Shown here piece by piece: positions 1 to 64,000 of a stretch of DNA of 64,000 nt. The first letter of the stretch is position 1, and every line of letters begins with the position of its first letter. Source of the DNA: Archangium primigenium (lineage in GTDB: Bacteria > Myxococcota > Myxococcia > Myxococcales > Myxococcaceae). The stretch is taken from NCBI RefSeq assembly GCF_016904885.1, contig NZ_JADWYI010000001.1, positions 7,683,224 through 7,747,223 of the forward strand. Reading direction: 5' to 3'. A program made the translations under genes and the position numbers. The notes beneath the pieces were generated by a model. It worked only from the letters and a program-made list of their open reading frames with translations. It made no database searches and had not been told where the DNA came from.

Positions 1-73
1 GGAGGGTGGATCCGGCGCACGCGGACAGCATGAGGGCGCCAACAAGCAAGGACGGGGTCGGGTCAAAACGCAT
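1..73 (-). CDS. lipoprotein, N-terminal fragment (runs off left edge)
   Basis: Only the first 24 codons are inside the window. An ATG at 73 follows a GAGGAA ribosome-binding site, and the peptide begins with a short n-region, a hydrophobic stretch and the lipobox Leu-Ser-Ala-Cys with Cys at residue 19, so the product is an exported lipoprotein. Nothing of the mature domain is visible, so no function can be given. It lies 117 bases downstream of the large kinase gene on the same strand and may be cotranscribed with it. The call rests on the start signal and lipobox alone. Confidence 0.6.
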   Translation of the reverse strand, partial: MRFDPTPSLLVGALMLSACAGSTL

Positions 74-189
74 GAAAGTTCCTCGGGGGGAGGCCCAAGT
101 GTCGTGGGCCCGGCGGCAAGGAAGGCATTCGTGAACTCATCGACAAGTGGGGCGTCGCGAATCCGACGCAACCCTCTGTTCACCGCCCA

Positions 190-3100
190 TCACTTCACGG
201 GCAGCGGAGCCGACGCGCACACGCGCAGGCCCACGCTGAGGTCGCGGAAGTTGGGCTCGGGGGTCTCCCGGTTGGGGATGCGGGCGGTGCTGGAGGCGTA
301 GTAGTAGCTGCCGCTGCGCGCCACCGGACGGCCCGACTCCAGGGCGGAGTCCACCCACTCGAAGACGTTGCCGGCCATGTCCTCCAGCCCGAAGGGGCTC
401 CGGGACTCGGGGTGGCGGCCCACCTCGTCCGGACCGAAGTTGGCGCCCACCTTGCCGTAGGTCTCGTCGAAGTTGGCCTGGGTGGGCAGCAGCACGTCGC
501 CTTGGGGGAACTCGCGCGCGTCGGCGCCCCGGGCGGCGCGCTCCCACTCCAGCTCCGAGCACAACCGGGCGCCGGGGACCTGGCCCGTGCTCGCCAGCCA
601 CGCCGTGTAGGCCTTGGCGTCCTCGAAGTTGATGGCGCCCACGGGCATGCGCCGCCAGTCCTGCGCCACCTCGCGGGGACGCTGGGTGTAGCGGATGGGC
701 TGCCCCTCGTCGGCCTCGTAGGCGACCACGTTGGGCATGATGCGCAGGCGCCAGCGCCCCTGGGGCGAGCGCGTGAGCGCCACCTCCGCGTTCACCGACG
801 TGGCCGAGGCCCCATGCGGCGAGCGCAGGGCCCGCTCCGCGGCGGGCAGGGCCTCCAGCCAGCGCAGGTACTCGCCATACGTCACCTCGGTGCGCGCGAT
901 GAGGAAGGGGCCGGTGTGCAGCGTGTGCAGGGGCGTGGTGTTGAAGAACTGGCGGACGTTCTCGTCCGCCGCCGTCCCGAAGAGGAAGGCGCCGGCCGGC
1001 ACGTAGACGAAGCCCTCGGGGACACGCTCCACCTCGGGCAGGAAGAGGTCCAGGGTGAGCTCGGTGCCGGGCTCGGCCCGCAGGGGGTAGCGCACGGGGA
1101 CACGGCCCGGCGCGCGCGCCTCCAGCATCCACGTGCCCCGCTCCAGCGGCGGTGCCTCCACGGGGGCCGGCCCCAGCTCGCGGACCGGGGACAGGACACG
1201 CTGGTCGTCCACGGTGTCGTAGCGGGCCAGGGACACGGTGGCCCCCTCGGGCTCGGTGTGCACCCGCAGGCGCATGGGCGTGGTCCAGCGCGCCAGCCAG
1301 GTTCCCCGGGTGTCATGCAGGCGCAGGCGCTGCAACAACTCGTCCCGGTCCTCGGTGCGGAAGGCCCGCTCGGCCAGCTCCGCGCGCTCGGCCAGCACCT
1401 GGGCGAAGGCCTCGCGCACCTCCGCGCGGGTGGGATCCAACATGAGCGCCCGCTCCAGGGTGTCCCCCACCTGCCCCAGGGCCAGATCCGCTTCGCGCTG
1501 CAGCCGCAGCGTCTGGCTCCAGCGCGGATTGGCCTCCGCGAACCGGCCGGCGTCGAAGAGCGCGAGCGTCTCCGTGCGCGAGCGCTCCAACGCCTCGCGC
1601 CGCTGCCGCGCCTGCTCCCCCTGGGCCCGGGCCTCCTCCAGGCGCGCCGTCACCTGGCGCTCCAGCGTGTGCCAGGCATTCACCCGCACGCCCGCGTACA
1701 CCAGCGCCAGCGACGCGATGAACCCCACGCCGAGCGTCCGCGCGATCAACCGACCCCGGCGCAGGGCCAGACGCGAGGCCTCCAGGAAGCGCTGCTCCCG
1801 CTCGGAGAGCACCTCGTCCGGGTGGGCCTGGAGCTCCGCCAGTTGCCGGGCGCCCCACAGCGCCTCGCGCGCGCGGCCCAGACGCTCCCATTCGGCCGAC
1901 GCCTGCTCGAGCCGGGCGAGGAACAGGCGCGCCTCCTGGGCCTCCGCCAGCCACTGGGCGAGCGTGGGCCAACCGGTGAGCAGCGCCTCGTGGGCGATGT
2001 CGAAGGAGGAGCCCTCCTCGGAGCGGCGGGCCACCACCAGCCGCGCGCGGATGAGCGCCTCCAGGGCCGCGGGCGCGGCGGGCTCCCGGCCCAGCAGCTC
2101 GGCCTCCGAGCGGCGCGCCCGCGTGTTGTCCACCGTGACGAGCCGCATGAGCAGCCGCCGGGCCGCCACGCGTTGGTCCGGCAGGAGCTGGGCGATGATG
2201 CCGTCCGCGTAGCGCGCGAGCGCGCCGTTGACGCCGCCGAGGGCCTCCAGGGACGCCGCGGACAACAAGCCCCGCGCCACGTCGCGCGCCTCCCACAGCT
2301 CCGCCAGGGTGAACTGCAGCAGCGGCAGTCCGCCCTCGGCGCTCAGCGTGGAGTCCACCAGCGCGGTGATGAGGGCCTCGGACTCGAAGCGCGCGCCCTT
2401 GAGGCGCACCGGACCGGTGATGACCTCGCGGATCTCCTCCCGGCCCAGGGGGCGCAGCAGGTAGAGGGCGCGCGAGAGCGCCTCGCCCAGTCCGGGCAGC
2501 ACCCCGAGCCGGGTGAGGAAGTCACTGCGGACCGTGGCCAACAGGCGCATGCCCGGCAGTCCCGAGGCGAGCTGCGCGAGGAACTCCGCCATGAGCAGCG
2601 CTTCCCCCGGCTCGCTCAGGGTGACGAGCTCCTCGAGCTGGTCCACGTGCAGCAGCAGGCCCTGGCGGGTCTGCTCCCCACAACCCTGGGCGCGCAGGGC
2701 CCGCACCAGCGCGGTGGGCTCCTCGTGCGCGAGCTGCGCGAGCCGCGCCTCCGCGATGGGGAAGTGCGGGGCGAGCACCGAGGCCAGGGTGGCCAGCGGA
2801 CGGCGGCCGGGCACCATCCGCGCCGAGCGCCAGGAGAAGCCATCCTCCAGCGCGCCCTCCACCACCCGGGGGATGACGCCCGCCAGACACAGCGAGGACT
2901 TGCCCACGCCGGAGTCGCCGGTGACGAGCACGAAGGGGTTGGCGCGCAGGCGCTCCACCACGGCGCGCACCTCCCGCTGGCGGCCGAAGAAGAGCGCCCG
3001 GTGCTGCTCCTGGAAGGCATGGAGTCCCCGGTAGGGATTGCCCTCGGGGATCTCCAGCAGGTGCTCGCTGGCGCGCACGTCCTCCAGCGCCTCCAGCAGC

Positions 3101-3978
3101 GCGTCCGCGGAGGCGAAGCGCTCGAGGGGATCCCGCCGCAGGCACCGGTCCACCACCGCCGCCAGCCGCGCGTCCACGTCCGGACGGACCTCGGCCAGGG
3201 GGCGCGCCTGCTGCTCCTGGACGACGCGCGCCAGCGAGCGCGGGGGCACGTGGCGGAAGGGACCCCGTCCGGCGGCCAGCTCGTAGAGCACCGCCCCCAG
3301 GGAGAAGAGATCCGCGCGCACCGTGGAGGGCTGCGCCGCCCAGGCCTCCGGGGACATGAAGTAGGGCGTGCCCACGAGGGTGCCAGGGGTGAGCGAGGGC
3401 AGCTCCAGGGCTCCGGGGGACGCGAGCTCCTCGGAGAGCCCCGCCCCGTCCGCGCTCCCCGTGCCCTCGGTGAGCGCCACCGGCACGTCGAGCAGCTTGG
3501 CCAGCCCGAAGTCCAGGAGCTTCACCGTGCCGGTGTCCTCGAGGATGGCGTTGCCGGGCTTGATGTCGCGGTGCAGGACGTTGCGCCGGTGGGCGGCGGC
3601 GAGCCCCCGCGCCAGGCCCACGCCAATCTCCAGCACACGTTGCCAGGGCTGGGGCCGGGCGAGCCGATCCAGGCTCGTGCCCCGGATGTACTCGGAGACG
3701 AGGTAGGGGTGCCCCTCGAACTGGCCCGCCCGGTAGAGCGTGGCGACGTTGGGGTGCTGGATGCGCGCGGCGGCGCGGGCCTCGGTGAGGAAGCGCGGCA
3801 GGGCGTCCGCGTCGAGCACCGGGATGAACTTCACCGCGACCGGGCGCTCGAGCAGCGTGTCCTGGGCGAGGTAGACGTGGCCCGTGCGCCCCTGTCCGAT
3901 GGGACGCACCAGCCGGTACTCATCGACCTCGGACGGCGGCTGCCACGCGGCGGGGGAATGAACGGGAGGCTCGCTCAC
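190..3978 (-). CDS. Ser/Thr protein kinase - nSTAND NTPase - PEGA - FGE-fold fusion
   Basis: A 1262-residue signalling protein. Residues 20-300 are a Hanks-type kinase with glycine loop, Lys50, HRD Asp138 and DFG Asp156, so it should be active. Residues 315-720 are an nSTAND-type NTPase with Walker A at 354-361 and the HVDQLEE Walker B at 444-450. One membrane segment lies at about 748-766. It is followed by a probable coiled coil, a PEGA-like beta domain (903-980) and a formylglycine-generating-enzyme (SUMF1/C-type lectin) fold from about 985 to the end. The cysteine pair used by true FGEs is absent (this stretch reads GSYYYASSTARIP), so the C-terminus is more likely a binding domain than an enzyme. 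The start overlaps the upstream response regulator by ATGA. The topology suggests an outside sensor domain with kinase and NTPase in the cytoplasm; that is inference. Confidence 0.9.
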   Translation of the reverse strand: MSEPPVHSPAAWQPPSEVDEYRLVRPIGQGRTGHVYLAQDTLLERPVAVKFIPVLDADALPRFLTEARAAARIQHPNVATLYRAGQFEGHPYLVSEYIRGTSLDRLARPQPWQRVLEIGVGLARGLAAAHRRNVLHRDIKPGNAILEDTGTVKLLDFGLAKLLDVPVALTEGTGSADGAGLSEELASPGALELPSLTPGTLVGTPYFMSPEAWAAQPSTVRADLFSLGAVLYELAAGRGPFRHVPPRSLARVVQEQQARPLAEVRPDVDARLAAVVDRCLRRDPLERFASADALLEALEDVRASEHLLEIPEGNPYRGLHAFQEQHRALFFGRQREVRAVVERLRANPFVLVTGDSGVGKSSLCLAGVIPRVVEGALEDGFSWRSARMVPGRRPLATLASVLAPHFPIAEARLAQLAHEEPTALVRALRAQGCGEQTRQGLLLHVDQLEELVTLSEPGEALLMAEFLAQLASGLPGMRLLATVRSDFLTRLGVLPGLGEALSRALYLLRPLGREEIREVITGPVRLKGARFESEALITALVDSTLSAEGGLPLLQFTLAELWEARDVARGLLSAASLEALGGVNGALARYADGIIAQLLPDQRVAARRLLMRLVTVDNTRARRSEAELLGREPAAPAALEALIRARLVVARRSEEGSSFDIAHEALLTGWPTLAQWLAEAQEARLFLARLEQASAEWERLGRAREALWGARQLAELQAHPDEVLSEREQRFLEASRLALRRGRLIARTLGVGFIASLALVYAGVRVNAWHTLERQVTARLEEARAQGEQARQRREALERSRTETLALFDAGRFAEANPRWSQTLRLQREADLALGQVGDTLERALMLDPTRAEVREAFAQVLAERAELAERAFRTEDRDELLQRLRLHDTRGTWLARWTTPMRLRVHTEPEGATVSLARYDTVDDQRVLSPVRELGPAPVEAPPLERGTWMLEARAPGRVPVRYPLRAEPGTELTLDLFLPEVERVPEGFVYVPAGAFLFGTAADENVRQFFNTTPLHTLHTGPFLIARTEVTYGEYLRWLEALPAAERALRSPHGASATSVNAEVALTRSPQGRWRLRIMPNVVAYEADEGQPIRYTQRPREVAQDWRRMPVGAINFEDAKAYTAWLASTGQVPGARLCSELEWERAARGADAREFPQGDVLLPTQANFDETYGKVGANFGPDEVGRHPESRSPFGLEDMAGNVFEWVDSALESGRPVARSGSYYYASSTARIPNRETPEPNFRDLSVGLRVCASAPLPVK

Positions 3979-4424
3979 CGGGAGGGCGGCTTGCTTCCCG
4001 TCTTGCGCAGCAAGGCCTGGATCTGATCGGCGACCGTGTCGGGGAGCGCGGGCTTGGTGACGAAGGCATCACACCCCACCTCCCGGGCCTTCTCCGAGGA
4101 GGACGCGAAGACGTGGCCGGTGAGCGCCATCACGGGGATGTCGCGCGTCGACGCATCGGTCTTGAGCTGCTGGGTGGCGTCCCACCCGCTGAGCACGGGC
4201 AGCGACAGGTCCATGAGGATGACGTCCGGATGGGACTCGCGGGCCCGTTCGACGGCCTCCTGCCCATTGCTCGCGGTCTCCACCTCGTAGCCCAGGAACT
4301 CGAGGTACTCGGCGTACATCTCCCGCGCGTCCTCGTAGTCGTCCACCACGAGCACCTTGCGTCCCTCGGGAAGGGCGGACGCCACTGCGTCATCGGGCGG
4401 GGATGATTTCTGACCGGGGTCCAT
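3975..4424 (-). CDS. single-domain response regulator
   Basis: A 149-residue CheY-like receiver domain with no output domain. The acidic pocket is Asp28-Asp29, the phosphoacceptor is Asp72 in ILMDLSLP, and the conserved Thr102 and Lys124 are present, so it should accept phosphate. About 20 residues of variable N-terminal extension precede the domain. Its stop codon overlaps the start of the kinase fusion by four bases (ATGA), so the two are translationally coupled and probably act together, although a Ser/Thr kinase is not the usual phosphodonor for a receiver; a hybrid histidine kinase elsewhere may supply it. The 152 bases upstream separate it from the beta-glucosidase gene. Confidence 0.92.
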   Translation of the reverse strand: MDPGQKSSPPDDAVASALPEGRKVLVVDDYEDAREMYAEYLEFLGYEVETASNGQEAVERARESHPDVILMDLSLPVLSGWDATQQLKTDASTRDIPVMALTGHVFASSSEKAREVGCDAFVTKPALPDTVADQIQALLRKTGSKPPSR

Positions 4425-4576
4425 CGTACCTGTTGCGAAAGGGGAACGGTCTCATCCTGGCAGAAAGCCCGAGCCAGGGACAGCCACCGCGCGCGCTCAG
4501 GCGCCCCCCTGGCCCCGAGACTCCTGGTCTCCGGGAGGGCGGACGAGCAGTGAAGCCCCCGCCCCCTCGAATCCCC

Positions 4577-5950
4577 TCAACCCTCGACCGCGTTGGCCGC
4601 GATGACGTCGCGGTACCAGAGGGCGCTGTCCTTGGGGATGCGCTGCTGGGTTTTGTAGTCCACCCACACAATGCCAAAGCGCTGGGAGTAGCCGCGATCC
4701 CACTCGAAGTTGTCCAGGAAGGACCAGACGAAGTACCCGGCCAGGGGCGCGCCGGCCTCCATGGCCTTCCGGGCGGCGAGGAAGTGCTCGCGCAGGTAGG
4801 CGAGCCGCCGGTCGTCACGCACCCGCCCCTCCGCATCCGGCCCCACGGAGAAGCTCGCCCCGTTCTCCGTCACGTACAGCCTGGCCGGCGCGTAGACGAG
4901 GTGCAGGCGCGTGAGGATGCGCCGGAGGCTGTCGGCATGGACCTCCCACCCCATCTCGGTCCACTCGGACGGGGGCGCGAGGTGCACGGTGCGCGGCAGG
5001 TTCTCCGACTCGGGCACCCGGTCACTGCGGATGACGGCGCGGTTGTAGTAGTTGACGCCGAGGAAGTCGCACGGCGCCGCGATGGCCTCGAGGTCTCCCG
5101 GACGGACCAGGGTGGCGAGCCCCTCGGGGGGCAGGTGTCCGGCCCGGACGTAGTCGGCGACCATGTCCGCCGGGTAGTGCCGCCCGTACAGCGGATCCAG
5201 GAACCAGCGGTTGAAGTAGCCGTCGTAGTGCCGGAACGCGTCGTAATCGGCGGCGCTCGGGGAGGCGGCCTCGGCGGGCGAGAAGTTGAGCGTGATGCCC
5301 ACCTGGGCCCCCGGGCTCGCGGCGCGGATGACCGGCACGGCCCACCCGTGGGACAGCAGCACGTGGTGGCTCGCCAGGAGCGCCGCGCGGAAGTCCTTGA
5401 GGCCGGGCGCGTGGATGCCCTTCTCGTGGCTGAGCAGGCTCGTGCACCAGGGCTCGTTGTGGGTGATCCAGTTCTTCACCCGGTCGCCCAGCGCGCGCGC
5501 CACCACGTCCGCGTATTCGGTGAAGGCCTCCGCGGTGGAGCGTTGGGTCCACCCGCCCTCGTCCTGCAGCACCTGCGGCAGGTCCCAATGGTAGAGCGTC
5601 ACGAAGGGCTCGATGCCCGCCTCGAGCAGCGCGTCCACCAGGCGCTTGTAGAAGTCGAGCCCCGCGGGGTTCACCCGGCCCCGTCCGGTGGGCAGCACCC
5701 GCGGCCACGCCACGGAGAAGCGGTAGGCCTGCATGCCCAGCCGCTTCATCAACGCCACGTCGTCGCGGTAGCGGTGGTAGTGGTCACACGCCACGTCGCC
5801 GTTCGTCCCGTCCTCCACCTTGCCCGGCGTCTTGGAGAAGCGATCCCAGATGGACTCGCCGCGCCCGTCCTCCTGGGCGGCGCCCTCGATCTGGTAGGAC
5901 GACGTGGCGGTGCCCCAGAGGAACCCCTTCGGGAAGTGCACGGTCGTCAT
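4577..5950 (-). CDS. GH1 family beta-glucosidase
   Basis: A 457-residue glycoside hydrolase family 1 enzyme, full length for the family and without a signal peptide, so cytoplasmic. It should cleave beta-linked glucosides such as cellobiose or short oligosaccharides by the retaining mechanism. Visible landmarks are the acid/base Glu166 in HNEPW and the nucleophile Glu362 in VTENG, plus the usual N-terminal PKGFLWGTATSSYQIEG segment. The ATG at 5950 was chosen because GAGG lies at the right distance; a TTG six bases upstream, overlapping the preceding stop, is a poorer start. It is the last gene of the ABC transporter operon, two bases after the second ATPase gene, which suggests the transporter brings in its substrate. 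Confidence 0.95.
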   Translation of the reverse strand: MTTVHFPKGFLWGTATSSYQIEGAAQEDGRGESIWDRFSKTPGKVEDGTNGDVACDHYHRYRDDVALMKRLGMQAYRFSVAWPRVLPTGRGRVNPAGLDFYKRLVDALLEAGIEPFVTLYHWDLPQVLQDEGGWTQRSTAEAFTEYADVVARALGDRVKNWITHNEPWCTSLLSHEKGIHAPGLKDFRAALLASHHVLLSHGWAVPVIRAASPGAQVGITLNFSPAEAASPSAADYDAFRHYDGYFNRWFLDPLYGRHYPADMVADYVRAGHLPPEGLATLVRPGDLEAIAAPCDFLGVNYYNRAVIRSDRVPESENLPRTVHLAPPSEWTEMGWEVHADSLRRILTRLHLVYAPARLYVTENGASFSVGPDAEGRVRDDRRLAYLREHFLAARKAMEAGAPLAGYFVWSFLDNFEWDRGYSQRFGIVWVDYKTQQRIPKDSALWYRDVIAANAVEG

Positions 5951-5952
5951 GC

Positions 5953-6971
<1,019 letters not shown>

Positions 6972-6975
<4 letters not shown>

Positions 6976-7952
6976 CGGGTGTGCAGGTGACAGACGCTGA
7001 GGTGGTCGGGACCGAAGGTGCGCACATCCGGCGCATCGCTGCGGCAGTGGGCCATGGCTTCGGGGCAACGGGGGTGGAACCGGCAGCCCTGGGGCAGCGC
7101 GCGCAGGTCCGGCGGCGAGCCGGGAATGCCCATGAGCTTGCCGCGGGGACCCCGGAGCGAGGGCGCCGAGTTGAGCAACCCGCGCGTGTACGGGTGGCGG
7201 GGGGCGCGGACGAGCTCGCTCGCGGGCGCCACCTCCACGAGCCGCCCCGCGTAGAGGATGGCGATGCGCGTGGAGACCTCCATGAGCAGCGACAGGTCGT
7301 GCGTGATGAACAGGATGGAGAAGCCAATCTTGTTCTTCAGCTCGGTGATCTGCTGGAGGATCTCCTTCTGCACGACCACGTCGAGCGCCGTCGTCGGCTC
7401 GTCCATGATCATCATCGGCGGATCCAACGCGAGCGCGATGGCGATCACCACGCGCTGGCGCATGCCGCCGGACAACTGGTGCGGGTAGCTGGACAGGCGC
7501 GAGCTGTCGATGCCCACCAGCTTGAGCAACGACGCCGCCCGATCATACGCCTCGGCCTTCTTCACCGGGCGGTGGGCCAGGATGGCGTCGGCGATCTGAT
7601 CGCCGATGGTGAGCACCGGGTTGAGCGCGTTCATGGCGCTCTGGAACACGTAGGACATGCGGCGCCAGCGGAAGTCCCGCAGGCGCGCGTTGTTCATCTC
7701 CAGCACGTCCTCGCCCTCGAAGAGGACCTGGCCGCCGGTGATGACCGCGGGCGGGCGCAACAGCCGCAAGAGCGCCTGGGCCGCGGTCGACTTGCCACTG
7801 CCCGACTCGCCGGCCAGGCCCAGCACCTCGCCCCGGCCGATGTCGAACGACACCCCATCCACGGCGCACACCGGCCCCGCGGGCGTCATGTACTCCACCC
7901 GGAGGTCGCGCACCGAGAGCAACGGCTGCACGGCGGTCTTATTGTCCGACAC
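6972..7952 (-). CDS. Opp/Dpp-family ABC transporter ATP-binding protein (DppD/OppD-like)
   Basis: A 326-residue ATPase partner in the same importer. Walker A is at 48-56, the signature LSGGM at 160-164, Walker B ends in Asp184-Glu185, and the C-terminal family extension carries the CRFHPRCP cysteine motif seen in oligopeptide ATPases. It overlaps the upstream permease gene by 14 bases and the downstream ATPase gene by four, so expression is tightly coupled. The sequence places it in the peptide/oligosaccharide importer family but does not fix the substrate; the linked beta-glucosidase argues for beta-glucosides. Confidence 0.93.
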
Positions 7953-8925
7953 GTCTCACCACCGGGGTCGTGAGCCCCTCTTCGAGTTTGTTGCGCTTGA
8001 GCATGCGCGACCAGTTGGGATCCGAGCGCAGGCGCGGGTTGGAGATCTCGTCGATGCCGAAGTTGACGAGCACCAGCGCGAAGCCGATGAGCGCCACGCA
8101 CAGGCCCGTGGGCACCACCGTCCACCACGCCCCCGTCAGGAGCGCCGCGTTGTTGCTCGCCCAGTAGAGGTTGGTGCCCCAGGTGACGACGCCCACGTCC
8201 CCGATGCCGAGGAACTCCAGGCCCACCTGGGCGCCGATCGCGTAGACCGTGGCGGAGATGAAGCCGCTCATGAGCAGCGACGTCATGTTCGGGAGGATCT
8301 CCCGGAAGATGATGCGCGCGCGGCCCTCGCCGCTCACGATCGCCGCGGACACGAAGTCCTTCTCGCGCAGGGCGAGCACCTGCGAGCGCAGCACCCGCGC
8401 GTTCCAGGCCCAGCCGGTGATGATGAGCACGAGCGCGATGGTGACCGGACCGGGCCGCAGGTAGGCGGCGATCACCACCGCCATGGGCATGCCGGGGATG
8501 ATGAGGAACACGTTGGTGAGCAGCGACAGGACGCTGTCCACCCACCCGCCCAGGAAGCCCGCCACCATGCCGATGGCGGCGCCGATCACCATCACGGCCA
8601 GGCCCACCAGGAAGCCCACCGCCAGGGACGTGCGCGCCCCCGCCACCGTCTGCGCCAGCACGTCCTGCCCCTGCCCCGTCGTGCCGAGCAGGTACTCGGA
8701 CGAGGGCGGCTGGTGCGGCGCGCTCACGAACGCCGCCGGATCCGCCGTGATGAACGGACCAAAAACCCCGAGCAGCACGAAGAACAGCACGATGACCACG
8801 CCCACGGCCGCCTTGCGGTTGCCCATGAGCTGCCAGATGAACCCCGAGCGGGGCCGACGGACCGCCTTCGCGGCGACGCTCGCCTGCCCCGATGGAACAC
8901 TCACGCCTTGATTCGCGGCTTGCAT
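7939..8925 (-). CDS. Opp/Dpp-family ABC transporter permease (DppC-like)
   Basis: A 328-residue inner-membrane permease with an N-terminal membrane helix (around 35-55), a periplasmic loop, and the binding-protein-dependent transport core whose EAA-like loop includes VSGEGRARIIFREILPN. It is of usual length for DppC. The N-terminal 25 residues are a soluble extension. It starts 25 bases after the partner permease gene ends and its 3' end overlaps the first ATPase gene, so it is the second gene of the five-gene operon. Confidence 0.93.
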   Translation of the reverse strand: MQAANQGVSVPSGQASVAAKAVRRPRSGFIWQLMGNRKAAVGVVIVLFFVLLGVFGPFITADPAAFVSAPHQPPSSEYLLGTTGQGQDVLAQTVAGARTSLAVGFLVGLAVMVIGAAIGMVAGFLGGWVDSVLSLLTNVFLIIPGMPMAVVIAAYLRPGPVTIALVLIITGWAWNARVLRSQVLALREKDFVSAAIVSGEGRARIIFREILPNMTSLLMSGFISATVYAIGAQVGLEFLGIGDVGVVTWGTNLYWASNNAALLTGAWWTVVPTGLCVALIGFALVLVNFGIDEISNPRLRSDPNWSRMLKRNKLEEGLTTPVVRRVGQ

Positions 8926-8950
8926 GCCAGGTTTCCGCCTTTGCTTCCCG

Positions 8951-9928
8951 TTAGCGCGCGCGCGTCCTGGGATCGAGCCAGATGTAGAGGATGTCCACGA
9001 GCAGGTTGGCCGCCAGCACGGCCATGGTGATGGTCAGGAAGATGCCCTGCATGAGCGGGTAGTCCTGATTGCGCACCGCCTGGATGAGCAGATAGCCCTG
9101 ACCGGGATAGGAGAACACGATCTCGGTCAACAGCGAACCAGACAGCACGAACCCGAGCGCCATGCCGAAGCCCGTCACGTTCGGAAGCAAGGCATTGCGC
9201 GCGGCGTAGTGGAACATGATGCGCGGCTGGGACAGGCCCTTGGCGTTGGCCAGGGTGATGTAGTCCTCGGACAGCACGCCCACCATGGTGCTGCGCATGC
9301 CCAGCATCCAGCCACCCAGCGTGGCGATCACGATCGACGTGGCGGGCAGCACCATGTGTTCGATCACGCTGCCGAGGAACTCCCCGCTCAACTCCGGCGC
9401 CAGCGTGTCGCTGTAGGCGTGACGCAGCGGGAAGGCCCCGAGCGTGAAGCCCAGCCCGTAGAGCAGCATCATCGCGAGCCAGAAGTAGGGAAAGGCCCCC
9501 AGGAAGCTCAGCAGCGGCGGCAGCGTGGAGTCCAGCCAGCCGCCGCGCCGCCACGTGGCGATCACCCCGAGCAGCGTGCCCACGAAGAAGCTGATGATCA
9601 CCGCCACGCCCGAGAGCAGCAGCGTCCAGCCCAGCCCCGTGCCGATCACCTCCGTCACCGTCGCGGGGAAATACGCCACCGAGAGGCCCAGGTTGCCCTG
9701 GAGGATGTTCGAGCCATACGTCAGGTACTGCTTGAGCAAGGGCTCGTTGGTGAACCCAAACGCCTCACGCAGCGCATCGATGGCCTCGGGCTGCAACTGA
9801 CCCGCGAAGCGCGCGAACATCGCCGAGGCGGGATCTCCAGGCATCATCCGGGGGATGAGGAAATTGAGCGTGAGCGAAGCCCATGCCGCGAGCGCGTACA
9901 GGCCCAGGTTCTTCAAGAGATGACGCAC
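8951..9928 (-). CDS. Opp/Dpp-family ABC transporter permease (DppB-like)
   Basis: A 325-residue permease that opens the operon. It shows the DppB hallmarks: a first membrane helix followed by FLIPRMMPGDPA, then five further hydrophobic segments and an EAA-like loop around ANAKGLSQPRIMFHYAARNALLP. It should form a heterodimeric channel with the DppC-like protein. No periplasmic binding protein gene lies upstream; the next gene is a divergent porin-like gene 335 bases away. The importer must therefore borrow a binding protein encoded elsewhere or use another capture protein. Confidence 0.93.
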   Translation of the reverse strand: MRHLLKNLGLYALAAWASLTLNFLIPRMMPGDPASAMFARFAGQLQPEAIDALREAFGFTNEPLLKQYLTYGSNILQGNLGLSVAYFPATVTEVIGTGLGWTLLLSGVAVIISFFVGTLLGVIATWRRGGWLDSTLPPLLSFLGAFPYFWLAMMLLYGLGFTLGAFPLRHAYSDTLAPELSGEFLGSVIEHMVLPATSIVIATLGGWMLGMRSTMVGVLSEDYITLANAKGLSQPRIMFHYAARNALLPNVTGFGMALGFVLSGSLLTEIVFSYPGQGYLLIQAVRNQDYPLMQGIFLTITMAVLAANLLVDILYIWLDPRTRAR

Positions 9929-10263
9929 GAATGCTGACTCCCAAGGGCCAGGACGGGGGGACGTCCGGGTTTGGTCATGACGTGGAGAATAGCTGGAGGA
10001 ATGCGGGGCCTGCGCACCAACCCCCCCGCGCTCGGGGCTGACATCCGAACAGGATACTTACCACGTTCGATCGCGCGCGAAACCCACCAATCTCCCGCCC
10101 CCTCCCACCCGCGGAGCTATCGCGGTGCGTCAAACACCTGGCCCCGCGAGATCCGCGCGACAAACACGGGCCGCTCTACGTAGCGTCCCGCTCCAGCGAT
10201 GAAGGACGAGAGGGATTCACGCGCGCAGCCTCGGGTGTCCGACAGTCCTTCCCAGGAGCAGTC
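9929..10263. promoter_or_regulatory. divergent promoter region of transporter operon and porin gene
   Basis: These 335 bases separate the starts of the transporter operon (minus strand) and the porin-like gene (plus strand), so both promoters should lie here. No gene is visible. A 16-base near-palindrome, TTCGATCG/CGCGCGAA with one mismatched pair, sits at 10066-10081 and could be an operator shared by both units, but no cognate regulator is encoded nearby. No clear minus 35/minus 10 pair was recognised. Confidence 0.35.
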
Positions 10264-11562
10264 ATGAAAAATACCAGTCTGGCCGTAATACTCATCTCCG
10301 CGGGACTGTGCGCCGCGACCTCCGCCCGCGCGCAAGCGGCCCACACGGGCGTGCCGGCCGCGCCCACGGATGCCACGCGGCCGCCGCCCTCCCCTCCCGC
10401 CGCCCAGGACGAGGAGAACGTCTTCCGCTTCTATGGCACCTTCAACCCGCGCCTGGTGGTGTCCTCGGGCGCGGTGGAGTCCTTCAGCCAGCCCAACGCG
10501 TCGGCCATCTCCGCCGCGGGCAACCCCGTCTTCTCCAACGCCCCGGATCAGGCCCGCTATACGCTCCAGGTGGCGCAGTCCCGCGTGGGCTTCTGGCTCA
10601 ACGAGAAGGGGCTGGTGCGCGCGCAGCTCGAGCTGGACTTCATCGACTTCGCCAAGGCCTCGCCCACCGTCGCCAGCCTGCCGCGCGTGCGCATCGCCCG
10701 CGTGGATTATGCCTTGCATCCCAACCACCTCGTGTCCCTGGGTCAGGATTGGGATCTGCACGCGCCCATCAACCCGCATGGCATCAACATGGTGGGCTCG
10801 CTCTTCCTGGCGGGAAACACCGCCTTCATGCGCCAGCAGCTCAAATACATCTACAGCACGCCTGATCTGGAGTGGGCGGCGGCGGTGGGCTTTCCCTCGG
10901 CCAATGTCACCGCCAAGGACGCCGCCTTCGAGCTGGGCCTCATGCCCACGCTCGCGGCGCGCGGCACCTACAAATGGGGCAAGAGCCGGGTGGGCCTGTC
11001 CGCCCTCGCCACGCGTCTGCCCTTCAACCTGGGAACGCCCGACGAGCGCTTCCGCCCCGCCTGGTCCACCGCGCTCTTCTCCGAGCTCGCGCCCACCGTG
11101 GACACCAACATCCGCCTGGAGCTCAACCTCGGACAGAACGGCGCCAACCTGGGCATGTTGACCCTGGCCCAGGGCCGCGCCACCGAGGACGTGCGCGAGT
11201 TCGGCGGGTTCATCTCCGCGCGCCAGACGCTCTCGTCCCACCACGCCGTCTACGGCATGGCGGGCTATCAGCGGGTGCTCGAGCCCGCCAAGGTCGTGCC
11301 CAGTTATGGCTATGCCTCCCCGGGCACCCCCGAGGCCCCGCCCGCGTTCAGCACGGCCACCCTGTCCGGCACGGGGCCCGGCATCCTGCACAACGGCACG
11401 GCGCGTCTGGGTTATGAGTTCAGGCCCCACCGCAAGCTGGCCTTCGTGCTGGAAGGCTTCCTCTTCCAGACCCGCTTCCGGCTGCAGGAGGTGGACGTGG
11501 CCCGCGTCGAGGCGAAGCGCACCACGGTGGGCCTCGAGACAGGCGCGCTGCTGACGTTCTGA
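10264..11562 (+). CDS. outer-membrane beta-barrel porin-like protein
   Basis: A 432-residue exported protein. The first 23 residues are a signal peptide ending Ala-Arg-Ala-Gln. A proline-rich linker and then alternating hydrophobic and polar strands follow, with many aromatic residues, ending in Thr-Phe, the C-terminal Phe expected of an outer-membrane barrel inserted by BamA. The pattern resembles porin-like proteins that bear no specific domain name. It is divergent from the sugar or peptide importer operon and could be the matching outer-membrane channel, but that link rests only on position. A GGAG-containing stretch lies just before the ATG. Confidence 0.7.
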   Translation: MKNTSLAVILISAGLCAATSARAQAAHTGVPAAPTDATRPPPSPPAAQDEENVFRFYGTFNPRLVVSSGAVESFSQPNASAISAAGNPVFSNAPDQARYTLQVAQSRVGFWLNEKGLVRAQLELDFIDFAKASPTVASLPRVRIARVDYALHPNHLVSLGQDWDLHAPINPHGINMVGSLFLAGNTAFMRQQLKYIYSTPDLEWAAAVGFPSANVTAKDAAFELGLMPTLAARGTYKWGKSRVGLSALATRLPFNLGTPDERFRPAWSTALFSELAPTVDTNIRLELNLGQNGANLGMLTLAQGRATEDVREFGGFISARQTLSSHHAVYGMAGYQRVLEPAKVVPSYGYASPGTPEAPPAFSTATLSGTGPGILHNGTARLGYEFRPHRKLAFVLEGFLFQTRFRLQEVDVARVEAKRTTVGLETGALLTF

Positions 11563-11713
11563 CGTCCCCGGCCACCGGGAGGGCCCCCGGTCCGGGTCTT
11601 CCCTGCATGACGCGGTGACCGGTTCTTCCACGGTCCGTGAGGGGCACGCCCTCCGTCCAGGGCCTCGCCCGGTCGAGCCCTCCGGGTGGCCAGCGGTGGT
11701 AGAAGGACGCGCC

Positions 11714-12223
11714 ATGTCCAAGCCCCTCCTCGCCGCTGTCCTCTGCCTGTTCGCCGTTGGTTGTGAGGGACCCGCCGGTCCCGCCGGAGCCGAGGGTCCC
11801 GCCGGTCCTCAAGGCCCCGCGGGAGCCACGGGCCCCACCGGTCCCACCGGTCCCACGGGCCCCGCGGGCTCGGCGGGCGCCACGCCCAAGACCAACTATG
11901 TCTGCGATGGCACGACGGGCTCGGCGCTCGGCGACATCACCCTGAGCCACTCCATCTACGAGATGAGCGACGGCAGTGTCTTCTCGACCTGCACGGTGGT
12001 CACGCCCGCCCAGGAAATCACCTCCTTCGTGGTGTACCGCTCCACGCAGACGGGCGCCACGAATGGCTCGTGCTACGTCGCGGCCGACACGGACGGCACC
12101 GCCAGCTACGGCGTCTGGAACATGAGGGCCACCCTGAGCACGCTCAAGGGCGTGGCCACGTACCGCAATCCCGGCAGCACCGATGACGGGCGGGCGGTCA
12201 ACCTGACCTGCGTGAAGTACTAG
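11714..12223 (+). CDS. lipoprotein with collagen-like Gly-X-Y repeat
   Basis: A 169-residue lipoprotein. The signal peptide ends in the lipobox Phe-Ala-Val-Gly-Cys with Cys17, followed directly by about 15 Gly-X-Y triplets dominated by GPA and GPT (residues 18-62), a bacterial collagen-like stalk. The rest is a small domain with two Cys pairs (YVCDG, FSTCTVV, NGSCYV, LTCVKY) that I do not recognise. The stalk would project the Cys-rich head away from the membrane. The start was placed at the ATG at 11714, which gives a proper signal peptide; the frame is open further upstream without one. It is the first of four consecutive lipoprotein genes. Confidence 0.85.
   Translation: MSKPLLAAVLCLFAVGCEGPAGPAGAEGPAGPQGPAGATGPTGPTGPTGPAGSAGATPKTNYVCDGTTGSALGDITLSHSIYEMSDGSVFSTCTVVTPAQEITSFVVYRSTQTGATNGSCYVAADTDGTASYGVWNMRATLSTLKGVATYRNPGSTDDGRAVNLTCVKY
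11769..11884 (+). repeat. collagen-like triplet repeat coding region
   Basis: Tandem nine-base units coding Gly-Pro-Ala and Gly-Pro-Thr, dominated by ggtcccgcc and ggtcccacc variants. Such tracts expand and contract by slippage, so copy number is expected to vary between strains. Confidence 0.8.
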
Positions 12224-12313
12224 GCGTCCGGGGTCCGGCCGTGCGCGGAGTGCTTTTCGCGGGCAAGTGAAGGAAGATCCCCCCGCGCACCCCGCGCCAC
12301 CAAGGGACTGTTC

Positions 12314-13402
12314 ATGAAGAAGTCGCTCGCGCTGCTCGCCCTCTCCCTCTCCGCCTGTTCCGGCACCGTCGACCCCCCGGAGCCCCCCGAGAACACGGAG
12401 CCCCTGGAGGCCATCGCCCTGGCAGCCGTCCCCACCGGGCAGGGCTTCCAGTTCATCACCCAGGAGACCGAGGTGCCCCAGGGGGTGGAGCGGCAGGACT
12501 GCTACTTCTTCAAGGTGGGCGACATCGCCGCGGCCAATGGCATGCCCGAGGGCGCCATCAACCTGCATCGGGTGCAGATCTCCCAGCGGGAGGGCTCGCA
12601 CCACATGAACATCTACCGGGTGCGCACGCTGCTGGGGCTGACCCCGGCCAACGGGCTCTTCCAGCCCAACTCCAATGGCGTGGGCCCCTGCTTCAACAGC
12701 GCCAACTGGGCGGACTGGCCGCTGCTCGCCAACACGCAGCAGAAGGGCGTGCTGGATTGGACGTACCCGGAGGGCGTGGCCAACGTCATCCAGCCCGACG
12801 AGTGGCTCATGGTGCAGACGCACTACGTCAACGCCACCACCCAGAAGACGCCGCAGGCCTACGGCAAGGTCTGGGTGAACTTCTGGGTCATCCCCCAGGA
12901 CCAGGTGAAGCACGAGCTGGGCACCATCTTCGCCACCAAGCAGAACGTCCGGGTCTGCACGAAGAACCCCAAGCCGACCTTCAACGCCACCTGTCAGATC
13001 AACAGCAAGCAGCCCGTGCGGGTCATCGGCGCCAATGGCCACTTCCACAGCCGGGGCAAGGAGTTCGGCATCTACGCCTGGGATGGCTACAGCCTGCAGC
13101 GGCCCGCGGAGAGCGAGCGCTTCTACACGTCGCTCACCTGGGACGACCCGCCCATGGAGCGCTCGCCCGAGCTCGACCTGACGCTGCCGCCCGGCGCGGG
13201 CATCTGGTACACCTGCTCCTACGAATGGACGCCGCCCCCCGTGGGCTGCCAGGCGCTCGATAACTTCGATCGGACGAAGTACGGCACGGCCGAGAAGAAC
13301 CTCGACTGCTGCTACACCTTCGGACCGCAGGTGGATCAAAACGAGCACTGCAATGCATTCATCTACTACTACCCGAAGCAGGACGACGTGAACTGCTTCT
13401 GA
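12314..13402 (+). CDS. PHM/DBH-like copper type II monooxygenase lipoprotein with His at the CuM methionine position
   Basis: A 362-residue lipoprotein (lipobox Leu-Ser-Ala-Cys, Cys15) that aligns by motif with the catalytic core of peptidylglycine alpha-hydroxylating monooxygenase. The CuH site is matched by His96-His97 (SHHMNIY) and His170 (QTHY). The CuM site is matched by His243-x-His245 (GHFHSRG). The CuM methionine, found in animal enzymes in the segment DEMCNLYIMYY, is replaced here by His345 in NEHCNAFIYYY (codon CAC at 13346-13348). The family hydroxylates C-H bonds with two uncoupled coppers and ascorbate; whether this protein does so with an all-His CuM is open. Several cysteine pairs suggest disulfides in an oxidising compartment. 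It sits 13 bases before the next lipoprotein gene, so they are probably cotranscribed. Confidence 0.82.
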   Translation: MKKSLALLALSLSACSGTVDPPEPPENTEPLEAIALAAVPTGQGFQFITQETEVPQGVERQDCYFFKVGDIAAANGMPEGAINLHRVQISQREGSHHMNIYRVRTLLGLTPANGLFQPNSNGVGPCFNSANWADWPLLANTQQKGVLDWTYPEGVANVIQPDEWLMVQTHYVNATTQKTPQAYGKVWVNFWVIPQDQVKHELGTIFATKQNVRVCTKNPKPTFNATCQINSKQPVRVIGANGHFHSRGKEFGIYAWDGYSLQRPAESERFYTSLTWDDPPMERSPELDLTLPPGAGIWYTCSYEWTPPPVGCQALDNFDRTKYGTAEKNLDCCYTFGPQVDQNEHCNAFIYYYPKQDDVNCF

Positions 13403-13415
13403 GCCGCTACCGCCC

Positions 13416-14243
13416 ATGCGCGTGAACTTCTCCAGGACGCTCGCCCTCACCCTGCTCTCCTCCTGTCTCGCGCTGGGCTGTGGCGTCCGCCCCGCGACCG
13501 AGGAGGGGGACGCGGGGGTGGGTGAAAAGGACGCCGGCCAGACCCCGCCCGATGCCGGAACGGGCACGCCCGACGCGGGTCCGGGCACGCCCGACGCGGG
13601 TCCTCCTCCGGCCGATGCCGGGACGGGGGAAAGCGACGCGGGCCCGGAGCCCTCGGACGCGGGCACCGGGACGCCGGACGCGGGCTCGTCCGACGCGGGG
13701 CCGGATCCCGACGAGGGCTACCCCTCTTGTGGCGTCCCGTACCTGGGGGACCGCGAGGGAAAGGGAGACTTCACGCCCACGGCCCTGGGCCCGGACATGG
13801 CCGCGGCGGCCATCCAGGCGGGCAGCACGGTCTCCATCATCGAGCCCGTCCAGGGCGGCCGGGTGTCGTTCATCGGGGTCAAGGACGTCATCAACATGGA
13901 CCCCTGTGGCGCCACGCTGCTCGGGGCCTTCCGGGATCTCCGCTCCAATCGGGTCTCGGTGGACCAGCGCACCGTCACCCTGCAGCGCGGAGCGGACGGC
14001 CGGGGCGCGAGCACCGACTCGGACACGGCCTCGTTCTCCAACGTGTTCCTGTGCCCCAACAACTGGTCCAACGCCGACATCTTCGACCAGGAGTACGAGG
14101 TGACCATCATCCTCTCGGATCGCCGGGGCCGCTCGGTCTACAAGGCCTTCAATATCCGCCCCGCCTGCAATGTTCCCGGCGAGGACAAGTGGTGCCGGTG
14201 CCTGTGCAAACAAGGGTACAAGCTCGGCGAGCCCTGCCCCTGA
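13416..14243 (+). CDS. lipoprotein with Asp-Ala-Gly repeat linker and Cys-rich tail
   Basis: A 275-residue lipoprotein with lipobox Leu-Ala-Leu-Gly-Cys. Residues about 32-98 are a low-complexity stalk built of (x-P/S)-D-A-G units, likely a flexible spacer typical of myxobacterial surface lipoproteins. The C-terminal 165 residues form an unrecognised domain beginning at SCGVPYLGDREG and ending in CRCLCKQGYKLGEPC, with a cysteine pattern suggesting disulfides. No enzyme motif was found. The 13-base gap from the monooxygenase-like gene suggests a shared transcript, so this could be a partner or carrier for it, which is inference from position. Confidence 0.75.
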   Translation: MRVNFSRTLALTLLSSCLALGCGVRPATEEGDAGVGEKDAGQTPPDAGTGTPDAGPGTPDAGPPPADAGTGESDAGPEPSDAGTGTPDAGSSDAGPDPDEGYPSCGVPYLGDREGKGDFTPTALGPDMAAAAIQAGSTVSIIEPVQGGRVSFIGVKDVINMDPCGATLLGAFRDLRSNRVSVDQRTVTLQRGADGRGASTDSDTASFSNVFLCPNNWSNADIFDQEYEVTIILSDRRGRSVYKAFNIRPACNVPGEDKWCRCLCKQGYKLGEPCP

Positions 14244-14331
14244 CGTCCGCCGCCGCGTGGGCGTGACAGGCTTTCGCGTTTGGCGTGCGCATTGCTCCTC
14301 CTGAGCGGGAACACCGAACAGGAGGGGCAGC

Positions 14332-16011
14332 GTGGCGACAGTGAGAAAGAGTTTGGGCTGGATGGGGTTGGTGGCGGTGTCGATGTGGAGTGCCTGTGTT
14401 CCCGAGGAGAGCACCCCGGCGGAGCAGGCGGAGACCCCGAAGGTGGAGGCCTCGAGCACGCCCGGCACGGCGACCGAGGCCCAGGCGGTGCGCTTCACCT
14501 ATCCGCCGCTGCAGACGACGCTGGAGCAGTACTCGCTCGAGATCGATCCCAAGCTGCTCAAGCGCTTCGAGCAGGACGAGGACACGCCCAAGCAACCGGC
14601 CGTGCTGATCACACCGGATGGCACGCGCCACGACGTGAAGATGCGGCTGCGCGGCAACAGCTCGCGCGGCTGGCCCAAGAAGAGCTGGCGCGTGGAGCTG
14701 CCCAAGGGGCAGAAGCTCGATGGCCGCCGCAAGCTCAACCTGCTGTCGGGCTACCGCGACTCCACGGCGATGATCGAGAAGCTGGGCTACGACATGCTCG
14801 CCGCCATGGGCGTGCCCGCCTCCAAGGCGACCTACATCCGGCTGGTCATCAATGGCAAACTCCAGGGCGTCTACCTGGACCTGGAGCGCGTGGACAAACC
14901 CTTCCTCGAGAACCACGGCTTCGTCGACACCGAGGGCACCATCTACCGCTGCGGCGGCAAGAATTGCGAGATGAAGGCGGAGTTCGACAAGACCTACCAG
15001 CGCGACTGGGAGGTCTCCACGCCCGAGAAGGGCTCGAAGCAGCCCCTGCTGGACTTCCTCGAGACGCTCAACGCCACGCCCGAGCCGCAGTTCGTCCAGG
15101 CGCTCACCCAGCGCTTCGAGTTGGAGAACTACCTGCGCATCCTGGCCATGGACGCGCTCATCACCAACTCGACGGTGGAGGACTCGCGCAGCTACGTGGT
15201 CCATGACGCGGGCACGGGCCGCATCTCCTACGTGCCCTGGGACTTGAACAACACGGATGCCAAGTACGTCCCGTCCACCCCGCCGGGGAAGATCAAGACC
15301 GCCGACGCCAAGCACCCGCTCTTCAACTTCAGTCTCTTCGACAACCGCGTGGAGGAGCAGTACCAGGACCGGGAGAAGAAGGAGCCCGGCCGCTTCCGGC
15401 CCATCTTCTCCAACCTCAACACCCGCATCTTCCTCAACCCCGCGCTGCGTGAGCAGGAGATGGTGCTCCTGGAGCAGGCCATGAACGACCTGTTCACGCC
15501 CCAGGTGCTCCATGCGCGCATCGACGCCATCCACGCGCTGCTGGCGCCCACCGCGCTCGCCGCGCCCCACACGGACGTGGCCCAGTTCAACGACGGGCCC
15601 CGGTACCTGAAGAAATACATGCAGGAGCGCACCGCCTTCCTGCGCCAGCAGATGGCCACCTGGCGCGCGTGGAAGCCCGGGCTCGTCCTCCAGGCCGTCA
15701 ATGCCACACAGGGATGGATCGAGCTGCGCAACCTCGGCACCCAGAAGGTGAGCACCGCGGGGCTCGTGATCAGCACGGACCTGCGCAACGCCACCAAGCG
15801 CAACGTGCCCACCCACACCCTCCAGCCCGGCCAGACGCTGCGGCTCACCCAGAGCCAACTGGGCCTGAAGCTGCCCACCAAGGGCGCGCTGGGCCTGTTC
15901 TCGGGCAAGGGCGTGTCGGACGCGATCGACGCGCTCTACTATGGCGAGCTGCCCGCCGGGCAGTACTACAGCCGCGCCGCGCAGACCCCCACCCGCTGGG
16001 AAGTGCGCTGA
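14332..16011 (+). CDS. CotH kinase-like lipoprotein with C-terminal lamin-tail-type domain
   Basis: A 559-residue lipoprotein starting at GTG with a strong GGAGGGG ribosome-binding site; the lipobox is Trp-Ser-Ala-Cys with Cys22. Residues about 50-440 match the CotH family: RLRGNSSRGWPKKSWRVEL, KLNLLSGYRDSTAMIEKLGY, the INGKLQGVYLDLERVDK segment, and the metal-binding PWDLNNTD. CotH proteins are atypical secreted protein kinases, first known from spore coats, that phosphorylate extracellular proteins. The last 110 residues resemble a lamin-tail (LTD) beta-sandwich (WIELRNLGTQ through LGLFSGKG). It closes the four-lipoprotein run. A role on the outer surface or in spore or matrix proteins is plausible but unproven. 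Confidence 0.85.
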   Translation: MATVRKSLGWMGLVAVSMWSACVPEESTPAEQAETPKVEASSTPGTATEAQAVRFTYPPLQTTLEQYSLEIDPKLLKRFEQDEDTPKQPAVLITPDGTRHDVKMRLRGNSSRGWPKKSWRVELPKGQKLDGRRKLNLLSGYRDSTAMIEKLGYDMLAAMGVPASKATYIRLVINGKLQGVYLDLERVDKPFLENHGFVDTEGTIYRCGGKNCEMKAEFDKTYQRDWEVSTPEKGSKQPLLDFLETLNATPEPQFVQALTQRFELENYLRILAMDALITNSTVEDSRSYVVHDAGTGRISYVPWDLNNTDAKYVPSTPPGKIKTADAKHPLFNFSLFDNRVEEQYQDREKKEPGRFRPIFSNLNTRIFLNPALREQEMVLLEQAMNDLFTPQVLHARIDAIHALLAPTALAAPHTDVAQFNDGPRYLKKYMQERTAFLRQQMATWRAWKPGLVLQAVNATQGWIELRNLGTQKVSTAGLVISTDLRNATKRNVPTHTLQPGQTLRLTQSQLGLKLPTKGALGLFSGKGVSDAIDALYYGELPAGQYYSRAAQTPTRWEVR

Positions 16012-16080
16012 GTTCCAGGCCCCATCGGCGAGGGAAGGAGGATATGACGGGTGCTCCTCCTTCCCGAGCCGAGGCCTCCC

Positions 16081-16626
16081 ATGGCGATCTATGCGTTGGA
16101 TGAACTCCACCCCCAGCTGCCCAAGGCGGGCGAATTCTGGGTCGCGCCCAATGCCCAGGTGATCGGACAGGTCCGCCTGGGCCGGGAGGCCAGTGTCTGG
16201 TTCGGCGCCGTGGTGCGTGGCGACAACGCGTGGATCCAGATCGGCGACGCCACCAACATCCAGGATGGCGCCGCGCTGCACGCGGACGACGCGTTCCCCC
16301 TCACCCTGGGCGCCGGCTGCACCGTGGGCCACCACGCCATCCTCCATGGCTGCACCATCGGCGACAACACCCTGGTGGGCATGGGCGCCACGGTGCTCAA
16401 CGGCGCGCGCATCGGCTCCAATTGCATCATCGGCGCCAACGCGCTCGTCACCGAGGGCAAGGAATTCCCCGACGGCTCGCTCATCGTCGGGGTGCCGGCC
16501 AAGGTGGTGCGCACGCTCGACCCGGCCGTGCACGCGACGCTGCGCGAGTCAGCGCGCGGGTACGTGGAGCGCTGGCGGCGCTACGCCACCGGCCTGCGCC
16601 GCCTGGACCCGGACACGTCCCGCTAG
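16081..16626 (+). CDS. gamma carbonic anhydrase family protein
   Basis: A 181-residue left-handed beta-helix protein made of hexapeptide repeats, of normal length for the YrdA/CaiE-like gamma carbonic anhydrase family. Putative zinc histidines are in ALHADD and GHHAILHG, the three-histidine arrangement of this family. The ATG at 16081 has a GAGG element and begins the conserved N-terminus; an earlier in-frame start ten codons upstream adds nothing. The role would be reversible CO2 hydration or metal-dependent acyl chemistry in the cytoplasm; family members often remain uncharacterised. It follows the CotH-like gene by 69 bases. Confidence 0.88.
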
Positions 16627-16766
16627 AGGTGGGTGGGGGTACGCCCTTTCCGTCCATGCGGCGGGAGGAGACGTGCGGAAGGCGGTGTTTTCACGCTGCG
16701 CGCGGACGGACAAACCGCCATGAATAGGCGTCCGAAACGTCCGCGCATGCAGCGCGAAGACGACGG

Positions 16767-17888
16767 ATGCCGGAGACCCGTCCCTTGGCCGCAGAAGCCC
16801 TGTTCCGACCCTTCAGTCACAAGACCCTGCACCTCAAGAACCGCATCGTCATGGCGCCCATGACGCGGTCCTTCTCCCCGGGCGGCGTGCCCACGCCCGA
16901 GGTGTCCGCCTACTACCGCCGCCGCGCGGAGGCGGACGTGGGCCTCATCCTCTCCGAGGGAACGGGCATCGAGCGCCCCTCGGCGCTCAACGATCCCAAC
17001 GTGCCGCGCTTCCATGGGGAGCAGCCGCTCGCGGGCTGGAAGCACGTCATCGACGAGGTGCATGCCGTGGGCGGGAAGATGGCCCCGCAGATCTGGCACG
17101 TGGGCTCGGCGCGCAACCCCATGACCACCTGGGTGGCGCCACCGCCCGTGGACAGCCCCTCGGGCCTGTCCTCGCCGGGCAAGCGCTTCACCGAGCCAAT
17201 GACCGACGAGGCCATCGCCGACACGCTCGCCGCCTTCGGGCGCGCGGCCGCGGATGCCAGGCGGCTCGGCTTCGACGCGGTGGAGATCCACGGCGCCCAC
17301 GGCTACCTGATCGATCAGTTCTTCTGGGACGGGGTGAACCAGCGCGCTGACCGGTATGGCGGTGGAACCATTGGGGAGCGCGCCCGCTTCGGCGCCGAGG
17401 TGGTCAAGAGCATCCGCGCCGCCGTGGGCGAGGACTTCGCCATCCTCCTGCGCCTGTCGCAGTGGAAGCAGCAGGACTTCAGCGTCCGGCTGGCCCACAC
17501 GCCCCAGGAGATGGAGGCCTGGCTCACCCCGCTGGTGGAGGCGGGCACGGACATCCTGCACTGCTCGCAGCGCCGCTTCTGGGAGCCGGAGTTCGAGGGC
17601 TCGCCGCTCAACTTCGCCGGCTGGGCGCGCAAGCTCACCGGCAAGCCCACCATCACGGTGGGCTCGGTGGGCCTGTCCGGGGAGTTCACCGAGGCCCTGC
17701 GTCAGGGCGCGGGCTCCAAGCCCGCCTCGCTCGACAGCCTGCTGGAGCGGCTGGAGCGCGACGAGTTCGATCTGGTGGCGGTGGGCCGGGCGCTGCTCAC
17801 GGACCCTCAGTGGGCGCAGAAGATCCGCGAGGGCCGCACCCACGAGTTGATGGACTTCAGCCGCGAGTCGCTCACCACGCTGTCCTGA
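16767..17888 (+). CDS. NADH:flavin oxidoreductase, Old Yellow Enzyme family
   Basis: A 373-residue FMN-dependent TIM barrel that should reduce activated C=C bonds or nitro groups with NAD(P)H. It begins with LFRPFSHKTLHLKNRIVMAPMTRSF, the OYE N-terminal strand, and contains EIHGAHGYLIDQFFWDGVNQRADRYGG, the substrate and FMN-binding segment. The C-terminal phosphate-binding portion reads TVGSVGL and LVAVGRALLTDPQW. Length and order are normal. It is monocistronic, ending at a hairpin shared with the convergent RlpA-like gene. Confidence 0.95.
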   Translation: MPETRPLAAEALFRPFSHKTLHLKNRIVMAPMTRSFSPGGVPTPEVSAYYRRRAEADVGLILSEGTGIERPSALNDPNVPRFHGEQPLAGWKHVIDEVHAVGGKMAPQIWHVGSARNPMTTWVAPPPVDSPSGLSSPGKRFTEPMTDEAIADTLAAFGRAAADARRLGFDAVEIHGAHGYLIDQFFWDGVNQRADRYGGGTIGERARFGAEVVKSIRAAVGEDFAILLRLSQWKQQDFSVRLAHTPQEMEAWLTPLVEAGTDILHCSQRRFWEPEFEGSPLNFAGWARKLTGKPTITVGSVGLSGEFTEALRQGAGSKPASLDSLLERLERDEFDLVAVGRALLTDPQWAQKIREGRTHELMDFSRESLTTLS

Positions 17889-17895
17889 ACCCAGA

Positions 17896-17946
17896 CGCCC
17901 CGGGCGCCCATTTCCCGCGAGGGAATGGAGCGCCCGGGCGCGGGGC
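17896..17946. terminator. bidirectional stem-loop terminator
   Basis: A long GC-rich inverted repeat lies between the convergent oxidoreductase and RlpA-like genes. The left arm GCCCCGGGCGC and following ATTTCCC pair with GGGAAT and GCGCCCGGGCGCGGGGC around a short GCGA loop, with small bulges. There is no long T-run, common in such GC-rich genomes. Confidence 0.6.
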
Positions 17947-17949
17947 TTC

Positions 17950-18408
17950 TCAGCGGACCACTTCGTAGTTGACGGTGATGATGCCCAGGTCCGTGTTGGC
18001 GATCTGCGAGAAGGCCCCGTAGGTGAGGTCCAGGCAGCGCGGCGCGCCGAAGCCACCGCGGTCGTTGATGGTCACCGTGACGGAGCGGCCCTGGTAGGTC
18101 ACCTTCACCTTGGTGCCGAAGGCGAAGGAGTTGTGGGCGGCCTTGAGCGCCAGTCGGTGGAAGGGCTCACCGCTGGCCGTCGGCCACCCCTCGGGAATTT
18201 CCCCCACGGCGCCGTACCAGCTGGCGACGCAGGTGGCCATCTGGCCCATCTCCGGGGTTTCGGAGGTCTCCGTGGAGGGCGAGCGCAGGGCGCCGCTGGA
18301 GACCGAGGCCTCGGCGACGGGGGCGCGCATGGCCACGCCCGCGACTCCCAGGGCGGCCAGACAGGTGGTGGCGAGGGCGGCACGGCGCAGCATGGACGAA
18401 CGGGTCAT
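17950..18408 (-). CDS. RlpA-like double-psi beta-barrel protein
   Basis: A 152-residue exported protein with a signal peptide (about residues 1-34) and a single RlpA/DPBB domain. The family motifs are clear: ASWYG, TASGEPF, AAHNSFAFGTKVKV and INDRGGFG. RlpA proteins are septal lytic transglycosylases acting on denuded peptidoglycan; this one lacks the SPOR domain that targets RlpA to septa, so it may be a periplasmic or secreted cell-wall-active or expansin-like protein. The ATG at 18408 gives the signal peptide; an in-frame start 32 codons upstream would not. It diverges from the DHFR-like gene across an AT-rich spacer. Confidence 0.88.
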   Translation of the reverse strand: MTRSSMLRRAALATTCLAALGVAGVAMRAPVAEASVSSGALRSPSTETSETPEMGQMATCVASWYGAVGEIPEGWPTASGEPFHRLALKAAHNSFAFGTKVKVTYQGRSVTVTINDRGGFGAPRCLDLTYGAFSQIANTDLGIITVNYEVVR

Positions 18409-18701
18409 GGACGGGCTCCAATTCAAGACGACGGGGTGTCTGGTTTGGGTACGGGCGGGCCAACCCCTGACAAAGGGCGCCGCCGCGCATGAAAGGGAAT
18501 GCACCGCCGAGATAAGACTTCCACGCCCGAAAGTAAATACCCAACCAACGTGTTAAGTGCGTTTTACTCGAATTACACGTGTATTGTCATAAATGCGCTG
18601 AGAGCGCACGAGACGCGAGAAGACGCGTGCGTTCAGTGCACCGGAGAAATTATTGTCCGGGGAGATGTTGAGTTGTCACCTGAAGCGCCCGAGGAGTCCG
18701 C
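18409..18701. promoter_or_regulatory. AT-rich divergent spacer with a 10-base palindrome
   Basis: These 293 bases between the RlpA-like and DHFR-like genes are much richer in A and T than the surroundings, especially 18525-18600. A perfect palindrome TACACGTGTA lies at 18574-18583 and a short hairpin GCGCT/AGCGC follows at 18596-18608. These could be regulator sites for either gene. No gene is visible here. Confidence 0.35.
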
Positions 18702-19298
18702 ATGCAACCCCAGACACGCACCCTGCGCTATCACGTGGCCGCCTCGCTCGATGGTTTCATCGCGCGGCCGGACGGTTCCACGGATTGTTTTCCCGGCGAT
18801 CTCCAGACGGAGAACGTCACCGATTACCTCTACACCCTGGCGGCCGAGTACGACACGGTGCTGATGGGCCGTGACACCTACGCGGTGGGGCAGAAGTTCG
18901 GGGTGACGGACCCCTACCCGATGCTGGAGACCTATGTTTTCTCGCGGACGCTGAAGACGAGCCCGGATCCCCGCGTGCACCTGGTGGCGGAGGACGCGGC
19001 GGGGGTCGTGCGGGAGCTCAAGGCGCGCACGGGCGGCGGCACCGATTGGAGCGGCGTCGTGCGCGGGGCCCAGGCCCGGAAGGCCAAGGACATCTACCTG
19101 TGTGGCGGTGGGCGGCTGGCCCATACGCTCTTCGCCGAGGGCCTCATCGACGAGGTGCAGGTCAAACTCAATCCCGTCCTGCTCGGCGCGGGCAAGCCGC
19201 TCGTGGAGGGACTGCCCCGGGACGTGACGCTCGAGTTGATGTCCACCAAGAGCTACCGCTCCGGGGTGGTGCTGCTGCGCTACGCCGTGCGGCGCTGA
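18702..19298 (+). CDS. dihydrofolate reductase family protein (RibD C-terminal type)
   Basis: A 198-residue reductase-fold protein of the RibD C-terminal/DHFR superfamily. Family features are the start RYHVAASLDGFIARPDGS, the MGRDTYAVG segment, and YLCGGGRLAHTLFAEGLIDEVQVKLNPVLLGAGKPL, which forms the NADPH and substrate-binding half. The ATG has a GAGGAG element six bases upstream. Members of this group are usually uncharacterised NADPH-dependent reductases, often thought to act in stress or antibiotic contexts; no pathway genes are adjacent. Confidence 0.9.
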   Translation: MQPQTRTLRYHVAASLDGFIARPDGSTDCFPGDLQTENVTDYLYTLAAEYDTVLMGRDTYAVGQKFGVTDPYPMLETYVFSRTLKTSPDPRVHLVAEDAAGVVRELKARTGGGTDWSGVVRGAQARKAKDIYLCGGGRLAHTLFAEGLIDEVQVKLNPVLLGAGKPLVEGLPRDVTLELMSTKSYRSGVVLLRYAVRR

Positions 19299-19363
19299 TT
19301 CCCGCGCCCGGGGCGGGGGGGCGCGGCTAACCTCGCGCCCTTTCCCTCGACGCGGAGAGCAAC

Positions 19364-19837
19364 ATGTCCAGATGGCTGCGCGGTCTCGTGGTGATGGCGG
19401 TGTGTGCCCTGGGCGCGACGCCCGGGTGGGCCGAGGCGCCTGGCAAGGCCGCGCCCATCCAGCCCAAGAACTTCCAGGAATTGCGCAAGCTCAAGCCGGG
19501 CCAGACGGTGCAGTTGCACGTGGCGCCCGCGGGGGTGCTCGCGGACTCGCCCGGGCGCATCTACGCCGAGCCGTGCGATCCCCGGGATGCCGCCATCCAG
19601 AAGCGCACGGGGCTGGTGGGCACGGTGGAGGTGGAGGACGTGCCCCAGGCGACGGCGGAGGCCATGAACGCCCGCAACACGGAGGAGTTCGCCCAGCGCA
19701 CCGCCCTCACCTGCTACCGCGTCGTCGCGCGGCTCAAGTCCCACCGCAAGGGCTGGACCCAGCTCGCCTTCGTCTCCGCGGAAGCGTCCGGCTCCCGGCC
19801 CTACGACGCGCGGCTCAATCCCTCTCGGGGCGACTGA
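19364..19837 (+). CDS. exported protein of unknown function
   Basis: A 157-residue protein with a signal peptide (residues 1-24, ending Gly-Trp-Ala-Glu) and no lipobox. The mature part contains the short repeats QELRKLKPGQTVQLHV and two cysteines (EPCDPRD, LTCYRVV) that may form a disulfide. I do not recognise the family. It follows the reductase gene by 65 bases and is convergent with the cysteine-protease-like gene, 24 bases away. It is probably periplasmic. Confidence 0.6.
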   Translation: MSRWLRGLVVMAVCALGATPGWAEAPGKAAPIQPKNFQELRKLKPGQTVQLHVAPAGVLADSPGRIYAEPCDPRDAAIQKRTGLVGTVEVEDVPQATAEAMNARNTEEFAQRTALTCYRVVARLKSHRKGWTQLAFVSAEASGSRPYDARLNPSRGD

Positions 19838-19861
19838 GCCGCGAGCGGCGCGGGGAGAGGA

Positions 19862-20761
19862 CTACCAGGGGGTCTCGGCGCTGTTCTTCCAGGCCTTGGA
19901 GCCGGTGCCGGGACCCTTGCCGAGCGCCTCGTCCTTGCCCTCGCCCACGGTGTTGAGCGTCTGCTCGTCCGCCTTGGCGTTCTCCACGAAGAGCATGCCG
20001 CCGCCGCCGTGCTGCGCGCGGGCGGTGTCCATGGCCGCGCCGAGCTTGTCGGGGTTGACGTAGTAGGTGGAGCCGTCGCTCGGGTCACGCACCTGGTAGT
20101 CGCCCTGGCTGTTCATGCCGTCCACGACGACCCAGTGCGCCGCGCCGGGCTCACCGCCAGCCCCGGGGCGGATGGCGTTGGAGTCCACCAGCGCGGCCGC
20201 CTTGCCGCCCATGGACAGCGTGCCCGCCAGCGCGTTCTTGTCCAGGGTGGCGTCGCCGCGGCGCACTTCCACGCCCACGTTCGCGAGCATCTTGGTCATC
20301 TGCTCGGGCGTGGTGCCGTCGGCGGAGCCGAACTTGGACTGCAGCGCGTCCATCTGCTCCTGCTGGCCCGCCGTGCCCGTGGGGTTCTTGGCGCTGCCGA
20401 GCATGGTGGCCACCGCGGCGCCACAGTCGATGTCGTTGTTCTGACGCGTGGGCACCACGTCGTTGGCCCAGCCGCCCTTCTCCAGCTGCTCCTGGGAGAA
20501 GACGTTGTCGGTGGGCACGGTGCTGCCGGTGGGCCCGGTCGCCGCGTACTTGTCCCACTGCTCGGAGCCCGCGCCAGCGGCGTCGGCCGTCTGGAACGAA
20601 TCGGAGGCCAGGGCCTGGACGGCGGCGGCCACCTGATCGATCACGGTCTGCTCCGCCGGGTTCACGGCGGTCACGTCGGTGGGGGACTGGACCGCGGGGG
20701 TCTCACTCGGCTGCGTCCAGGGGACGCTGGGACCCACCTTCGAAGACACGTTCATGCTCAT
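19862..20761 (-). CDS. papain-like (C39-type) cysteine protease homologue without signal peptide
   Basis: A 299-residue protein. The first 90 residues are polar and low in complexity. From about 100 a C39-like fold begins: Gln107 and Cys113 in RQNNDIDCGAAV form the oxyanion and nucleophile pair, His209 lies in AAHWVVVDG, and Asp226 in YQVRDPSDG completes the set. All catalytic positions are therefore present. There is no signal peptide, no ABC-transporter fusion and no adjacent double-glycine peptide, so it is not a standard bacteriocin maturation protease. A disordered N-terminus before a catalytic domain would fit an injected effector or an intracellular protease. It diverges from a kinase-TPR gene across 163 AT-rich bases. 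Confidence 0.72.
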   Translation of the reverse strand: MSMNVSSKVGPSVPWTQPSETPAVQSPTDVTAVNPAEQTVIDQVAAAVQALASDSFQTADAAGAGSEQWDKYAATGPTGSTVPTDNVFSQEQLEKGGWANDVVPTRQNNDIDCGAAVATMLGSAKNPTGTAGQQEQMDALQSKFGSADGTTPEQMTKMLANVGVEVRRGDATLDKNALAGTLSMGGKAAALVDSNAIRPGAGGEPGAAHWVVVDGMNSQGDYQVRDPSDGSTYYVNPDKLGAAMDTARAQHGGGGMLFVENAKADEQTLNTVGEGKDEALGKGPGTGSKAWKNSAETPW

Positions 20762-20840
20762 GGCTCGCTCCGTTTTACCGTTTTATCGCGCTGAATCGAT
20801 TCCGAGTTGCGTCGACATTTTCCCGGAATTTCCCCGACGA

Positions 20841-20846
20841 TATAAT
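20841..20846 (+). promoter_or_regulatory. possible minus 10 element TATAAT
   Basis: A consensus TATAAT lies 79 bases before the kinase-TPR start within an unusually AT-rich divergent spacer. No good minus 35 element is spaced correctly; TCGACA at 20812-20817 is 23 bases away, which is too far. Weak evidence. Confidence 0.3.
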
Positions 20847-20924
20847 TTTCCCCGGCTTGGCAAAATGGGGGTGGGGGTGAAATCCTAGGGTCTCTTCCCC
20901 AGGCGACAAGCGGGTTGAGCCGAC

Positions 20925-23729
20925 ATGACGACCAGAGACATGAGGTCCGGCAGCGGGGGCCGGGACTCGCGACCATCCGTCCTCGACACCGGCCGCTCCG
21001 AGCGAGGCACCTCCCGGGAGGAGCTGCCCGTCACCCAGGTCGGGCGATACCTGCTGCTCAAGAAACTCGGGGAAGGCGGGATGGGGGTGGTGTACTCGGC
21101 CTATGATCCGGATCTGGATCGCAAGGTCGCCCTCAAGCTGCTGCACTCGGACGGGCGGACGGATCCGGAGCTGGCGCGGGCGCGGCTGCAGCGCGAGGCC
21201 CAGGCCATGGCGCGCATCTCCCACCCCAACGTCATCCCCATCTTCGACGTGGGCGTGTGGGGCGCGCAGGTGTTCCTCGCCATGGAGCTGGTGGACGGGG
21301 GCACGCTGGGCTCGTGGATGAAGGAGGGCCAGCACCCCTGGCGTCTGGTGCTGGAGAAGTACCTGGACGCCGGGCGGGGCTTGCAGGCCGCGCACGCCGC
21401 GGGGCTGGTGCACCGCGACTTCAAGCCCGCCAACGTGCTGATGAGCCGCGAGGGCCGCGTCTACGTCACCGACTTCGGCCTGGCGCGTCAGGTGGGGGAG
21501 TCCGGCCGCGAGACGGACTTCCTGCCCGAGGAGGCCCAGGAGTTCATCACCGAGGATCGCCGGATGCTCGAGGCCCAGCTCACCCAGAGCGGGCTGGTGA
21601 TGGGCACCCCCAACTACATGTCGCCCGAGCAGTTCCAGGGCTCGGACCTGGACGCGCGCTCGGACCAGTTCAGCTTCTGCGTGGCGCTCTACTTCGCCCT
21701 CTACGGCAAGCGCGCCTTCGAGCCCTCGCGCATGCGGGCGTACTCGAACTCGAGCCGCCTCAAGGCGCAGAACGCCGCGCGGACCGACTCCCTGTCCGAG
21801 CCCACCTCGCCCATGCGCCGGCAGACCGCGCCGGTGACGCCCCGGGGGCAGCCCAAGGAGCTCGTCCAGGCCGAGGTCCAGGAGCGCATCATCCAGGAGC
21901 CGCCGCGCGACGTGAAGCTGCCCGGCTGGGTGCGCGACGCCCTCATGCGCGGCCTGGAGCTGACGCCGGGAGCGCGCTACCCGTCCATGGCGGCCCTGCT
22001 CGACGCGCTGAGCCAGGAGCAGCGGCGGCTCAAGCGCCGCAACTGGGTGGTGGGCGCGACCGCGGCGGCGGTGGGCCTGGGCGTGGTCGGAGGCATCGTG
22101 TACCAGGGCTCCCAGGTGTGCGCGGACGCGGGCGCCCCCATGACCACGACGTGGAGCCCGGACGCCCGGCAGCGCCTGGAGGCCTCCTTCCTCGCCACCG
22201 AGCTGCCCTTCGCCCAGGAGATGGCCACGCGGGTGAGCCAGACCCTGGACCATTACGCCGAGTCCTGGCGCGCCCAGAGCGTGGAGGCCTGCGTGGCCAC
22301 GCGCAAGCTCGGCTCCCAGCCCGAGGAGCTCTTCACCCGGCGCGCGGCCTGTCTGGAGCGGCGGCGGCAGGACCTCGGGGCGCTCGTGGGGCTCATGTCC
22401 CAGGCGGATCCCCGGCTCGTGGAGCGCTCGCTGGACGCCGCGCACGCGCTGCCCACCCTCCAGGAGTGCTCCGACGCCGAGGCGCTCGCCGACCAGCAGC
22501 GGCTGCCCTCCGACCCCGGCAAGCGCGAGGAGATCGCCCGCGCCCAGACAGAGCTGTCCGAGGTGAAGGCGCTGCTGGCCACCGGCCGGCTCAAGGTCGC
22601 CGCGGAGAAGGTCCAGCCCCTGGAGGAGCGCGTCCAGACCACCGGCTACCTGCCCCTGCTCGCGGAGCTGCACCTGCAACAGGGCGCCCTGAATGCCCAG
22701 ATGGGCAAGGCGCCCGAGGCCACGCGCCTGCTCACCCAGGCCCTCTTCGACGCCGAGGCCGGCCGGGCCGACCGCCTGCGGGCCTACACCCTCATCCGCC
22801 TGAGCTTCATGGAGGGCCGGCTCAAGCACTACGATCAGGCCGAGAGCTGGGCGGGCCTGGCCGAGGCCTCGCTGCGGCGCATGGGCGGTGACGCCGAGAT
22901 GCTGGGGGACCTGCAGGCCAACCGCGGCACCCTGGCCCAGGAGCAGAAGCGCTTCCCCGAGGCCCTGCGGCTGCTGGAGGAGGCCCGGAGCCTGCGCGAG
23001 CGCGCGCTCGCCTCGGACGATCCCAAGAACGCCCACTCCTCCTTCAACCTCGGGCGCCTGCTCGTGGACATGGGGGACGTGGACAAGGGCGTGGAGATGC
23101 TGGAGAAGGCGCTCGTGCAGACCCGCACGGCGCTGGGCCCCCAGCACCCGGACGTGGAGCGGCGCCACTCCTCCCTGTCCGCCTCCCTGCGCAAGCTGGG
23201 CCGCCCCGGCCCCGCCCTGGAGCACGCGCGCGCCGCGGCGGAGATCGCCCGGGTGCTGTTCGGCGAGGACTCGCCCCAGCTGGCCATCCGGTTGGACGAA
23301 ATTGGCATGTGCCTGTCCGACCTCAAGCGCCACGAGGAGGCCCTGAAGGTCTACGAGCAGGCGCTCGCGATGAAGCGCAAGGGCCTGCCGCCCGACGACT
23401 CGGACCTGTCGTACTCGCTCGACGGCGTGGGCCAGGAGCTGTTGAAGCTGGGCCGCCCCCAGGAGGCCATCGCCCCCTTGCGCGCCTCCGTGGCCTTCGA
23501 GGACCTGGATCCCGACTCCCTGGCGGAGTCCAACTTCTCCCTGGCGCGGGCGCTCTGGGAGACGGGCCAGCACACCGAGGCCCGCGCGGAGGCGGCCCGG
23601 GCCCGGGGACAGTTCGAGGAGGCGGGCCTGGAGCCCCGGGTGGGCGACGTGGATGCGTGGCTCAAGTCCCTGCCGCCCCTGCCCGAGATCCACACCGCGC
23701 GCCACGTGCGGCCCAAGCGGTCCCGGTAA
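20925..23729 (+). CDS. Ser/Thr protein kinase with C-terminal TPR domain
   Basis: A 934-residue membrane-anchored kinase. Residues 40-365 are the kinase with glycine loop LGEGGMGVVY, Lys71, the HRDFKPAN catalytic loop (Asp165) and DFG Asp183. The activation segment between DFG and GTPNYMSPE carries about 30 extra acidic residues. One membrane helix lies at 374-393, after which the exported or second-side portion contains cysteines and, from about 500 to the end, tetratricopeptide repeats (for example LLAELHLQQGALNAQMGKAPEATRLL). This architecture is common in myxobacteria; TPRs would bind partner proteins. It is followed after six bases by the convergent pseudo-GyrB gene. Confidence 0.93.
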   Translation: MTTRDMRSGSGGRDSRPSVLDTGRSERGTSREELPVTQVGRYLLLKKLGEGGMGVVYSAYDPDLDRKVALKLLHSDGRTDPELARARLQREAQAMARISHPNVIPIFDVGVWGAQVFLAMELVDGGTLGSWMKEGQHPWRLVLEKYLDAGRGLQAAHAAGLVHRDFKPANVLMSREGRVYVTDFGLARQVGESGRETDFLPEEAQEFITEDRRMLEAQLTQSGLVMGTPNYMSPEQFQGSDLDARSDQFSFCVALYFALYGKRAFEPSRMRAYSNSSRLKAQNAARTDSLSEPTSPMRRQTAPVTPRGQPKELVQAEVQERIIQEPPRDVKLPGWVRDALMRGLELTPGARYPSMAALLDALSQEQRRLKRRNWVVGATAAAVGLGVVGGIVYQGSQVCADAGAPMTTTWSPDARQRLEASFLATELPFAQEMATRVSQTLDHYAESWRAQSVEACVATRKLGSQPEELFTRRAACLERRRQDLGALVGLMSQADPRLVERSLDAAHALPTLQECSDAEALADQQRLPSDPGKREEIARAQTELSEVKALLATGRLKVAAEKVQPLEERVQTTGYLPLLAELHLQQGALNAQMGKAPEATRLLTQALFDAEAGRADRLRAYTLIRLSFMEGRLKHYDQAESWAGLAEASLRRMGGDAEMLGDLQANRGTLAQEQKRFPEALRLLEEARSLRERALASDDPKNAHSSFNLGRLLVDMGDVDKGVEMLEKALVQTRTALGPQHPDVERRHSSLSASLRKLGRPGPALEHARAAAEIARVLFGEDSPQLAIRLDEIGMCLSDLKRHEEALKVYEQALAMKRKGLPPDDSDLSYSLDGVGQELLKLGRPQEAIAPLRASVAFEDLDPDSLAESNFSLARALWETGQHTEARAEAARARGQFEEAGLEPRVGDVDAWLKSLPPLPEIHTARHVRPKRSR

Positions 23730-23735
23730 GGCGCC

Positions 23736-24875
23736 CTACCCCTTGGCGACGCAGCGCCCGACGTGACGGTCGAGCACCTGCGTCGCCACCAGGGACTCCT
23801 GCTCGAAGCGCTCGCTCAACCACGGCCCGACGAGCCGCGCCACGTCGTCCTCGCACTCCGGGTTGGCCAGCCGCTCCTTCACGGGCCCGAGCCACACGGG
23901 CTGGGGCACCGAGACGTCGAGCAGGAGCGTGAGGCCCTCGAAGAGCAGCACCTCGTCGAAGGAGCCGTAGTAGTCCCACTCGCGCCGGGCCACCCGGGCG
24001 TAGTGGCCCAGGGCCACGGCGAGGCCCTGGAGCAGGCCCTGCACATGGGCCCCTCCCAGGGCGCGGAACTGGTTCACCCACGTCACCACGCGCGAGCCCG
24101 GCGCCCGGCACCACTGGAGGCTCAGGCGCACCCGGACCGCCTCGCTCTGGCCCTCGAAGAACCAGGGCGCGTGCAGGGGGGCGGCGTCCTGGGACAGCCG
24201 CTCGCTGTACTCCACGAGGCCCCGCGCGAAGCAGTGCCGCTCCTCCAACTGGCGCACGTCATCGTTCAGCCAGAAGGACACGCCGGGATGCAGCGCGGCC
24301 AGCTCCGCCATCCGCCGCGACAGGCCCAGGACGGACAGGCGCGTGCTCTCGAAGACGGAGCGGTCCGGGACGAACCGGATGCGCGTGCCCTTCACCGCCG
24401 GACGATTGCCCACGGGCGGCGGCACCTCGCGCGAAGGGCCGGCCGGCTCACCCTCCACGAAGGACTGCCGCCACGCCTTGCCCTCGAGCACCACGGACAG
24501 CTCGCACTTGGAGGACAGCCCGCTGACGATCGCGAGCACATCCCCCAGGTCCCACGTCGACAACGCCACGGGGGCCCGATCCGGCTTCGGCGGGCGGGGG
24601 GCCTTGTCCTCCAGGGAGCACAGCCGCTCCAGGGCATCCCCCGGCGGCTCGGGCACGAGCCCCTTGGGCCACAGCAGGCCATCGAAGGTGAAGGTACAGG
24701 CGCCGCCCTCCTCCAGCCGCACCCGGACCTCCGTGCCCCGCCCCTCGCTCGCGGCGAGGGCGCCCAGTTGCAGCAGCAACAGGGGCAGGCGGTGGAGGCC
24801 GTAGCCGCCCACGTCACCCACGTACGCGCCGGGCCGCTGGCGCATCCGCTGGAGCCATTCTCGCGAGGCCGTCAT
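23736..24875 (-). CDS. stand-alone degenerate GyrB/ParE ATPase-transducer protein lacking ATP-site residues
   Basis: A 379-residue protein that follows the N-terminal half of GyrB from end to end but stops before TOPRIM. RPGAYVGDVGGYGLHRL (14-30) matches RPGMYIGDT..GLHHM; GKAWRQSFVEGEP, VKGTRIRFVPDRSVF and LHPGVSFWL match the following GyrB strands; LSLQWC and RALGGAHVQGL (272-281) match the transducer ALQWN and DGGTHLAG; and VWLGPVKERLANPE with Lys333 matches the QTK loop. Yet the GHKL motifs are lost: the helix with the Glu and Asn of EVVDNAIDE reads LLQLGALAASEG, DDGRGIP reads FDGLLWP, and GGLHGVG reads TWDLGDV. ATP binding is therefore unlikely. It could be a scaffold, a gyrase inhibitor or a DNA-binding relic. 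An 88-residue gene lies 30 bases upstream. Confidence 0.75.
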   Translation of the reverse strand: MTASREWLQRMRQRPGAYVGDVGGYGLHRLPLLLLQLGALAASEGRGTEVRVRLEEGGACTFTFDGLLWPKGLVPEPPGDALERLCSLEDKAPRPPKPDRAPVALSTWDLGDVLAIVSGLSSKCELSVVLEGKAWRQSFVEGEPAGPSREVPPPVGNRPAVKGTRIRFVPDRSVFESTRLSVLGLSRRMAELAALHPGVSFWLNDDVRQLEERHCFARGLVEYSERLSQDAAPLHAPWFFEGQSEAVRVRLSLQWCRAPGSRVVTWVNQFRALGGAHVQGLLQGLAVALGHYARVARREWDYYGSFDEVLLFEGLTLLLDVSVPQPVWLGPVKERLANPECEDDVARLVGPWLSERFEQESLVATQVLDRHVGRCVAKG

Positions 24876-24905
24876 GGGGCGAGTCTAACCCCGGCGCCCG
24901 CGCCC

Positions 24906-25172
24906 CTACTGGAGGTAGCGCAGGCGGACGTCGGATTGCTCCTCGGCGAGCCGCTCCAGGCGGGCGGCGAACTCCGAGCCCGCGCGGACCGCCGCTTCCT
25001 CGTCCGTGTGGGTCGACAGCGGCATGAACGTCCCAGCGGCCTGATCGCACAAGCCGATGCAGAACTCCCCGGTCTCCCGATTCTGGGCACGCACGAGGGA
25101 GACATCCCCCGACAGGCGCCCCAGGCGCGCGAGCAGTTCCTCGTCAGTGAGATGCAGGTACGTCGAGTTCAT
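24906..25172 (-). CDS. small acidic protein of unknown function upstream of pseudo-GyrB
   Basis: An 88-residue protein with a good GGGAGG ribosome-binding site. It begins MNSTYLHLTDEELLARLGRL, a short helical motif, then a beta-hairpin-like part (GEFCIGLCDQAAGTFMPLS) and a charged C-terminal helix. It has no signal peptide or membrane segment. I do not recognise the family. It is the first gene of an apparent two-gene unit with the pseudo-GyrB, 30 bases apart, so the two may act together. Confidence 0.62.
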   Translation of the reverse strand: MNSTYLHLTDEELLARLGRLSGDVSLVRAQNRETGEFCIGLCDQAAGTFMPLSTHTDEEAAVRAGSEFAARLERLAEEQSDVRLRYLQ

Positions 25173-25411
25173 TCACACCTCCCACGCGGTCACTCGCCGT
25201 GGAAAAGCCCGCTCCGGCGGTTCCGCTCGTCATTCATGCGCCGCGCCCGGTGTCTTCGCCCGATGGAATCCACGCCCACTCGTACAGGAAGCAACAGGAC
25301 GGGCACAACCCAGGCCCCTCCGCTTTCGCGGAAATAAATCCGCGCAACTGGCGGAGCCCGCTGTCCGACAATGGAAACAGAGACTCTTCTTCCCTCGAAA
25401 GGGCGCCCGCC

Positions 25412-25549
25412 ATGAAGTCGGCTTCCGACGTCATCCACCTGGACGAGTTCCGCAAGCGCCGCGCCACCCGGCCGGCATCCCCGACGCCCGCCCCCGGCCT
25501 GCCCCTGTGGTCGCCGGTGTGGGTGTGGGTCATGGTCTGGCCGACCTGA
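25412..25549 (+). CDS. possible small protein (45 residues)
   Basis: A short open frame with AAAGGG at suitable distance before the ATG. The peptide starts MKSASDVIHLDEFRKRRA, a charged helix of a kind often seen at the start of small proteobacterial proteins, followed by a Pro-rich stretch and a Trp/Val-rich hydrophobic end. The last 20 bases overlap the 3' end of the convergent FGE-like gene. The frame is open far upstream, so the start and even its reality are uncertain. Confidence 0.35.
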   Translation: MKSASDVIHLDEFRKRRATRPASPTPAPGLPLWSPVWVWVMVWPT

Positions 25550-26423
25550 GCGCCCGCGCCTCCTCCAGGCTCGCCGCGCAACGAAAGCCGAAGTGGTGGA
25601 AGACGGGCCGGTTGGCGGGCACATGCGGCCGCCGGTACACCGCCGTCGCGTACTCGGCCGGCCAGTACCACGAGCCCCCGCGCACCACCTTCTGGGTGTG
25701 GCCGGGACACGGTTGAGCCCCGCCACACGGGCCCTTGGGATCCACGCCCTGGCACGCCTCGCCGCACGCCTTCCACGAGGGGCTGTACCAGTCCGCCACC
25801 CACTCCCAGGCGTTGCCCGCCATGTCGTACAGGCCGTAGGCATTGGGCGGCCGGGAGCCCACGGGCTCGGGGCGCCCCACGTCCGCATGCGTCCGCGAGC
25901 GCTGCGTGTGGCCACAACTCCGGCCCCGCGCGTCCCGGATGATCGCGCGCGCGCACGTGGCGGGCGCATCCCCCCAGGGGTAGAGCCCTCCGTCCGGACC
26001 CCGCGCCGCCTTCTCCCACTCGGCCTCGGTGGGCAGGTGCTTGCCGTGGGCCTCGCAGAACGCCTTCGCGTCGTACCAGCTCACCCCGTTGATGGGCTGC
26101 CGGGGGTTATCGAAGTCCCGGTAGTTCGGCCCCGCCTTCGGACAGCGGCCCGCCTTCTCGCAGGCCTTGTAGGCGCCGTACGTCACCTCGTGCGTGTCCA
26201 TGTAGAAGGTGCCCACCCAGACCCGGGCCCGGGGTCGGGCGGGCGGGTGTCGGCCTCCGTCGACGCCCCGGGTGAACAGGCCCCCGGGCACACACGCGAG
26301 CCCGGCGACGGGCCCGTCCAGACACGGCTGGGGCGTGGGGGTGGACGTGGGCGGCGGCTCCGCCCGGGCGAGGCCCACGAGCCCGAGCCCCAGGAGCAGC
26401 GCGCCGCGCCACGCGGCCGTCAC
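25530..26423 (-). CDS. exported FGE-fold (SUMF1/EgtB/PvdO family) protein
   Basis: A 297-residue protein starting at GTG, which overlaps the upstream stop as GTGA. It has a signal peptide (about 1-22, ending Ala-Arg-Ala-Glu), a Pro/Thr linker and a complete FGE-sulfatase domain: MDTHEVTYGAY, INGVSWYDAKAFC, TEAEWEKAARG, GLYPWGD, DMAGNAWEWVADWY, VVRGGSWYW and HHFGFRCA. The active-site Cys pair of aerobic FGEs is missing (YATAVYRRPH in that place), so it is unlikely to make formylglycine and more likely binds a ligand or serves another reaction of the superfamily. It is the last gene of a four-gene unit with the hybrid kinase. The frame continues far upstream antisense-free but without family similarity. 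Confidence 0.85.
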   Translation of the reverse strand: MTAAWRGALLLGLGLVGLARAEPPPTSTPTPQPCLDGPVAGLACVPGGLFTRGVDGGRHPPARPRARVWVGTFYMDTHEVTYGAYKACEKAGRCPKAGPNYRDFDNPRQPINGVSWYDAKAFCEAHGKHLPTEAEWEKAARGPDGGLYPWGDAPATCARAIIRDARGRSCGHTQRSRTHADVGRPEPVGSRPPNAYGLYDMAGNAWEWVADWYSPSWKACGEACQGVDPKGPCGGAQPCPGHTQKVVRGGSWYWPAEYATAVYRRPHVPANRPVFHHFGFRCAASLEEARALRSARP

Positions 26424-27469
26424 CGCACCGCCTCCCCCCTGGCGCTCCGGAGCGTCCGCTTGGCCCGGGCCTTCTTCACGAGCGCCTTGGCGACGAGCTG
26501 CTGCTTCTTCACCTCCCGCGCCTCGTCGGGGCCGGAGTCGAGCCGCGACAGGCCCACGGTCGCGACCGTGTCCGGCGCGTAGCGCAGCATGCCGCGCACG
26601 TTGCGCGTCTTGCGGTCCTCCAGCCACCGCAGGAAGCTCGGTCCCGACTGGGTGTTGTAGTGGTAATAGTCGTCCTTCACGTGGGAGATGCCGCGCTGGC
26701 CGCTCGTGCGCACCACCACGCTGCGCGCATCCAGCGGCAGGCCCTGGATGTTGGCGCGAAAGCGCGGCCCGTAGTCGAAGTACTGCTCGGCGTTGGACAG
26801 GTAGAGCACGCCCACCGAGTGCCTCGCCTCCAGCGCCGCGCGGCCCAGGGCGCTCATGCTGCGCGCCGCGGTGAGATCTCCCCGCACCAGGTGCACCTTG
26901 TCCTCCAGGTAGAGGCGGCGCAGGTGCGCGTAGTCCCCCGCGTCCACCAGGAAGCACGGCAGGGACAGCGCCTTCATCCGCGCCACCACGCGGAGCAGCC
27001 GACGCTCCACCGAGGCGCGCGCGCTCGCGTGGGCCAGCAGGGCCCCCTGCCGCTGCTTGCGCTCGGGATAGCCCTGGGTGACGAGGCGGCGCACCTCGGC
27101 CCGGCTCTCCGCGCGCCACAGCCGCAGGAAGTCCTCCGGCGTCGCCGCCTCCCGGAAGAGCACCCGGTAGACGCGGTGCAGGTCCACGATGGATTGATCG
27201 AAGTCGAGCAGGACCAGGGGCTCCGCGCGCGCCCACGCCGCCAGGAGATAGTTCTGGTCCGAGCCCACGCCCACGTACAGCCCCGGATGGTCCTTCACCG
27301 CGCCGTGGAACAGCTCCAGGTGCGCCTCGTTGGAGACCCAATAGTGCAGGCCCCGGACGATCTCCTTGGGCGCGGGATCCTCGGGCAGGGGGGGCAGCGG
27401 GGAGCCCGAGGGCTGCTGGGCGAGGGCGAGGGCCGAGACCAGCACGGCGGCGAGAGGCAGGAAGCGCAT
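26420..27469 (-). CDS. exported Rossmann-like protein, LIC_10091-type, function unknown
   Basis: A 349-residue protein with a signal peptide (about 1-18, ending Ala-Leu-Ala-Gln). The core reads YVGVGSDQNYLLAAW then PLVLLDFDQSIVDLHRVYRVLF, a Gly-rich loop and acidic strand end reminiscent of class I methyltransferase-like folds, and later VGVLYLSNAEQYFDYG and HVKDDYYHYN. It resembles proteins I recall from Leptospira (LIC_10091-type), with no established function; this match is from memory and unverified. The C-terminus is strongly basic (KKQQLVAKALVKKARAKRTLRS). It is coupled to the FGE-fold gene by a GTGA overlap and lies 30 bases after the hybrid kinase gene. Confidence 0.65.
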   Translation of the reverse strand: MRFLPLAAVLVSALALAQQPSGSPLPPLPEDPAPKEIVRGLHYWVSNEAHLELFHGAVKDHPGLYVGVGSDQNYLLAAWARAEPLVLLDFDQSIVDLHRVYRVLFREAATPEDFLRLWRAESRAEVRRLVTQGYPERKQRQGALLAHASARASVERRLLRVVARMKALSLPCFLVDAGDYAHLRRLYLEDKVHLVRGDLTAARSMSALGRAALEARHSVGVLYLSNAEQYFDYGPRFRANIQGLPLDARSVVVRTSGQRGISHVKDDYYHYNTQSGPSFLRWLEDRKTRNVRGMLRYAPDTVATVGLSRLDSGPDEAREVKKQQLVAKALVKKARAKRTLRSARGEAVR

Positions 27470-27499
27470 CGCCGCGGATGATAGCGCCTCACGCGCCGC

Positions 27500-30400
27500 T
27501 CACGTTCGTTCTTCCGGAGAGGGAGCGAGCGAGATGAGCACCGCGAGCAGCTCGGCGCGCTGGATGGGCTTGGGCACATGGGCCTTGAAGCCGGCGAGCA
27601 GGGCCCGGGTGCGGTCCTCGGCGCGGGCGTAGGCGGTGAGCGCCACGGCGGGCACGCGGCCGCCCTTGGACGCGGGCAGGGCACGCACCTTGCGGATGAA
27701 GGCATAGCCGTCCTCGCCCGGCATGCCGATGTCCGAGACGAGCACGTGGGGCCGCGTGCGCAGCAGCAGCTCCATGCCCTCGGCGGCCGAGGACGCGGTC
27801 TCCACCTGGGCATGACAGCGCTCCAGGACCATGCGCAGGTACTCGCGGGTGTCCGCCTCGTCGTCCACGAGCAGCAGCCGCAGGCCGTTGAGCTCCGTCG
27901 GGCAGTCCAGGCCTTCCTGCTGCTGCGCGATCTCCAGGGGTGGCGCGGGCACCCGCTCCGGGCGCCGCGCCGCCACCATGGGCAGGCGTACCGTGAAGGT
28001 GGCGCCCCGGCCCTCGCCCTCGCTGGCCACGGCGATGGTGCCCCCGTGCAGTTCCACCAAGTGCTTGACGATGGACAGGCCCAGACCCAGGCCGCCGTAC
28101 TTGCGCGCGACGCTGCCCTCCGCCTGCCGGAAGCGCTCGAAGACATGCGGGAGGAAGTCCGCCGGAATGCCCTTGCCGGTGTCCGACACCACCACCTCGA
28201 CCGAGCTCCCCCGCGCCATCACCAGGATCTGCACCTCGCCGCCCTTGGGGGTGAACTTCACCGCGTTGGACAGCAGGTTCCAGACGATCTGCTGCAGGCG
28301 CGTGGAGTCGCCCATGACGCTCGACAGGGCGTCGATGGCCGGGTGCAGCCGGATGTCCTTGGCCACCGCGGTCGGACGGATGGACTCGACGGCCGCCTCC
28401 ACCACCGCGCTCAGCTCGACGCGCTCCATCTCCAACACCAGCTTGCCCGACATGATGCGGCTGATATCGAGCAGGTCCTCGACGAGCTGGGACTGGACAT
28501 GCGCGTTGCGCTCCACCGTCTCCAACGCGCGCAGGCGCCGCTCCTCGGGCAACTGGCCGGAGCGGAGGATCTGCACCCACCCGAGGATGGCCGTGAGGGG
28601 CGTGCGCAGCTCGTGAGACACCGTGGCGATGAAGTCGTCCTTGAGGCGGTTGGCGGTCTCCGCCTCGGTGCGCGCCGCCTGCTCGCGCTCCAGCAGCGCC
28701 ACGCGCTCGGCCTCCAGGCTCTTGCGCGCCGTGATGTCGAGCACGGTGCCCGTGAAGCGCGTCGCCTTGCCGGTGTCGTCGAAGAAGGTCCGGCCCCGCG
28801 CGTCCAGCCAGCGCACCTTTCCCGTGCCGGGCTCCACCGTGCGGTACTCGACGTGGAATCCCCCGTCCCCGCCGCCCTCCATCGACCGCCGCACGGCCTG
28901 ATCGGTGGGCTCGCGGTCCTCGGGGTGGAGGCCCGCGAGGAAGAGCGCGTAGGTGATGGGCGTCTCGGGCGCCAGGCCGAAGAGCGCCTTGCACCGGGCG
29001 TCCCACACGACCGCGTTCGTCTGGGGGTCGACGTCCCAGGTGCCCAGTTGGGTGGCCTCCACCGCGATGCGCGTGCGCGCCTCGGCCGCCTGGGTCTCCG
29101 AGGCCAGACGCACGTTCTCCAGGGCCGAGCTGGCATAGCGCGCCACCTGCACGAGCAGCGACTCGTCCCCCGCGGAGAAGTCGCTCCCGTCCTCCTTGTC
29201 CGACAGGTGGATGAGCCCGAGGACCTGCGCCTCGCGGCCGATGAGGGGCACGGCGAGCCAGCCCCGCAGCGGTGGATGGTCACGCGGGGGCGTGCTCCCC
29301 GCGAGCCAGCGCGGGTCGGACTCCAGCTGCCCCTGCGTCAGGCGCAGCGGCCGATGATGACGGCACACCCAGGAGTAGATCTCACTGTCATCCGGCCGGT
29401 CCGCCCTCAGGCGCCAGGACGCGTACTTGTCCGAGAAGGACGCCTGGGTGACGGCCTTGGACCAGTCCAGGTCCGTCGTCACGGAGGTGACGGACTGGTG
29501 CGCGCCGACGAGGGTCCGGGCGTGATCCGTGAGGGCGAGCAGCACCTCGTCCCGGGACGTGGCGCCGTGGATGGCCGCGGCCGCGTCGGCCAGGCCCAGC
29601 AACTGGCTTTCCCGCAGGCGCTCGAGCTTCCGGGCGCGCTCGCTCTCGGCCTCGGCCTCGCGCTGGGCCGTCACGTCCTGCATGGCGCCCACCATGCGCA
29701 GGGCGCGGCCATCCTCGGCCCGGGCCAGATAGCCCCGATCCACGATCTGCGCGTAGTGGCCATCCGTGCGCAAGAAGCGGTACTCGGCCAGCCAGCGCTG
29801 GGCGCCCGCGGAGTCGATGAAGCAGTGGATGTCGTGTGACACCCGCTCCCGATCCTCGGGATGGATGTGCTCGATCCACCACTCCCCCCCGGGGCCCACC
29901 TGCTCGGGCGGGTAGCCGAACAAGGTGTGCACGCCCTCGTTCCAGGCGACGGTGTTGTCCACCAGGTTCCAGTCCCAGATGGCTTCCTGCGTGGCCTTGG
30001 AGGCCAGCTGGTAGCGCTCCTCGGACAGCCGCAGCGCCGTCTCCAACTTCTTCTTCGCCGTCACGTCCCGGAAGAAGACGATGATGCCGCCGGCCTGCTC
30101 CGGATAGGCCGTCACCTCGGTCCACAGGTCCAGGGGAGCGTAGTACTCCTCGAACGCCACGGGCTCGCGCTCGTCCATCACCTGGTGGTAGAGGCGCCAG
30201 TACTTGAGCTCGGGAGAAGTGGTCTCGGGAAAGACGTCCCAGAAGACCCGTCCGAGTGTGTCCTCGCGCCGGGTGTGGCTGAGCCGCTCCTGGCTCTGGT
30301 TGACGCGCACGAAGCGCCAGTCACGATCCAGCAGGAAGAACGCGTCACCGTTCTCCATGGCGCCCAGCGCCGCGCGGCCCTCCTCCAGCCGGAGGCGCTG

Positions 30401-30829
30401 GTGGGCCGAGAACGCGGCGACCGCCTCGGCCACCCCCATGGCCAGGCTCTGGCCCAGCACACGCTGCTCATCCAGGCTCGGCTGCAGGCCCTCCTGCTCC
30501 ATCACGTCGTCGAGCACCTCCCGCAGCTCGCCGTACTCGCGCACCATCGACTCCAGGTCGAAGCCGATGCGAAAGCGCTGGAGGCCGTGCTCCGCCCCCT
30601 GCTCCTTCACCTTGCTCCGCGAGTCGTAGTCCCGGGAGCGCTCCTGGCGACCCACGCGCAGGTTGTGGACGAGGCTGGCGAGGAACTGGGGGATGTGATC
30701 CGCCAGTTCCGTGCGGCTGTGAGGCCCGGGCGCATGGAAGCGCGCCACGCGCTCCACCCACGCGCGAACGATCTCCTCGCGTCGTGCATCCAACACCTCC
30801 GCGAGACGACTCACCAGGACCTCCTCCAT
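27500..30829 (-). CDS. cytoplasmic hybrid sensor histidine kinase (RsbRD-N, PAS, GAF, HisKA, HATPase, REC)
   Basis: A 1109-residue hybrid kinase with no membrane segment. In order: an N-terminal RsbRD/RsbT-antagonist-like helical domain (about 1-150), two PAS domains (155-400), a GAF domain (415-580) ending GLIHLSDKEDGS, a third PAS (590-710), the HisKA dimerisation helix with phosphoacceptor His739 in SHELRTPL, an HATPase with DTGKGIP and GGLGLGLSIVK, and a C-terminal receiver with Asp1033 in VLVSDIGMPG. It should sense an intracellular cue, possibly redox or small molecules through PAS and GAF. A 69-residue peptide gene lies 23 bases upstream and two exported-protein genes lie downstream. 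Confidence 0.94.
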   Translation of the reverse strand: MEEVLVSRLAEVLDARREEIVRAWVERVARFHAPGPHSRTELADHIPQFLASLVHNLRVGRQERSRDYDSRSKVKEQGAEHGLQRFRIGFDLESMVREYGELREVLDDVMEQEGLQPSLDEQRVLGQSLAMGVAEAVAAFSAHQRLRLEEGRAALGAMENGDAFFLLDRDWRFVRVNQSQERLSHTRREDTLGRVFWDVFPETTSPELKYWRLYHQVMDEREPVAFEEYYAPLDLWTEVTAYPEQAGGIIVFFRDVTAKKKLETALRLSEERYQLASKATQEAIWDWNLVDNTVAWNEGVHTLFGYPPEQVGPGGEWWIEHIHPEDRERVSHDIHCFIDSAGAQRWLAEYRFLRTDGHYAQIVDRGYLARAEDGRALRMVGAMQDVTAQREAEAESERARKLERLRESQLLGLADAAAAIHGATSRDEVLLALTDHARTLVGAHQSVTSVTTDLDWSKAVTQASFSDKYASWRLRADRPDDSEIYSWVCRHHRPLRLTQGQLESDPRWLAGSTPPRDHPPLRGWLAVPLIGREAQVLGLIHLSDKEDGSDFSAGDESLLVQVARYASSALENVRLASETQAAEARTRIAVEATQLGTWDVDPQTNAVVWDARCKALFGLAPETPITYALFLAGLHPEDREPTDQAVRRSMEGGGDGGFHVEYRTVEPGTGKVRWLDARGRTFFDDTGKATRFTGTVLDITARKSLEAERVALLEREQAARTEAETANRLKDDFIATVSHELRTPLTAILGWVQILRSGQLPEERRLRALETVERNAHVQSQLVEDLLDISRIMSGKLVLEMERVELSAVVEAAVESIRPTAVAKDIRLHPAIDALSSVMGDSTRLQQIVWNLLSNAVKFTPKGGEVQILVMARGSSVEVVVSDTGKGIPADFLPHVFERFRQAEGSVARKYGGLGLGLSIVKHLVELHGGTIAVASEGEGRGATFTVRLPMVAARRPERVPAPPLEIAQQQEGLDCPTELNGLRLLLVDDEADTREYLRMVLERCHAQVETASSAAEGMELLLRTRPHVLVSDIGMPGEDGYAFIRKVRALPASKGGRVPAVALTAYARAEDRTRALLAGFKAHVPKPIQRAELLAVLISLAPSPEERT

Positions 30830-30852
30830 GGTCAGGGAGCGTCGCCCCCGGA

Positions 30853-31062
30853 CTACGTGACGCTGACGCCCGGATATCGACCAGGCGAGGGAACGGGCTC
30901 GATGACCCGCGTCTTGCCGCCCAGGCCTGGCGTGCCGCCTGGACCCGAATCCGGGTTCATCACGGGCGCCTCGCGCACGGTGGGGTCATCCTCCTCCGCC
31001 CCCGCGTCCCGCCGGGAAGGAGTCGGAGTCAAGGGAATGTGCAACACGTCTTTCTTGCTCAT
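30853..31062 (-). CDS. 69-residue protein preceding the hybrid kinase
   Basis: A small gene with a near-ideal AAGGAG ribosome-binding site eight bases before its ATG at 31062. The product begins MSKKDVLHIPLTPTPSRRD and continues with acidic, Pro, Gly and Thr-rich sequence (DDPTVREAPVMNPDSGPGG) without hydrophobic segment or cysteine. It is likely disordered. Its stop is 23 bases before the start of the hybrid kinase, so the two are probably cotranscribed. It could be a regulatory peptide of the kinase, a phosphorylation target or a RiPP-like leader; no core motif of a known peptide class is visible. Confidence 0.6.
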   Translation of the reverse strand: MSKKDVLHIPLTPTPSRRDAGAEEDDPTVREAPVMNPDSGPGGTPGLGGKTRVIEPVPSPGRYPGVSVT

Positions 31063-31176
31063 GGCGATCTCCTTGTCATCGCCGTTCAACATGGGGCCTG
31101 CCCGGTCAGACGGCACGCGGCGCATGAAGGCCCGCCCGCATGTCCGCCTGGGCGTCATGGAGGCTATGGTGCCGCC

Positions 31177-32163
31177 ATGGATTTCCAAGCCCTGCTGACC
31201 CGGCTGCAGAACCCCGCCCCCCAAGGTCCCGTGGACCGCCTCGCGGCGCTCGTCGTGGAGCACGAGCTGTCCCAGCCCCTCTCGACCCTGCTGCCCCCGG
31301 CCCTGCTCGCGCGCGCCGCGAAGAGCGCCCTGGAGGGCTGGCTCGCGTCCCCCACCGCCGACGGGGAGCTGGCGGCGCTGGTCGATGACCTCCAGGAGAA
31401 GCTGGCGCGAGACCCCCGGCGGCTGCGCGACACGCTGCCCCCCGAGGGCCAGCGGGCCCTGCACGAGCTGGCCTCGCACCCGTACTCGCCCAACCGGGAG
31501 CTGGTGCTCGCGGTGCTGGACCGCCCGCCGGTCCGGCGGCTCACGCGGAGCCTGTTGCTCGACGTGCTCATCGAGTTCAGCCGCAAGGTGAGCGCGCCGG
31601 TGACGGAGAACCGCATCGCCAAGGGCTTCTCGGGCCTGGCGAAGCTCGCCGCCGAGCAGGCCCGCGCGTCCGGCGGCGCCCTGGGCGGCATCGCCGGCGC
31701 GCTGTCCGACGAGATCGAGCGCCAGGTGGAGAAGCGCGCCAAGGACTTCGTCGACTCGGCGCTGTCCGGCATCCTGCAGCAGACCGCCGACGCGCTCAGC
31801 GACCCCGCGCGCGCCCAGGAGCACGCGGAGCTGCGCGGGGCCATCCTCGAGGGCGTGCTCGGCCTGCCCCTGTCACGGCTCGGCCGCGAGCTGTCCCAGC
31901 TCCAGGTGCCCCGGGGCGCGGCGGTGGTGCGCCAGTCCCTCGGCCAGTGGCTCGCGTCGCCCGAGGCCCCCGCGAAGCTGGAGGAGCTCATGCGCCTGGC
32001 CCTGGCGCGCGATGGCCAGCGGCCGGTACGCGAGGTGCTCCAAGCATTCGGCCTGCTCGCCCCCGTCCAGGAGTTGGGGCGCGAGGCGCTGCGCGAGCGG
32101 CTCTCGCCCCTCGTGGCCTCGGCGCCCTTCGCGCTCTGGCTGGAGGAGCTGATGCGCGGCTGA
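31177..32163 (+). CDS. helical protein of unknown function
   Basis: A 328-residue, almost wholly alpha-helical protein from the ATG at 31177. It is rich in Leu, Ala, Arg and Glu, with segments such as LSRLGRELSQLQVPRGAAVVRQSLGQWL, and a Gly/Ala-rich stretch (ASGGALGGIAGALSDEIE) in the middle. No signal peptide and no catalytic motif were seen. I do not recognise the family. It diverges from the peptide-kinase unit across 114 bases, and precedes the arrestin-like gene by 42 bases. Confidence 0.7.
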   Translation: MDFQALLTRLQNPAPQGPVDRLAALVVEHELSQPLSTLLPPALLARAAKSALEGWLASPTADGELAALVDDLQEKLARDPRRLRDTLPPEGQRALHELASHPYSPNRELVLAVLDRPPVRRLTRSLLLDVLIEFSRKVSAPVTENRIAKGFSGLAKLAAEQARASGGALGGIAGALSDEIERQVEKRAKDFVDSALSGILQQTADALSDPARAQEHAELRGAILEGVLGLPLSRLGRELSQLQVPRGAAVVRQSLGQWLASPEAPAKLEELMRLALARDGQRPVREVLQAFGLLAPVQELGREALRERLSPLVASAPFALWLEELMRG

Positions 32164-32205
32164 TCTATGCTCCCGGCCCGTTCCACCTCCGACCGGAAGG
32201 ATCGC

Positions 32206-32670
32206 ATGGGAATCTTCGACAAGCTCAAGGACGTGACCAACCTGGTGACGGGCGGCTCGGCCCGCGTCACCCTCGAGTACGAGCCGCAGGTGGCCTACCC
32301 CGGGGAGGACATCGAGGTGCGGGTCGTGGTCACGTCCACCGGCGGCCAGGTGAAGTCCAAGGGCATCTTCGTGGACATCAAGTCGAGCGAGCGGCTGGAG
32401 GTCCCCCGGCACACGGTGACCGGCCAGGAGAGCCCGGTGAACACCACGTACACGGGCTTCTCGCAGGAGCTGCAGATCGCCCCCGCCTTCGTGCTGGAGG
32501 CCAACGAGACGCGGGAGTTCTCCGGCCACGTGCGCCTGCCCAGCGACGCCCAGCCCACCTTCCAGGGGCGCTACGTGCGCCACCAGTGGTCCCTCCGGGG
32601 CCGCATGGAGGCCCTGGGCAATGATCCGGACTCGGGCTTCCTGGAGCTGCGGGTGGCCTCGAACGGCTAG
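32206..32670 (+). CDS. Spo0M-like arrestin-fold protein
   Basis: A 154-residue protein beginning MGIFDKLKDVTNLVTGGSA, the amphipathic start typical of Spo0M/sporulation-control proteins, followed by beta strands of an arrestin-type sandwich (VTLEYEPQVAYPGEDIEVRVVV, FSQELQIAPAFVLEANETREFSGHVRLP). It is shorter than Bacillus Spo0M and lacks most of the second arrestin lobe. The ATG at 32206 follows GGAAGG. Such proteins are cytosolic scaffolds; the exact role here is unknown. The next gene starts 37 bases downstream. Confidence 0.75.
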   Translation: MGIFDKLKDVTNLVTGGSARVTLEYEPQVAYPGEDIEVRVVVTSTGGQVKSKGIFVDIKSSERLEVPRHTVTGQESPVNTTYTGFSQELQIAPAFVLEANETREFSGHVRLPSDAQPTFQGRYVRHQWSLRGRMEALGNDPDSGFLELRVASNG

Positions 32671-32707
32671 TCGCGCGGGGCGCCGGAGGCGCTAAGGTGG
32701 GCTTTCG

Positions 32708-33586
32708 ATGAACACGCGCACCGAACCGCTGCGGCCCCAGGAGTTGTGGTCCCGCACGCTCGACACCACCGGGCAGGGCCTGACCACGGGCGCCCTGCAG
32801 CCCATCGCCACCGAGTGCCGCGTCCTGGAGCACCAGGGCGTGGACTTCCAGGTGCGGGTGCTCGGCCGGGCGCACCTCAAGGAAGACCGGGCCAGGCGCG
32901 AGCCTCCGCGCGCCCAGCCCTTCAACCCCTTCGAGCACCCGGATCCCCATCTGGTGGTGGGCCCGCTGACGCCCACCCACGTGTGCCTGCTCAACAAGTT
33001 CAACGTCGTCGAGCACCACCTGCTCATCGTGACGCGTGTGTTCGAGGAGCAGGAGTCCTGGCTCACCGCCGCCGACTTCGAGGCGCTCGCGCTGTGCATG
33101 AGCGGGCTGGACGGGCTGGGCTTCTACAACTCCGGCGAGGCCGCGGGCGCGAGCCAGCGCCACAAGCACCTGCAGCTCATTCCGCCCCTGGGCCCCGAGG
33201 GCCTGCGCGTGCCCATGGAGGCGCTGCTGACCCCGCCGCCGCCGCGCGGCCAGGTGCTGGAGCTGCCCGCCCTGGGCTTCGCGCACCGGGTGACGGGCCT
33301 CGGCCCCTGGGAGGACAGCCCCTCGCGGGACGGCGCGCGGATGCTGGACGCCTATCGGGCGCTGATGGCCGCGGCCGACATGCACACCACGCCCCCGCCG
33401 CCCTACAACCTGCTGACCACCCGGGACTGGATGCTGCTCGCGCCCCGCTCGCGCGCCGAGTCCCACGGCATCAACGTCAACGCCATGGGCTTCGCGGGCT
33501 CGCTGCTCGTCAAGACGACGGAGCAGTGCGAGCACCTGCGGCAGCTCGGCCCCATGGAGCTGCTCGCGCGGGTGACCCGGCCCTGA
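32708..33586 (+). CDS. ATP adenylyltransferase (Ap4A phosphorylase family)
   Basis: A 292-residue HIT-superfamily enzyme expected to split diadenosine tetraphosphate with phosphate to ADP and ATP, or the reverse. The catalytic signature is His152-Lys-His154-Leu-Gln156 in QRHKHLQLIP, preceded by the family segments FNPFEHPDPHLVVG and LLNKFNVVEHHLLIVTR. The C-terminal portion (YNLLTTRDWMLLAPRSR) is the second family domain. Length is normal. It is the last gene of the plus-strand group and ends six bases from a convergent gene. Confidence 0.9.
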   Translation: MNTRTEPLRPQELWSRTLDTTGQGLTTGALQPIATECRVLEHQGVDFQVRVLGRAHLKEDRARREPPRAQPFNPFEHPDPHLVVGPLTPTHVCLLNKFNVVEHHLLIVTRVFEEQESWLTAADFEALALCMSGLDGLGFYNSGEAAGASQRHKHLQLIPPLGPEGLRVPMEALLTPPPPRGQVLELPALGFAHRVTGLGPWEDSPSRDGARMLDAYRALMAAADMHTTPPPPYNLLTTRDWMLLAPRSRAESHGINVNAMGFAGSLLVKTTEQCEHLRQLGPMELLARVTRP

Positions 33587-33592
33587 GGCCGC

Positions 33593-34687
33593 TCAGGCCG
33601 CCGTCAGGATGCGGTGGCGGTAGAGCTCCAGCAGGATGTCCTCGTGCAGGTCCGCCTGCTTCTCGGTGCGCAGGCGCTCGCGCACCACGTCCACGGGCTC
33701 CTGGCCGGTGAACTCCACGAGCAGCGCATAGGCGATGCCCGGCAGCGCCACGGCGTCGTACTCGCTGTAGGAGCCGAGCGCCACGTTGCCATCCGGCAGC
33801 CACTTCACCGTGGCCTCGGGGTTGAGCTTGAGCACCTTGGGCAGCGTGGGCGCGATGGCGTCCCGGCGGCTCTTGTCCAGGAGCGTGAGCTCGATGAGCC
33901 CGTCCAGGCCGAGCAGCTCCTGTACCCGCTCGGGGGTGAGCCCCCGCACGAGTTCGTAGGCGGCCCGGTAGAAGTCCGCCTCGCGGCCCGCGAACGCGCC
34001 CCACAGCGTGGCGTAATCCTTGGCCGCCATGGGCTTGTCCTCCAGTTCCTCCATGGTGGGCGAGTCCATGCCCAGCTCCGGCTTGTCCTTGCCGGTGAGG
34101 ATGTAGTCGGGCAGCAGTTGGAGCAGCGCGTAGCGCGAAAGCTGGATCTCCGTGAGCGTCAGGTACGTCTTGAGCGTCATCCAGAACTTGCGCCCGTCCG
34201 CGCCCGCCACGTACTTGCAGAAGAACGTGGAGCACACCGCCTCGCGGTAAGGCCAGATGGTGCAGCCGCCCCGCACTTCCTCGTAGTACGGGCAGCGCAT
34301 GGACAGCGCCCGGCCGAAGAACTGGCGCGAGTTGCGGTAGAGCAGGTTGTAGCGCGCCGAGGCCTTGACCCACTGGGGGGTGACGGCCACGCGGCTCGCG
34401 AGCTTCTCCTCCATGCGGCGGCGGCCCTCGGCCAGTTCCGGACGGTCGTCGGACAGGAGCGCGCCCACCAGGAAGTTGGGCAGGCGCGGGTAGTACGTGC
34501 AGCACTTGGTGTCCGGGCGGAACAGCCGGCTCACCCCGTCCACGGACTCCACCGTGCCCGAGGCGGAGCTCGGGCACATGGCGCAGGAGTCACACGTGGC
34601 CTTGGTCTCGACGGGCACCCCCTTCTGGAAGAACTCCGGAAGCAGATCCCGGTAGAGGACCGGAAGGCTGTCGAGCATCGGGCGCAT
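33593..34687 (-). CDS. Cys-rich putative metal/Fe-S cluster protein (YkgJ/CxxCxxCC-like)
   Basis: A 364-residue cytoplasmic protein with nine spaced cysteines in the N-terminal half: Cys32, 35 and 38 (CDSCAMC), Cys62-63 (CC), Cys132, Cys142, Cys152 and Cys157 in MRCPYYEEVRGGCTIWPYREAVCSTFFC. The spacing is like that of the YkgJ (UPF0153) family, thought to bind zinc or iron clusters, though this protein is three times longer. The C-terminal half is helical without motif. No substrate is known. It is convergent with the adenylyltransferase gene and 21 bases downstream of the MAPEG gene, likely cotranscribed with it. Confidence 0.75.
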   Translation of the reverse strand: MRPMLDSLPVLYRDLLPEFFQKGVPVETKATCDSCAMCPSSASGTVESVDGVSRLFRPDTKCCTYYPRLPNFLVGALLSDDRPELAEGRRRMEEKLASRVAVTPQWVKASARYNLLYRNSRQFFGRALSMRCPYYEEVRGGCTIWPYREAVCSTFFCKYVAGADGRKFWMTLKTYLTLTEIQLSRYALLQLLPDYILTGKDKPELGMDSPTMEELEDKPMAAKDYATLWGAFAGREADFYRAAYELVRGLTPERVQELLGLDGLIELTLLDKSRRDAIAPTLPKVLKLNPEATVKWLPDGNVALGSYSEYDAVALPGIAYALLVEFTGQEPVDVVRERLRTEKQADLHEDILLELYRHRILTAA

Positions 34688-34708
34688 GGCGGGGGAGTCC
34701 TTTCGGGG

Positions 34709-35182
34709 TCAGTCGTGGAACAGGACGCGCTGGAGGATCATCCCCATGAGCGCCAGCATCGACAACATGCCCACGCCGAAGCTCACCGAGCGCCAGGGCT
34801 GCAAGGAGCGCAGGTAGGCGAGCGTGTGGCCCACGCGCGCGGCGGTGAAGGCGATGAGCGCCACCTTGAGCGCGATGTGCGGCGCGCCCACGAGCACCGC
34901 CACCAGGCCCAGCGCCAGGAAGGCGGGGATGTTCTCCAGGTCGTTGCGGTGCGCGCGCTGCACCCGCGCCACCTCGGGGGGCTCGGTGTCCGTCACCTGG
35001 GCGCCGAAGCGGGCCGCGTCCTCGGGGTTGGTGGAGACCTTGAGCCTGCTTCGCACCACACCGGTGTACACGCCCACCGCCATCATCTTGATGACCAGGA
35101 GCACGGCGCACAGCGCGAAGAGCCGCAGGCCCGGCAGGGCGAGCAGCAGGGTAGGAGTCACGTCGAGGGGCAGGAAGTCCAT
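34709..35182 (-). CDS. MAPEG family membrane protein
   Basis: A 157-residue integral membrane protein with four hydrophobic segments. The MAPEG signature RVQRAHRNDLENIPAFLALG lies between helices one and two, matching the microsomal prostaglandin E synthase/GST subgroup in which Arg and Asn residues bind glutathione. It is likely a glutathione-dependent detoxification or peroxidase enzyme of the inner membrane. Length is normal. The neighbouring Cys-rich gene downstream may be in the same transcript. Confidence 0.88.
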   Translation of the reverse strand: MDFLPLDVTPTLLLALPGLRLFALCAVLLVIKMMAVGVYTGVVRSRLKVSTNPEDAARFGAQVTDTEPPEVARVQRAHRNDLENIPAFLALGLVAVLVGAPHIALKVALIAFTAARVGHTLAYLRSLQPWRSVSFGVGMLSMLALMGMILQRVLFHD

Positions 35183-35285
35183 GGACGGGCCCCTCTAGCA
35201 GCCACGCCCCGTTTTGGACAGCGCCGGGCGCCATACATCCGGTGTCTTGACGACGCGGGCCTCCTTGTCCAAGGTGCCGCCCCTC

Positions 35286-35945
35286 ATGCCAGTCCTCAGC
35301 GGCGCAGTCACCTTCTCGCGCTTCCGGTCCGAACACGCCGGAGACGCGCCTTCCGACACCAAACGCTGGCTCTCCAAGGGCCTCAAGTCCGGGCTCTTCG
35401 AGCCCATCGACTTGAAGAAGACCGAGGACGAGCGCGCCGCGGGCTTCGTGGAGCTGGAGAACTCCGACTCCACGGACTTCACCGCGGGCAGCGTGCTCTA
35501 TGGCGAGTACGCCCTGTTCGGCTTCCGCGTGGACACCGTGAAGGTGCCCCCGGCGCTGCTCAAGGCGGAATTGGGCAAGTGGCAGAAGGAGTTCGAGAAG
35601 CGCGAGGGGCGCCAGCCCACCCGGGGCGAGAAGTCCGAGAACCGCGCGTCCCTCAAGCACATGCTGCGCCAGCGCGCCGTGCCCATGACCAAGGTGCACG
35701 ACGTGAGCTGGAACCTGAAGACGAACCAGGTGCAGCTGTGGGCCTCCTCGCGCAAGACGGTGGACGAGTTGCTGCTGGCCATCGAGGAGTGCTTCCAGGT
35801 GAAGCTCCAGCCGCTCGTACCCGCCTCCCTGGCGGCCCGGGCGGGCATCTCCGACGAGCACCTGGTGCCCACGCCGGAGCTGATTGGCATGGAGATTTCC
35901 AGCAGCGAGATCGCGAGCAGCGAGGCGAACCATGGCGACGCGTGA
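35286..35945 (+). CDS. RdgC-like protein, N-terminal half
   Basis: A 219-residue protein resembling the first two-thirds of recombination-associated RdgC: PVLSGAVTFSRFR at the start, then VPPALLKAELGKWQKEFEKREGRQPTRGEKSENRASLKHMLRQRAVP, which follows the E. coli segment ending in DEVLHSLLPRAFS, and VHDVSWNLKTNQVQLWASSRKTVDELLLAIEECF, which follows the [26 protein letters not shown] segment. RdgC forms a ring dimer on DNA and restrains RecA. This protein ends where the E. coli C-terminal ring-closing part should begin, and that part seems to be encoded by the next gene, which overlaps by 14 bases. The ATG at 35286 begins the conserved sequence. Confidence 0.72.
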   Translation: MPVLSGAVTFSRFRSEHAGDAPSDTKRWLSKGLKSGLFEPIDLKKTEDERAAGFVELENSDSTDFTAGSVLYGEYALFGFRVDTVKVPPALLKAELGKWQKEFEKREGRQPTRGEKSENRASLKHMLRQRAVPMTKVHDVSWNLKTNQVQLWASSRKTVDELLLAIEECFQVKLQPLVPASLAARAGISDEHLVPTPELIGMEISSSEIASSEANHGDA

Positions 35946-36606
35946 GCAGGCACGAATCGAGGCGGCGTTCGCCCGGGGTGACACGGGCGTGGACGGCGGG
36001 GCCACCGAGGAGGAGACGCGGGACGAGGCGGAAGTCGAACGCGACAAGGCGCGCGAACAACTCCTGCGCGGCCGGGCGTACCTCGGCCGCGAGTTCCTCA
36101 CCTGGCTCCTGTGGCGCTCGGAGTCGGGCGACGCGCTCGTGGACTTCGCGGGCGAGGGCCTGGTGGTGCTCTACATGGGCCGCTGCACCCTGCGCGGCGT
36201 CAACGGCGACGTGACGGAGATGCTCGTGCGCGGCACGCTCTCGCCCTACTCCGAGCAGGTGAAGCACGCGCTGGACCGGGGCCTGCTCGTGCACCAGGCC
36301 CGGCTGCGCCTCACCCACGGCGAGCGCGACTACGAGCTGACGATCGACGCGGAGTTCCTCGACATCCGCGCGGCGAAGCTGCCCGAGCTGATGACCGAGG
36401 AGGAGGACGACCGGCTCCAGGAGCGCCTGGACCTGACCGAGCAGCTGTCCGGCATGGTGGACACGCTGGTGGAGGCCTTCCTCGAGGTGCGCGCGAGCCG
36501 CAACTGGAGCAAGAAGGTCGTCCCGGAGATGAAGCGCTGGATGCAGGGCGACGACGAGGCGCCCAAGGCCACGAAGATGCAGCTGGCGCGCGCCGCCCGC
36601 GGCTGA
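35932..36606 (+). CDS. RdgC-like protein, C-terminal half (split partner)
   Basis: A 224-residue protein overlapping the previous gene by 14 bases in the +1 frame. After a charged start it has GREFLTWLLWRSE and then a segment from GTLSPYSEQVKHALDRGLLVHQARLRLTHGERDYELTIDAEFLDIRAAKLPE through EDDRLQERLDLTEQLSGMVDTLVEAFLE that parallels the E. coli RdgC C-terminus (an [24 protein letters not shown]-type helix and strand, then a KRLKF strand and the [24 protein letters not shown] helices). Together the two genes sum to 443 residues against 303 in E. coli. It is a separate gene or a frameshifted single one; the clean overlap and start favour a true split. Confidence 0.62.
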   Translation: MATREQARIEAAFARGDTGVDGGATEEETRDEAEVERDKAREQLLRGRAYLGREFLTWLLWRSESGDALVDFAGEGLVVLYMGRCTLRGVNGDVTEMLVRGTLSPYSEQVKHALDRGLLVHQARLRLTHGERDYELTIDAEFLDIRAAKLPELMTEEEDDRLQERLDLTEQLSGMVDTLVEAFLEVRASRNWSKKVVPEMKRWMQGDDEAPKATKMQLARAARG

Positions 36607-37553
36607 TGCCCCCCACCCGCCTCACCTTCTTCTGCGAGCTCGAGCCCGGGCCGCTCACGGCGCTCTTCCAGGACGCGACCGTGCTCGGGCACCTGAGGGC
36701 CCTGGGGGCGAGCGTCAGCCTCGGGGTGCTCGACCTCACCCCCGAGCGCGCGGACGTGGTGCGGCGCCTCGGTGAGGCCGGGGTGCCCGTCATCGCCTGG
36801 CAGCTGCTGCCCAAGGACCAGGGCTACTGGTTCAACCAGGGCAACGCGGCCCACGCCCAGGCGCGCTACACGGACTTTCGCGCCTGGACGGCCACGCACG
36901 CGCTGCGCTGGGACGGCGTGGGCCTGGACATCGAGCCGGACATCCACGAGCTGACGCGGGCGCTCCAGGCGCGCTGGCGGATGGTCCCCGCGCTCCTGCC
37001 CCGGCTCTGGCGGGGCGCACGGCTGCGCGAGGCGCGCGAGGCCTACGCCGCCCTGGTGGCGCGCATCCGCGCGGATGGCCACCGGGTGGACAGCTACCAG
37101 TTGCCCTTCCTCCTGGACGAGCGCCGCGCGCGCGCCACGCTGTTGCAGCGGCTCACGGGCGTGGTGGACGTGGGCGTGGATCGCGAGGTGTGGATGCTCT
37201 ACACGAGCCTCGTGCGGCCCCACGGCCCGGAGCTGCTGGCGAGCTACGGCCCTCACGTGCGTGGCGGCGGCGTGGGCGTGGGCATCACCGGGGGCGGCGT
37301 GGACGTGCCCGGCCTCATCGAGGTGCCCCCGCTGACGTGGGAGGAGTTCGCGCGGGACTTGCGGCTCGCGCGGCGCTTCACGCCCGACGTGCACGTGTTC
37401 AGCCTGGAGGGCTGCGTGCGCCAGGACTTCCTCGCCCGCCTGCGGGACTTCGACTGGACGGCGCCCGCGCCCCCGCCCTCGGGCGGACGGGTGGACACGG
37501 TGCGCCGGGTGGCGGGCGGGCTACTGCGCGCCAGCGCCGGCTGGCGGGGCTGA
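36606..37553 (+). CDS. TIM-barrel-like protein of unknown function
   Basis: A 315-residue protein whose ATG shares one base with the preceding stop (TGATG), so it is translationally coupled to the RdgC-like pair. Strand ends recall a TIM barrel: LTFFCELEPG, VIAWQLLP, WDGVGLDIEPDIHELT (the Asp-x-Glu-Pro-Asp tract resembles catalytic acids of glycosidase barrels), SYQLPFLLDE, VWMLYTSLV and GVGIT. I do not recognise an established family. There is no signal peptide. Its 3' end overlaps the convergent methyltransferase-like gene by 33 bases. Confidence 0.62.
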   Translation: MPPTRLTFFCELEPGPLTALFQDATVLGHLRALGASVSLGVLDLTPERADVVRRLGEAGVPVIAWQLLPKDQGYWFNQGNAAHAQARYTDFRAWTATHALRWDGVGLDIEPDIHELTRALQARWRMVPALLPRLWRGARLREAREAYAALVARIRADGHRVDSYQLPFLLDERRARATLLQRLTGVVDVGVDREVWMLYTSLVRPHGPELLASYGPHVRGGGVGVGITGGGVDVPGLIEVPPLTWEEFARDLRLARRFTPDVHVFSLEGCVRQDFLARLRDFDWTAPAPPPSGGRVDTVRRVAGGLLRASAGWRG

Positions 37554-38000
37554 CGGGGCGAAGTCCCCGAACACCACCGTGGCGCGGCCCTCCATGGGCA
37601 GCGCGTGCTCCGCCACGTGGGGAAAGCCGAGCGTGCGCGCCACGTCCGCGAGGTGCCGCCGCCAGGGGTTGTAGGGCATGCCATTGTCCGAGCAGCACGG
37701 CACCACGGCGAAGGGCAGCCGGTGCTTCGCCGCGTACTCGATGATGACGCGGGTGGCGCCGTCCGGGTGCATGCCCACGAGCAGGTCGCACTCACACGGC
37801 TCGTCGAGGGTGAACAGGCGCTCGGCGTAGCGCACCGGCAGGCGCTTGTGGCGCAAGTCGAACGTGGTGACGGTGAGGCCCCGCCGGGTGAGGGCCTCGT
37901 TGAGCCGGCCCTGTCCACCCGCGATGTCGAAGACGCGCGGGGCGGCGAACCGCTCCACGAGGAACTGGGCGAAGAGATCGAAGCGGCGCTTGTCGGCCAT
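37521..38000 (-). CDS. small class I methyltransferase-like protein
   Basis: A 159-residue protein with a glycine-rich SAM-binding motif FDIAGGQGRLNEAL following strand one, an acidic strand end TFDLRHKR, and CDLLVGMHPDGATRVIIEYA and FAVVPCC further on, the last resembling motif IV/V positions of a Rossmann methyltransferase. It is short for the fold and its target is unknown. The start is at 38000; the 3' end overlaps the convergent barrel-like gene. The DUF2378 gene is immediately upstream, 32 bases away on the same strand. Confidence 0.65.
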   Translation of the reverse strand: MADKRRFDLFAQFLVERFAAPRVFDIAGGQGRLNEALTRRGLTVTTFDLRHKRLPVRYAERLFTLDEPCECDLLVGMHPDGATRVIIEYAAKHRLPFAVVPCCSDNGMPYNPWRRHLADVARTLGFPHVAEHALPMEGRATVVFGDFAPSAPPAGAGAQ

Positions 38001-38032
38001 GGGCGGTGTCTACACCAGGTGCCGCCCCCACC

Positions 38033-38656
38033 TCACGTCCAGGACACCTCGTAGTCGGTGTCGTACTCGGCCAGCGGGTGGGAGACCACCCGGACATCCT
38101 TGGCGCCCACCGCTTCGAGGGAGGACTTGAGCGCCCCCTCGTTGTACGGGCGGGGCACCAGGTCGCGCATGTACGTGAGCACGCCGCTCGTCTTGCCCGT
38201 GCGCTTCATCTGGGTGATGCCCGTGTTGTCGCCCAGCACCGCGTTGGTGGTGGTGGGCATGTTGTTGAGCAGGCGCAGGGGCTCGTTGCGCGCGAGCAGC
38301 AGGAGCACCTTGCCGGCGCTCGAGGCGTAGAAGGCCCTGGAGGCCTGGTAGCCCATCTCCCGGAAGGCGCCCTCGAAGCCCCCGTACAGGTGCCCCATGC
38401 GCCAGGCGGCCGGGTAGGCCATGCGCAGGAAGGTGCTCATCGGGTAGTTGAAGAACTCGAGGAAGCGCTGCTCACCGCTCACCTCCAGGCACTGGCGCAG
38501 CAGCTCCTCGTCGCCGTACTGCCGCAGCATGTCCAACAAGCTGTTGAGGAAGATGCCGCGCGCGACATCCCCATGGCCCGTCAGGGAGATCCGATGGTGC
38601 AATTCCTCATCGGACCCGAAGGGCAACGACACCGCGCTGCCGGGCGCATCCGCCAT
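38033..38656 (-). CDS. DUF2378 (TIGR02265, Myxococcales-restricted) protein
   Basis: A 207-residue protein of the family found almost only in Myxococcales. It matches the family layout: a helical first half (MADAPGSAVSLPFGSDEEL, LEFFNYPMSTFLRMAYPAAW), then a compact domain ending SSLEAVGAKDVRVVSHPLAEYDTDYEVSW, the conserved family terminus. Function is unknown. The start at 38656 follows GGAGG with nine bases of spacing; an upstream in-frame start 20 codons earlier has no good site. It is a lineage marker for the organism. Confidence 0.72.
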   Translation of the reverse strand: MADAPGSAVSLPFGSDEELHHRISLTGHGDVARGIFLNSLLDMLRQYGDEELLRQCLEVSGEQRFLEFFNYPMSTFLRMAYPAAWRMGHLYGGFEGAFREMGYQASRAFYASSAGKVLLLLARNEPLRLLNNMPTTTNAVLGDNTGITQMKRTGKTSGVLTYMRDLVPRPYNEGALKSSLEAVGAKDVRVVSHPLAEYDTDYEVSWT

Positions 38657-38801
38657 GTGCTCGTCCCTCCCGCTCCGACGCGAGAACCCACTGCGCTTCC
38701 CTTCTACGTAGATCATCCGCCGCGCGGGTGAAAGGCCATGGCTCCGGAGGGCGACAAGCCTCCGGCCGTGGGGCGGGCATCCGCTCGCTGCCGGACAGTT
38801 C

Positions 38802-39206
38802 TCAGCTCGGAATGGGCGTGGAGCCGAAGACCCCGCGCCCGATTGCCAGGATTCCCAGGGAAATCAGGAGCAGGGCCCCGCCCACGCCGATGAGCGGCAG
38901 CAGGAAGCCGGGCTGGGGCCGGCGCCGGTTGACCACCAGCAGCACGTGCGCGAGCACCGCCGCCAGCAGCATGAGGGACAGGTGACCCCAGAGCATGGGC
39001 TGGAAGGGCCAGCCCGAGCCCAGCAGCACGAGCCCCAGGAGGATCTGGGTGTCGAGCAGTCCGGCGAAGCTGGAGCCCAGGATGCGCACCTTCTTGTCCG
39101 CGGGCCGTTTGGAGACGAGCCCGGAGACGAAGTAGACGACGGCGAGCAGCCCCACCACCAGCACGAGATAGCGCAGCCCGGAGTGGGCCTTGAAGAGGAC
39201 GTTCAT
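38802..39206 (-). CDS. integral membrane protein, four helices
   Basis: A 134-residue membrane protein with four predicted transmembrane segments (about 10-32, 43-62, 68-90, 98-122) and short loops. It begins MNVLFKAHSGLRYLVLVVG. It has no recognisable family motif; the shape fits small electron-transport or heme-handling membrane proteins such as cytochrome-b-like helices, which would fit the cytochrome c peroxidase 42 bases upstream. That is inference. Confidence 0.65.
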   Translation of the reverse strand: MNVLFKAHSGLRYLVLVVGLLAVVYFVSGLVSKRPADKKVRILGSSFAGLLDTQILLGLVLLGSGWPFQPMLWGHLSLMLLAAVLAHVLLVVNRRRPQPGFLLPLIGVGGALLLISLGILAIGRGVFGSTPIPS

Positions 39207-39248
39207 GACGCCGCCTTCCTAATGCCCCTGGCTCCGGGAGGCGAGTCT

Positions 39249-40388
39249 TTACGTCGGATCCGGCTTGGGGGTGGTGCGCGTGCTCGGCGGCAGCGCGGGC
39301 GCCGCGGTCACGTCCGAGCCGGGCAATTCGCCGGTGAGGCTCTTGAGGAAGGCGACGATGTCCTCCACCTCGGGCTCGGTGAAGGTCATGCCGAGCTGGT
39401 GCTTGCCCATGAGGCGCACCGCCTCGGGCAGCTCCTTGACGGAGCCGTCGTGGAACCAGGGGCCCGTCTTCTCCACGTTGCGCAGGGTGGGCACGCGGAA
39501 CTTGTGCATGTCCTCCTCGTTCTTCGTGACGCCGAAGCGGCCCTTGTCCTCGGTGGGGTAGTCCTCGATGAGGCCCAGCTTCTGGAAGGAGGTGCCGCCC
39601 ACGGAGGGGCCGTTGTGGCACGTGGTGCAGCCCGAGGCGGCGAAGAGGTTGAGGCCGCGCCGCTCCTGCTCGCTCAGGGCCTGCTCCTCGCCCGCCAGGA
39701 ACTTGTCGAAGCGCGACGTGGTGACCAGCCCGCGCTCGAACGAGGCGATGGAGCGCGCCGCGTTGGTGATGCTCACGGCCTGCTTGTCCCCCGGGTAGGC
39801 CGTCTTGAAGGCCTGCACGTACTCGGGCATGGAGTTGAGCGTGGCCAGCAGGCGCTTCTCGTCCGGCATGGCCATCTCCACCGGGTTCATCATCGGGCCC
39901 GCGGCCTGCTCTTCCAGCGTGGCGGCGCGGCCGTCCCAGAACTGGGCGACATGGCCCGCGGCGTGGAAGACGGTGGGCGAGTTGCGGCTGCCCTTCTGCC
40001 CCTTGTGGCCGGGGCTCGTGGCCTTGCCGTCCACGCCGAAGGAGGCCAGGTCGTGGCAGCTGTTGCAGGAGATGTCGTGGTTCTTGGACAGGCGCGTCTC
40101 GAAGAAGAGCATCCGGCCCAGGGCGATGCGCGCGGGCGAGTCGGACTTGGCCGCCTCGGCCTGGGCGGCGGCCGCGGCGGCCTGGGCGGCGGCGGGGCGG
40201 AAGAAGGCGACGAGCTTGGTGTGGCTCATCTGGGGCCGGGGAGGCGCGGCCTCCGCGGCGGGCGCGGCGGCCGGAGCCGCCGCCGGGGCGGGAGTCGCCG
40301 CCGGAGCGGGTGACTCCTTGCTGCAGGACACCGCCACGGCGCCCAGGGACACCAGGCCCACTCCCAACCAGAGCCGACTGCGCTTCAT
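39249..40388 (-). CDS. diheme cytochrome c peroxidase lipoprotein
   Basis: A 379-residue exported enzyme of the bacterial diheme cytochrome c peroxidase/MauG family that reduces hydrogen peroxide with electrons from cytochrome c. It has a lipobox ending Val-Ser-Cys22 and an Ala/Pro-rich linker (about 25-50). Heme-binding CxxCH sites are at Cys108-Cys111-His112 and Cys254-Cys257-His258. The family segments FGVDGKATSPGH, QFWDGRAATLEEQ and RVPTLRNVEKTGPWFHDGSV are intact. It ends in TPKPDPT. The ATG directly abuts the stop of the upstream DUF2279 gene (TAG then ATG), so they are translated together. A paralogue lies 2.3 kb away. Confidence 0.95.
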   Translation of the reverse strand: MKRSRLWLGVGLVSLGAVAVSCSKESPAPAATPAPAAAPAAAPAAEAAPPRPQMSHTKLVAFFRPAAAQAAAAAAQAEAAKSDSPARIALGRMLFFETRLSKNHDISCNSCHDLASFGVDGKATSPGHKGQKGSRNSPTVFHAAGHVAQFWDGRAATLEEQAAGPMMNPVEMAMPDEKRLLATLNSMPEYVQAFKTAYPGDKQAVSITNAARSIASFERGLVTTSRFDKFLAGEEQALSEQERRGLNLFAASGCTTCHNGPSVGGTSFQKLGLIEDYPTEDKGRFGVTKNEEDMHKFRVPTLRNVEKTGPWFHDGSVKELPEAVRLMGKHQLGMTFTEPEVEDIVAFLKSLTGELPGSDVTAAPALPPSTRTTPKPDPT

Positions 40389-40907
40389 CTACCAACCTCC
40401 CAGCAAGACCAGCATGACGGGAACATTCTTATCATTACCCGACACACCTTGGGCACGGGTCCCCACCTGGGGGGACACGGACAGGGAGAGTCGCATGCTC
40501 GCTGAGCGGACCGGCTCCGGGGTGGGCCCCCGCTGGAACACCAGCCGGTCCACGGCCCACGACACGGCCAGCCCGCTCGCGGTGCCGAGCACGTCCCACG
40601 TCAGGTCCTTCCAGGAGAAGAAGCTGCCGCGGCCCGCGTCGTACACCTCCTTGGCCACGCCCGCGCTCAACGCCACGCCCGCGCCGGTGAGCAGCCGCGC
40701 CTCGGACGACTCGAAGAGGAAGGCGCCGCCCACATAGCCCGCGGTCGCCAGGCCCGCGCTCACGCTGTAGTGCAGCGCCTTGTCGCGCGCGAACCAGTCG
40801 TCCCGGCCCCGGGTCTCGGTCACCTGGGCCCGGGCGGACAGGGGGACGAGCGACAGACAGCAACACAGGGGTAGCAGGGAGCGAGGGCGTGAGGACATGG
40901 GTCGCAT
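40389..40907 (-). CDS. exported DUF2279/YfiM-like protein
   Basis: A 172-residue protein with a signal peptide (to about residue 27, ending Ala-Arg-Ala-Gln) and the DUF2279/YfiM pattern: DWFARDKALHYSVSAGLATAGYVGG, then LTGAGVALSAGVAKEVYDAGRG and FSWKDLTWDVLGTASGLAVSW. The domain consists of two membrane-like helices with a DKALHY element and appears on the outer side of the inner membrane or as a lipoprotein elsewhere; function unknown. Its stop abuts the cytochrome c peroxidase start, so they form an operon. Confidence 0.8.
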   Translation of the reverse strand: MRPMSSRPRSLLPLCCCLSLVPLSARAQVTETRGRDDWFARDKALHYSVSAGLATAGYVGGAFLFESSEARLLTGAGVALSAGVAKEVYDAGRGSFFSWKDLTWDVLGTASGLAVSWAVDRLVFQRGPTPEPVRSASMRLSLSVSPQVGTRAQGVSGNDKNVPVMLVLLGGW

Positions 40908-41000
40908 GACAGCACCCGGGGCGCCACGCCGTCAGCCCGGGAAACGAGCGCGCCGCGGTTTTCGAGACGCGCCCCCCACTTGCCCCTATGATCGGGCGCC

Positions 41001-42110
41001 GTGACACGACCTGGGACCTCGCTCTTCGATCTGCGCCAGCCCTCGACCCGGCATCCCGGACTCGACGCCGCGCGCGGGCTGGCCGTCGTGGCCATGGTGT
41101 TGGGACACACCCTGGATGCCCTGCTCGCGCCGGGGATGCGCGAGCACCCCTGGGTGCAGCACTACTGGACGCTGCGGGGCATCACCGCGCCGCTCTTCCT
41201 CTTGGTGGCGGGCTTCGCGGTGGTGGCCGCGCTCGGCACGTCTCCGGACAGCGCCCGGGGCAGCTTCCCGCGCCGCTGGCGGCGCGCGCTCCTGCTGCTC
41301 TTCCTCGGCTACCTGCTGCACTGGCCCGGCTGGGGCACCGTGCAGGCCCTGGGCTGGAGCGAGGCGCTGCGCGAGCGCCTCTTCGCCTTCGACGCGCTGC
41401 AGAGCATCGGCGTGAGCCTGGGCGTGGGCGCGACGGTGCTGGCGCTGGCGCGCGGGACATGGAGCCGGGCCCTGGCGCTCGCCGTGCTCGCCGTGGGCAT
41501 CCCCCTGGCGAGCCCCTGGGCATGGACGGCCGTCACGCACGCGCCCGTGGAACTGCGCCAGGCGGTGGGCATGCCCGGCACGCGCTTCCCCCTGTTCCCC
41601 TGGGCGGGCTTCTTCTTCGCCGGCGCGCTCGTGGCCCACCTGCTGCGCGCCCTGCGCCCCGGCTGGCCCCAGGGCCTGGCGCTGGTGTTGCTCGGCGCGG
41701 GCCTGCTGTTCACCACCGCGCGGCTGCCCTCGGACTGGAGCCCCCAGAGCGCCTGGCTCGTGGCGTACCGCGTGGGCCAGGGACTGCTCGTGCTCGGCGC
41801 CGTCAACCTGGTGCCCCGCCTGTTCACCCAGCCGCTCGCGCCCCTGGGCCGCACGACCCTCTGGCTCTACGTGCTGCACCTGCCCGTGGTCTACGGCTGG
41901 TCGGGCATCGCCGGCCTCGCGGGCCGCGTGGGTCCCGTGCTCGACCTGGGCCCCGCGCTGCTCGTGGGCCTCGCGCTGCTCGCGGTGTGCTTCTCCCTGG
42001 CCCTGCTCGCGCGTCGGTTGCGCCGCGCGGGCCGTTCGTGGGAGGGCCAAAGCGCGCGAACCCGGATGCCCCCGATAAACGGGGCGCTGCGTCCCGGCCA
42101 ACGGACATAG
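41001..42110 (+). CDS. DUF1624-type membrane acyltransferase
   Basis: A 369-residue membrane protein with about nine hydrophobic helices, starting at GTG. HPGLDAARGLAVVAMVLGHTLDAL at residues 18-41 is the signature of the heparan-alpha-glucosaminide N-acetyltransferase/DUF1624 (acyltransferase 3-related) group with the conserved Asp-x-x-Arg-Gly and a catalytic-type His in GHTLD. It likely acylates a sugar or lipid at the membrane. Length is typical. It diverges from the DUF2279-peroxidase operon across 93 bases. Confidence 0.85.
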   Translation: MTRPGTSLFDLRQPSTRHPGLDAARGLAVVAMVLGHTLDALLAPGMREHPWVQHYWTLRGITAPLFLLVAGFAVVAALGTSPDSARGSFPRRWRRALLLLFLGYLLHWPGWGTVQALGWSEALRERLFAFDALQSIGVSLGVGATVLALARGTWSRALALAVLAVGIPLASPWAWTAVTHAPVELRQAVGMPGTRFPLFPWAGFFFAGALVAHLLRALRPGWPQGLALVLLGAGLLFTTARLPSDWSPQSAWLVAYRVGQGLLVLGAVNLVPRLFTQPLAPLGRTTLWLYVLHLPVVYGWSGIAGLAGRVGPVLDLGPALLVGLALLAVCFSLALLARRLRRAGRSWEGQSARTRMPPINGALRPGQRT

Positions 42111-42115
42111 AAAAT

Positions 42116-42144
42116 TTGCGTCGCCCCAGGGTACGGGTTAGATG
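42116..42144 (+). promoter_or_regulatory. possible promoter before the TRL-like gene
   Basis: TTGCGT (42116-42121) and TAGATG (42139-42144) are spaced by 17 bases, 36 bases before the ATG at 42181. Both hexamers are imperfect, so this is a weak guess. Confidence 0.25.
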
Positions 42145-42180
42145 CGCGGCGTGTCCTTCCCGTCCGCCAAGCGAGGAACC

Positions 42181-42519
42181 ATGCCCCTGTCGCGCCCGAC
42201 CGCCGTGCTCTCCCTGATGTCCATGCTCGCCCTGACGGGCTGCGCGGGATTCGCCTTCGCGGGACGTCCGGTCATTGGCACCACGGCGCTGTACGCCGAC
42301 ACGTCCGCCACCGAGTTCATCAACGAGCAGACGAAGCTGGGCAGCAAGAGCGGCGAGGGCTGCGCGACGTCCATCCTGGGCCTGGTCGTCACCGGAGATG
42401 CCAGCGCCGCCGCGGCCGCGCGCACGGCCGGCATCAACCGCATCACGCACGTGGACCACAAGTTCGACAACCTCATCGGCCTGTACGCCAAGTACTGCGT
42501 CGTGGTGTACGGCGACTAG
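42181..42519 (+). CDS. TRL-like lipoprotein
   Basis: A 112-residue lipoprotein: signal peptide MPLSRPTAVLSLMSMLALTGC with lipobox Ala-Leu-Thr-Gly-Cys, then PVIGTTALYADTS and KSGEGCATSILGLVVTGDASAAAAARTAGINRITHVDHK, the characteristic TRL-like family pattern with Gly-rich and Ala-rich loops. It ends YAKYCVVVYGD. Function is unknown in the family. The ATG at 42181 was chosen over an ATG 13 codons upstream because it gives a clean signal peptide. Confidence 0.82.
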   Translation: MPLSRPTAVLSLMSMLALTGCAGFAFAGRPVIGTTALYADTSATEFINEQTKLGSKSGEGCATSILGLVVTGDASAAAAARTAGINRITHVDHKFDNLIGLYAKYCVVVYGD

Positions 42520-42648
42520 GCGGGCCTCGCGCCCCTTCCGGGTGCGTTTCCCTCCGTTCGTGGAGACTGCTAGCTTTCGGGTCGCGGTCGGCTCCCCCTC
42601 CCCTGGCTCCCCTCGGAGTCACCGGCCGCGCAGCCCAGAGCGGATTCC

Positions 42649-43731
42649 ATGAAATTGCACACCCTCGTTCGTCCTCTCCTCGTCGCCTCCGCCGCCGTGA
42701 GCTTCTCCGCCGGGGCGCAGCCCGCGGCCCAGAAGCCCACCCCCGAGGGCGTCGCGACCGCCGCGCAGAACGTCATCATCGACCGGGCCCTGCTCACCGC
42801 CTTCAAGGCGCTGCCCAATCGCTTCGAGGACGCGAAGAACCCCATCACCTCGGAGAAGGTGGAGCTGGGGCGGATGCTGTACTTCGACAACCGGCTGTCG
42901 AAGAACCAGGATATCTCCTGCAACAGCTGCCACGACCTGAACACGTTCGGCGTGGACAACAAGGCCACGTCCACGGGCCACAAGAAACAGCTGGGCGGCC
43001 GCAACTCGCCCACCGTGTACAACGCCGGGGGCCACACCACCCAGTTCTGGGACGGCCGCGCCGCCAACCTCGAGGAGCAGGCCAAGGGCCCCATCCTCAA
43101 CCCCGTCGAGATGGCGATGCCGAGCGCCGAGCACGTCGTCGAGACGCTCAAGACGATCCCCGGCTACGTCACCGCCTTCCAGAAGTCCTTCCCGGGCGAG
43201 GCGGACCCCGTCACCTACGAGAACCTGGCCAAGGCCATTGGCGCCTTCGAGCGCCAGCTCGTCACGCCCTCGCGCTTCGACAAGTACCTCGGCGGTGACG
43301 ACAAGGCCCTCAGCCAGGCGGAGAAGGCCGGCCTCAAGACGTTCCTCGAGCAGGGCTGCCAGACGTGCCACTACGGCCCCGCGCTGGGTGGCTCGCTGCA
43401 GAAGCTGGGCCTCGTGGTGCCCTACCAGGCCAAGGATCAGGGCCGCTTCGACCTGACCAAGCGCGAGGCGGACCGCATGGTCTTCCGCGTGCCCACGCTG
43501 CGCAACGTGGCCAAGACGGGCCCGTGGTTCCACGACGGCTCCATCACCGAGCTGCAGACGGCCGTGAAGCTCATGGCCCAGCACCAGCTCGGCAAGCAGC
43601 TCACCGACGGCGACGCCCAGAACATCATCGCCTTCCTCGACTCGCTCACCGGCGAGCTGCCCAAGGCGTACATCGCCAAGCCCAAGCTGCCCGCCAACGG
43701 CCCCAAGACGCCCAAGCCGGACCCCACCTAG
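42649..43731 (+). CDS. diheme cytochrome c peroxidase, periplasmic paralogue
   Basis: A 360-residue exported paralogue of the peroxidase at 39.2-40.4 kb. It has a normal signal peptide (cleavage near Ala-Gly-Ala-Gln24), no lipobox, and lacks the long Ala/Pro linker. Heme sites are Cys91-Cys94-His95 and Cys237-Cys240-His241. It shares QFWDGRAANLEEQAKGP and RVPTLRNVAKTGPWFHDGS with the other copy, and also the terminal TPKPDPT. One copy is lipid-anchored and one soluble, so they may serve different electron donors or membranes. It is probably monocistronic, convergent with the DTW gene. Confidence 0.95.
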   Translation: MKLHTLVRPLLVASAAVSFSAGAQPAAQKPTPEGVATAAQNVIIDRALLTAFKALPNRFEDAKNPITSEKVELGRMLYFDNRLSKNQDISCNSCHDLNTFGVDNKATSTGHKKQLGGRNSPTVYNAGGHTTQFWDGRAANLEEQAKGPILNPVEMAMPSAEHVVETLKTIPGYVTAFQKSFPGEADPVTYENLAKAIGAFERQLVTPSRFDKYLGGDDKALSQAEKAGLKTFLEQGCQTCHYGPALGGSLQKLGLVVPYQAKDQGRFDLTKREADRMVFRVPTLRNVAKTGPWFHDGSITELQTAVKLMAQHQLGKQLTDGDAQNIIAFLDSLTGELPKAYIAKPKLPANGPKTPKPDPT

Positions 43732-43774
43732 TCGTTTCCGCGCGTCCGGCGCGCCCTCCCGCCGTGGTCCGTGC

Positions 43775-44950
43775 TCAGCCAGCCACGGTCCGCGGGACGG
43801 GAGGCGCGGTGGCCCGGCCCCGCTCGGCCAGCTCGCGCACCGCCGAGGTCAGGGCCGCGAGGCGCCGGCCCGCGCGCCCCCGGGCCCACGGCCGCTCCAG
43901 CGGCCCGCCCAGCAGCTCCGCCCCCTGCTCCACCCCGCCCGCCTTCTGCTTGAGCGCCCGCGCGCACGCCAGCCGCACGTTCACCGCCTCGGGCACCGGG
44001 AAGCCGTCGCGCCGCAAGAGCTCCAACGCGAACGTCGTCCACACCGCGAGCTTGTCCTCCGGCCGCAGGAAGGCCTGGAAGCGCGCGAGCCCCGCCTCCA
44101 GCGGCTCACCGGCGCGCAGCTCCGCCTCGGACAGCTCCACGTGCAGCGCGGTGCTGTGCGCCAGGGGCTGGCGCGGCGCGAGCAGGGCCTCGAAGTGCTC
44201 GCCCGTGGAGGGCCGCTCCGCCACCAGGTGCACCAGCTCCGAGGGAACCCCCTCCCCCAGCGGGTGCGCGTTGGCCTCCGCGTACAGGAGCACCAGGCGC
44301 TCGAAGTCCTCGGCGATGGCGCGCAGCTCCAGCGGCGGCCGCCACGGGGCCTTGAAGATGCGCTTGCGCCCCGGGCCCGTGCGCGTGGACTGGCGGTCGA
44401 GCTGCGTGTCCACCATGTACTCGAAGGCGCCCAGGAGCGCGTCGAAGCGCGACTGGTCTCCCTCCAGCGCGCCCAACACCTCCACCACCGCCTCGATGGT
44501 GGAGACGCAGTGCTCGGCGGGCTCGGAGCGGATGCGGTAGTTGCTCGGCCGGCGCGGCACGAAGCCGATGCGCGGCAGGCCCGCGAGCGCCGGGTTCGTC
44601 TTCACGAGCTTGCGCGCGAGCGGCCAGGTGCCGTCCACGACGATGAGGGTCTCCGGGGGGTTCTTCCGGGCCTCCTCGAGCGGAAGGGCCTCCTCGCCCG
44701 GGAAGAGCACGGCGACGCGCTCGGGACGGGCCGCGAGTTCGGCGAGCCGCGCATGCCCGGTGAAGTCCACGCCGACGTGGAGCTCGGAGTTGGGCAGGGA
44801 CAGGTGCGCCATACGGGCCGTGCCGATGGCCACCCGCCGCTCCCGGGGGTGCTGGAGGAAGACGACGTGGGTGCGCGAGTCCACCCGAGGCACCCGCGCG
44901 CAGTAGCACGTGTCCTGGGGCCGGAGGCAACGCAAGCAGAGGGTACGCAC
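43775..44950 (-). CDS. DTW-domain tRNA-uridine aminocarboxypropyltransferase
   Basis: A 391-residue SPOUT-related enzyme that should transfer the 3-amino-3-carboxypropyl group of SAM to uridine in tRNA (acp3U). The N-terminus has a zinc-type CxxC...CxC cluster (CLRCLRPQDTCYC) and the DTW core reads LIVVDGTWPLARKL (Asp106-Gly-Thr-Trp109), followed by RIGFVPRRPSNYRIRSEPAEHCVSTIEA, the conserved SAM-binding end. The last 180 residues (after about 210) form an extra helical domain not present in the minimal family. The start is GTG at 44950. Neighbours give no further hint. Confidence 0.9.
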   Translation of the reverse strand: MRTLCLRCLRPQDTCYCARVPRVDSRTHVVFLQHPRERRVAIGTARMAHLSLPNSELHVGVDFTGHARLAELAARPERVAVLFPGEEALPLEEARKNPPETLIVVDGTWPLARKLVKTNPALAGLPRIGFVPRRPSNYRIRSEPAEHCVSTIEAVVEVLGALEGDQSRFDALLGAFEYMVDTQLDRQSTRTGPGRKRIFKAPWRPPLELRAIAEDFERLVLLYAEANAHPLGEGVPSELVHLVAERPSTGEHFEALLAPRQPLAHSTALHVELSEAELRAGEPLEAGLARFQAFLRPEDKLAVWTTFALELLRRDGFPVPEAVNVRLACARALKQKAGGVEQGAELLGGPLERPWARGRAGRRLAALTSAVRELAERGRATAPPVPRTVAG

Positions 44951-45011
44951 CCCGCCGCTTTATCAGCCTCCGGCACCCACGGCGAGGGGCGCGCGGCCCC
45001 CCGCCGGTGTC

Positions 45012-48000
45012 TCAGGCCGCCCGGACGCTCCGGCGCCGCCCGGACACGAACCGCGCGAGGGCGAACAGGCCCAGGAACAGGCCCGCGTCGCTCCCGGACG
45101 TGGCCCCACACCCGCAGCCGCCGCTCCGGGTGGTGACGGTCACCGGCGCCGAGGTCACCGTGTTGCCCGTCCCATCCGTGATGACCGCCGTCAGGACGTG
45201 CTCCCCCTCGGAGGCCGAGGTGCTGTCCCACACGGTGCTCAGCATGGACTCCGTGCCCTGGGCGATCTCCTTGCCGTCCACGAGGATGGCGAGCTTCGCC
45301 ACCGTCGTGCCCGAGGCCACCGCGCCCCGGGCGATGATGGTCACCGCCCCGGACACCGCGCCCCCGAGCGGCTCACTGAGCGCCACGGTGGGCGCCGCGA
45401 AGGTGTCCACGCGAATCCCGGCCGTGCCGGTGAGGTCACCGTCCATCAGGGTGAGCGTCGTCTGCCCTCCGGAGAGGAACGTCACCTTGAGGCCCTCGAG
45501 CGAGCCGTCCGTGAAGGTCGCGGTGGCGGGGAACACCGCCCGCGCATCCGAGCTCGTCACCCGGGCCTGGCCCGAATAGGACGGCGCCATGTTGCCGTAG
45601 GCGTCGTAGGCCAGGGCGGACAGGGTCGTCTCCCGGCCCGCGCTCACGCTCTCGGGGAGCGTCAGCTCGAAGCGGGCCGCCGCGCCCGCGAGCACCGCGA
45701 ACACCGGGCTCGTCCCCGCGGGGGCACCGGCCGTGCTCGCCACCAGCGTGTAGCCGTTGGCGGCCTTGCGCAGGCTCAGGGTGTCGAACGTCGCCACCCC
45801 GTTGACCAGCATCGCCGACGTGCGGCCCTGCAACACGTCGCCCCGCGGGTTCTCACCGAGCGCCACCGTCACCTCGCGCGTGCTGTCGTTGATGAGCGCG
45901 CCCGACGCGTCCCGCAGCTCCACCTGGACGCGCCCCAGCGGCGCCCCCGCCGTGGCCCGCGTCGGACTGGCGACGAACACCAGCCGGGCGGCGCCGTCGG
46001 CCGTCAGGACGTTGAAGGCCGGGCTGCTCACGGTGAAGGACGGGTCCGCCCGCGCCACCAGCGTGTAGCCCGAGCCCGGGCGGTCGATGCCCAGGTTGCC
46101 GAACGTGGCCACGCCCTCCACGGCCGTCACCACCGCGGTCCCCCGGAGCACGCCGCCCCCGGGGTTGTTGCCCAGGGTCACGGTGATGCGCGAGGCCGCC
46201 GTGGTCACGGTGTTGCCGTACACGTCCACCACCGCCACCTTCACCGCCGGGAAGAAGAGCGAGCCGGCGATGATCTCCCCGGGAGGCACGCTGAAGGCCA
46301 GCGCCGAGGCGGGACCCGCGACGATCTCGAAGGCGCTGCTCGTGGCCTCCGCGGCCCCCGCCACCCGGGCGATCAGCGTGTAGCCCGCGGCCGCCCGATC
46401 GATGGACAGCCCCGGGAACGTCGCCACGCCCCCGGAGGTGGTGACGGTCGTCGTGCCCTGGAGCGTCGCGCCCCGCGGGTTGTTGCCCAGCACGAGCGTC
46501 ACGGACTGCTCCGGGCGGGTGACCCGGTTGCCGTACGCATCCTGGAGCGCCACCTGGATGGCGGGGCTGATGGCCGTGCCCGCCACCGTCGTGCCCGGAG
46601 GCGTGGTGAAGGCCAGCGCCGCCACCGCTCCGGGCGAGATGTCGAACGAGGCGCTGAGCACGTCCGGCAGGCCGTCCACGTGCGCCAGCAGCCGGTAGCC
46701 CGTCGCCGCCCGGGTGATCGCGAGATCGCCGAACGTCGCCAGGCCGCTGCTGGCGCTCACCGTGGAGGTGCCCGTCAGCGTGCCGCCCGAGCCGCCCTGA
46801 AGCGACAGGCGCACGGCGCGCGCGTCCGACACCCGCCGCCCCTCCGCGTCCTGGAACTCCACCGCCACCGTGCCCAGGGGGCCCGCCGACGTGCTGGTGG
46901 GTCCGGGCTGGAACACGAGCCGCGTGGCCCCGCCCAGCGACAGCACGTCGAAGGCCGTGCTCGTCACGGAGGGAGCGCCGCTCGCCGAGGCCACCAGGGT
47001 GTAGCCCGTGCCCACGCGGTTGAGGCTCAGGTTGGAGAAGGTGGCCACGCCGTTGACGGTCGCCGCCGCCAGCGTACCCCCGAGCACTCCGCCCCCGGGG
47101 TTGTTGCCCAGGACCACGGTGATGGAGCCCGAGGCGGAGGTGACGGGATTGCCCAGGGCATCCACGTAGCCCACCTTCACCGCCGGGGAGATGGGCGCGT
47201 CCACGCCCACCCCGCTCGGCTGGACGACGAAGCCCAGGCCCGCGACGGCCCCCGGGGAGATGGTGAAGGACGCACTGGTGGCCTCCGTCAGCCCCGGAGA
47301 ACGCGCGGTGAGCGTGTAGCCCGAGCCCGCCTTGTCGATGGAGAGCGTGGAGAAGGTGGCCACTCCGTTGACGGCGGACACCGTGCTCGTGCCCGAGAGC
47401 GTGCCGCCCGACACCCCGCCCAGGCTCAACGTCACCGGCGCCGTCGCGCCCGCCACGCGGTTGCCCGACGCGTCCAGGACGTCCACCTCCAGGGAGGGCA
47501 GCACCGCGCCCGCCACGGCGTTGGCCGGAGCCGTCCGGAAGGCCAGCCGCGTCGCCGCGCCCGCCGTCACGTCGAAGCCCTGGCTCGTGCCGGAGACGGA
47601 GCCGGAGGTGGCCCGCAGCGTGTACCCCGTGCCCACCTTGTCCACGGTGAGGGTGGAAAATGTGGCCACGCCGTTGACGGCCGCCACCGTGCGCGTCCCG
47701 CCCAGACTCGCCCCCGAGGGATTGGTCCCCAGGGCCAGCGTGATGCTGCCCGAGGTGGTCGTCACGGTGTTGCCCAGCGCGTCCAGGAACGCCACCCGCA
47801 CCGGCGGCGAGAGCGTCGCCCCCGCGGCCGTCGTGCCCGGCTGCGAGAGGAAGCCCAGGGAGGCGACCGGACCCGGCTCGACGTTGAAGGACGAGGACGT
47901 CTTGGACGGCAGGCCAGCGACCGCCGCCTGGAGCGCATAACCGGTCCCCACCTTGTCCACCGTGAGGGTGGAGAAGGTGGCCACGCCCGCCGTGGTGCTC

Positions 48001-51000
48001 ACCACCGTCGTGCCACCCAGCGTGGCGCCCGCGGCGTTGACGAGCGACAACACCACCTGCGCCGAGGTGCCGGTGACGGGCGCGCCCGTGCTGTCACGCA
48101 CCTCCACCTTGACGGTGAAGGCCACGCCCGCGCCCACGCTGGCCGGAGGCGAGGTGGTGAAGGCGAGCTGGGTCGCGCTCGACGCGCCGACGGAGAAGGC
48201 CGTGCTGACGGCCGAGGCGAGGCCCGCGGACGTCGCCGACAGGGTGTAGCCCGTCCCCGCGCGATCCACGGACAGCGTGTTGAACGTGGCCTCGCCCGCC
48301 ACCGTGTTCACGGTGGGCGTGCCGCCCAGCGTCGCGCCACTCGGGTTGTTGGCGAGCGCCAGGGTGACGGAGCGGCTCGTCGTCGTCGCCGGGTTGCCGT
48401 ACGCGTCCTGCAGGGCGACCCGCACCGCGGGCGTGATGCCCGCGCCCACGGTGGTCGAGGTCGGCTGCTGGGTGAAGACGAGCCGCGCCGGTGCCGCCGC
48501 GGCGATGGCGAACGCGCCACTGGTGGCCGCCGTGAGCGAGCCCGACGTCGCCGTCAGCGTGTAGCCCGCCCCCGCCTTCTCGATCACCAGGTCACTGAAG
48601 GTCGCCACCCCGCCGCTGGCGGTCACCGACCGCGTTCCCGTCAGCGTTCCCCCGCTCGGGTTGGAGGCCAGCGCGAGCGTGACGACGGCCGAGCCGGTCG
48701 TGGGGTTGCCACTCTGGTCCAGCAGCGCCACGCGCACCGCGGGCGACAGGGCCTCTCCCGCGATGCCATCGGCCGGCGGCGTGGAGAAGACGAGCCGCGC
48801 CGGTGCGCCCGCGACGATCTGGAAGGAGGCACTGGTCGCCCCCGTGAGCCCCGAGGCGCTGGCGGCCAGCGTGTACCCCGCGCCCACCTTGTCGATGGAC
48901 AGGGTGCTGAAGGTGGCCACACCGTCGACCGCGCTCACGGTGGTGGTGCCGGACAGGGTGCCGCCACTCGGGTTGCTGGCCACCGCGAGCGTGATGCTCG
49001 GGTTGCCCGCCGTCACGGGATTGCCCGCGGCATCCACGAGGCCCACCTTCACCGCCGGAGAGATGGGCTGGCCCGCCGCCGTCGTCGTCGGCTGCACGGT
49101 GAAGACGAGCCGGGTGGCGGGATTGGACACCACGGTGGTGCTCGCTCCGCCCGACAGGCCGGGCCGCGCCGTATCCGTCACCGTGAGGGACTGGACGCCC
49201 GCGGTCTTGAAGGTGACGGACACGCTCGCCACGCCCGAGCTGAAGGCGCGGGGAGACGGGAGGACCGCCTGGGAGTCGCTGCTGGTGAAGGCCGCGCTGC
49301 CCGTGTAGCTGGTCGCCGTGTTGCCCGAGGCGTCCAGCGCCGTCACCGTGAGGGGAATGGCCACGTTGGGCGAGACCGCGGTGCCCAGCCCGGACACCCG
49401 GAAGGTCACCGCCGTGCCCGCGGGCACCGAGCGCGTGGAGCAACTGGACGCCGTGCCCGCGGTGAGGCGCACGTCATCCACGTAGGCGCCCTCGAGCGTC
49501 TGCGTGCTGTCGCTGAAGAAGCCGAAGGCGAACCACACCGTCCGCCCCGCCAGCGCGGACAGGTTCGCCTTGACCGTCTTGAGCGAGCCATTGGTCCCGA
49601 GCTGCTGCCCGCTCCAGGCCCGCACCGAGGTGCCCGTGATGACGCCGTCATAACCGCCCAGCGAGATGTACGGCGCGGAGGACGACACGGTGTCGGAGAC
49701 GAGGGTGAAGGGGCCCTGCGCGCCCGCGGTGCTGTAGGCGAGGTAGGCCCCGTCGTAGCCGGACTCCAGCGCGTACGCGAGGCTGAACGACAGCTCGGCC
49801 GCGGCGCCGCCGGTGGGCAGGGTGAAGCCGTTGATGCCCCCCGAGCCATTGCCGCCCAGCACCAGCAGGGCCTCGTGGCTGATGGGATAGGAGCCACCGC
49901 ACGTCGTGGTGTCGGGCCCGAAGCGGTAGGCCCGCGTCGCCGACTGGTAGCGGCACCCGCTCACGATGTTGAGGGCATTGCCCGTGCCCTGCGCCGTCGT
50001 GGGCACCCAGTACGAGGACGCGGAGGGCGGCCGGTTCGCGTCGAAGTCATCGAAGAAGCTCAGCGAGCCGCCACCCGCGCCCGAGGCCGTCACCGTGCGC
50101 TGGACCGTGTTGAGATCCTCCAGCGTGACGCTGGACGCCTCGGTGGCGCGCACCACGTAGTGGTACGCGGTGCCGTTCGTCAGGTTGGCGTCATCCGAGA
50201 ACGACGTCGCGCCCACGCCCGTGGCGATGCGGTTGGCCGCCGACGGCGTGAAGCCCGGCGTGGTGCTCCGGTACACCGAGTAGCTCAGCGTGCCGCCACA
50301 GGCGGGCGTCGCCGCGGCCCAGGACAGCGTGTTGGTGCAGGTGGACGAAACCCCGCTCGTGGCGCCCGAGGCCCCCGCGAAGGACGGCCGCGCGCCACAC
50401 GAGCCGCCCGGAACCGCCGAGACCTCGGCGGAGCGCGCGCCCTCCGCGCACGTCGTGGCGGAGACGGCGTAGTAGTGCCGCACGCCCGCCGGCAGGCCCG
50501 TGTCGGAGTAGGAGCCCGCGGCCACGGTGGCCACCTGCGTGTAGGGCCCCCCCGCGGTCGTGGCGCGGTAGACGGAGTACGACGTGGCCCCGTTCGTGTT
50601 CCAGGCCAGGTCGATGCGGTTGTTGCCCACCGCGCTCGCCGTCAGCCCCGTGGGCGCGGCGCCCGGCGTGCAGGCGGACGAGGCGTTGTAGATGACGAGC
50701 GCGTAGTCCTGATCCAGCGTGCTGCTGTTGTTGGGCACGCCGTTCGAGTTGATGTTGGTCGCCGTCACCGTCACGGTGAACGCGCCCGACAGCCCCGCGG
50801 GCAGGAAGACGCTCTCCACGTTGTTGACCGCGTCCGCGGTGCCGCCGCTCACCGAGTTGGCGCCGGAGAAGACGTTGCCCTTGTAGGTGACGCCGTTGTG
50901 CACCACGGTGAGGTCCAGGTTGTTGTTCCAGGCCCCGCCCGTGGTGGAGCCCGGCGCGTCCGTCCACGCGAGCGTGACGCGCACCGGCTTGCTCGAATCC

Positions 51001-53165
51001 GCCACCGAGGTGGAGACGTTCCGGGACTGGCCAGAGGCGGTGAACAGGGCCCCCGCGTCCTGATCCGACACGAGCCGAGGGGAGGCGTCGAACGACCGGC
51101 CCAGGTCCACCAGGCCCATGCCCTGGCCGTTGGAGTAGAGCGAGTCCGCCGCGCCCGCGCCCGTGAGGTACCGGGCGGAGTTCATCAGGAAGGCCTTGGT
51201 CATCGCCGGGCTCGGCGGGGCCTTGCCTTGGTTGATGAAGTACTGGCGCACGAGCGCCGCGCCGCCGGCGACCACGGGCGCGGCATGGCTCGTGCCCGAG
51301 GAGGCGAGGAACCACGACTGCCCGCTGGGGAAGAAGGACGACCCGGACGTGCCGCCACAGATGCCCACGCCCGTGAAGCAGGCATTGGCCTGACCCAGGG
51401 CGTTGGGCGGGTTGTTGCCGCGCTGCGCGTCGCTCTGGGGCACGCCGCCCAGCACGTGGGTGCCTGGCGCCACCAGGTCCGGCTTCCGTCGGCCGTCCGA
51501 GGTGGGACCCCGGCTGGAGAAGGCCGCCAGGTCGAAGGCGCTGTCGGCCTCGGCGTCGGTGAGGTTGCACCCGTCCGCGGACCCGAAGGGCCGCACGCTC
51601 TCGGAGGCGCCCACGGTGATGACGTTCTTGGCCGAGCCGGGGCTGGTCACGGAGCCCGCGACACTGCCCGAGTTGCCCACCGGGAAGACGATCACCATCT
51701 CCTGGTTGCCCGTGGTCGGGCTCGCCGAGCCCGCCGGCTGCGCGTCGCGCACCAGGGCGTCGTAGCGCTGGGCATCGGCGGTGTACGCGCTGGAGGAAGC
51801 GCCCCAGGCGCCGAGGCTGATGCGCATGCCGTTGGCGTAGGCCCGCGCCTGGAGGTTCTCGTAGTTGGGATAGGTGAAGGTCTCCGGATCGAAGACGACC
51901 GAGGAGCCCATCCGCACGAAGGGCGCCACGCCCAGGCCGTGGAAGTACCCCGACCCGTCCCGGAACGCCGTCCCGGAGCGCGTGGCATTGCCACCGATGA
52001 TGTGCGCGTTCAGGGCGCCGTGGCCGTCACAGCCCTGGAGCGTGCTGCCGCTGTTGGCGGTGCCCTCCAGGCGGCTGTAGACGAGCCGGCTGGTGGAGCT
52101 GGAGACGTTGCCGTCCGTGTACAGGCCGAAGTGGTTGGGCAGCACCGTCCCGTTGTCCACGCCGCTGTCCGACAGGTCCACGCCGAAGCCCGACGCGTCG
52201 AACTGCGCCTGGGTGAAGCCCCTGCCCGCCAGCCACGTCAGGTAGCCCGCCGCGCCAGGTCCCGCGCCCGACAGCTGCCCGGCGGCGATCAACGCCTGCC
52301 GCTCGTCCAGCTTCCGGGGCGAGACATGGGGCTGGATGGACACGACGTCCGGCCGGCTCGCGAGCTCGGACAGCAGCCGCCGATCCGCGGCCACCACCAC
52401 GTTGACGTACCCCAGCGCCTTCTGGACGACGGCCTCGCGCGACTGGTGTCGGCGCACGAGCCCCAAGGTCTCGGCGTTGACCGCCGCGTCCTCGACGAGC
52501 TGCACGGAGTAGGTGTCCGTGGAGACCGTGTTGAGCGAGGGGTCGAGCGTGTAGTCCGCCAGGTAGTCCCCGTTCCACTGGATGGCGGGCGTCTGGGCCA
52601 CGTGCGCCTGGAGCCGCTCCAGCGCCGCCCCATCGCCGTACACGAGGTAGGCGTTGTGGGGGATGTACGCCACCACCCGCACGCCCGTGGCCTCGAGCCC
52701 CGCGTGCCACTCGGGCCGGATGGGACCCACGAACTGCACCAGGTGCATGCGCGCGCCCGACCCCGCCACCTTCATGCCCTGGAGGGCCCGCCCCTGCTCC
52801 GACGCCGTGTCGATGACCCCCGCGTTGAGCCGCACATCATTGGACTCGTCCCGCGGCTCCACGCCCTCGCCCTCGGGCAGGGCCGCCAGCGCCGTGTCGT
52901 CCACCTCCACCAGCCGGAAGGCCCCGTAGTCCGCCACGGTGCGCACCGCCACGCCTCCACGCTCCAGGGCCGCGGCGCGCTCGGCGCTCAGCTGGACCTT
53001 GTGGAGTGCGAGCCCCGGGCGGAAGCCTTCCCGCGTGGCGACGGTGGGCGCTCCACCACTCGGCCGCCCACACGACAACACCGCCAGCAAGCCCAACGTC
53101 CCCAGCGCCCGCACACGGCCCCCACCGGCGCACATCGCGCGTGCCCGGTTCGTGGATGTCTTCAT
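45012..53165 (-). CDS. giant S8 subtilisin-like surface protease with Fn3 and eleven Ig-like repeats and MYXO-CTERM tail
   Basis: A protein of about 2717 residues. The N-terminus has a signal sequence with a lipobox-like Val-Leu-Ser-Cys. A propeptide precedes the subtilase domain, whose triad is Asp333 (DLSDSGVDNG), His381 (DGHGALNAH) and Ser625 (GTSHAAPVVAGG). A P/proprotein-like beta domain, two Fn3-type domains (LTASAVGNNRIDLAW) and one concanavalin-like part follow. Then come eleven similar repeats of about 104 residues (PISPAVKVGLVDAAGNPVT; GVATFSTLSIDKVG), flanked by two divergent ones. The end carries a MYXO-CTERM sorting tail: GCGCGATSG, a hydrophobic helix and RRRS. The tail implies surface attachment. 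The ATG at 53165 was chosen because it gives the proper signal region. A role in predation or matrix processing is inference. Confidence 0.93.
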   Translation of the reverse strand: MKTSTNRARAMCAGGGRVRALGTLGLLAVLSCGRPSGGAPTVATREGFRPGLALHKVQLSAERAAALERGGVAVRTVADYGAFRLVEVDDTALAALPEGEGVEPRDESNDVRLNAGVIDTASEQGRALQGMKVAGSGARMHLVQFVGPIRPEWHAGLEATGVRVVAYIPHNAYLVYGDGAALERLQAHVAQTPAIQWNGDYLADYTLDPSLNTVSTDTYSVQLVEDAAVNAETLGLVRRHQSREAVVQKALGYVNVVVAADRRLLSELASRPDVVSIQPHVSPRKLDERQALIAAGQLSGAGPGAAGYLTWLAGRGFTQAQFDASGFGVDLSDSGVDNGTVLPNHFGLYTDGNVSSSTSRLVYSRLEGTANSGSTLQGCDGHGALNAHIIGGNATRSGTAFRDGSGYFHGLGVAPFVRMGSSVVFDPETFTYPNYENLQARAYANGMRISLGAWGASSSAYTADAQRYDALVRDAQPAGSASPTTGNQEMVIVFPVGNSGSVAGSVTSPGSAKNVITVGASESVRPFGSADGCNLTDAEADSAFDLAAFSSRGPTSDGRRKPDLVAPGTHVLGGVPQSDAQRGNNPPNALGQANACFTGVGICGGTSGSSFFPSGQSWFLASSGTSHAAPVVAGGAALVRQYFINQGKAPPSPAMTKAFLMNSARYLTGAGAADSLYSNGQGMGLVDLGRSFDASPRLVSDQDAGALFTASGQSRNVSTSVADSSKPVRVTLAWTDAPGSTTGGAWNNNLDLTVVHNGVTYKGNVFSGANSVSGGTADAVNNVESVFLPAGLSGAFTVTVTATNINSNGVPNNSSTLDQDYALVIYNASSACTPGAAPTGLTASAVGNNRIDLAWNTNGATSYSVYRATTAGGPYTQVATVAAGSYSDTGLPAGVRHYYAVSATTCAEGARSAEVSAVPGGSCGARPSFAGASGATSGVSSTCTNTLSWAAATPACGGTLSYSVYRSTTPGFTPSAANRIATGVGATSFSDDANLTNGTAYHYVVRATEASSVTLEDLNTVQRTVTASGAGGGSLSFFDDFDANRPPSASSYWVPTTAQGTGNALNIVSGCRYQSATRAYRFGPDTTTCGGSYPISHEALLVLGGNGSGGINGFTLPTGGAAAELSFSLAYALESGYDGAYLAYSTAGAQGPFTLVSDTVSSSAPYISLGGYDGVITGTSVRAWSGQQLGTNGSLKTVKANLSALAGRTVWFAFGFFSDSTQTLEGAYVDDVRLTAGTASSCSTRSVPAGTAVTFRVSGLGTAVSPNVAIPLTVTALDASGNTATSYTGSAAFTSSDSQAVLPSPRAFSSGVASVSVTFKTAGVQSLTVTDTARPGLSGGASTTVVSNPATRLVFTVQPTTTAAGQPISPAVKVGLVDAAGNPVTAGNPSITLAVASNPSGGTLSGTTTVSAVDGVATFSTLSIDKVGAGYTLAASASGLTGATSASFQIVAGAPARLVFSTPPADGIAGEALSPAVRVALLDQSGNPTTGSAVVTLALASNPSGGTLTGTRSVTASGGVATFSDLVIEKAGAGYTLTATSGSLTAATSGAFAIAAAAPARLVFTQQPTSTTVGAGITPAVRVALQDAYGNPATTTSRSVTLALANNPSGATLGGTPTVNTVAGEATFNTLSVDRAGTGYTLSATSAGLASAVSTAFSVGASSATQLAFTTSPPASVGAGVAFTVKVEVRDSTGAPVTGTSAQVVLSLVNAAGATLGGTTVVSTTAGVATFSTLTVDKVGTGYALQAAVAGLPSKTSSSFNVEPGPVASLGFLSQPGTTAAGATLSPPVRVAFLDALGNTVTTTSGSITLALGTNPSGASLGGTRTVAAVNGVATFSTLTVDKVGTGYTLRATSGSVSGTSQGFDVTAGAATRLAFRTAPANAVAGAVLPSLEVDVLDASGNRVAGATAPVTLSLGGVSGGTLSGTSTVSAVNGVATFSTLSIDKAGSGYTLTARSPGLTEATSASFTISPGAVAGLGFVVQPSGVGVDAPISPAVKVGYVDALGNPVTSASGSITVVLGNNPGGGVLGGTLAAATVNGVATFSNLSLNRVGTGYTLVASASGAPSVTSTAFDVLSLGGATRLVFQPGPTSTSAGPLGTVAVEFQDAEGRRVSDARAVRLSLQGGSGGTLTGTSTVSASSGLATFGDLAITRAATGYRLLAHVDGLPDVLSASFDISPGAVAALAFTTPPGTTVAGTAISPAIQVALQDAYGNRVTRPEQSVTLVLGNNPRGATLQGTTTVTTSGGVATFPGLSIDRAAAGYTLIARVAGAAEATSSAFEIVAGPASALAFSVPPGEIIAGSLFFPAVKVAVVDVYGNTVTTAASRITVTLGNNPGGGVLRGTAVVTAVEGVATFGNLGIDRPGSGYTLVARADPSFTVSSPAFNVLTADGAARLVFVASPTRATAGAPLGRVQVELRDASGALINDSTREVTVALGENPRGDVLQGRTSAMLVNGVATFDTLSLRKAANGYTLVASTAGAPAGTSPVFAVLAGAAARFELTLPESVSAGRETTLSALAYDAYGNMAPSYSGQARVTSSDARAVFPATATFTDGSLEGLKVTFLSGGQTTLTLMDGDLTGTAGIRVDTFAAPTVALSEPLGGAVSGAVTIIARGAVASGTTVAKLAILVDGKEIAQGTESMLSTVWDSTSASEGEHVLTAVITDGTGNTVTSAPVTVTTRSGGCGCGATSGSDAGLFLGLFALARFVSGRRRSVRAA
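45688..49115 (-). repeat. eleven tandem Ig-like repeats inside the giant protease
   Basis: Each unit is about 311 bases (104 residues) and carries the same order of phrases: a strand ending DAxGNPV, then NPSGGTL.GT, then GVATFS.L.IDK.GxGYTL. Copies differ by substitution throughout, so this is an old duplication array, not recent slippage. Such bacterial Ig-like arrays form long stiff stalks. Confidence 0.85.
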
Positions 53166-53358
53166 GTTTTGGAAACAGCCCCTTGCACCGCCCATTAGGT
53201 CGGACAGAAATCGTCTAGCACGGCTGTAATCCGGCCTTCAAATAGCGAACAGTCCCCGCCGACCCCTCGGACCCTCGGAAAGCGCCGCTCCCCCCTGACA
53301 ACGCGTCCGGAAGTCGACTAAGGAGCGCCCCGTTCACGGTTTTTCGTGGGGTTCTCGC

Positions 53359-54612
53359 ATGAATGGGTTGACTCGGAAGTTCCTGGTGTTCTCGCTGCTG
53401 GGCCTGGGGGGATGTGATTGGGAGGCCAACCACGGACGTCTCGTGGGCTTCGTCGTGGATGGGCAGAGCGGCCAGCGCCTCAACTTCTTCAAGCCCGACG
53501 GCAAGAACAACATCGAGGACGACAAGGACAGCAAGAGCCAGGTGTACGCGCTCATCAAGGGCGAGTTCATCCGGGCGCGGCCCTGTGGCACGGGCGACCT
53601 GACCGACACGAACGCCATCGAGGCGGACGGGTGCTTCCAGATCGACGACATCCCCGAGGGCATGACGATTCCCCTGTTCGCCCAGGCGCCGGGCTACGAG
53701 CGGTTCGTGGGGGAGATCACCTACCCGCTGCTGTCCGAGGACGTGGAGCACTCGCAGTTCGTGGGCAACATCCGGCTCTTCCCCAAGGGCTTCACGGTGG
53801 ACTACCGCTTCCACGTGACGCTCGACAACCAGCCGGTGCCCCGCGTGCAGCTGCTCTGCCAGTACCTGCCGGCGAGCCTCCAGGGCAACTCGCTGCAGGT
53901 GTCCGGAGACTTCCTGACGCCCAGGAACACGGGCGCCACCACGGTGAGCGCCACCACGGACGAGGACGGCCTGGCGGTCATCCCGGGCGCGCAGCTCGTC
54001 AACGGCGCCGAGTACCACTGCGAGGCGGTGATGAGCGAGACCCTGGAGGGCCGGGTGCTCGCCGGGCAGGGCAACTTCGTGGCCGGGGTGAGCCAGGGCG
54101 ACCAGCGCCTCGCGCTCACGACCGACGTGGGCGCCACGGACGGCTTCGTCTACGCCGTGCGCTCCAGCGTGGATGACCCGAGCGCCCTCGCGGGCGCGGC
54201 CGGCAAGCTCGTCATCACCTTCAACCGCCCGGTGGAGCTGCTCCCGGGCTCCTCGGATTGCCAGATCGCCACCGCGACCGTGCCGGACACCAACGGCAAC
54301 GGCGTGACGGGCAGCCTGCCGACGAACGTGCCCGACAACGGCGTGTCCGAGACGACCACCACGGAGCTGTCCGGCGACGGGCTCACGCTGACGCTCGGCT
54401 ACAAGGTGGCGACGGCGTTCGAGCCGGGTGACCGGGGCACGACCATCACCTTTGGCGGCGTCGTGCTGCGGCCCCGCAGTGCGTCGGGCCTCGCCCAGGC
54501 GCGCTCGCTCGGCTCGGCGGCCGGCTGCCTCGCGGCCTCGGGCTACAACGTGACGCCCCTGAAGAACCTGCGCGCCGGCGGCAACCAGAACACCGTGCTG
54601 CGGCTGTTCTAG
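53359..54612 (+). CDS. lipoprotein with carboxypeptidase-regulatory-like beta domains, unknown function
   Basis: A 417-residue lipoprotein (lipobox Leu-Gly-Gly-Cys19). Residues 25-150 look like a beta-sandwich (LVGFVVDGQSGQRLNFFKPDG ... DDIPEGMTIPLFAQAPGYERFVGEI), a pattern like carboxypeptidase-regulatory or Cna-B-type domains. A second beta region follows (VDYRFHVTLDNQPVPRVQLLCQYLP ... TTDEDGLAVIPGAQLVNGAEYHC) and a third with KLVITFNRPVELLPG, an Ig-like big domain phrase. I do not recognise a specific family. It diverges from the protease across 193 bases; the two may be coexpressed surface proteins, which is inference. Confidence 0.68.
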   Translation: MNGLTRKFLVFSLLGLGGCDWEANHGRLVGFVVDGQSGQRLNFFKPDGKNNIEDDKDSKSQVYALIKGEFIRARPCGTGDLTDTNAIEADGCFQIDDIPEGMTIPLFAQAPGYERFVGEITYPLLSEDVEHSQFVGNIRLFPKGFTVDYRFHVTLDNQPVPRVQLLCQYLPASLQGNSLQVSGDFLTPRNTGATTVSATTDEDGLAVIPGAQLVNGAEYHCEAVMSETLEGRVLAGQGNFVAGVSQGDQRLALTTDVGATDGFVYAVRSSVDDPSALAGAAGKLVITFNRPVELLPGSSDCQIATATVPDTNGNGVTGSLPTNVPDNGVSETTTTELSGDGLTLTLGYKVATAFEPGDRGTTITFGGVVLRPRSASGLAQARSLGSAAGCLAASGYNVTPLKNLRAGGNQNTVLRLF

Positions 54613-54676
54613 AAGGCGCGGACGGAGGGGGACGTGGCAGGCTCCGGGGCGTCACACCCCACCCCGGAGAGGCCCC

Positions 54677-56839
54677 GTGCCCCCTCGCTCCAAACGCGCG
54701 CTCGCCGCGCTGTCGCTGCTGCTCCCCGTCTCGTCCCTAGCCGCCGCCCCGAAGCCCGCCGCCGTGCCACCCGCGCCCGTGGCGGCCAAGGACGTCGTGG
54801 AGGACACCTACCACGGCGTGAAGGTGGCGGACCCCTACCAGTGGCTCGAGAAGAGCGAGGACCCGCGCACGCGCGAGTGGCTCGCCGGCCAGGCCGCGCA
54901 CATGCGCGCCGTGCTGGACGCCCTGCCCTCGCGGGAGGCCATCCGCGCGCGCATCACCGCCATCGCCACCCACAAGTCCCCCGCCTACGTCGGGATGATC
55001 CAGAAGGGCGGCGTCCTCTTCGCCATGAAGTTCCAGCCGCCCCGGCAGCAGCCCGTGCTGCTCGTGCTGCCCTCCGTGGACGACACCTCCACCGAGCGCG
55101 TGCTGGTGGACCCCATGGAGCTCGATCCGAGCGGCCACACCACGCTCGACTTCTACCGGCCCTCGCCGGACGGCAAGAAGATCGCCGTGTCGCTGTCCAA
55201 GGACGGCACCGAGAGCGGCGACGTCACGGTGTACGACGTGGCCACGGGCAAGCCCCTGCCGGGCGAGCCCGTCGTGACCCGGGTCCAGGGCGGCACCGCC
55301 GGCGGCGACCTCGCGTGGAACGCGGACGGCACGGGCTTCTTCTACACCCGCTACCCGCGCGGCGAGGAGCGCCCCAAGGCCGACCACGACTTCTACCAGC
55401 AGGTGTACTTCCACAAACTCGGCACGCCCGTCGAGAAGGACACCTACCAGCTGGGCAAGGACGCCCCGCGCATCGCCTTCTTCACGCTCCAGACGTCCCA
55501 GGATGGCGCCCACACCCTGGCGCGCATGGGCAACGGCGACGGCGGCGAGTACGCCTACTACCTGCGCGGCCCCCAGGGCACCTGGACGCAGCTCTCCCGC
55601 TTCGAGGACAAGGTCGTCTCCGCGAGCATCGGGCCGGATGCGATCTACGCCCTGAGCCACCAGGGCGCGCCGCGCGGCAAGCTCTTGCGCATCCCGCTCG
55701 CCACGCCCTCGCTCGACAAGGCCCAGGTGGTGGTGCCGGAGGGCAAGGCCTCGCTCGCGGGCGTGCGCGCCAGCGCCACCCGGGTCTACCTGCTGGAGCA
55801 ACTCGGTGGACCCACGCGCATCCGCATCGTGGACATGCAGGGCAAGGCGTTGGGCGAGGTGCCCACGCCGCCGGTGACCGCCGCGGGCCTCATCCCCCTG
55901 GAGGGAGACGACCTGCTCGTGCCGGTGAGCAGCTACACCGCGCCGTCGACCCTCTACCGCTACACGGCCAAGGACGGGAAGCTCACCAAGACGGCGCTGG
56001 TGCGCACCTCGCCCGTGGACACGCGCGGCGTGGTGGTGGAGACGCTGGAGTGCACGTCCAAGGACGGCACCAAGGTGCCCATGGACGTGCTGCGTCTGGC
56101 CAAGACGAAGCGCGACGGCAACAACCCCACGCTGCTCAGCGGCTACGGGGGCTTCAACATCTCGCTCTCCCCGGGCTTCCACGCCCTGGACTTCGCCTTC
56201 ATCGAGCAGGGCGGAATCGTGGCCACCACCCACCTGCGCGGCGGCGCCGAGTTCGGCGAGGAGTGGCACACCCAGGGCTCGCTCACCCAGAAGCAGAACG
56301 TCTTCGATGACTTCTACGCCTGCGCGAAGCTGCTGGTGGACCAGAAGTGGACCAAACCCTCGCGCCTGGCCATCGAGGGCGGCAGCAACGGCGGCCTGCT
56401 GATGGGCGCCGCGCTCACCCAGCACCCGGAGATGTACCGCGCGGTCGTGGCGCGCGTGGGCATCTACGACATGCTGCGCGTGGAGCTCACGCCCAACGGC
56501 CAGTTCAACACCACCGAGTACGGCACGGTGAAGGACGAGGCGCAGTTCAAGGCGCTGTATGCCTATTCACCCTTCCACCACGTGAAGGACGGGGTGAAGT
56601 ACCCCGCCGTCCTCTTCACCGCCGGAGACAATGATCCCCGCGTGGACCCCTTCCACTCGCGCAAGATGGTGGCGCGGCTCCAGGAGGCCACGAGCTCCCA
56701 GCTGCCCATCCTCCTGCGCACCAACGTCATGGGCCACGGCGGCGGCACGCCCCTGTCCGAGCGCATCGCCGAGGACGTGGATGTGTTCGCCTTCCTCTTC
56801 CACGAGCTGGGCGTGAAGTACCGGCCCGTGAAGAAGTAG
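54677..56839 (+). CDS. prolyl oligopeptidase (S9A)
   Basis: A 720-residue serine peptidase starting at GTG, with a signal peptide (about residues 1-25). It has a seven-bladed beta-propeller (50-420) and an alpha/beta hydrolase catalytic domain. The triad is Ser570 in GGSNGG, Asp653 in GDNDPRV and His687 in MGHGGG. Family segments YHGVKVADPYQWLE at the N-terminus and LRGGAEFGEEWHTQGSL near the oxyanion hole are intact. It cleaves short peptides after proline, here outside the cytoplasm if the signal peptide works. It ends at a strong hairpin terminator. Confidence 0.95.
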   Translation: MPPRSKRALAALSLLLPVSSLAAAPKPAAVPPAPVAAKDVVEDTYHGVKVADPYQWLEKSEDPRTREWLAGQAAHMRAVLDALPSREAIRARITAIATHKSPAYVGMIQKGGVLFAMKFQPPRQQPVLLVLPSVDDTSTERVLVDPMELDPSGHTTLDFYRPSPDGKKIAVSLSKDGTESGDVTVYDVATGKPLPGEPVVTRVQGGTAGGDLAWNADGTGFFYTRYPRGEERPKADHDFYQQVYFHKLGTPVEKDTYQLGKDAPRIAFFTLQTSQDGAHTLARMGNGDGGEYAYYLRGPQGTWTQLSRFEDKVVSASIGPDAIYALSHQGAPRGKLLRIPLATPSLDKAQVVVPEGKASLAGVRASATRVYLLEQLGGPTRIRIVDMQGKALGEVPTPPVTAAGLIPLEGDDLLVPVSSYTAPSTLYRYTAKDGKLTKTALVRTSPVDTRGVVVETLECTSKDGTKVPMDVLRLAKTKRDGNNPTLLSGYGGFNISLSPGFHALDFAFIEQGGIVATTHLRGGAEFGEEWHTQGSLTQKQNVFDDFYACAKLLVDQKWTKPSRLAIEGGSNGGLLMGAALTQHPEMYRAVVARVGIYDMLRVELTPNGQFNTTEYGTVKDEAQFKALYAYSPFHHVKDGVKYPAVLFTAGDNDPRVDPFHSRKMVARLQEATSSQLPILLRTNVMGHGGGTPLSERIAEDVDVFAFLFHELGVKYRPVKK

Positions 56840-56853
56840 CCCGGAAGGACCGG

Positions 56854-56885
56854 AAGCCCGGCGCTCGTGAGGGAGCGCCGGGCTT
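56854..56885 (+). terminator. Rho-independent terminator after prolyl oligopeptidase
   Basis: A perfect 13-base stem, AAGCCCGGCGCTC paired with GAGCGCCGGGCTT, closes a GTGAGG loop and is followed by CTTGCC. The T-run is short, but the stem strength and position 15 bases after the stop codon support termination. Confidence 0.8.
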
Positions 56886-56979
56886 CTTGCCTCGGTCACC
56901 CGTCGGAAAAGGCCTGGCCGACGCGGGAAGCATCCTAGGATGTCCTCCTCGATGTCCACGCACATTGAAGGGGGTCCAC

Positions 56980-59040
56980 ATGTTCCGAATGTGTTGCATC
57001 TGTTTGATGCTCTCGGCCTTGACGGCGTGTAGCACCAGGCCCGCCACGCGCCTCGCGCAGATCGAGTCGAACAACAAGAGCCTCGCCTCGTCGACCGACC
57101 CCAGGGAGCAGTCCGCACTGCGCTTGCGGCAGGGGGCGCTCTATCAGGAGGAGTCGAGGTCCTACCTCGTCGCCGCCAGCCAGAAGGTCGACGACGCCAC
57201 CAAGACCGAACTCCTCTCGCGCGCCAGGAAGTCCCGCACGCTCGCGATGGAGCAGTACATGAATATCCTCATGCACCATCCGGACTTCGAGCGCTCCGAC
57301 GAGACGCTCTTCTGCCTGGGCAACCTCCTCATCGAGGATGGACAAGACCGCAAGGCGCTGGTGGTCTTCAAGCGTCTCCTCGAGAACCACCCCAAGTCGC
57401 GCTACGTCCCCGACACCCACTTCGCCCTTGGCGAGTATTTCTTCAACAACGCCCAGGGCCAGCGCGCCGGACTGGAGAAGGCGCTGACGGCCTACAAGCG
57501 CGCCGCGGAGATCTCGGACAACCCGGTCCATCTCCTCGCCCTCTACAAGCAAGGCTGGTGCTCTTTCAAGCTGGGCGACTACCCGAACGCCAAGGAGCAA
57601 TGGAAGACGGTGGCGCTCCTGGGTGAGCAGGCGAGCGCCAGCGCGGACGAGAAGAACATCACGCGGGTCGACGCCGCGCTCGTGCGCGAGGCCCGCGCCC
57701 ACTACGTCCAGGCATACGCTCGCGAAGGCGATGTGTCACGGGTCCAGGAGGACGTCAGCGCCGTCTCCGCCCAACCCGAGGTCCGCTTCGCGATGATGAA
57801 GCAACTGGCGGATGTCTACGCCCAGCAAGGCCAGGAGCGCGAGGCGGTCATCACCCTTTACGCCCTCCTCAAGACGCAGCCCTTGTCGCCCGAGTCTCCC
57901 AGGTTCCAGGCGCAGATCATCAAACGTGTGCTGCCCATGGGCAACAAGGAGCGCACGCTGACCCAGGTGCGCCGCCTGGTGAAGCTCACCCAGGACGTGG
58001 CGTCCTCCGGCGGCCTCACGGAGGGGAAGGACAAACACCTGTTCGACGAAGCCCAGGCGTTCGCCGAGCGCACCCTGTCCAGCATCGCCCTTGTCTGGTT
58101 CGACGAGGCGCGCAGGACACGCGACGAGGAGACGTTCAATGCTGCGGTCGCGCTCTCCGACGCGTATCTCGTGCTCTTTCCGAAGAGCCTCAAGGCCTCG
58201 GAGATGCTCAAGCTCCGTGAGGAGCCCCGCGACGCCCCCCCCACCGCCGTGTCCTCCGGCAACGCGCACGCGCAGGCCCGCTCGGGAGAGGGGCCGCGCG
58301 ACAAGGACACGATCGGAGCGGCCATCAAATCCCACTCGGGGGAGATCATGGAGTGTTACGAGGTCGCGTTGGTCCGCGCCCCCTCCCCCGGGCTCGAGGG
58401 AACAGTCGTGGTGCGGTTCACCATTCAGCCGGAGGGCTCCGTACGCGCCTCGGAGATTGTCCAAAGCACGGTTCGAGACGCGGAGCTGGAGTCTTGCATC
58501 GACGAGCACGTCAAGCGCTTTGTCTTTCCAAAATCCAGGGAATCCGATGTCGTGAACCACTCCTATGTCTTCCTCGTGAGCGAGAAGCCGGAAAAGAGCC
58601 TCGACCCCTCCGCGGGCCCCTCCGAGGCGGCGCCCCAGACGTCGGTCCCCACCGTGTCCTCCGGCAACGCGAACGCGCGGGAACCCACGACAGGAGGATC
58701 GCGCGACAAGGCCACGATCAAGGCGGTCATCACCGCGCACAGGGGGAAGATCCGTGACTGTTACGAGGTCGCGTCGATACGACAGGCCGGGCTCGCGGGA
58801 AAAGTGGTGGTGCGGTTCACCATTCGGCCGGAAGGCTTCGTCCGCTCCTCGGAGATCGTCCAGAGCACCGTCCGGAGCGCGGAGTTGGAGTCGTGCATCG
58901 ACGAGCACGTCAAGGGCTTTGTCTTTCCGGAATCCAGGGAAAGGAATGTCGTGACCTACCCTTTCATCTTCGCCCTGGGAAGCGCGCCGGGCCCCGAGCC
59001 GGAAAAGTCACCAGAAGGCGTCCAGCCCGCCCTGGAATGA
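56980..59040 (+). CDS. TPR lipoprotein with tandem AgmX/PglI C-terminal domains
   Basis: A 686-residue lipoprotein (lipobox Ala-Leu-Thr-Ala-Cys17, start ATG at 56980). Residues 30-420 are tetratricopeptide-like helices of the outer-membrane assembly lipoprotein kind (ALVVFKRLLENHPKSRYVPDTHFALGEYF). Two copies of a 100-residue module follow at 440-537 and 575-672, each with HSGEIMECYEVAL or equivalent, GTVVVRFTIQPEGSVRASEIVQST and ELESCIDEHVKRFVFP. This is the AgmX/PglI C-terminal domain of myxobacterial gliding and envelope proteins, related to TonB-C. Two copies in one chain are unusual. The conserved Cys pair in each module suggests a disulfide. It probably works in an envelope complex. Confidence 0.85.
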   Translation: MFRMCCICLMLSALTACSTRPATRLAQIESNNKSLASSTDPREQSALRLRQGALYQEESRSYLVAASQKVDDATKTELLSRARKSRTLAMEQYMNILMHHPDFERSDETLFCLGNLLIEDGQDRKALVVFKRLLENHPKSRYVPDTHFALGEYFFNNAQGQRAGLEKALTAYKRAAEISDNPVHLLALYKQGWCSFKLGDYPNAKEQWKTVALLGEQASASADEKNITRVDAALVREARAHYVQAYAREGDVSRVQEDVSAVSAQPEVRFAMMKQLADVYAQQGQEREAVITLYALLKTQPLSPESPRFQAQIIKRVLPMGNKERTLTQVRRLVKLTQDVASSGGLTEGKDKHLFDEAQAFAERTLSSIALVWFDEARRTRDEETFNAAVALSDAYLVLFPKSLKASEMLKLREEPRDAPPTAVSSGNAHAQARSGEGPRDKDTIGAAIKSHSGEIMECYEVALVRAPSPGLEGTVVVRFTIQPEGSVRASEIVQSTVRDAELESCIDEHVKRFVFPKSRESDVVNHSYVFLVSEKPEKSLDPSAGPSEAAPQTSVPTVSSGNANAREPTTGGSRDKATIKAVITAHRGKIRDCYEVASIRQAGLAGKVVVRFTIRPEGFVRSSEIVQSTVRSAELESCIDEHVKGFVFPESRERNVVTYPFIFALGSAPGPEPEKSPEGVQPALE

Positions 59041-59238
59041 GCGGCTGTCACCTCGTCCCCGCCCGACACCGCGAGCTGAAGTCGCCTGCACCGAGGCCAT
59101 GCGTCCACCCGGGGAACCGATCGGGTGGGCCGCGTGTTACGCTCGGGCTCGTCACCGAGTTGGGAGTTGGGCCCCAGGGGGATTCGCCCCGTACGGTTCC
59201 GTGAACCCCATCGGTGGCGACGCGAGAGTGGGTCGACG

Positions 59239-60333
59239 GTGGCACAGGCGACGAAGGCGAAGTTCTTGGCGGCGGGACCGTTTCACCAAGCTCTCAAATC
59301 CCGGGTGGATGACTACTTCGAGCAGAGCGGGCGGTCGCCCCGCGATCTGCCAGGCATGTACCTCAAGACCGGGGTCATCCTGGCGTGGTTCGTCTCGTCC
59401 TATGTCTTTCTGGTCTTCGTGGCCGGGTCCTGGGCCAGCGCGCTCCTGGGCTGTCTGTCACTCGGTCTGGCGATGGCGGGCATCGGCTTCAGCGTCCAAC
59501 ACGACGCGAACCATGGCGGCTATTCCGAGCGGCGCGGCCTCAATCAAGCGCTCGGAGGCATGCTGGACATGCTCGGCGCCTCCTCGTACGTGTGGAGCTG
59601 GAAGCACAACATCTTCCACCACAGCCACACCAACGTCGCCGGGCTCGACGCGGACATCGACATCCAGCCCTTCTGCCGGATCGCCCCGAGCCAGCGCCTG
59701 CACCGCGCCCACCGCTTCCAGCACTTCTACATCTGGGGGCTCTACGGCCTGCTCACCCTGAAGTGGCAGTTCGTCGATGACTTCAAGGACATCATCACCG
59801 GCCGGGTCGGCGGGCAGCGGATGCCGCGCCCCACCGGCCGCAAGCTCGTGGGCGCGCTCGGCGGAAAGGTGTTCTTCTTCGCCTGGTCGCTGGTCCTACC
59901 CCTCTTCTTCCACCCGGTGTGGCAGGTGCTGCTCGCCTACGCGCTCACCTCGTTCATCCTCGGCCTTACGCTCGCCACCGTGTTCCAGCTCGCGCACTGC
60001 GTGGAGGAGGCGGCCTTCCCCGAGGCGCCCGCGAGCACCGGCGGCACCTTCACCCGCGAGTGGGCCGCCCACCAGGTGGAGACGACGGTCGACTTCGCGC
60101 GCGGCAATCGACTCCTCTGCTGGTACCTGGGTGGGCTCAATTTCCAGGTCGTCCACCACCTCTTTCCCAAGGTGTGCCACCTGCACTACCCCGCCCTCTC
60201 GCGCATCATCGAGGCGACCTGCCACGAGCACGGCGTGCGCTACCGCGCCCAGGCGGGCGTGGGCACGGCCCTGGGCAGCCACGTGCGCTGGCTCAAGCGC
60301 ATGGGCCGCCCCGAGGTCCTCGCCGTCGCGTGA
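59239..60333 (+). CDS. membrane fatty acid desaturase
   Basis: A 364-residue membrane di-iron desaturase starting at GTG (59239). It has the three histidine boxes: HDANH at 88-92, HNIFHH at 123-128 and QVVHH at 303-307, the last in the QxxHH form typical of front-end (delta-6 type) desaturases; no cytochrome b5 domain is fused. Membrane segments flank the boxes. It should introduce a cis double bond in acyl chains of membrane lipids. An upstream in-frame stretch of 38 codons has no family similarity. It ends 27 bases before a convergent gene. Confidence 0.92.
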   Translation: MAQATKAKFLAAGPFHQALKSRVDDYFEQSGRSPRDLPGMYLKTGVILAWFVSSYVFLVFVAGSWASALLGCLSLGLAMAGIGFSVQHDANHGGYSERRGLNQALGGMLDMLGASSYVWSWKHNIFHHSHTNVAGLDADIDIQPFCRIAPSQRLHRAHRFQHFYIWGLYGLLTLKWQFVDDFKDIITGRVGGQRMPRPTGRKLVGALGGKVFFFAWSLVLPLFFHPVWQVLLAYALTSFILGLTLATVFQLAHCVEEAAFPEAPASTGGTFTREWAAHQVETTVDFARGNRLLCWYLGGLNFQVVHHLFPKVCHLHYPALSRIIEATCHEHGVRYRAQAGVGTALGSHVRWLKRMGRPEVLAVA

Positions 60334-60360
60334 GCGCCCGTCCAGGCGCGCGCTCGGCGC

Positions 60361-61362
60361 CTACCGAACCGCACTCTCGGACGTCTGCGACGGCCTGGCC
60401 GCGGCGCGGGCGATCACGGCGTCGGCCACGGCGAAACGCGCCTGGACGGCGGGCGACTTCAACGGCTCGACCGTGACGACCGCGCGTCCCGTCGCATCGA
60501 GGACCTCGACGGTCAGCGGGATGTGCAACCGGCTCAGGTGGCTCCAGGCGGCCACCTCGGCCAGGTCCTCGCCGGCGGACGCGGTGGCGTACAAGGACAC
60601 GAACGGCGAGGCATCGAGCGCCTTGTACAGCGCAGGGCTCTCGGCGAGCGGGAGGGGTTGGCCCCGCCGATAGACCGTGACGCCCATGGGCCCGGTCGCA
60701 TAGGGGGCGGCGAGGTCACGGTAATCCACCCAGAGGGCACTGAACGGGCGCATCTCCGTCGAGATGCCAAAGGTCCGGTCCACCACATGGGTCGCTTCGT
60801 GCAGAAGCAGATAGGGCAGGGCCGATGCATCGCCCGCCGAGAAACGGACGCGGTAGCCGGAGCCATCCTCGGTGAAAAGCATCGACTCCTTCGCCGTGAG
60901 GAATTCGCTGAGCGACTTGTCGAGCACGTCGGCGCGGAACGTGATGTCGAAGAGCGGTCCACCGTCAGGACCGTCGTACGAGCGGGTCAGGGCGGTCCCC
61001 GCGCTCGACGGCGCATCGATGAAGCTGAGCCGGGCGAGGCGTCTTTCGAGAACGTCCCGGTGCAGCGGAGGCAATTCGGCGATGGCGCGTTCGACCAGCG
61101 CCCATTCGCGATCGGTGAGCGAGTGTGCGCTCGCGTTGACCGCACCGGACTGCCGATAAGTCGCCACCGTCTCGTCATGCGGCGGTGCGATCCGGGCCCG
61201 GAGCGTCGAGGCGGTTCCACCGCCAACGTCCACCGCCCGCGGGCTCGAGTTCGCCTGGGCACGGGACGCGGCGCGGTCGCACCCGGCCGTGCCGATCAGC
61301 ACGGGCATCATCGCCGTCAGGAAAAGGGTCAGCATTCGCGGCTGTCTCGGCACGGGGGTCAT
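60361..61362 (-). CDS. HExxH metallopeptidase-like lipoprotein
   Basis: A 333-residue lipoprotein (lipobox Gly-Thr-Ala-Gly-Cys28). Residues 188-192 read HEATH in YLLLHEATHVVDRTFG, the zinc motif of metallopeptidases; Glu265 or Glu269 in GEDLAEVAAW could be the third ligand of a gluzincin-like fold. I recognise no exact family. The N-terminal third is helical (LPPLHRDVLERRLARLSFIDAPSS). Starts at 61362 and 61335 both give a signal peptide; the first was chosen for its fuller n-region. It is convergent with the desaturase. Confidence 0.62.
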   Translation of the reverse strand: MTPVPRQPRMLTLFLTAMMPVLIGTAGCDRAASRAQANSSPRAVDVGGGTASTLRARIAPPHDETVATYRQSGAVNASAHSLTDREWALVERAIAELPPLHRDVLERRLARLSFIDAPSSAGTALTRSYDGPDGGPLFDITFRADVLDKSLSEFLTAKESMLFTEDGSGYRVRFSAGDASALPYLLLHEATHVVDRTFGISTEMRPFSALWVDYRDLAAPYATGPMGVTVYRRGQPLPLAESPALYKALDASPFVSLYATASAGEDLAEVAAWSHLSRLHIPLTVEVLDATGRAVVTVEPLKSPAVQARFAVADAVIARAAARPSQTSESAVR

Positions 61363-61531
61363 CCTCTCTGTGGTGGCGGGGACTTCAACCCCCACGATAG
61401 CGCGGGCCCGCACTCCGGATCTCCCTTCACCGCGAGGGTGAAGGGAGCCGGGTCACCCGGGACCGGGAAGCCACGCTCGCGCATCGGGGCACCGACGTCG
61501 GCATCCCCGCCACGCGAAGCGCGGCAGCCGA

Positions 61532-63169
61532 TCACGGCTTCGCCGCGGCGGCGACCTTATGCTCCATGCACTCCTTGCAGCACTTGCAGTCCTCCACCGG
61601 CTGCTCCGGCTGCTTGCTCGCGCAGATGACCTCCTCGAGCAGTTCCTGGAAGCCCCGCAGGGTGTCCTCGTACGTGAAGGCCTTGCCGCCGGTCTCGGCC
61701 GCCACCCGCGCGAACTCGGCCTGGTTGGCCTTGCGCGTCTTCTCGTCCGCCCCGCTCTTGGCCAGGTAGGTGTGCACCCGCGTGCTCCCGGCCTTGGCGA
61801 CCTCGATCGCCTTGGTGGCGGCGGCGATGTCCTCGGCATCGACGTTGTCGCCGCCCTCCATGCCCTCGTCACCGAGCAAGAGGAGCGCGCGCTTGGCGTT
61901 CGGGCGCCAGTCGTTGTGCGTCACCACATCCTCGATCGCGCGCCCGCCGTCCTCCTGCGCGCCGCCCGAGGCCACCGTGCCGCGCTTGCGCCCGCGCATC
62001 GCCGTGTCGGCGACGCCGAGCCTGGTGAGGTGCTCGCGGATGGTCGTGCGGAACAGCGAGTCGGAGAACTTCCCTTCGATCCCCAGGTAGCTGACCTTGA
62101 GGTCCGACGGGCACTTCGACTTCGCCGCCTCGATGGCCGCGCTGACCGAGTTGCTGAGGCTCGTCGCGTCGGGCTTCATCGACGTGCTCGAGTCGATCAC
62201 GATGACCAGGTCGACGAGAGGCACCTCGGGCTCCGGCTGTGGCTGGACCTGGCCCGGGCGGCAGATCCCGGGGAAGACCAGCGTGCGCCCCTCGTGGCCA
62301 TGCTCCTTGTCCTCGGAGCGGTGCGTGGTCACCGGCCCCGGCTTCTCGCGCGTGGCGATCCCCGCGGTGATGCCGCTCGCCGCGCCGGGGAGCTGGAAGG
62401 CATTGATGGCGAAGCGCGACGGCTCACCGTCGGCCCCCCGCTGGAAGTTCAGCGAGAGCAGCTCACTCATTCCGAGCGAGCCGACCAGCGGGTCGTGATA
62501 CCAGAACTCCGTGAGCTTCGACCCGCGACCCAGCCCACCGATGACGTGCGCGATGTCGACGGGGTACTCCTCGCCCTTGTAGGTGAAGCACCCGCTGCCG
62601 AACACCGAGCCGTCCGGGTTGAGGACCTTGAACATGTAGGTCTGGACCGGCTTCACGATCTGCACGAGCTTGGCGACGATATCGGCGCTGTTGGAGCCGT
62701 TCTCGGCGCTGATGAACCTGGTCACCAGCTTGCCGCCCTGCATGAAGCCCTCGATGACGAGCGCGTACTCCTCGCCGTCGAGCTCGATGGTCTCCGGCGA
62801 GCGCAAGGTCGGCAGATCGACCAGATCCTCGGGTGCCGGCCCGACGTTCGGCGTCTCGTTGTGGTGGAAGGTGAAGCTGAAGTCCCTCGCCAGCACGCCC
62901 CCGCTGAACGTGACGTGGACCCTCAGGCTCACGTCGAACTGCGCGGGCTGATAGCCGTAGATCGGGAAGTTCCGGTGCGTGAACGTGCCGAGCACGAACG
63001 TCGTGCCGTCGAGCGGCACATCGACGGTGCGGCCCGCGAAGACGTATCCACTCTGCCCGGTGCCGCCAGCGGGCACGCCCCACCGGACATGCTGGCTGTT
63101 CAACCCGGCGAGCCCCGGAGGCGACGCGTTGATGCCCGACCAGATGCCCGAAGTCACTGCTGTGGTCAT
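61532..63169 (-). CDS. choice-of-anchor K / von Willebrand A domain protein
   Basis: A 545-residue protein without an evident signal peptide. Residues 8-260 hold a choice-of-anchor-K-like beta domain (SGIWSGINASPPGLAGLNSQHVRWGVP). From about 318 a von Willebrand factor A domain follows with the MIDAS motif DSSTS at 326-330 and the phrases ALLLLGDEGMEGGD and AETGGKAFTYEDTL. The end is Cys-rich (CKCCKECMEH). The ATG at 63169 matches the domain start; an upstream in-frame start adds unrelated sequence. VWA proteins bind metal-dependent partners. A partner could be the next gene to the right. Confidence 0.82.
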   Translation of the reverse strand: MTTAVTSGIWSGINASPPGLAGLNSQHVRWGVPAGGTGQSGYVFAGRTVDVPLDGTTFVLGTFTHRNFPIYGYQPAQFDVSLRVHVTFSGGVLARDFSFTFHHNETPNVGPAPEDLVDLPTLRSPETIELDGEEYALVIEGFMQGGKLVTRFISAENGSNSADIVAKLVQIVKPVQTYMFKVLNPDGSVFGSGCFTYKGEEYPVDIAHVIGGLGRGSKLTEFWYHDPLVGSLGMSELLSLNFQRGADGEPSRFAINAFQLPGAASGITAGIATREKPGPVTTHRSEDKEHGHEGRTLVFPGICRPGQVQPQPEPEVPLVDLVIVIDSSTSMKPDATSLSNSVSAAIEAAKSKCPSDLKVSYLGIEGKFSDSLFRTTIREHLTRLGVADTAMRGRKRGTVASGGAQEDGGRAIEDVVTHNDWRPNAKRALLLLGDEGMEGGDNVDAEDIAAATKAIEVAKAGSTRVHTYLAKSGADEKTRKANQAEFARVAAETGGKAFTYEDTLRGFQELLEEVICASKQPEQPVEDCKCCKECMEHKVAAAAKP

Positions 63170-63331
63170 TTTCAGCTCTCTTTCACCCCGGGAGCGAGCA
63201 GGCATTGCGTGCCCGCATCGCCCGAGGTGTGACCTGCTATTGGCAGACTGGCGGTTCCCATTGGGGCCTGGCCTTGTCAGGACTGTCAGATTCAAGACAG
63301 CCGTCCTGGCTCGGCGCTGGAAGGGGCGCGC

Positions 63332-64000
63332 CTACGTCCAGATGACGTAAGTCTTCAGACCCATGAGGCTTCCGGCGGAGTCGAGCCCCACGATGTAGAG
63401 CGGATGGTTGGAGCCCACCAGTTCCGGGTCGTTGCGGCCGAGAACCACCGCGTGGACGTCGCGCAGATGCGTCTTCATCAGGTCGACGAGCTGCCTGGCT
63501 TGCGCCGCCGTGCGCTTGTCGTCCTCCTCCAGATCGGGATCATCCCAATACGTCCTGGCGATGGCCTGCAACGCCTGTTCGGCGGGCTCGAACCGGACGA
63601 TCTCCTCCTGCGGCCCGTCCTTGAGTTTGAGCGCGGAGCGGAAGGTGTCGGGAGTCACCTGGGAGAGCGTCCCCTCGGCTTGGAAGAACGCGACGTCCAC
63701 GGCGCTCTCCGTGCCGAAACAATTGTCGAAGTAGATTCCACCGCTGGCGAGCGTCTTGAGTTGCTGGTCGATCGACTCGCCCTTGTTTCCGGTCACGTCC
63801 TTGAGTGTCCGCGCCAGGGAAACGGCGAGCTTGCCCAGTTCAGACATGCGCGCGACCTCGTCCTCCGACAAGCCATTGTTGTCGAGGTCGAAGCGGTCGA
63901 CGAGTTCCTTGCGAATGTAGGCGAGCGCCTCGTCGATGTCGCGCCGGGTCATCCGGGCGGAGCGCTTGCCGTCACGGCGATCGACGAAGCGATAGAGCGA
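63332..64000 (-). CDS. EF-hand-like protein, start beyond right edge
   Basis: The visible 222 codons end at 63332 and stay open to the edge of the window; no start in the visible part is convincing because the frame continues upstream of the Met at 63952. A calcium-binding-like loop DLDNNGLSEDE resembles an EF-hand. The rest is mixed helix and strand (GGIYFDNCFGTES, LYIVGLDSAGSLMGLKTYVIW). Function unknown. It is followed on the same strand by the VWA gene after 162 bases, so both might form one unit with calcium or metal-dependent binding. Confidence 0.55.
   Translation of the reverse strand, partial: SLYRFVDRRDGKRSARMTRRDIDEALAYIRKELVDRFDLDNNGLSEDEVARMSELGKLAVSLARTLKDVTGNKGESIDQQLKTLASGGIYFDNCFGTESAVDVAFFQAEGTLSQVTPDTFRSALKLKDGPQEEIVRFEPAEQALQAIARTYWDDPDLEEDDKRTAAQARQLVDLMKTHLRDVHAVVLGRNDPELVGSNHPLYIVGLDSAGSLMGLKTYVIWT

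Follow-up and report, generated by a model that had tools for sequence, protein, structure and literature searches.

The closest described relative of the protein studied here is a solved Myxococcus xanthus structure, 3CWV, released in 2008 as 'DNA gyrase, B subunit, truncated'. Like our protein, it is a stand-alone GHKL-transducer half that lost the same motifs, at about 30% identity. By eye, 3CWV is nearly identical to two Myxococcus copies (L049 and L050) found between helicase and S8 peptidase genes; it belongs with them to clade B of the same 28-member clade (see below), whereas our protein sits on a long branch within clade A. Searches of open-licence PMC turned up no article dealing with 3CWV or with a truncated Myxococcus GyrB, and no earlier description of a gyrase ATPase half turned pseudoenzyme seems to exist. 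GyrB43 and ParE43, the ATPase-transducer fragments of true GyrB and ParE, resemble our protein in their fold over nearly the whole chain and in the transducer motif N...GG-H-G. In comparison with them, it displays neither the Bergerat ATP motifs nor the N-terminal dimer arm, the TOPRIM domain or the tail.

Another TOPRIM-less GyrB half of about 390 aa is encoded by Streptomyces linear plasmids (L092 and L093) as an 'ATP-binding protein'. It forms a separate clade and, unlike the present family, kept Glu42 and DNGRG, although Asn46 was lost (by eye). Both genes (L092:3312-4490 and L093:4252-5427) occurred beside a helicase-associated-domain gene, near the ends of two linear plasmids. Five plasmid records carried this type at 78% identity or more, not all of them near an end.

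A likeness of a different nature concerns factors directed at GyrB itself. According to PMC12136450, the toxin Cpe1, relatives of which were reported in Myxococcota, cuts GyrB and ParE at the loop LHAGGKF, and its cognate immunity protein Cpi1 acts by competitive substrate binding; FicT, mentioned in the same text, modifies Tyr109 of GyrB. The mode that our protein is proposed to share with Cpi1 is competition with GyrB/ParE for a binding surface, Cpi1 being described in that paper as devoid of significant structural homologues (PMC12136450).

The window, i.e. the whole stretch of DNA that was analysed, comprises 64,000 nucleotides from Archangium primigenium. As reported in the first-pass annotation, it carries a 379-residue ORF and, 30 bases upstream, an 88-residue ORF; both lie on the minus strand and have coding-like codon use. 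The larger one, hereafter pseudo-GyrB, displayed the following features:

23736..24875, minus strand: pseudo-GyrB, GHKL and transducer half of GyrB (ORF of 379 aa, stop codon included)
23763..24221, minus strand: transducer domain, residues 219-371 (PF00204 match, 2.2e-15)
23877..23879, minus strand: Lys333, counterpart of the Lys in the GyrB QTK loop (from alignments; the loop reads GPVK here)
24555..24602, minus strand: residues 92-107, at about the ATP-lid position of GyrB (Pro-rich, pLDDT below 50; from the lid alignment)

Profile searches agreed with its initial assignment to the ATPase-transducer half of GyrB/ParE, ending before TOPRIM. TIGR01059 (gyrB) matched over profile positions 11-374 of 639 (E 4.4e-40) with a score far under its cut-off (137.8 vs 882.4 bits), and the PF00204 cut-off was passed (57 vs 27 bits). 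The protein corresponds to GyrB from the first helix onward and ends with the transducer, TOPRIM and the C-terminal GyrA-binding region being absent. Its best solved match by sequence was 3CWV (E 1.5e-32), above every true GyrB. Third-position GC of the other pseudo-GyrB genes (L036-L057) ranged from 0.777 to 0.913, against 0.955-0.975 in four of the group's GyrB genes.

The ATP site was examined in a family alignment of 28 complete members, window protein included, onto which the residue numbers of E. coli GyrB were transferred by motif. At positions 42, 46, 73, 77, 114 and 119 the window protein displayed L, L, F, L, W and V, which bears out the reported loss of the Glu-Asn helix, the DDGRGIP motif and the GGLHGVG box. 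Throughout the alignment, Glu42, Asn46, Asp73, Lys103 and Tyr109 were each kept in 0/28 members, Gly77, Gly114, Gly119 and Gln335 in 1/28 each and Thr165 in 2/28; positions 42, 46 and 73 were mostly occupied by Phe, Leu, Ser or Val. Homologues with intact motifs were not found, since none of the 28 members kept Glu42, Asn46 or Asp73. Tyr5 of the N-terminal dimer arm was aligned in a single member and missing in the 27 others. Judging from these residues, pseudo-GyrB can hardly bind ATP or form an ATP-driven N-gate dimer.

The conserved transducer residues were W255, N268, G275, H277 and G280, of which the core was kept in nearly all members (W255 in 28/28, H277 in 27/28, N268 and G275 in 26/28 each). 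Retention of the GG-H-G element and of the QTK-loop Lys, also claimed at first, holds for the window protein, where G275, H277 and a Lys aligned to K337 are present, Q335 being replaced by Pro. As a family rule the Lys did not stand: it occurred in 13/28 members and was Arg in 6/28.

A structure model of the window protein (AF2) reached a pLDDT of 88.8 and a pTM of 0.88, with residues 92-107 as the one stretch listed below pLDDT 50. Its alignment comprised 47 rows, of which 43 were GyrB/ParE-like proteins taken from viral contigs and the others the window protein and three members of its family; an earlier model from four sequences was unusable (pLDDT 44.8). The GyrB relatives in viral contigs were recovered with an alignment as query, none being found with a single GyrB sequence. 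Superposition on the best GyrB43/ParE43 chains gave Z values of 37-39, in agreement with a predicted GHKL-transducer fold, and 3CWV superposed with Z 34.4 over 340 residues at 30% identity. In two fold searches 3CWV ranked 28 and 25, behind true GyrB43 and ParE43 chains, an order that may be expected from an alignment rich in GyrB. This composition biases the model toward GyrB, yet the same answer is supported independently by the solved structure of 3CWV.

The 28 complete members all came from one myxobacterial family. When 195 genomes of the phylum were searched with a profile, at least 25 carried one or more apparently complete copies, and stand-alone copies were restricted to the family of the window, both statements applying to the matches listed; weak or odd copies may be missed by such counts of best matches. 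Distribution over genera was patchy: 20/27 genomes in genus g19, which includes Myxococcus, 1/4 in the genus of the window, 1/6 in g3, 2/2 in g5 and 1/7 in g7, while three further genomes (G047, G075 and G119) had broken copies only. The 28 rows represent 21 of the 25 genomes; the other four (G044, G056, G097 and G120) were matched later, with tblastn as the sole check.

A 47-row tree placed all 28 members on one side of a branch with support 100/100, recovered in 100% of 200 bootstrap trees, separate from GyrB, ParE and the Streptomyces family. This tree is to be read with the caveat that it brings long branches together (those of family and Streptomyces rows), that letter make-up is uneven and that the window branch measures 0.96 changes per column. 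Two clades were distinguished, clade A comprising the window protein and 14 others, and clade B comprising 13 members including the 3CWV-like rows (L049/L050 stand in for 3CWV, which is not itself a row). The topology supports common descent of the pseudo-GyrB family apart from GyrB and ParE. The family would be a paralogue of the GyrB/ParE N-terminal half, and its parent may be GyrB or another line. A mobile carrier was also considered and dropped: the window protein as query found no relative in viral contigs, and the phage (27) and plasmid (84) records that it matched were all below 60% identity. Among the best 20 of 27 phage and 20 of 84 plasmid records, the annotated ones were gyrase B or 'ATP-binding protein', and many were unannotated.

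Selection on the family was mainly purifying and often weaker than on GyrB. NG86 dN/dS ratios were 0.12-0.49 in 11/16 pairs of relatives and 0.55-0.76 in the remaining five, as compared with 0.20-0.27 for three GyrB pairs; all were below 1, hence the predominance of purifying selection. These figures describe the relatives, the constraint on the window copy itself not being measurable from a branch of 0.96 and a sole tested pair (dN/dS 0.83 at dS 0.87). The idea of a reused GyrB scaffold whose ATP site is gone is well supported by these ratios, by the confident model, by solved 3CWV and by the absence of ATP residues in 28/28 members. The 3CWV entry is one of a set of dead gyrase halves that are under selection, in part duplicated, and present in model bacteria, which makes direct knock-out and pull-down experiments feasible.

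Tandem copies were recorded in 4/21 genomes: three complete and one broken copy at L040, three copies at L051 and two each at L042 and L045. Myxococcus copies occupied two main sites, either beside a DUF1361 gene (nine loci) or between helicase and S8 peptidase genes (seven loci), and outside these the neighbours differed. At the helicase/S8 site, both flanking genes were adjacent without pseudo-GyrB in 5/6 genomes examined (G107, G110, G111, G095 and G114), the S8 gene being unmatched in the sixth (G108). Short pieces resembling the flank and 3' end of the gene were seen by eye at the G107 site, which is likely to have undergone a deletion of pseudo-GyrB. The DUF1361 site was compared in five genomes; a 42-aa remnant occurred in G095 and no match in the other four. 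The helicase beside one clade B copy (L050:5359-7278, minus strand) matched PADLOC profile MkoA over positions 611-1081 of 1112 (E 3.5e-94), probably through a general helicase domain.

We tentatively regard pseudo-GyrB as a maintained pseudoenzyme, i.e. a constitutive, ATP-independent binding protein mimicking the GyrB/ParE ATPase half, a reading to which we grant somewhat less than an even chance. Upon loss of ATP use, the protein would work by binding a putative partner rather than by moving DNA, presumably through its GyrB-like surface. The likeliest partner would be something that recognises the GyrB/ParE ATPase-transducer half, for instance an antibacterial toxin or a phage factor, upon which pseudo-GyrB would act by competition; gyrase or topoisomerase IV itself would be the second candidate. 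With its patchy presence, duplication, divergence and loss, the family resembles a gene involved in conflict more than a regulator with a housekeeping role. A more specific and doubtful version, which takes up the decoy mentioned in the first-pass annotation, is that of a GyrB-shaped decoy of gyrase-directed factors: an ATP-dead, uncleavable mimic that would occupy toxins or phage proteins aimed at gyrase and that would have been duplicated and re-shaped in an arms race. If true, it would be a new way of protecting an essential drug target.

The loop cut by Cpe1 and the Tyr modified by FicT were both absent in 28/28 family members. A role as sacrificial substrate of either toxin was rejected for that reason, so that the family could at most be an uncut competitor. 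In GyrB itself, the loop was LHAGSKF in 7/26 rows, which eliminates the Gly-Gly pair at which Cpe1 cleaves E. coli GyrB, and LH[AS]GGKF in the other 19, while ParE displayed LHAGGKF in 3/3. The variant occurred in genera g1, g3, g5, g6, g7, g8 and g19 (e.g. L059:7076-9526); an exact DNA pattern for it was found in 57/96 genomes of the family, a count that misses variants such as G099, where the protein motif is present. All five genera with pseudo-GyrB are among these seven. The overlap fits the decoy, but probably reflects one clade and is thus weak evidence. Unlike Cpi1, the cognate immunity protein of its toxin, pseudo-GyrB was not accompanied by any toxin-type or immunity family in the few neighbouring genes scanned at the window locus and at two Myxococcus loci, and PADLOC gave no match for the window protein or for the L036 and L050 copies.

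The other role put forward at first is regulation of the host gyrase or topoisomerase IV, in which the protein would bind GyrB, ParE, GyrA, ParC or the DNA gate and tune or block activity. The fold is indeed that of the half forming the N-gate, and the transducer core residues are kept. However, the Tyr5 arm and the ATP site, both parts of the known N-gate dimer, are lost, and one would expect the regulator of an essential enzyme to be more widespread among genomes and to be duplicated and lost less often. We consider this role rather unlikely.

Decay offers a further, distinctly less probable explanation, in which the gene would be a functionless or dying accessory and the window copy would have persisted late in a lineage undergoing decay. 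Both closest relatives of the window protein, found in G047 and G075 (53% and about 50% identity), were broken, one by a scrambled stretch and a stop, the other by the lack of an internal part. Further broken copies were found in G099 and G119, and the remnant in G095 and the probable ones in G107 point in the same direction. Yet the window frame is intact over 379 codons with a host-like third-position GC of 0.953, its protein retains 42 of the 53 columns that 80% or more of the family members share, and the relatives evolved mainly under purifying selection.

It is very unlikely that pseudo-GyrB is a nucleic-acid-binding protein using the transducer cavity without ATP. The transducer core residues are among those kept, but their retention would be expected from the fold alone, and the transducer was no better conserved than the GHKL half (mean identity of 0.464 vs 0.487 in clade A and of 0.543 vs 0.539 in clade B). 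Selection on the transducer only was likewise rejected, both halves being about equally conserved with no particular surface standing out.

Finally, a two-gene system with the 88-aa protein, e.g. a toxin-antitoxin pair, is extremely improbable: both genes are adjacent on the same strand with a 30-base gap and the small ORF looks coding, but none of 194 other genomes of the phylum yielded a convincing relative of this ORF, whereas the GyrB-like family has many, and a promoter-like box lies within the gap. The upstream features are:

24882..24887, minus strand: TAGACT, promoter-like box 6 nt ahead of the pseudo-GyrB ATG
24906..25172, minus strand: 88-aa orphan ORF upstream of pseudo-GyrB (plausible gene, from GC by codon position)
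25178..25182, minus strand: GGAGG, ribosome-binding-like sequence before the ATG of the 88-aa ORF

GC by codon position in the 88-aa ORF (0.71/0.45/0.89) was coding-like. In the 195 genomes, it matched its own genome and four weak candidates (E 0.0014-0.0055) inside frames of 291-1089 aa; Pfam, NCBIfam and PADLOC gave no match, and PHROGs (E 0.033) and PDB (E 0.65) weak ones at best. The claim that it is a partner gene was dropped, since the pair is not conserved and only adjacency ties both genes. An orphan gene followed by a separate promoter-like box is most likely a chance neighbourhood.

The pseudo-GyrB ATG is not preceded by a ribosome-binding-like site. A TANNNT box was found 5-8 nt upstream of the start in 18/28 family genes, from both clades and including the window, although these rows are related and do not represent 18 events. 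In the same sequence, background occurrence was 8/375 for called genes (family members not removed) and 56/10493 for ATGs. Eight of the ten members without box displayed a ribosome-binding-like site, and two had neither at the chosen start. A TANNNT box at this position can indicate a leaderless transcript. Leaderless mRNAs are common in a Streptomyces, according to PMC8780764, and no such data were found for Myxococcus in a literature search. A sigma-70 consensus scan requiring two hexamers detected no promoter at TAGACT. From its sequence and position, this promoter-like box may be pseudo-GyrB's own promoter, giving a leaderless message.

Other genes of the window were also noted. A 1262-aa protein (190-3978, minus strand) unites in a single chain domains of the Ser/Thr kinase, nSTAND1 NTPase and FGE-sulfatase-like types, and a 2700-aa protein (45012-53114, minus strand) carries a bacterial Ig domain as well as an S8 peptidase domain. 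The gene of a DUF7790 protein (26420-27469, minus strand) overlaps that of an FGE-sulfatase-like protein.
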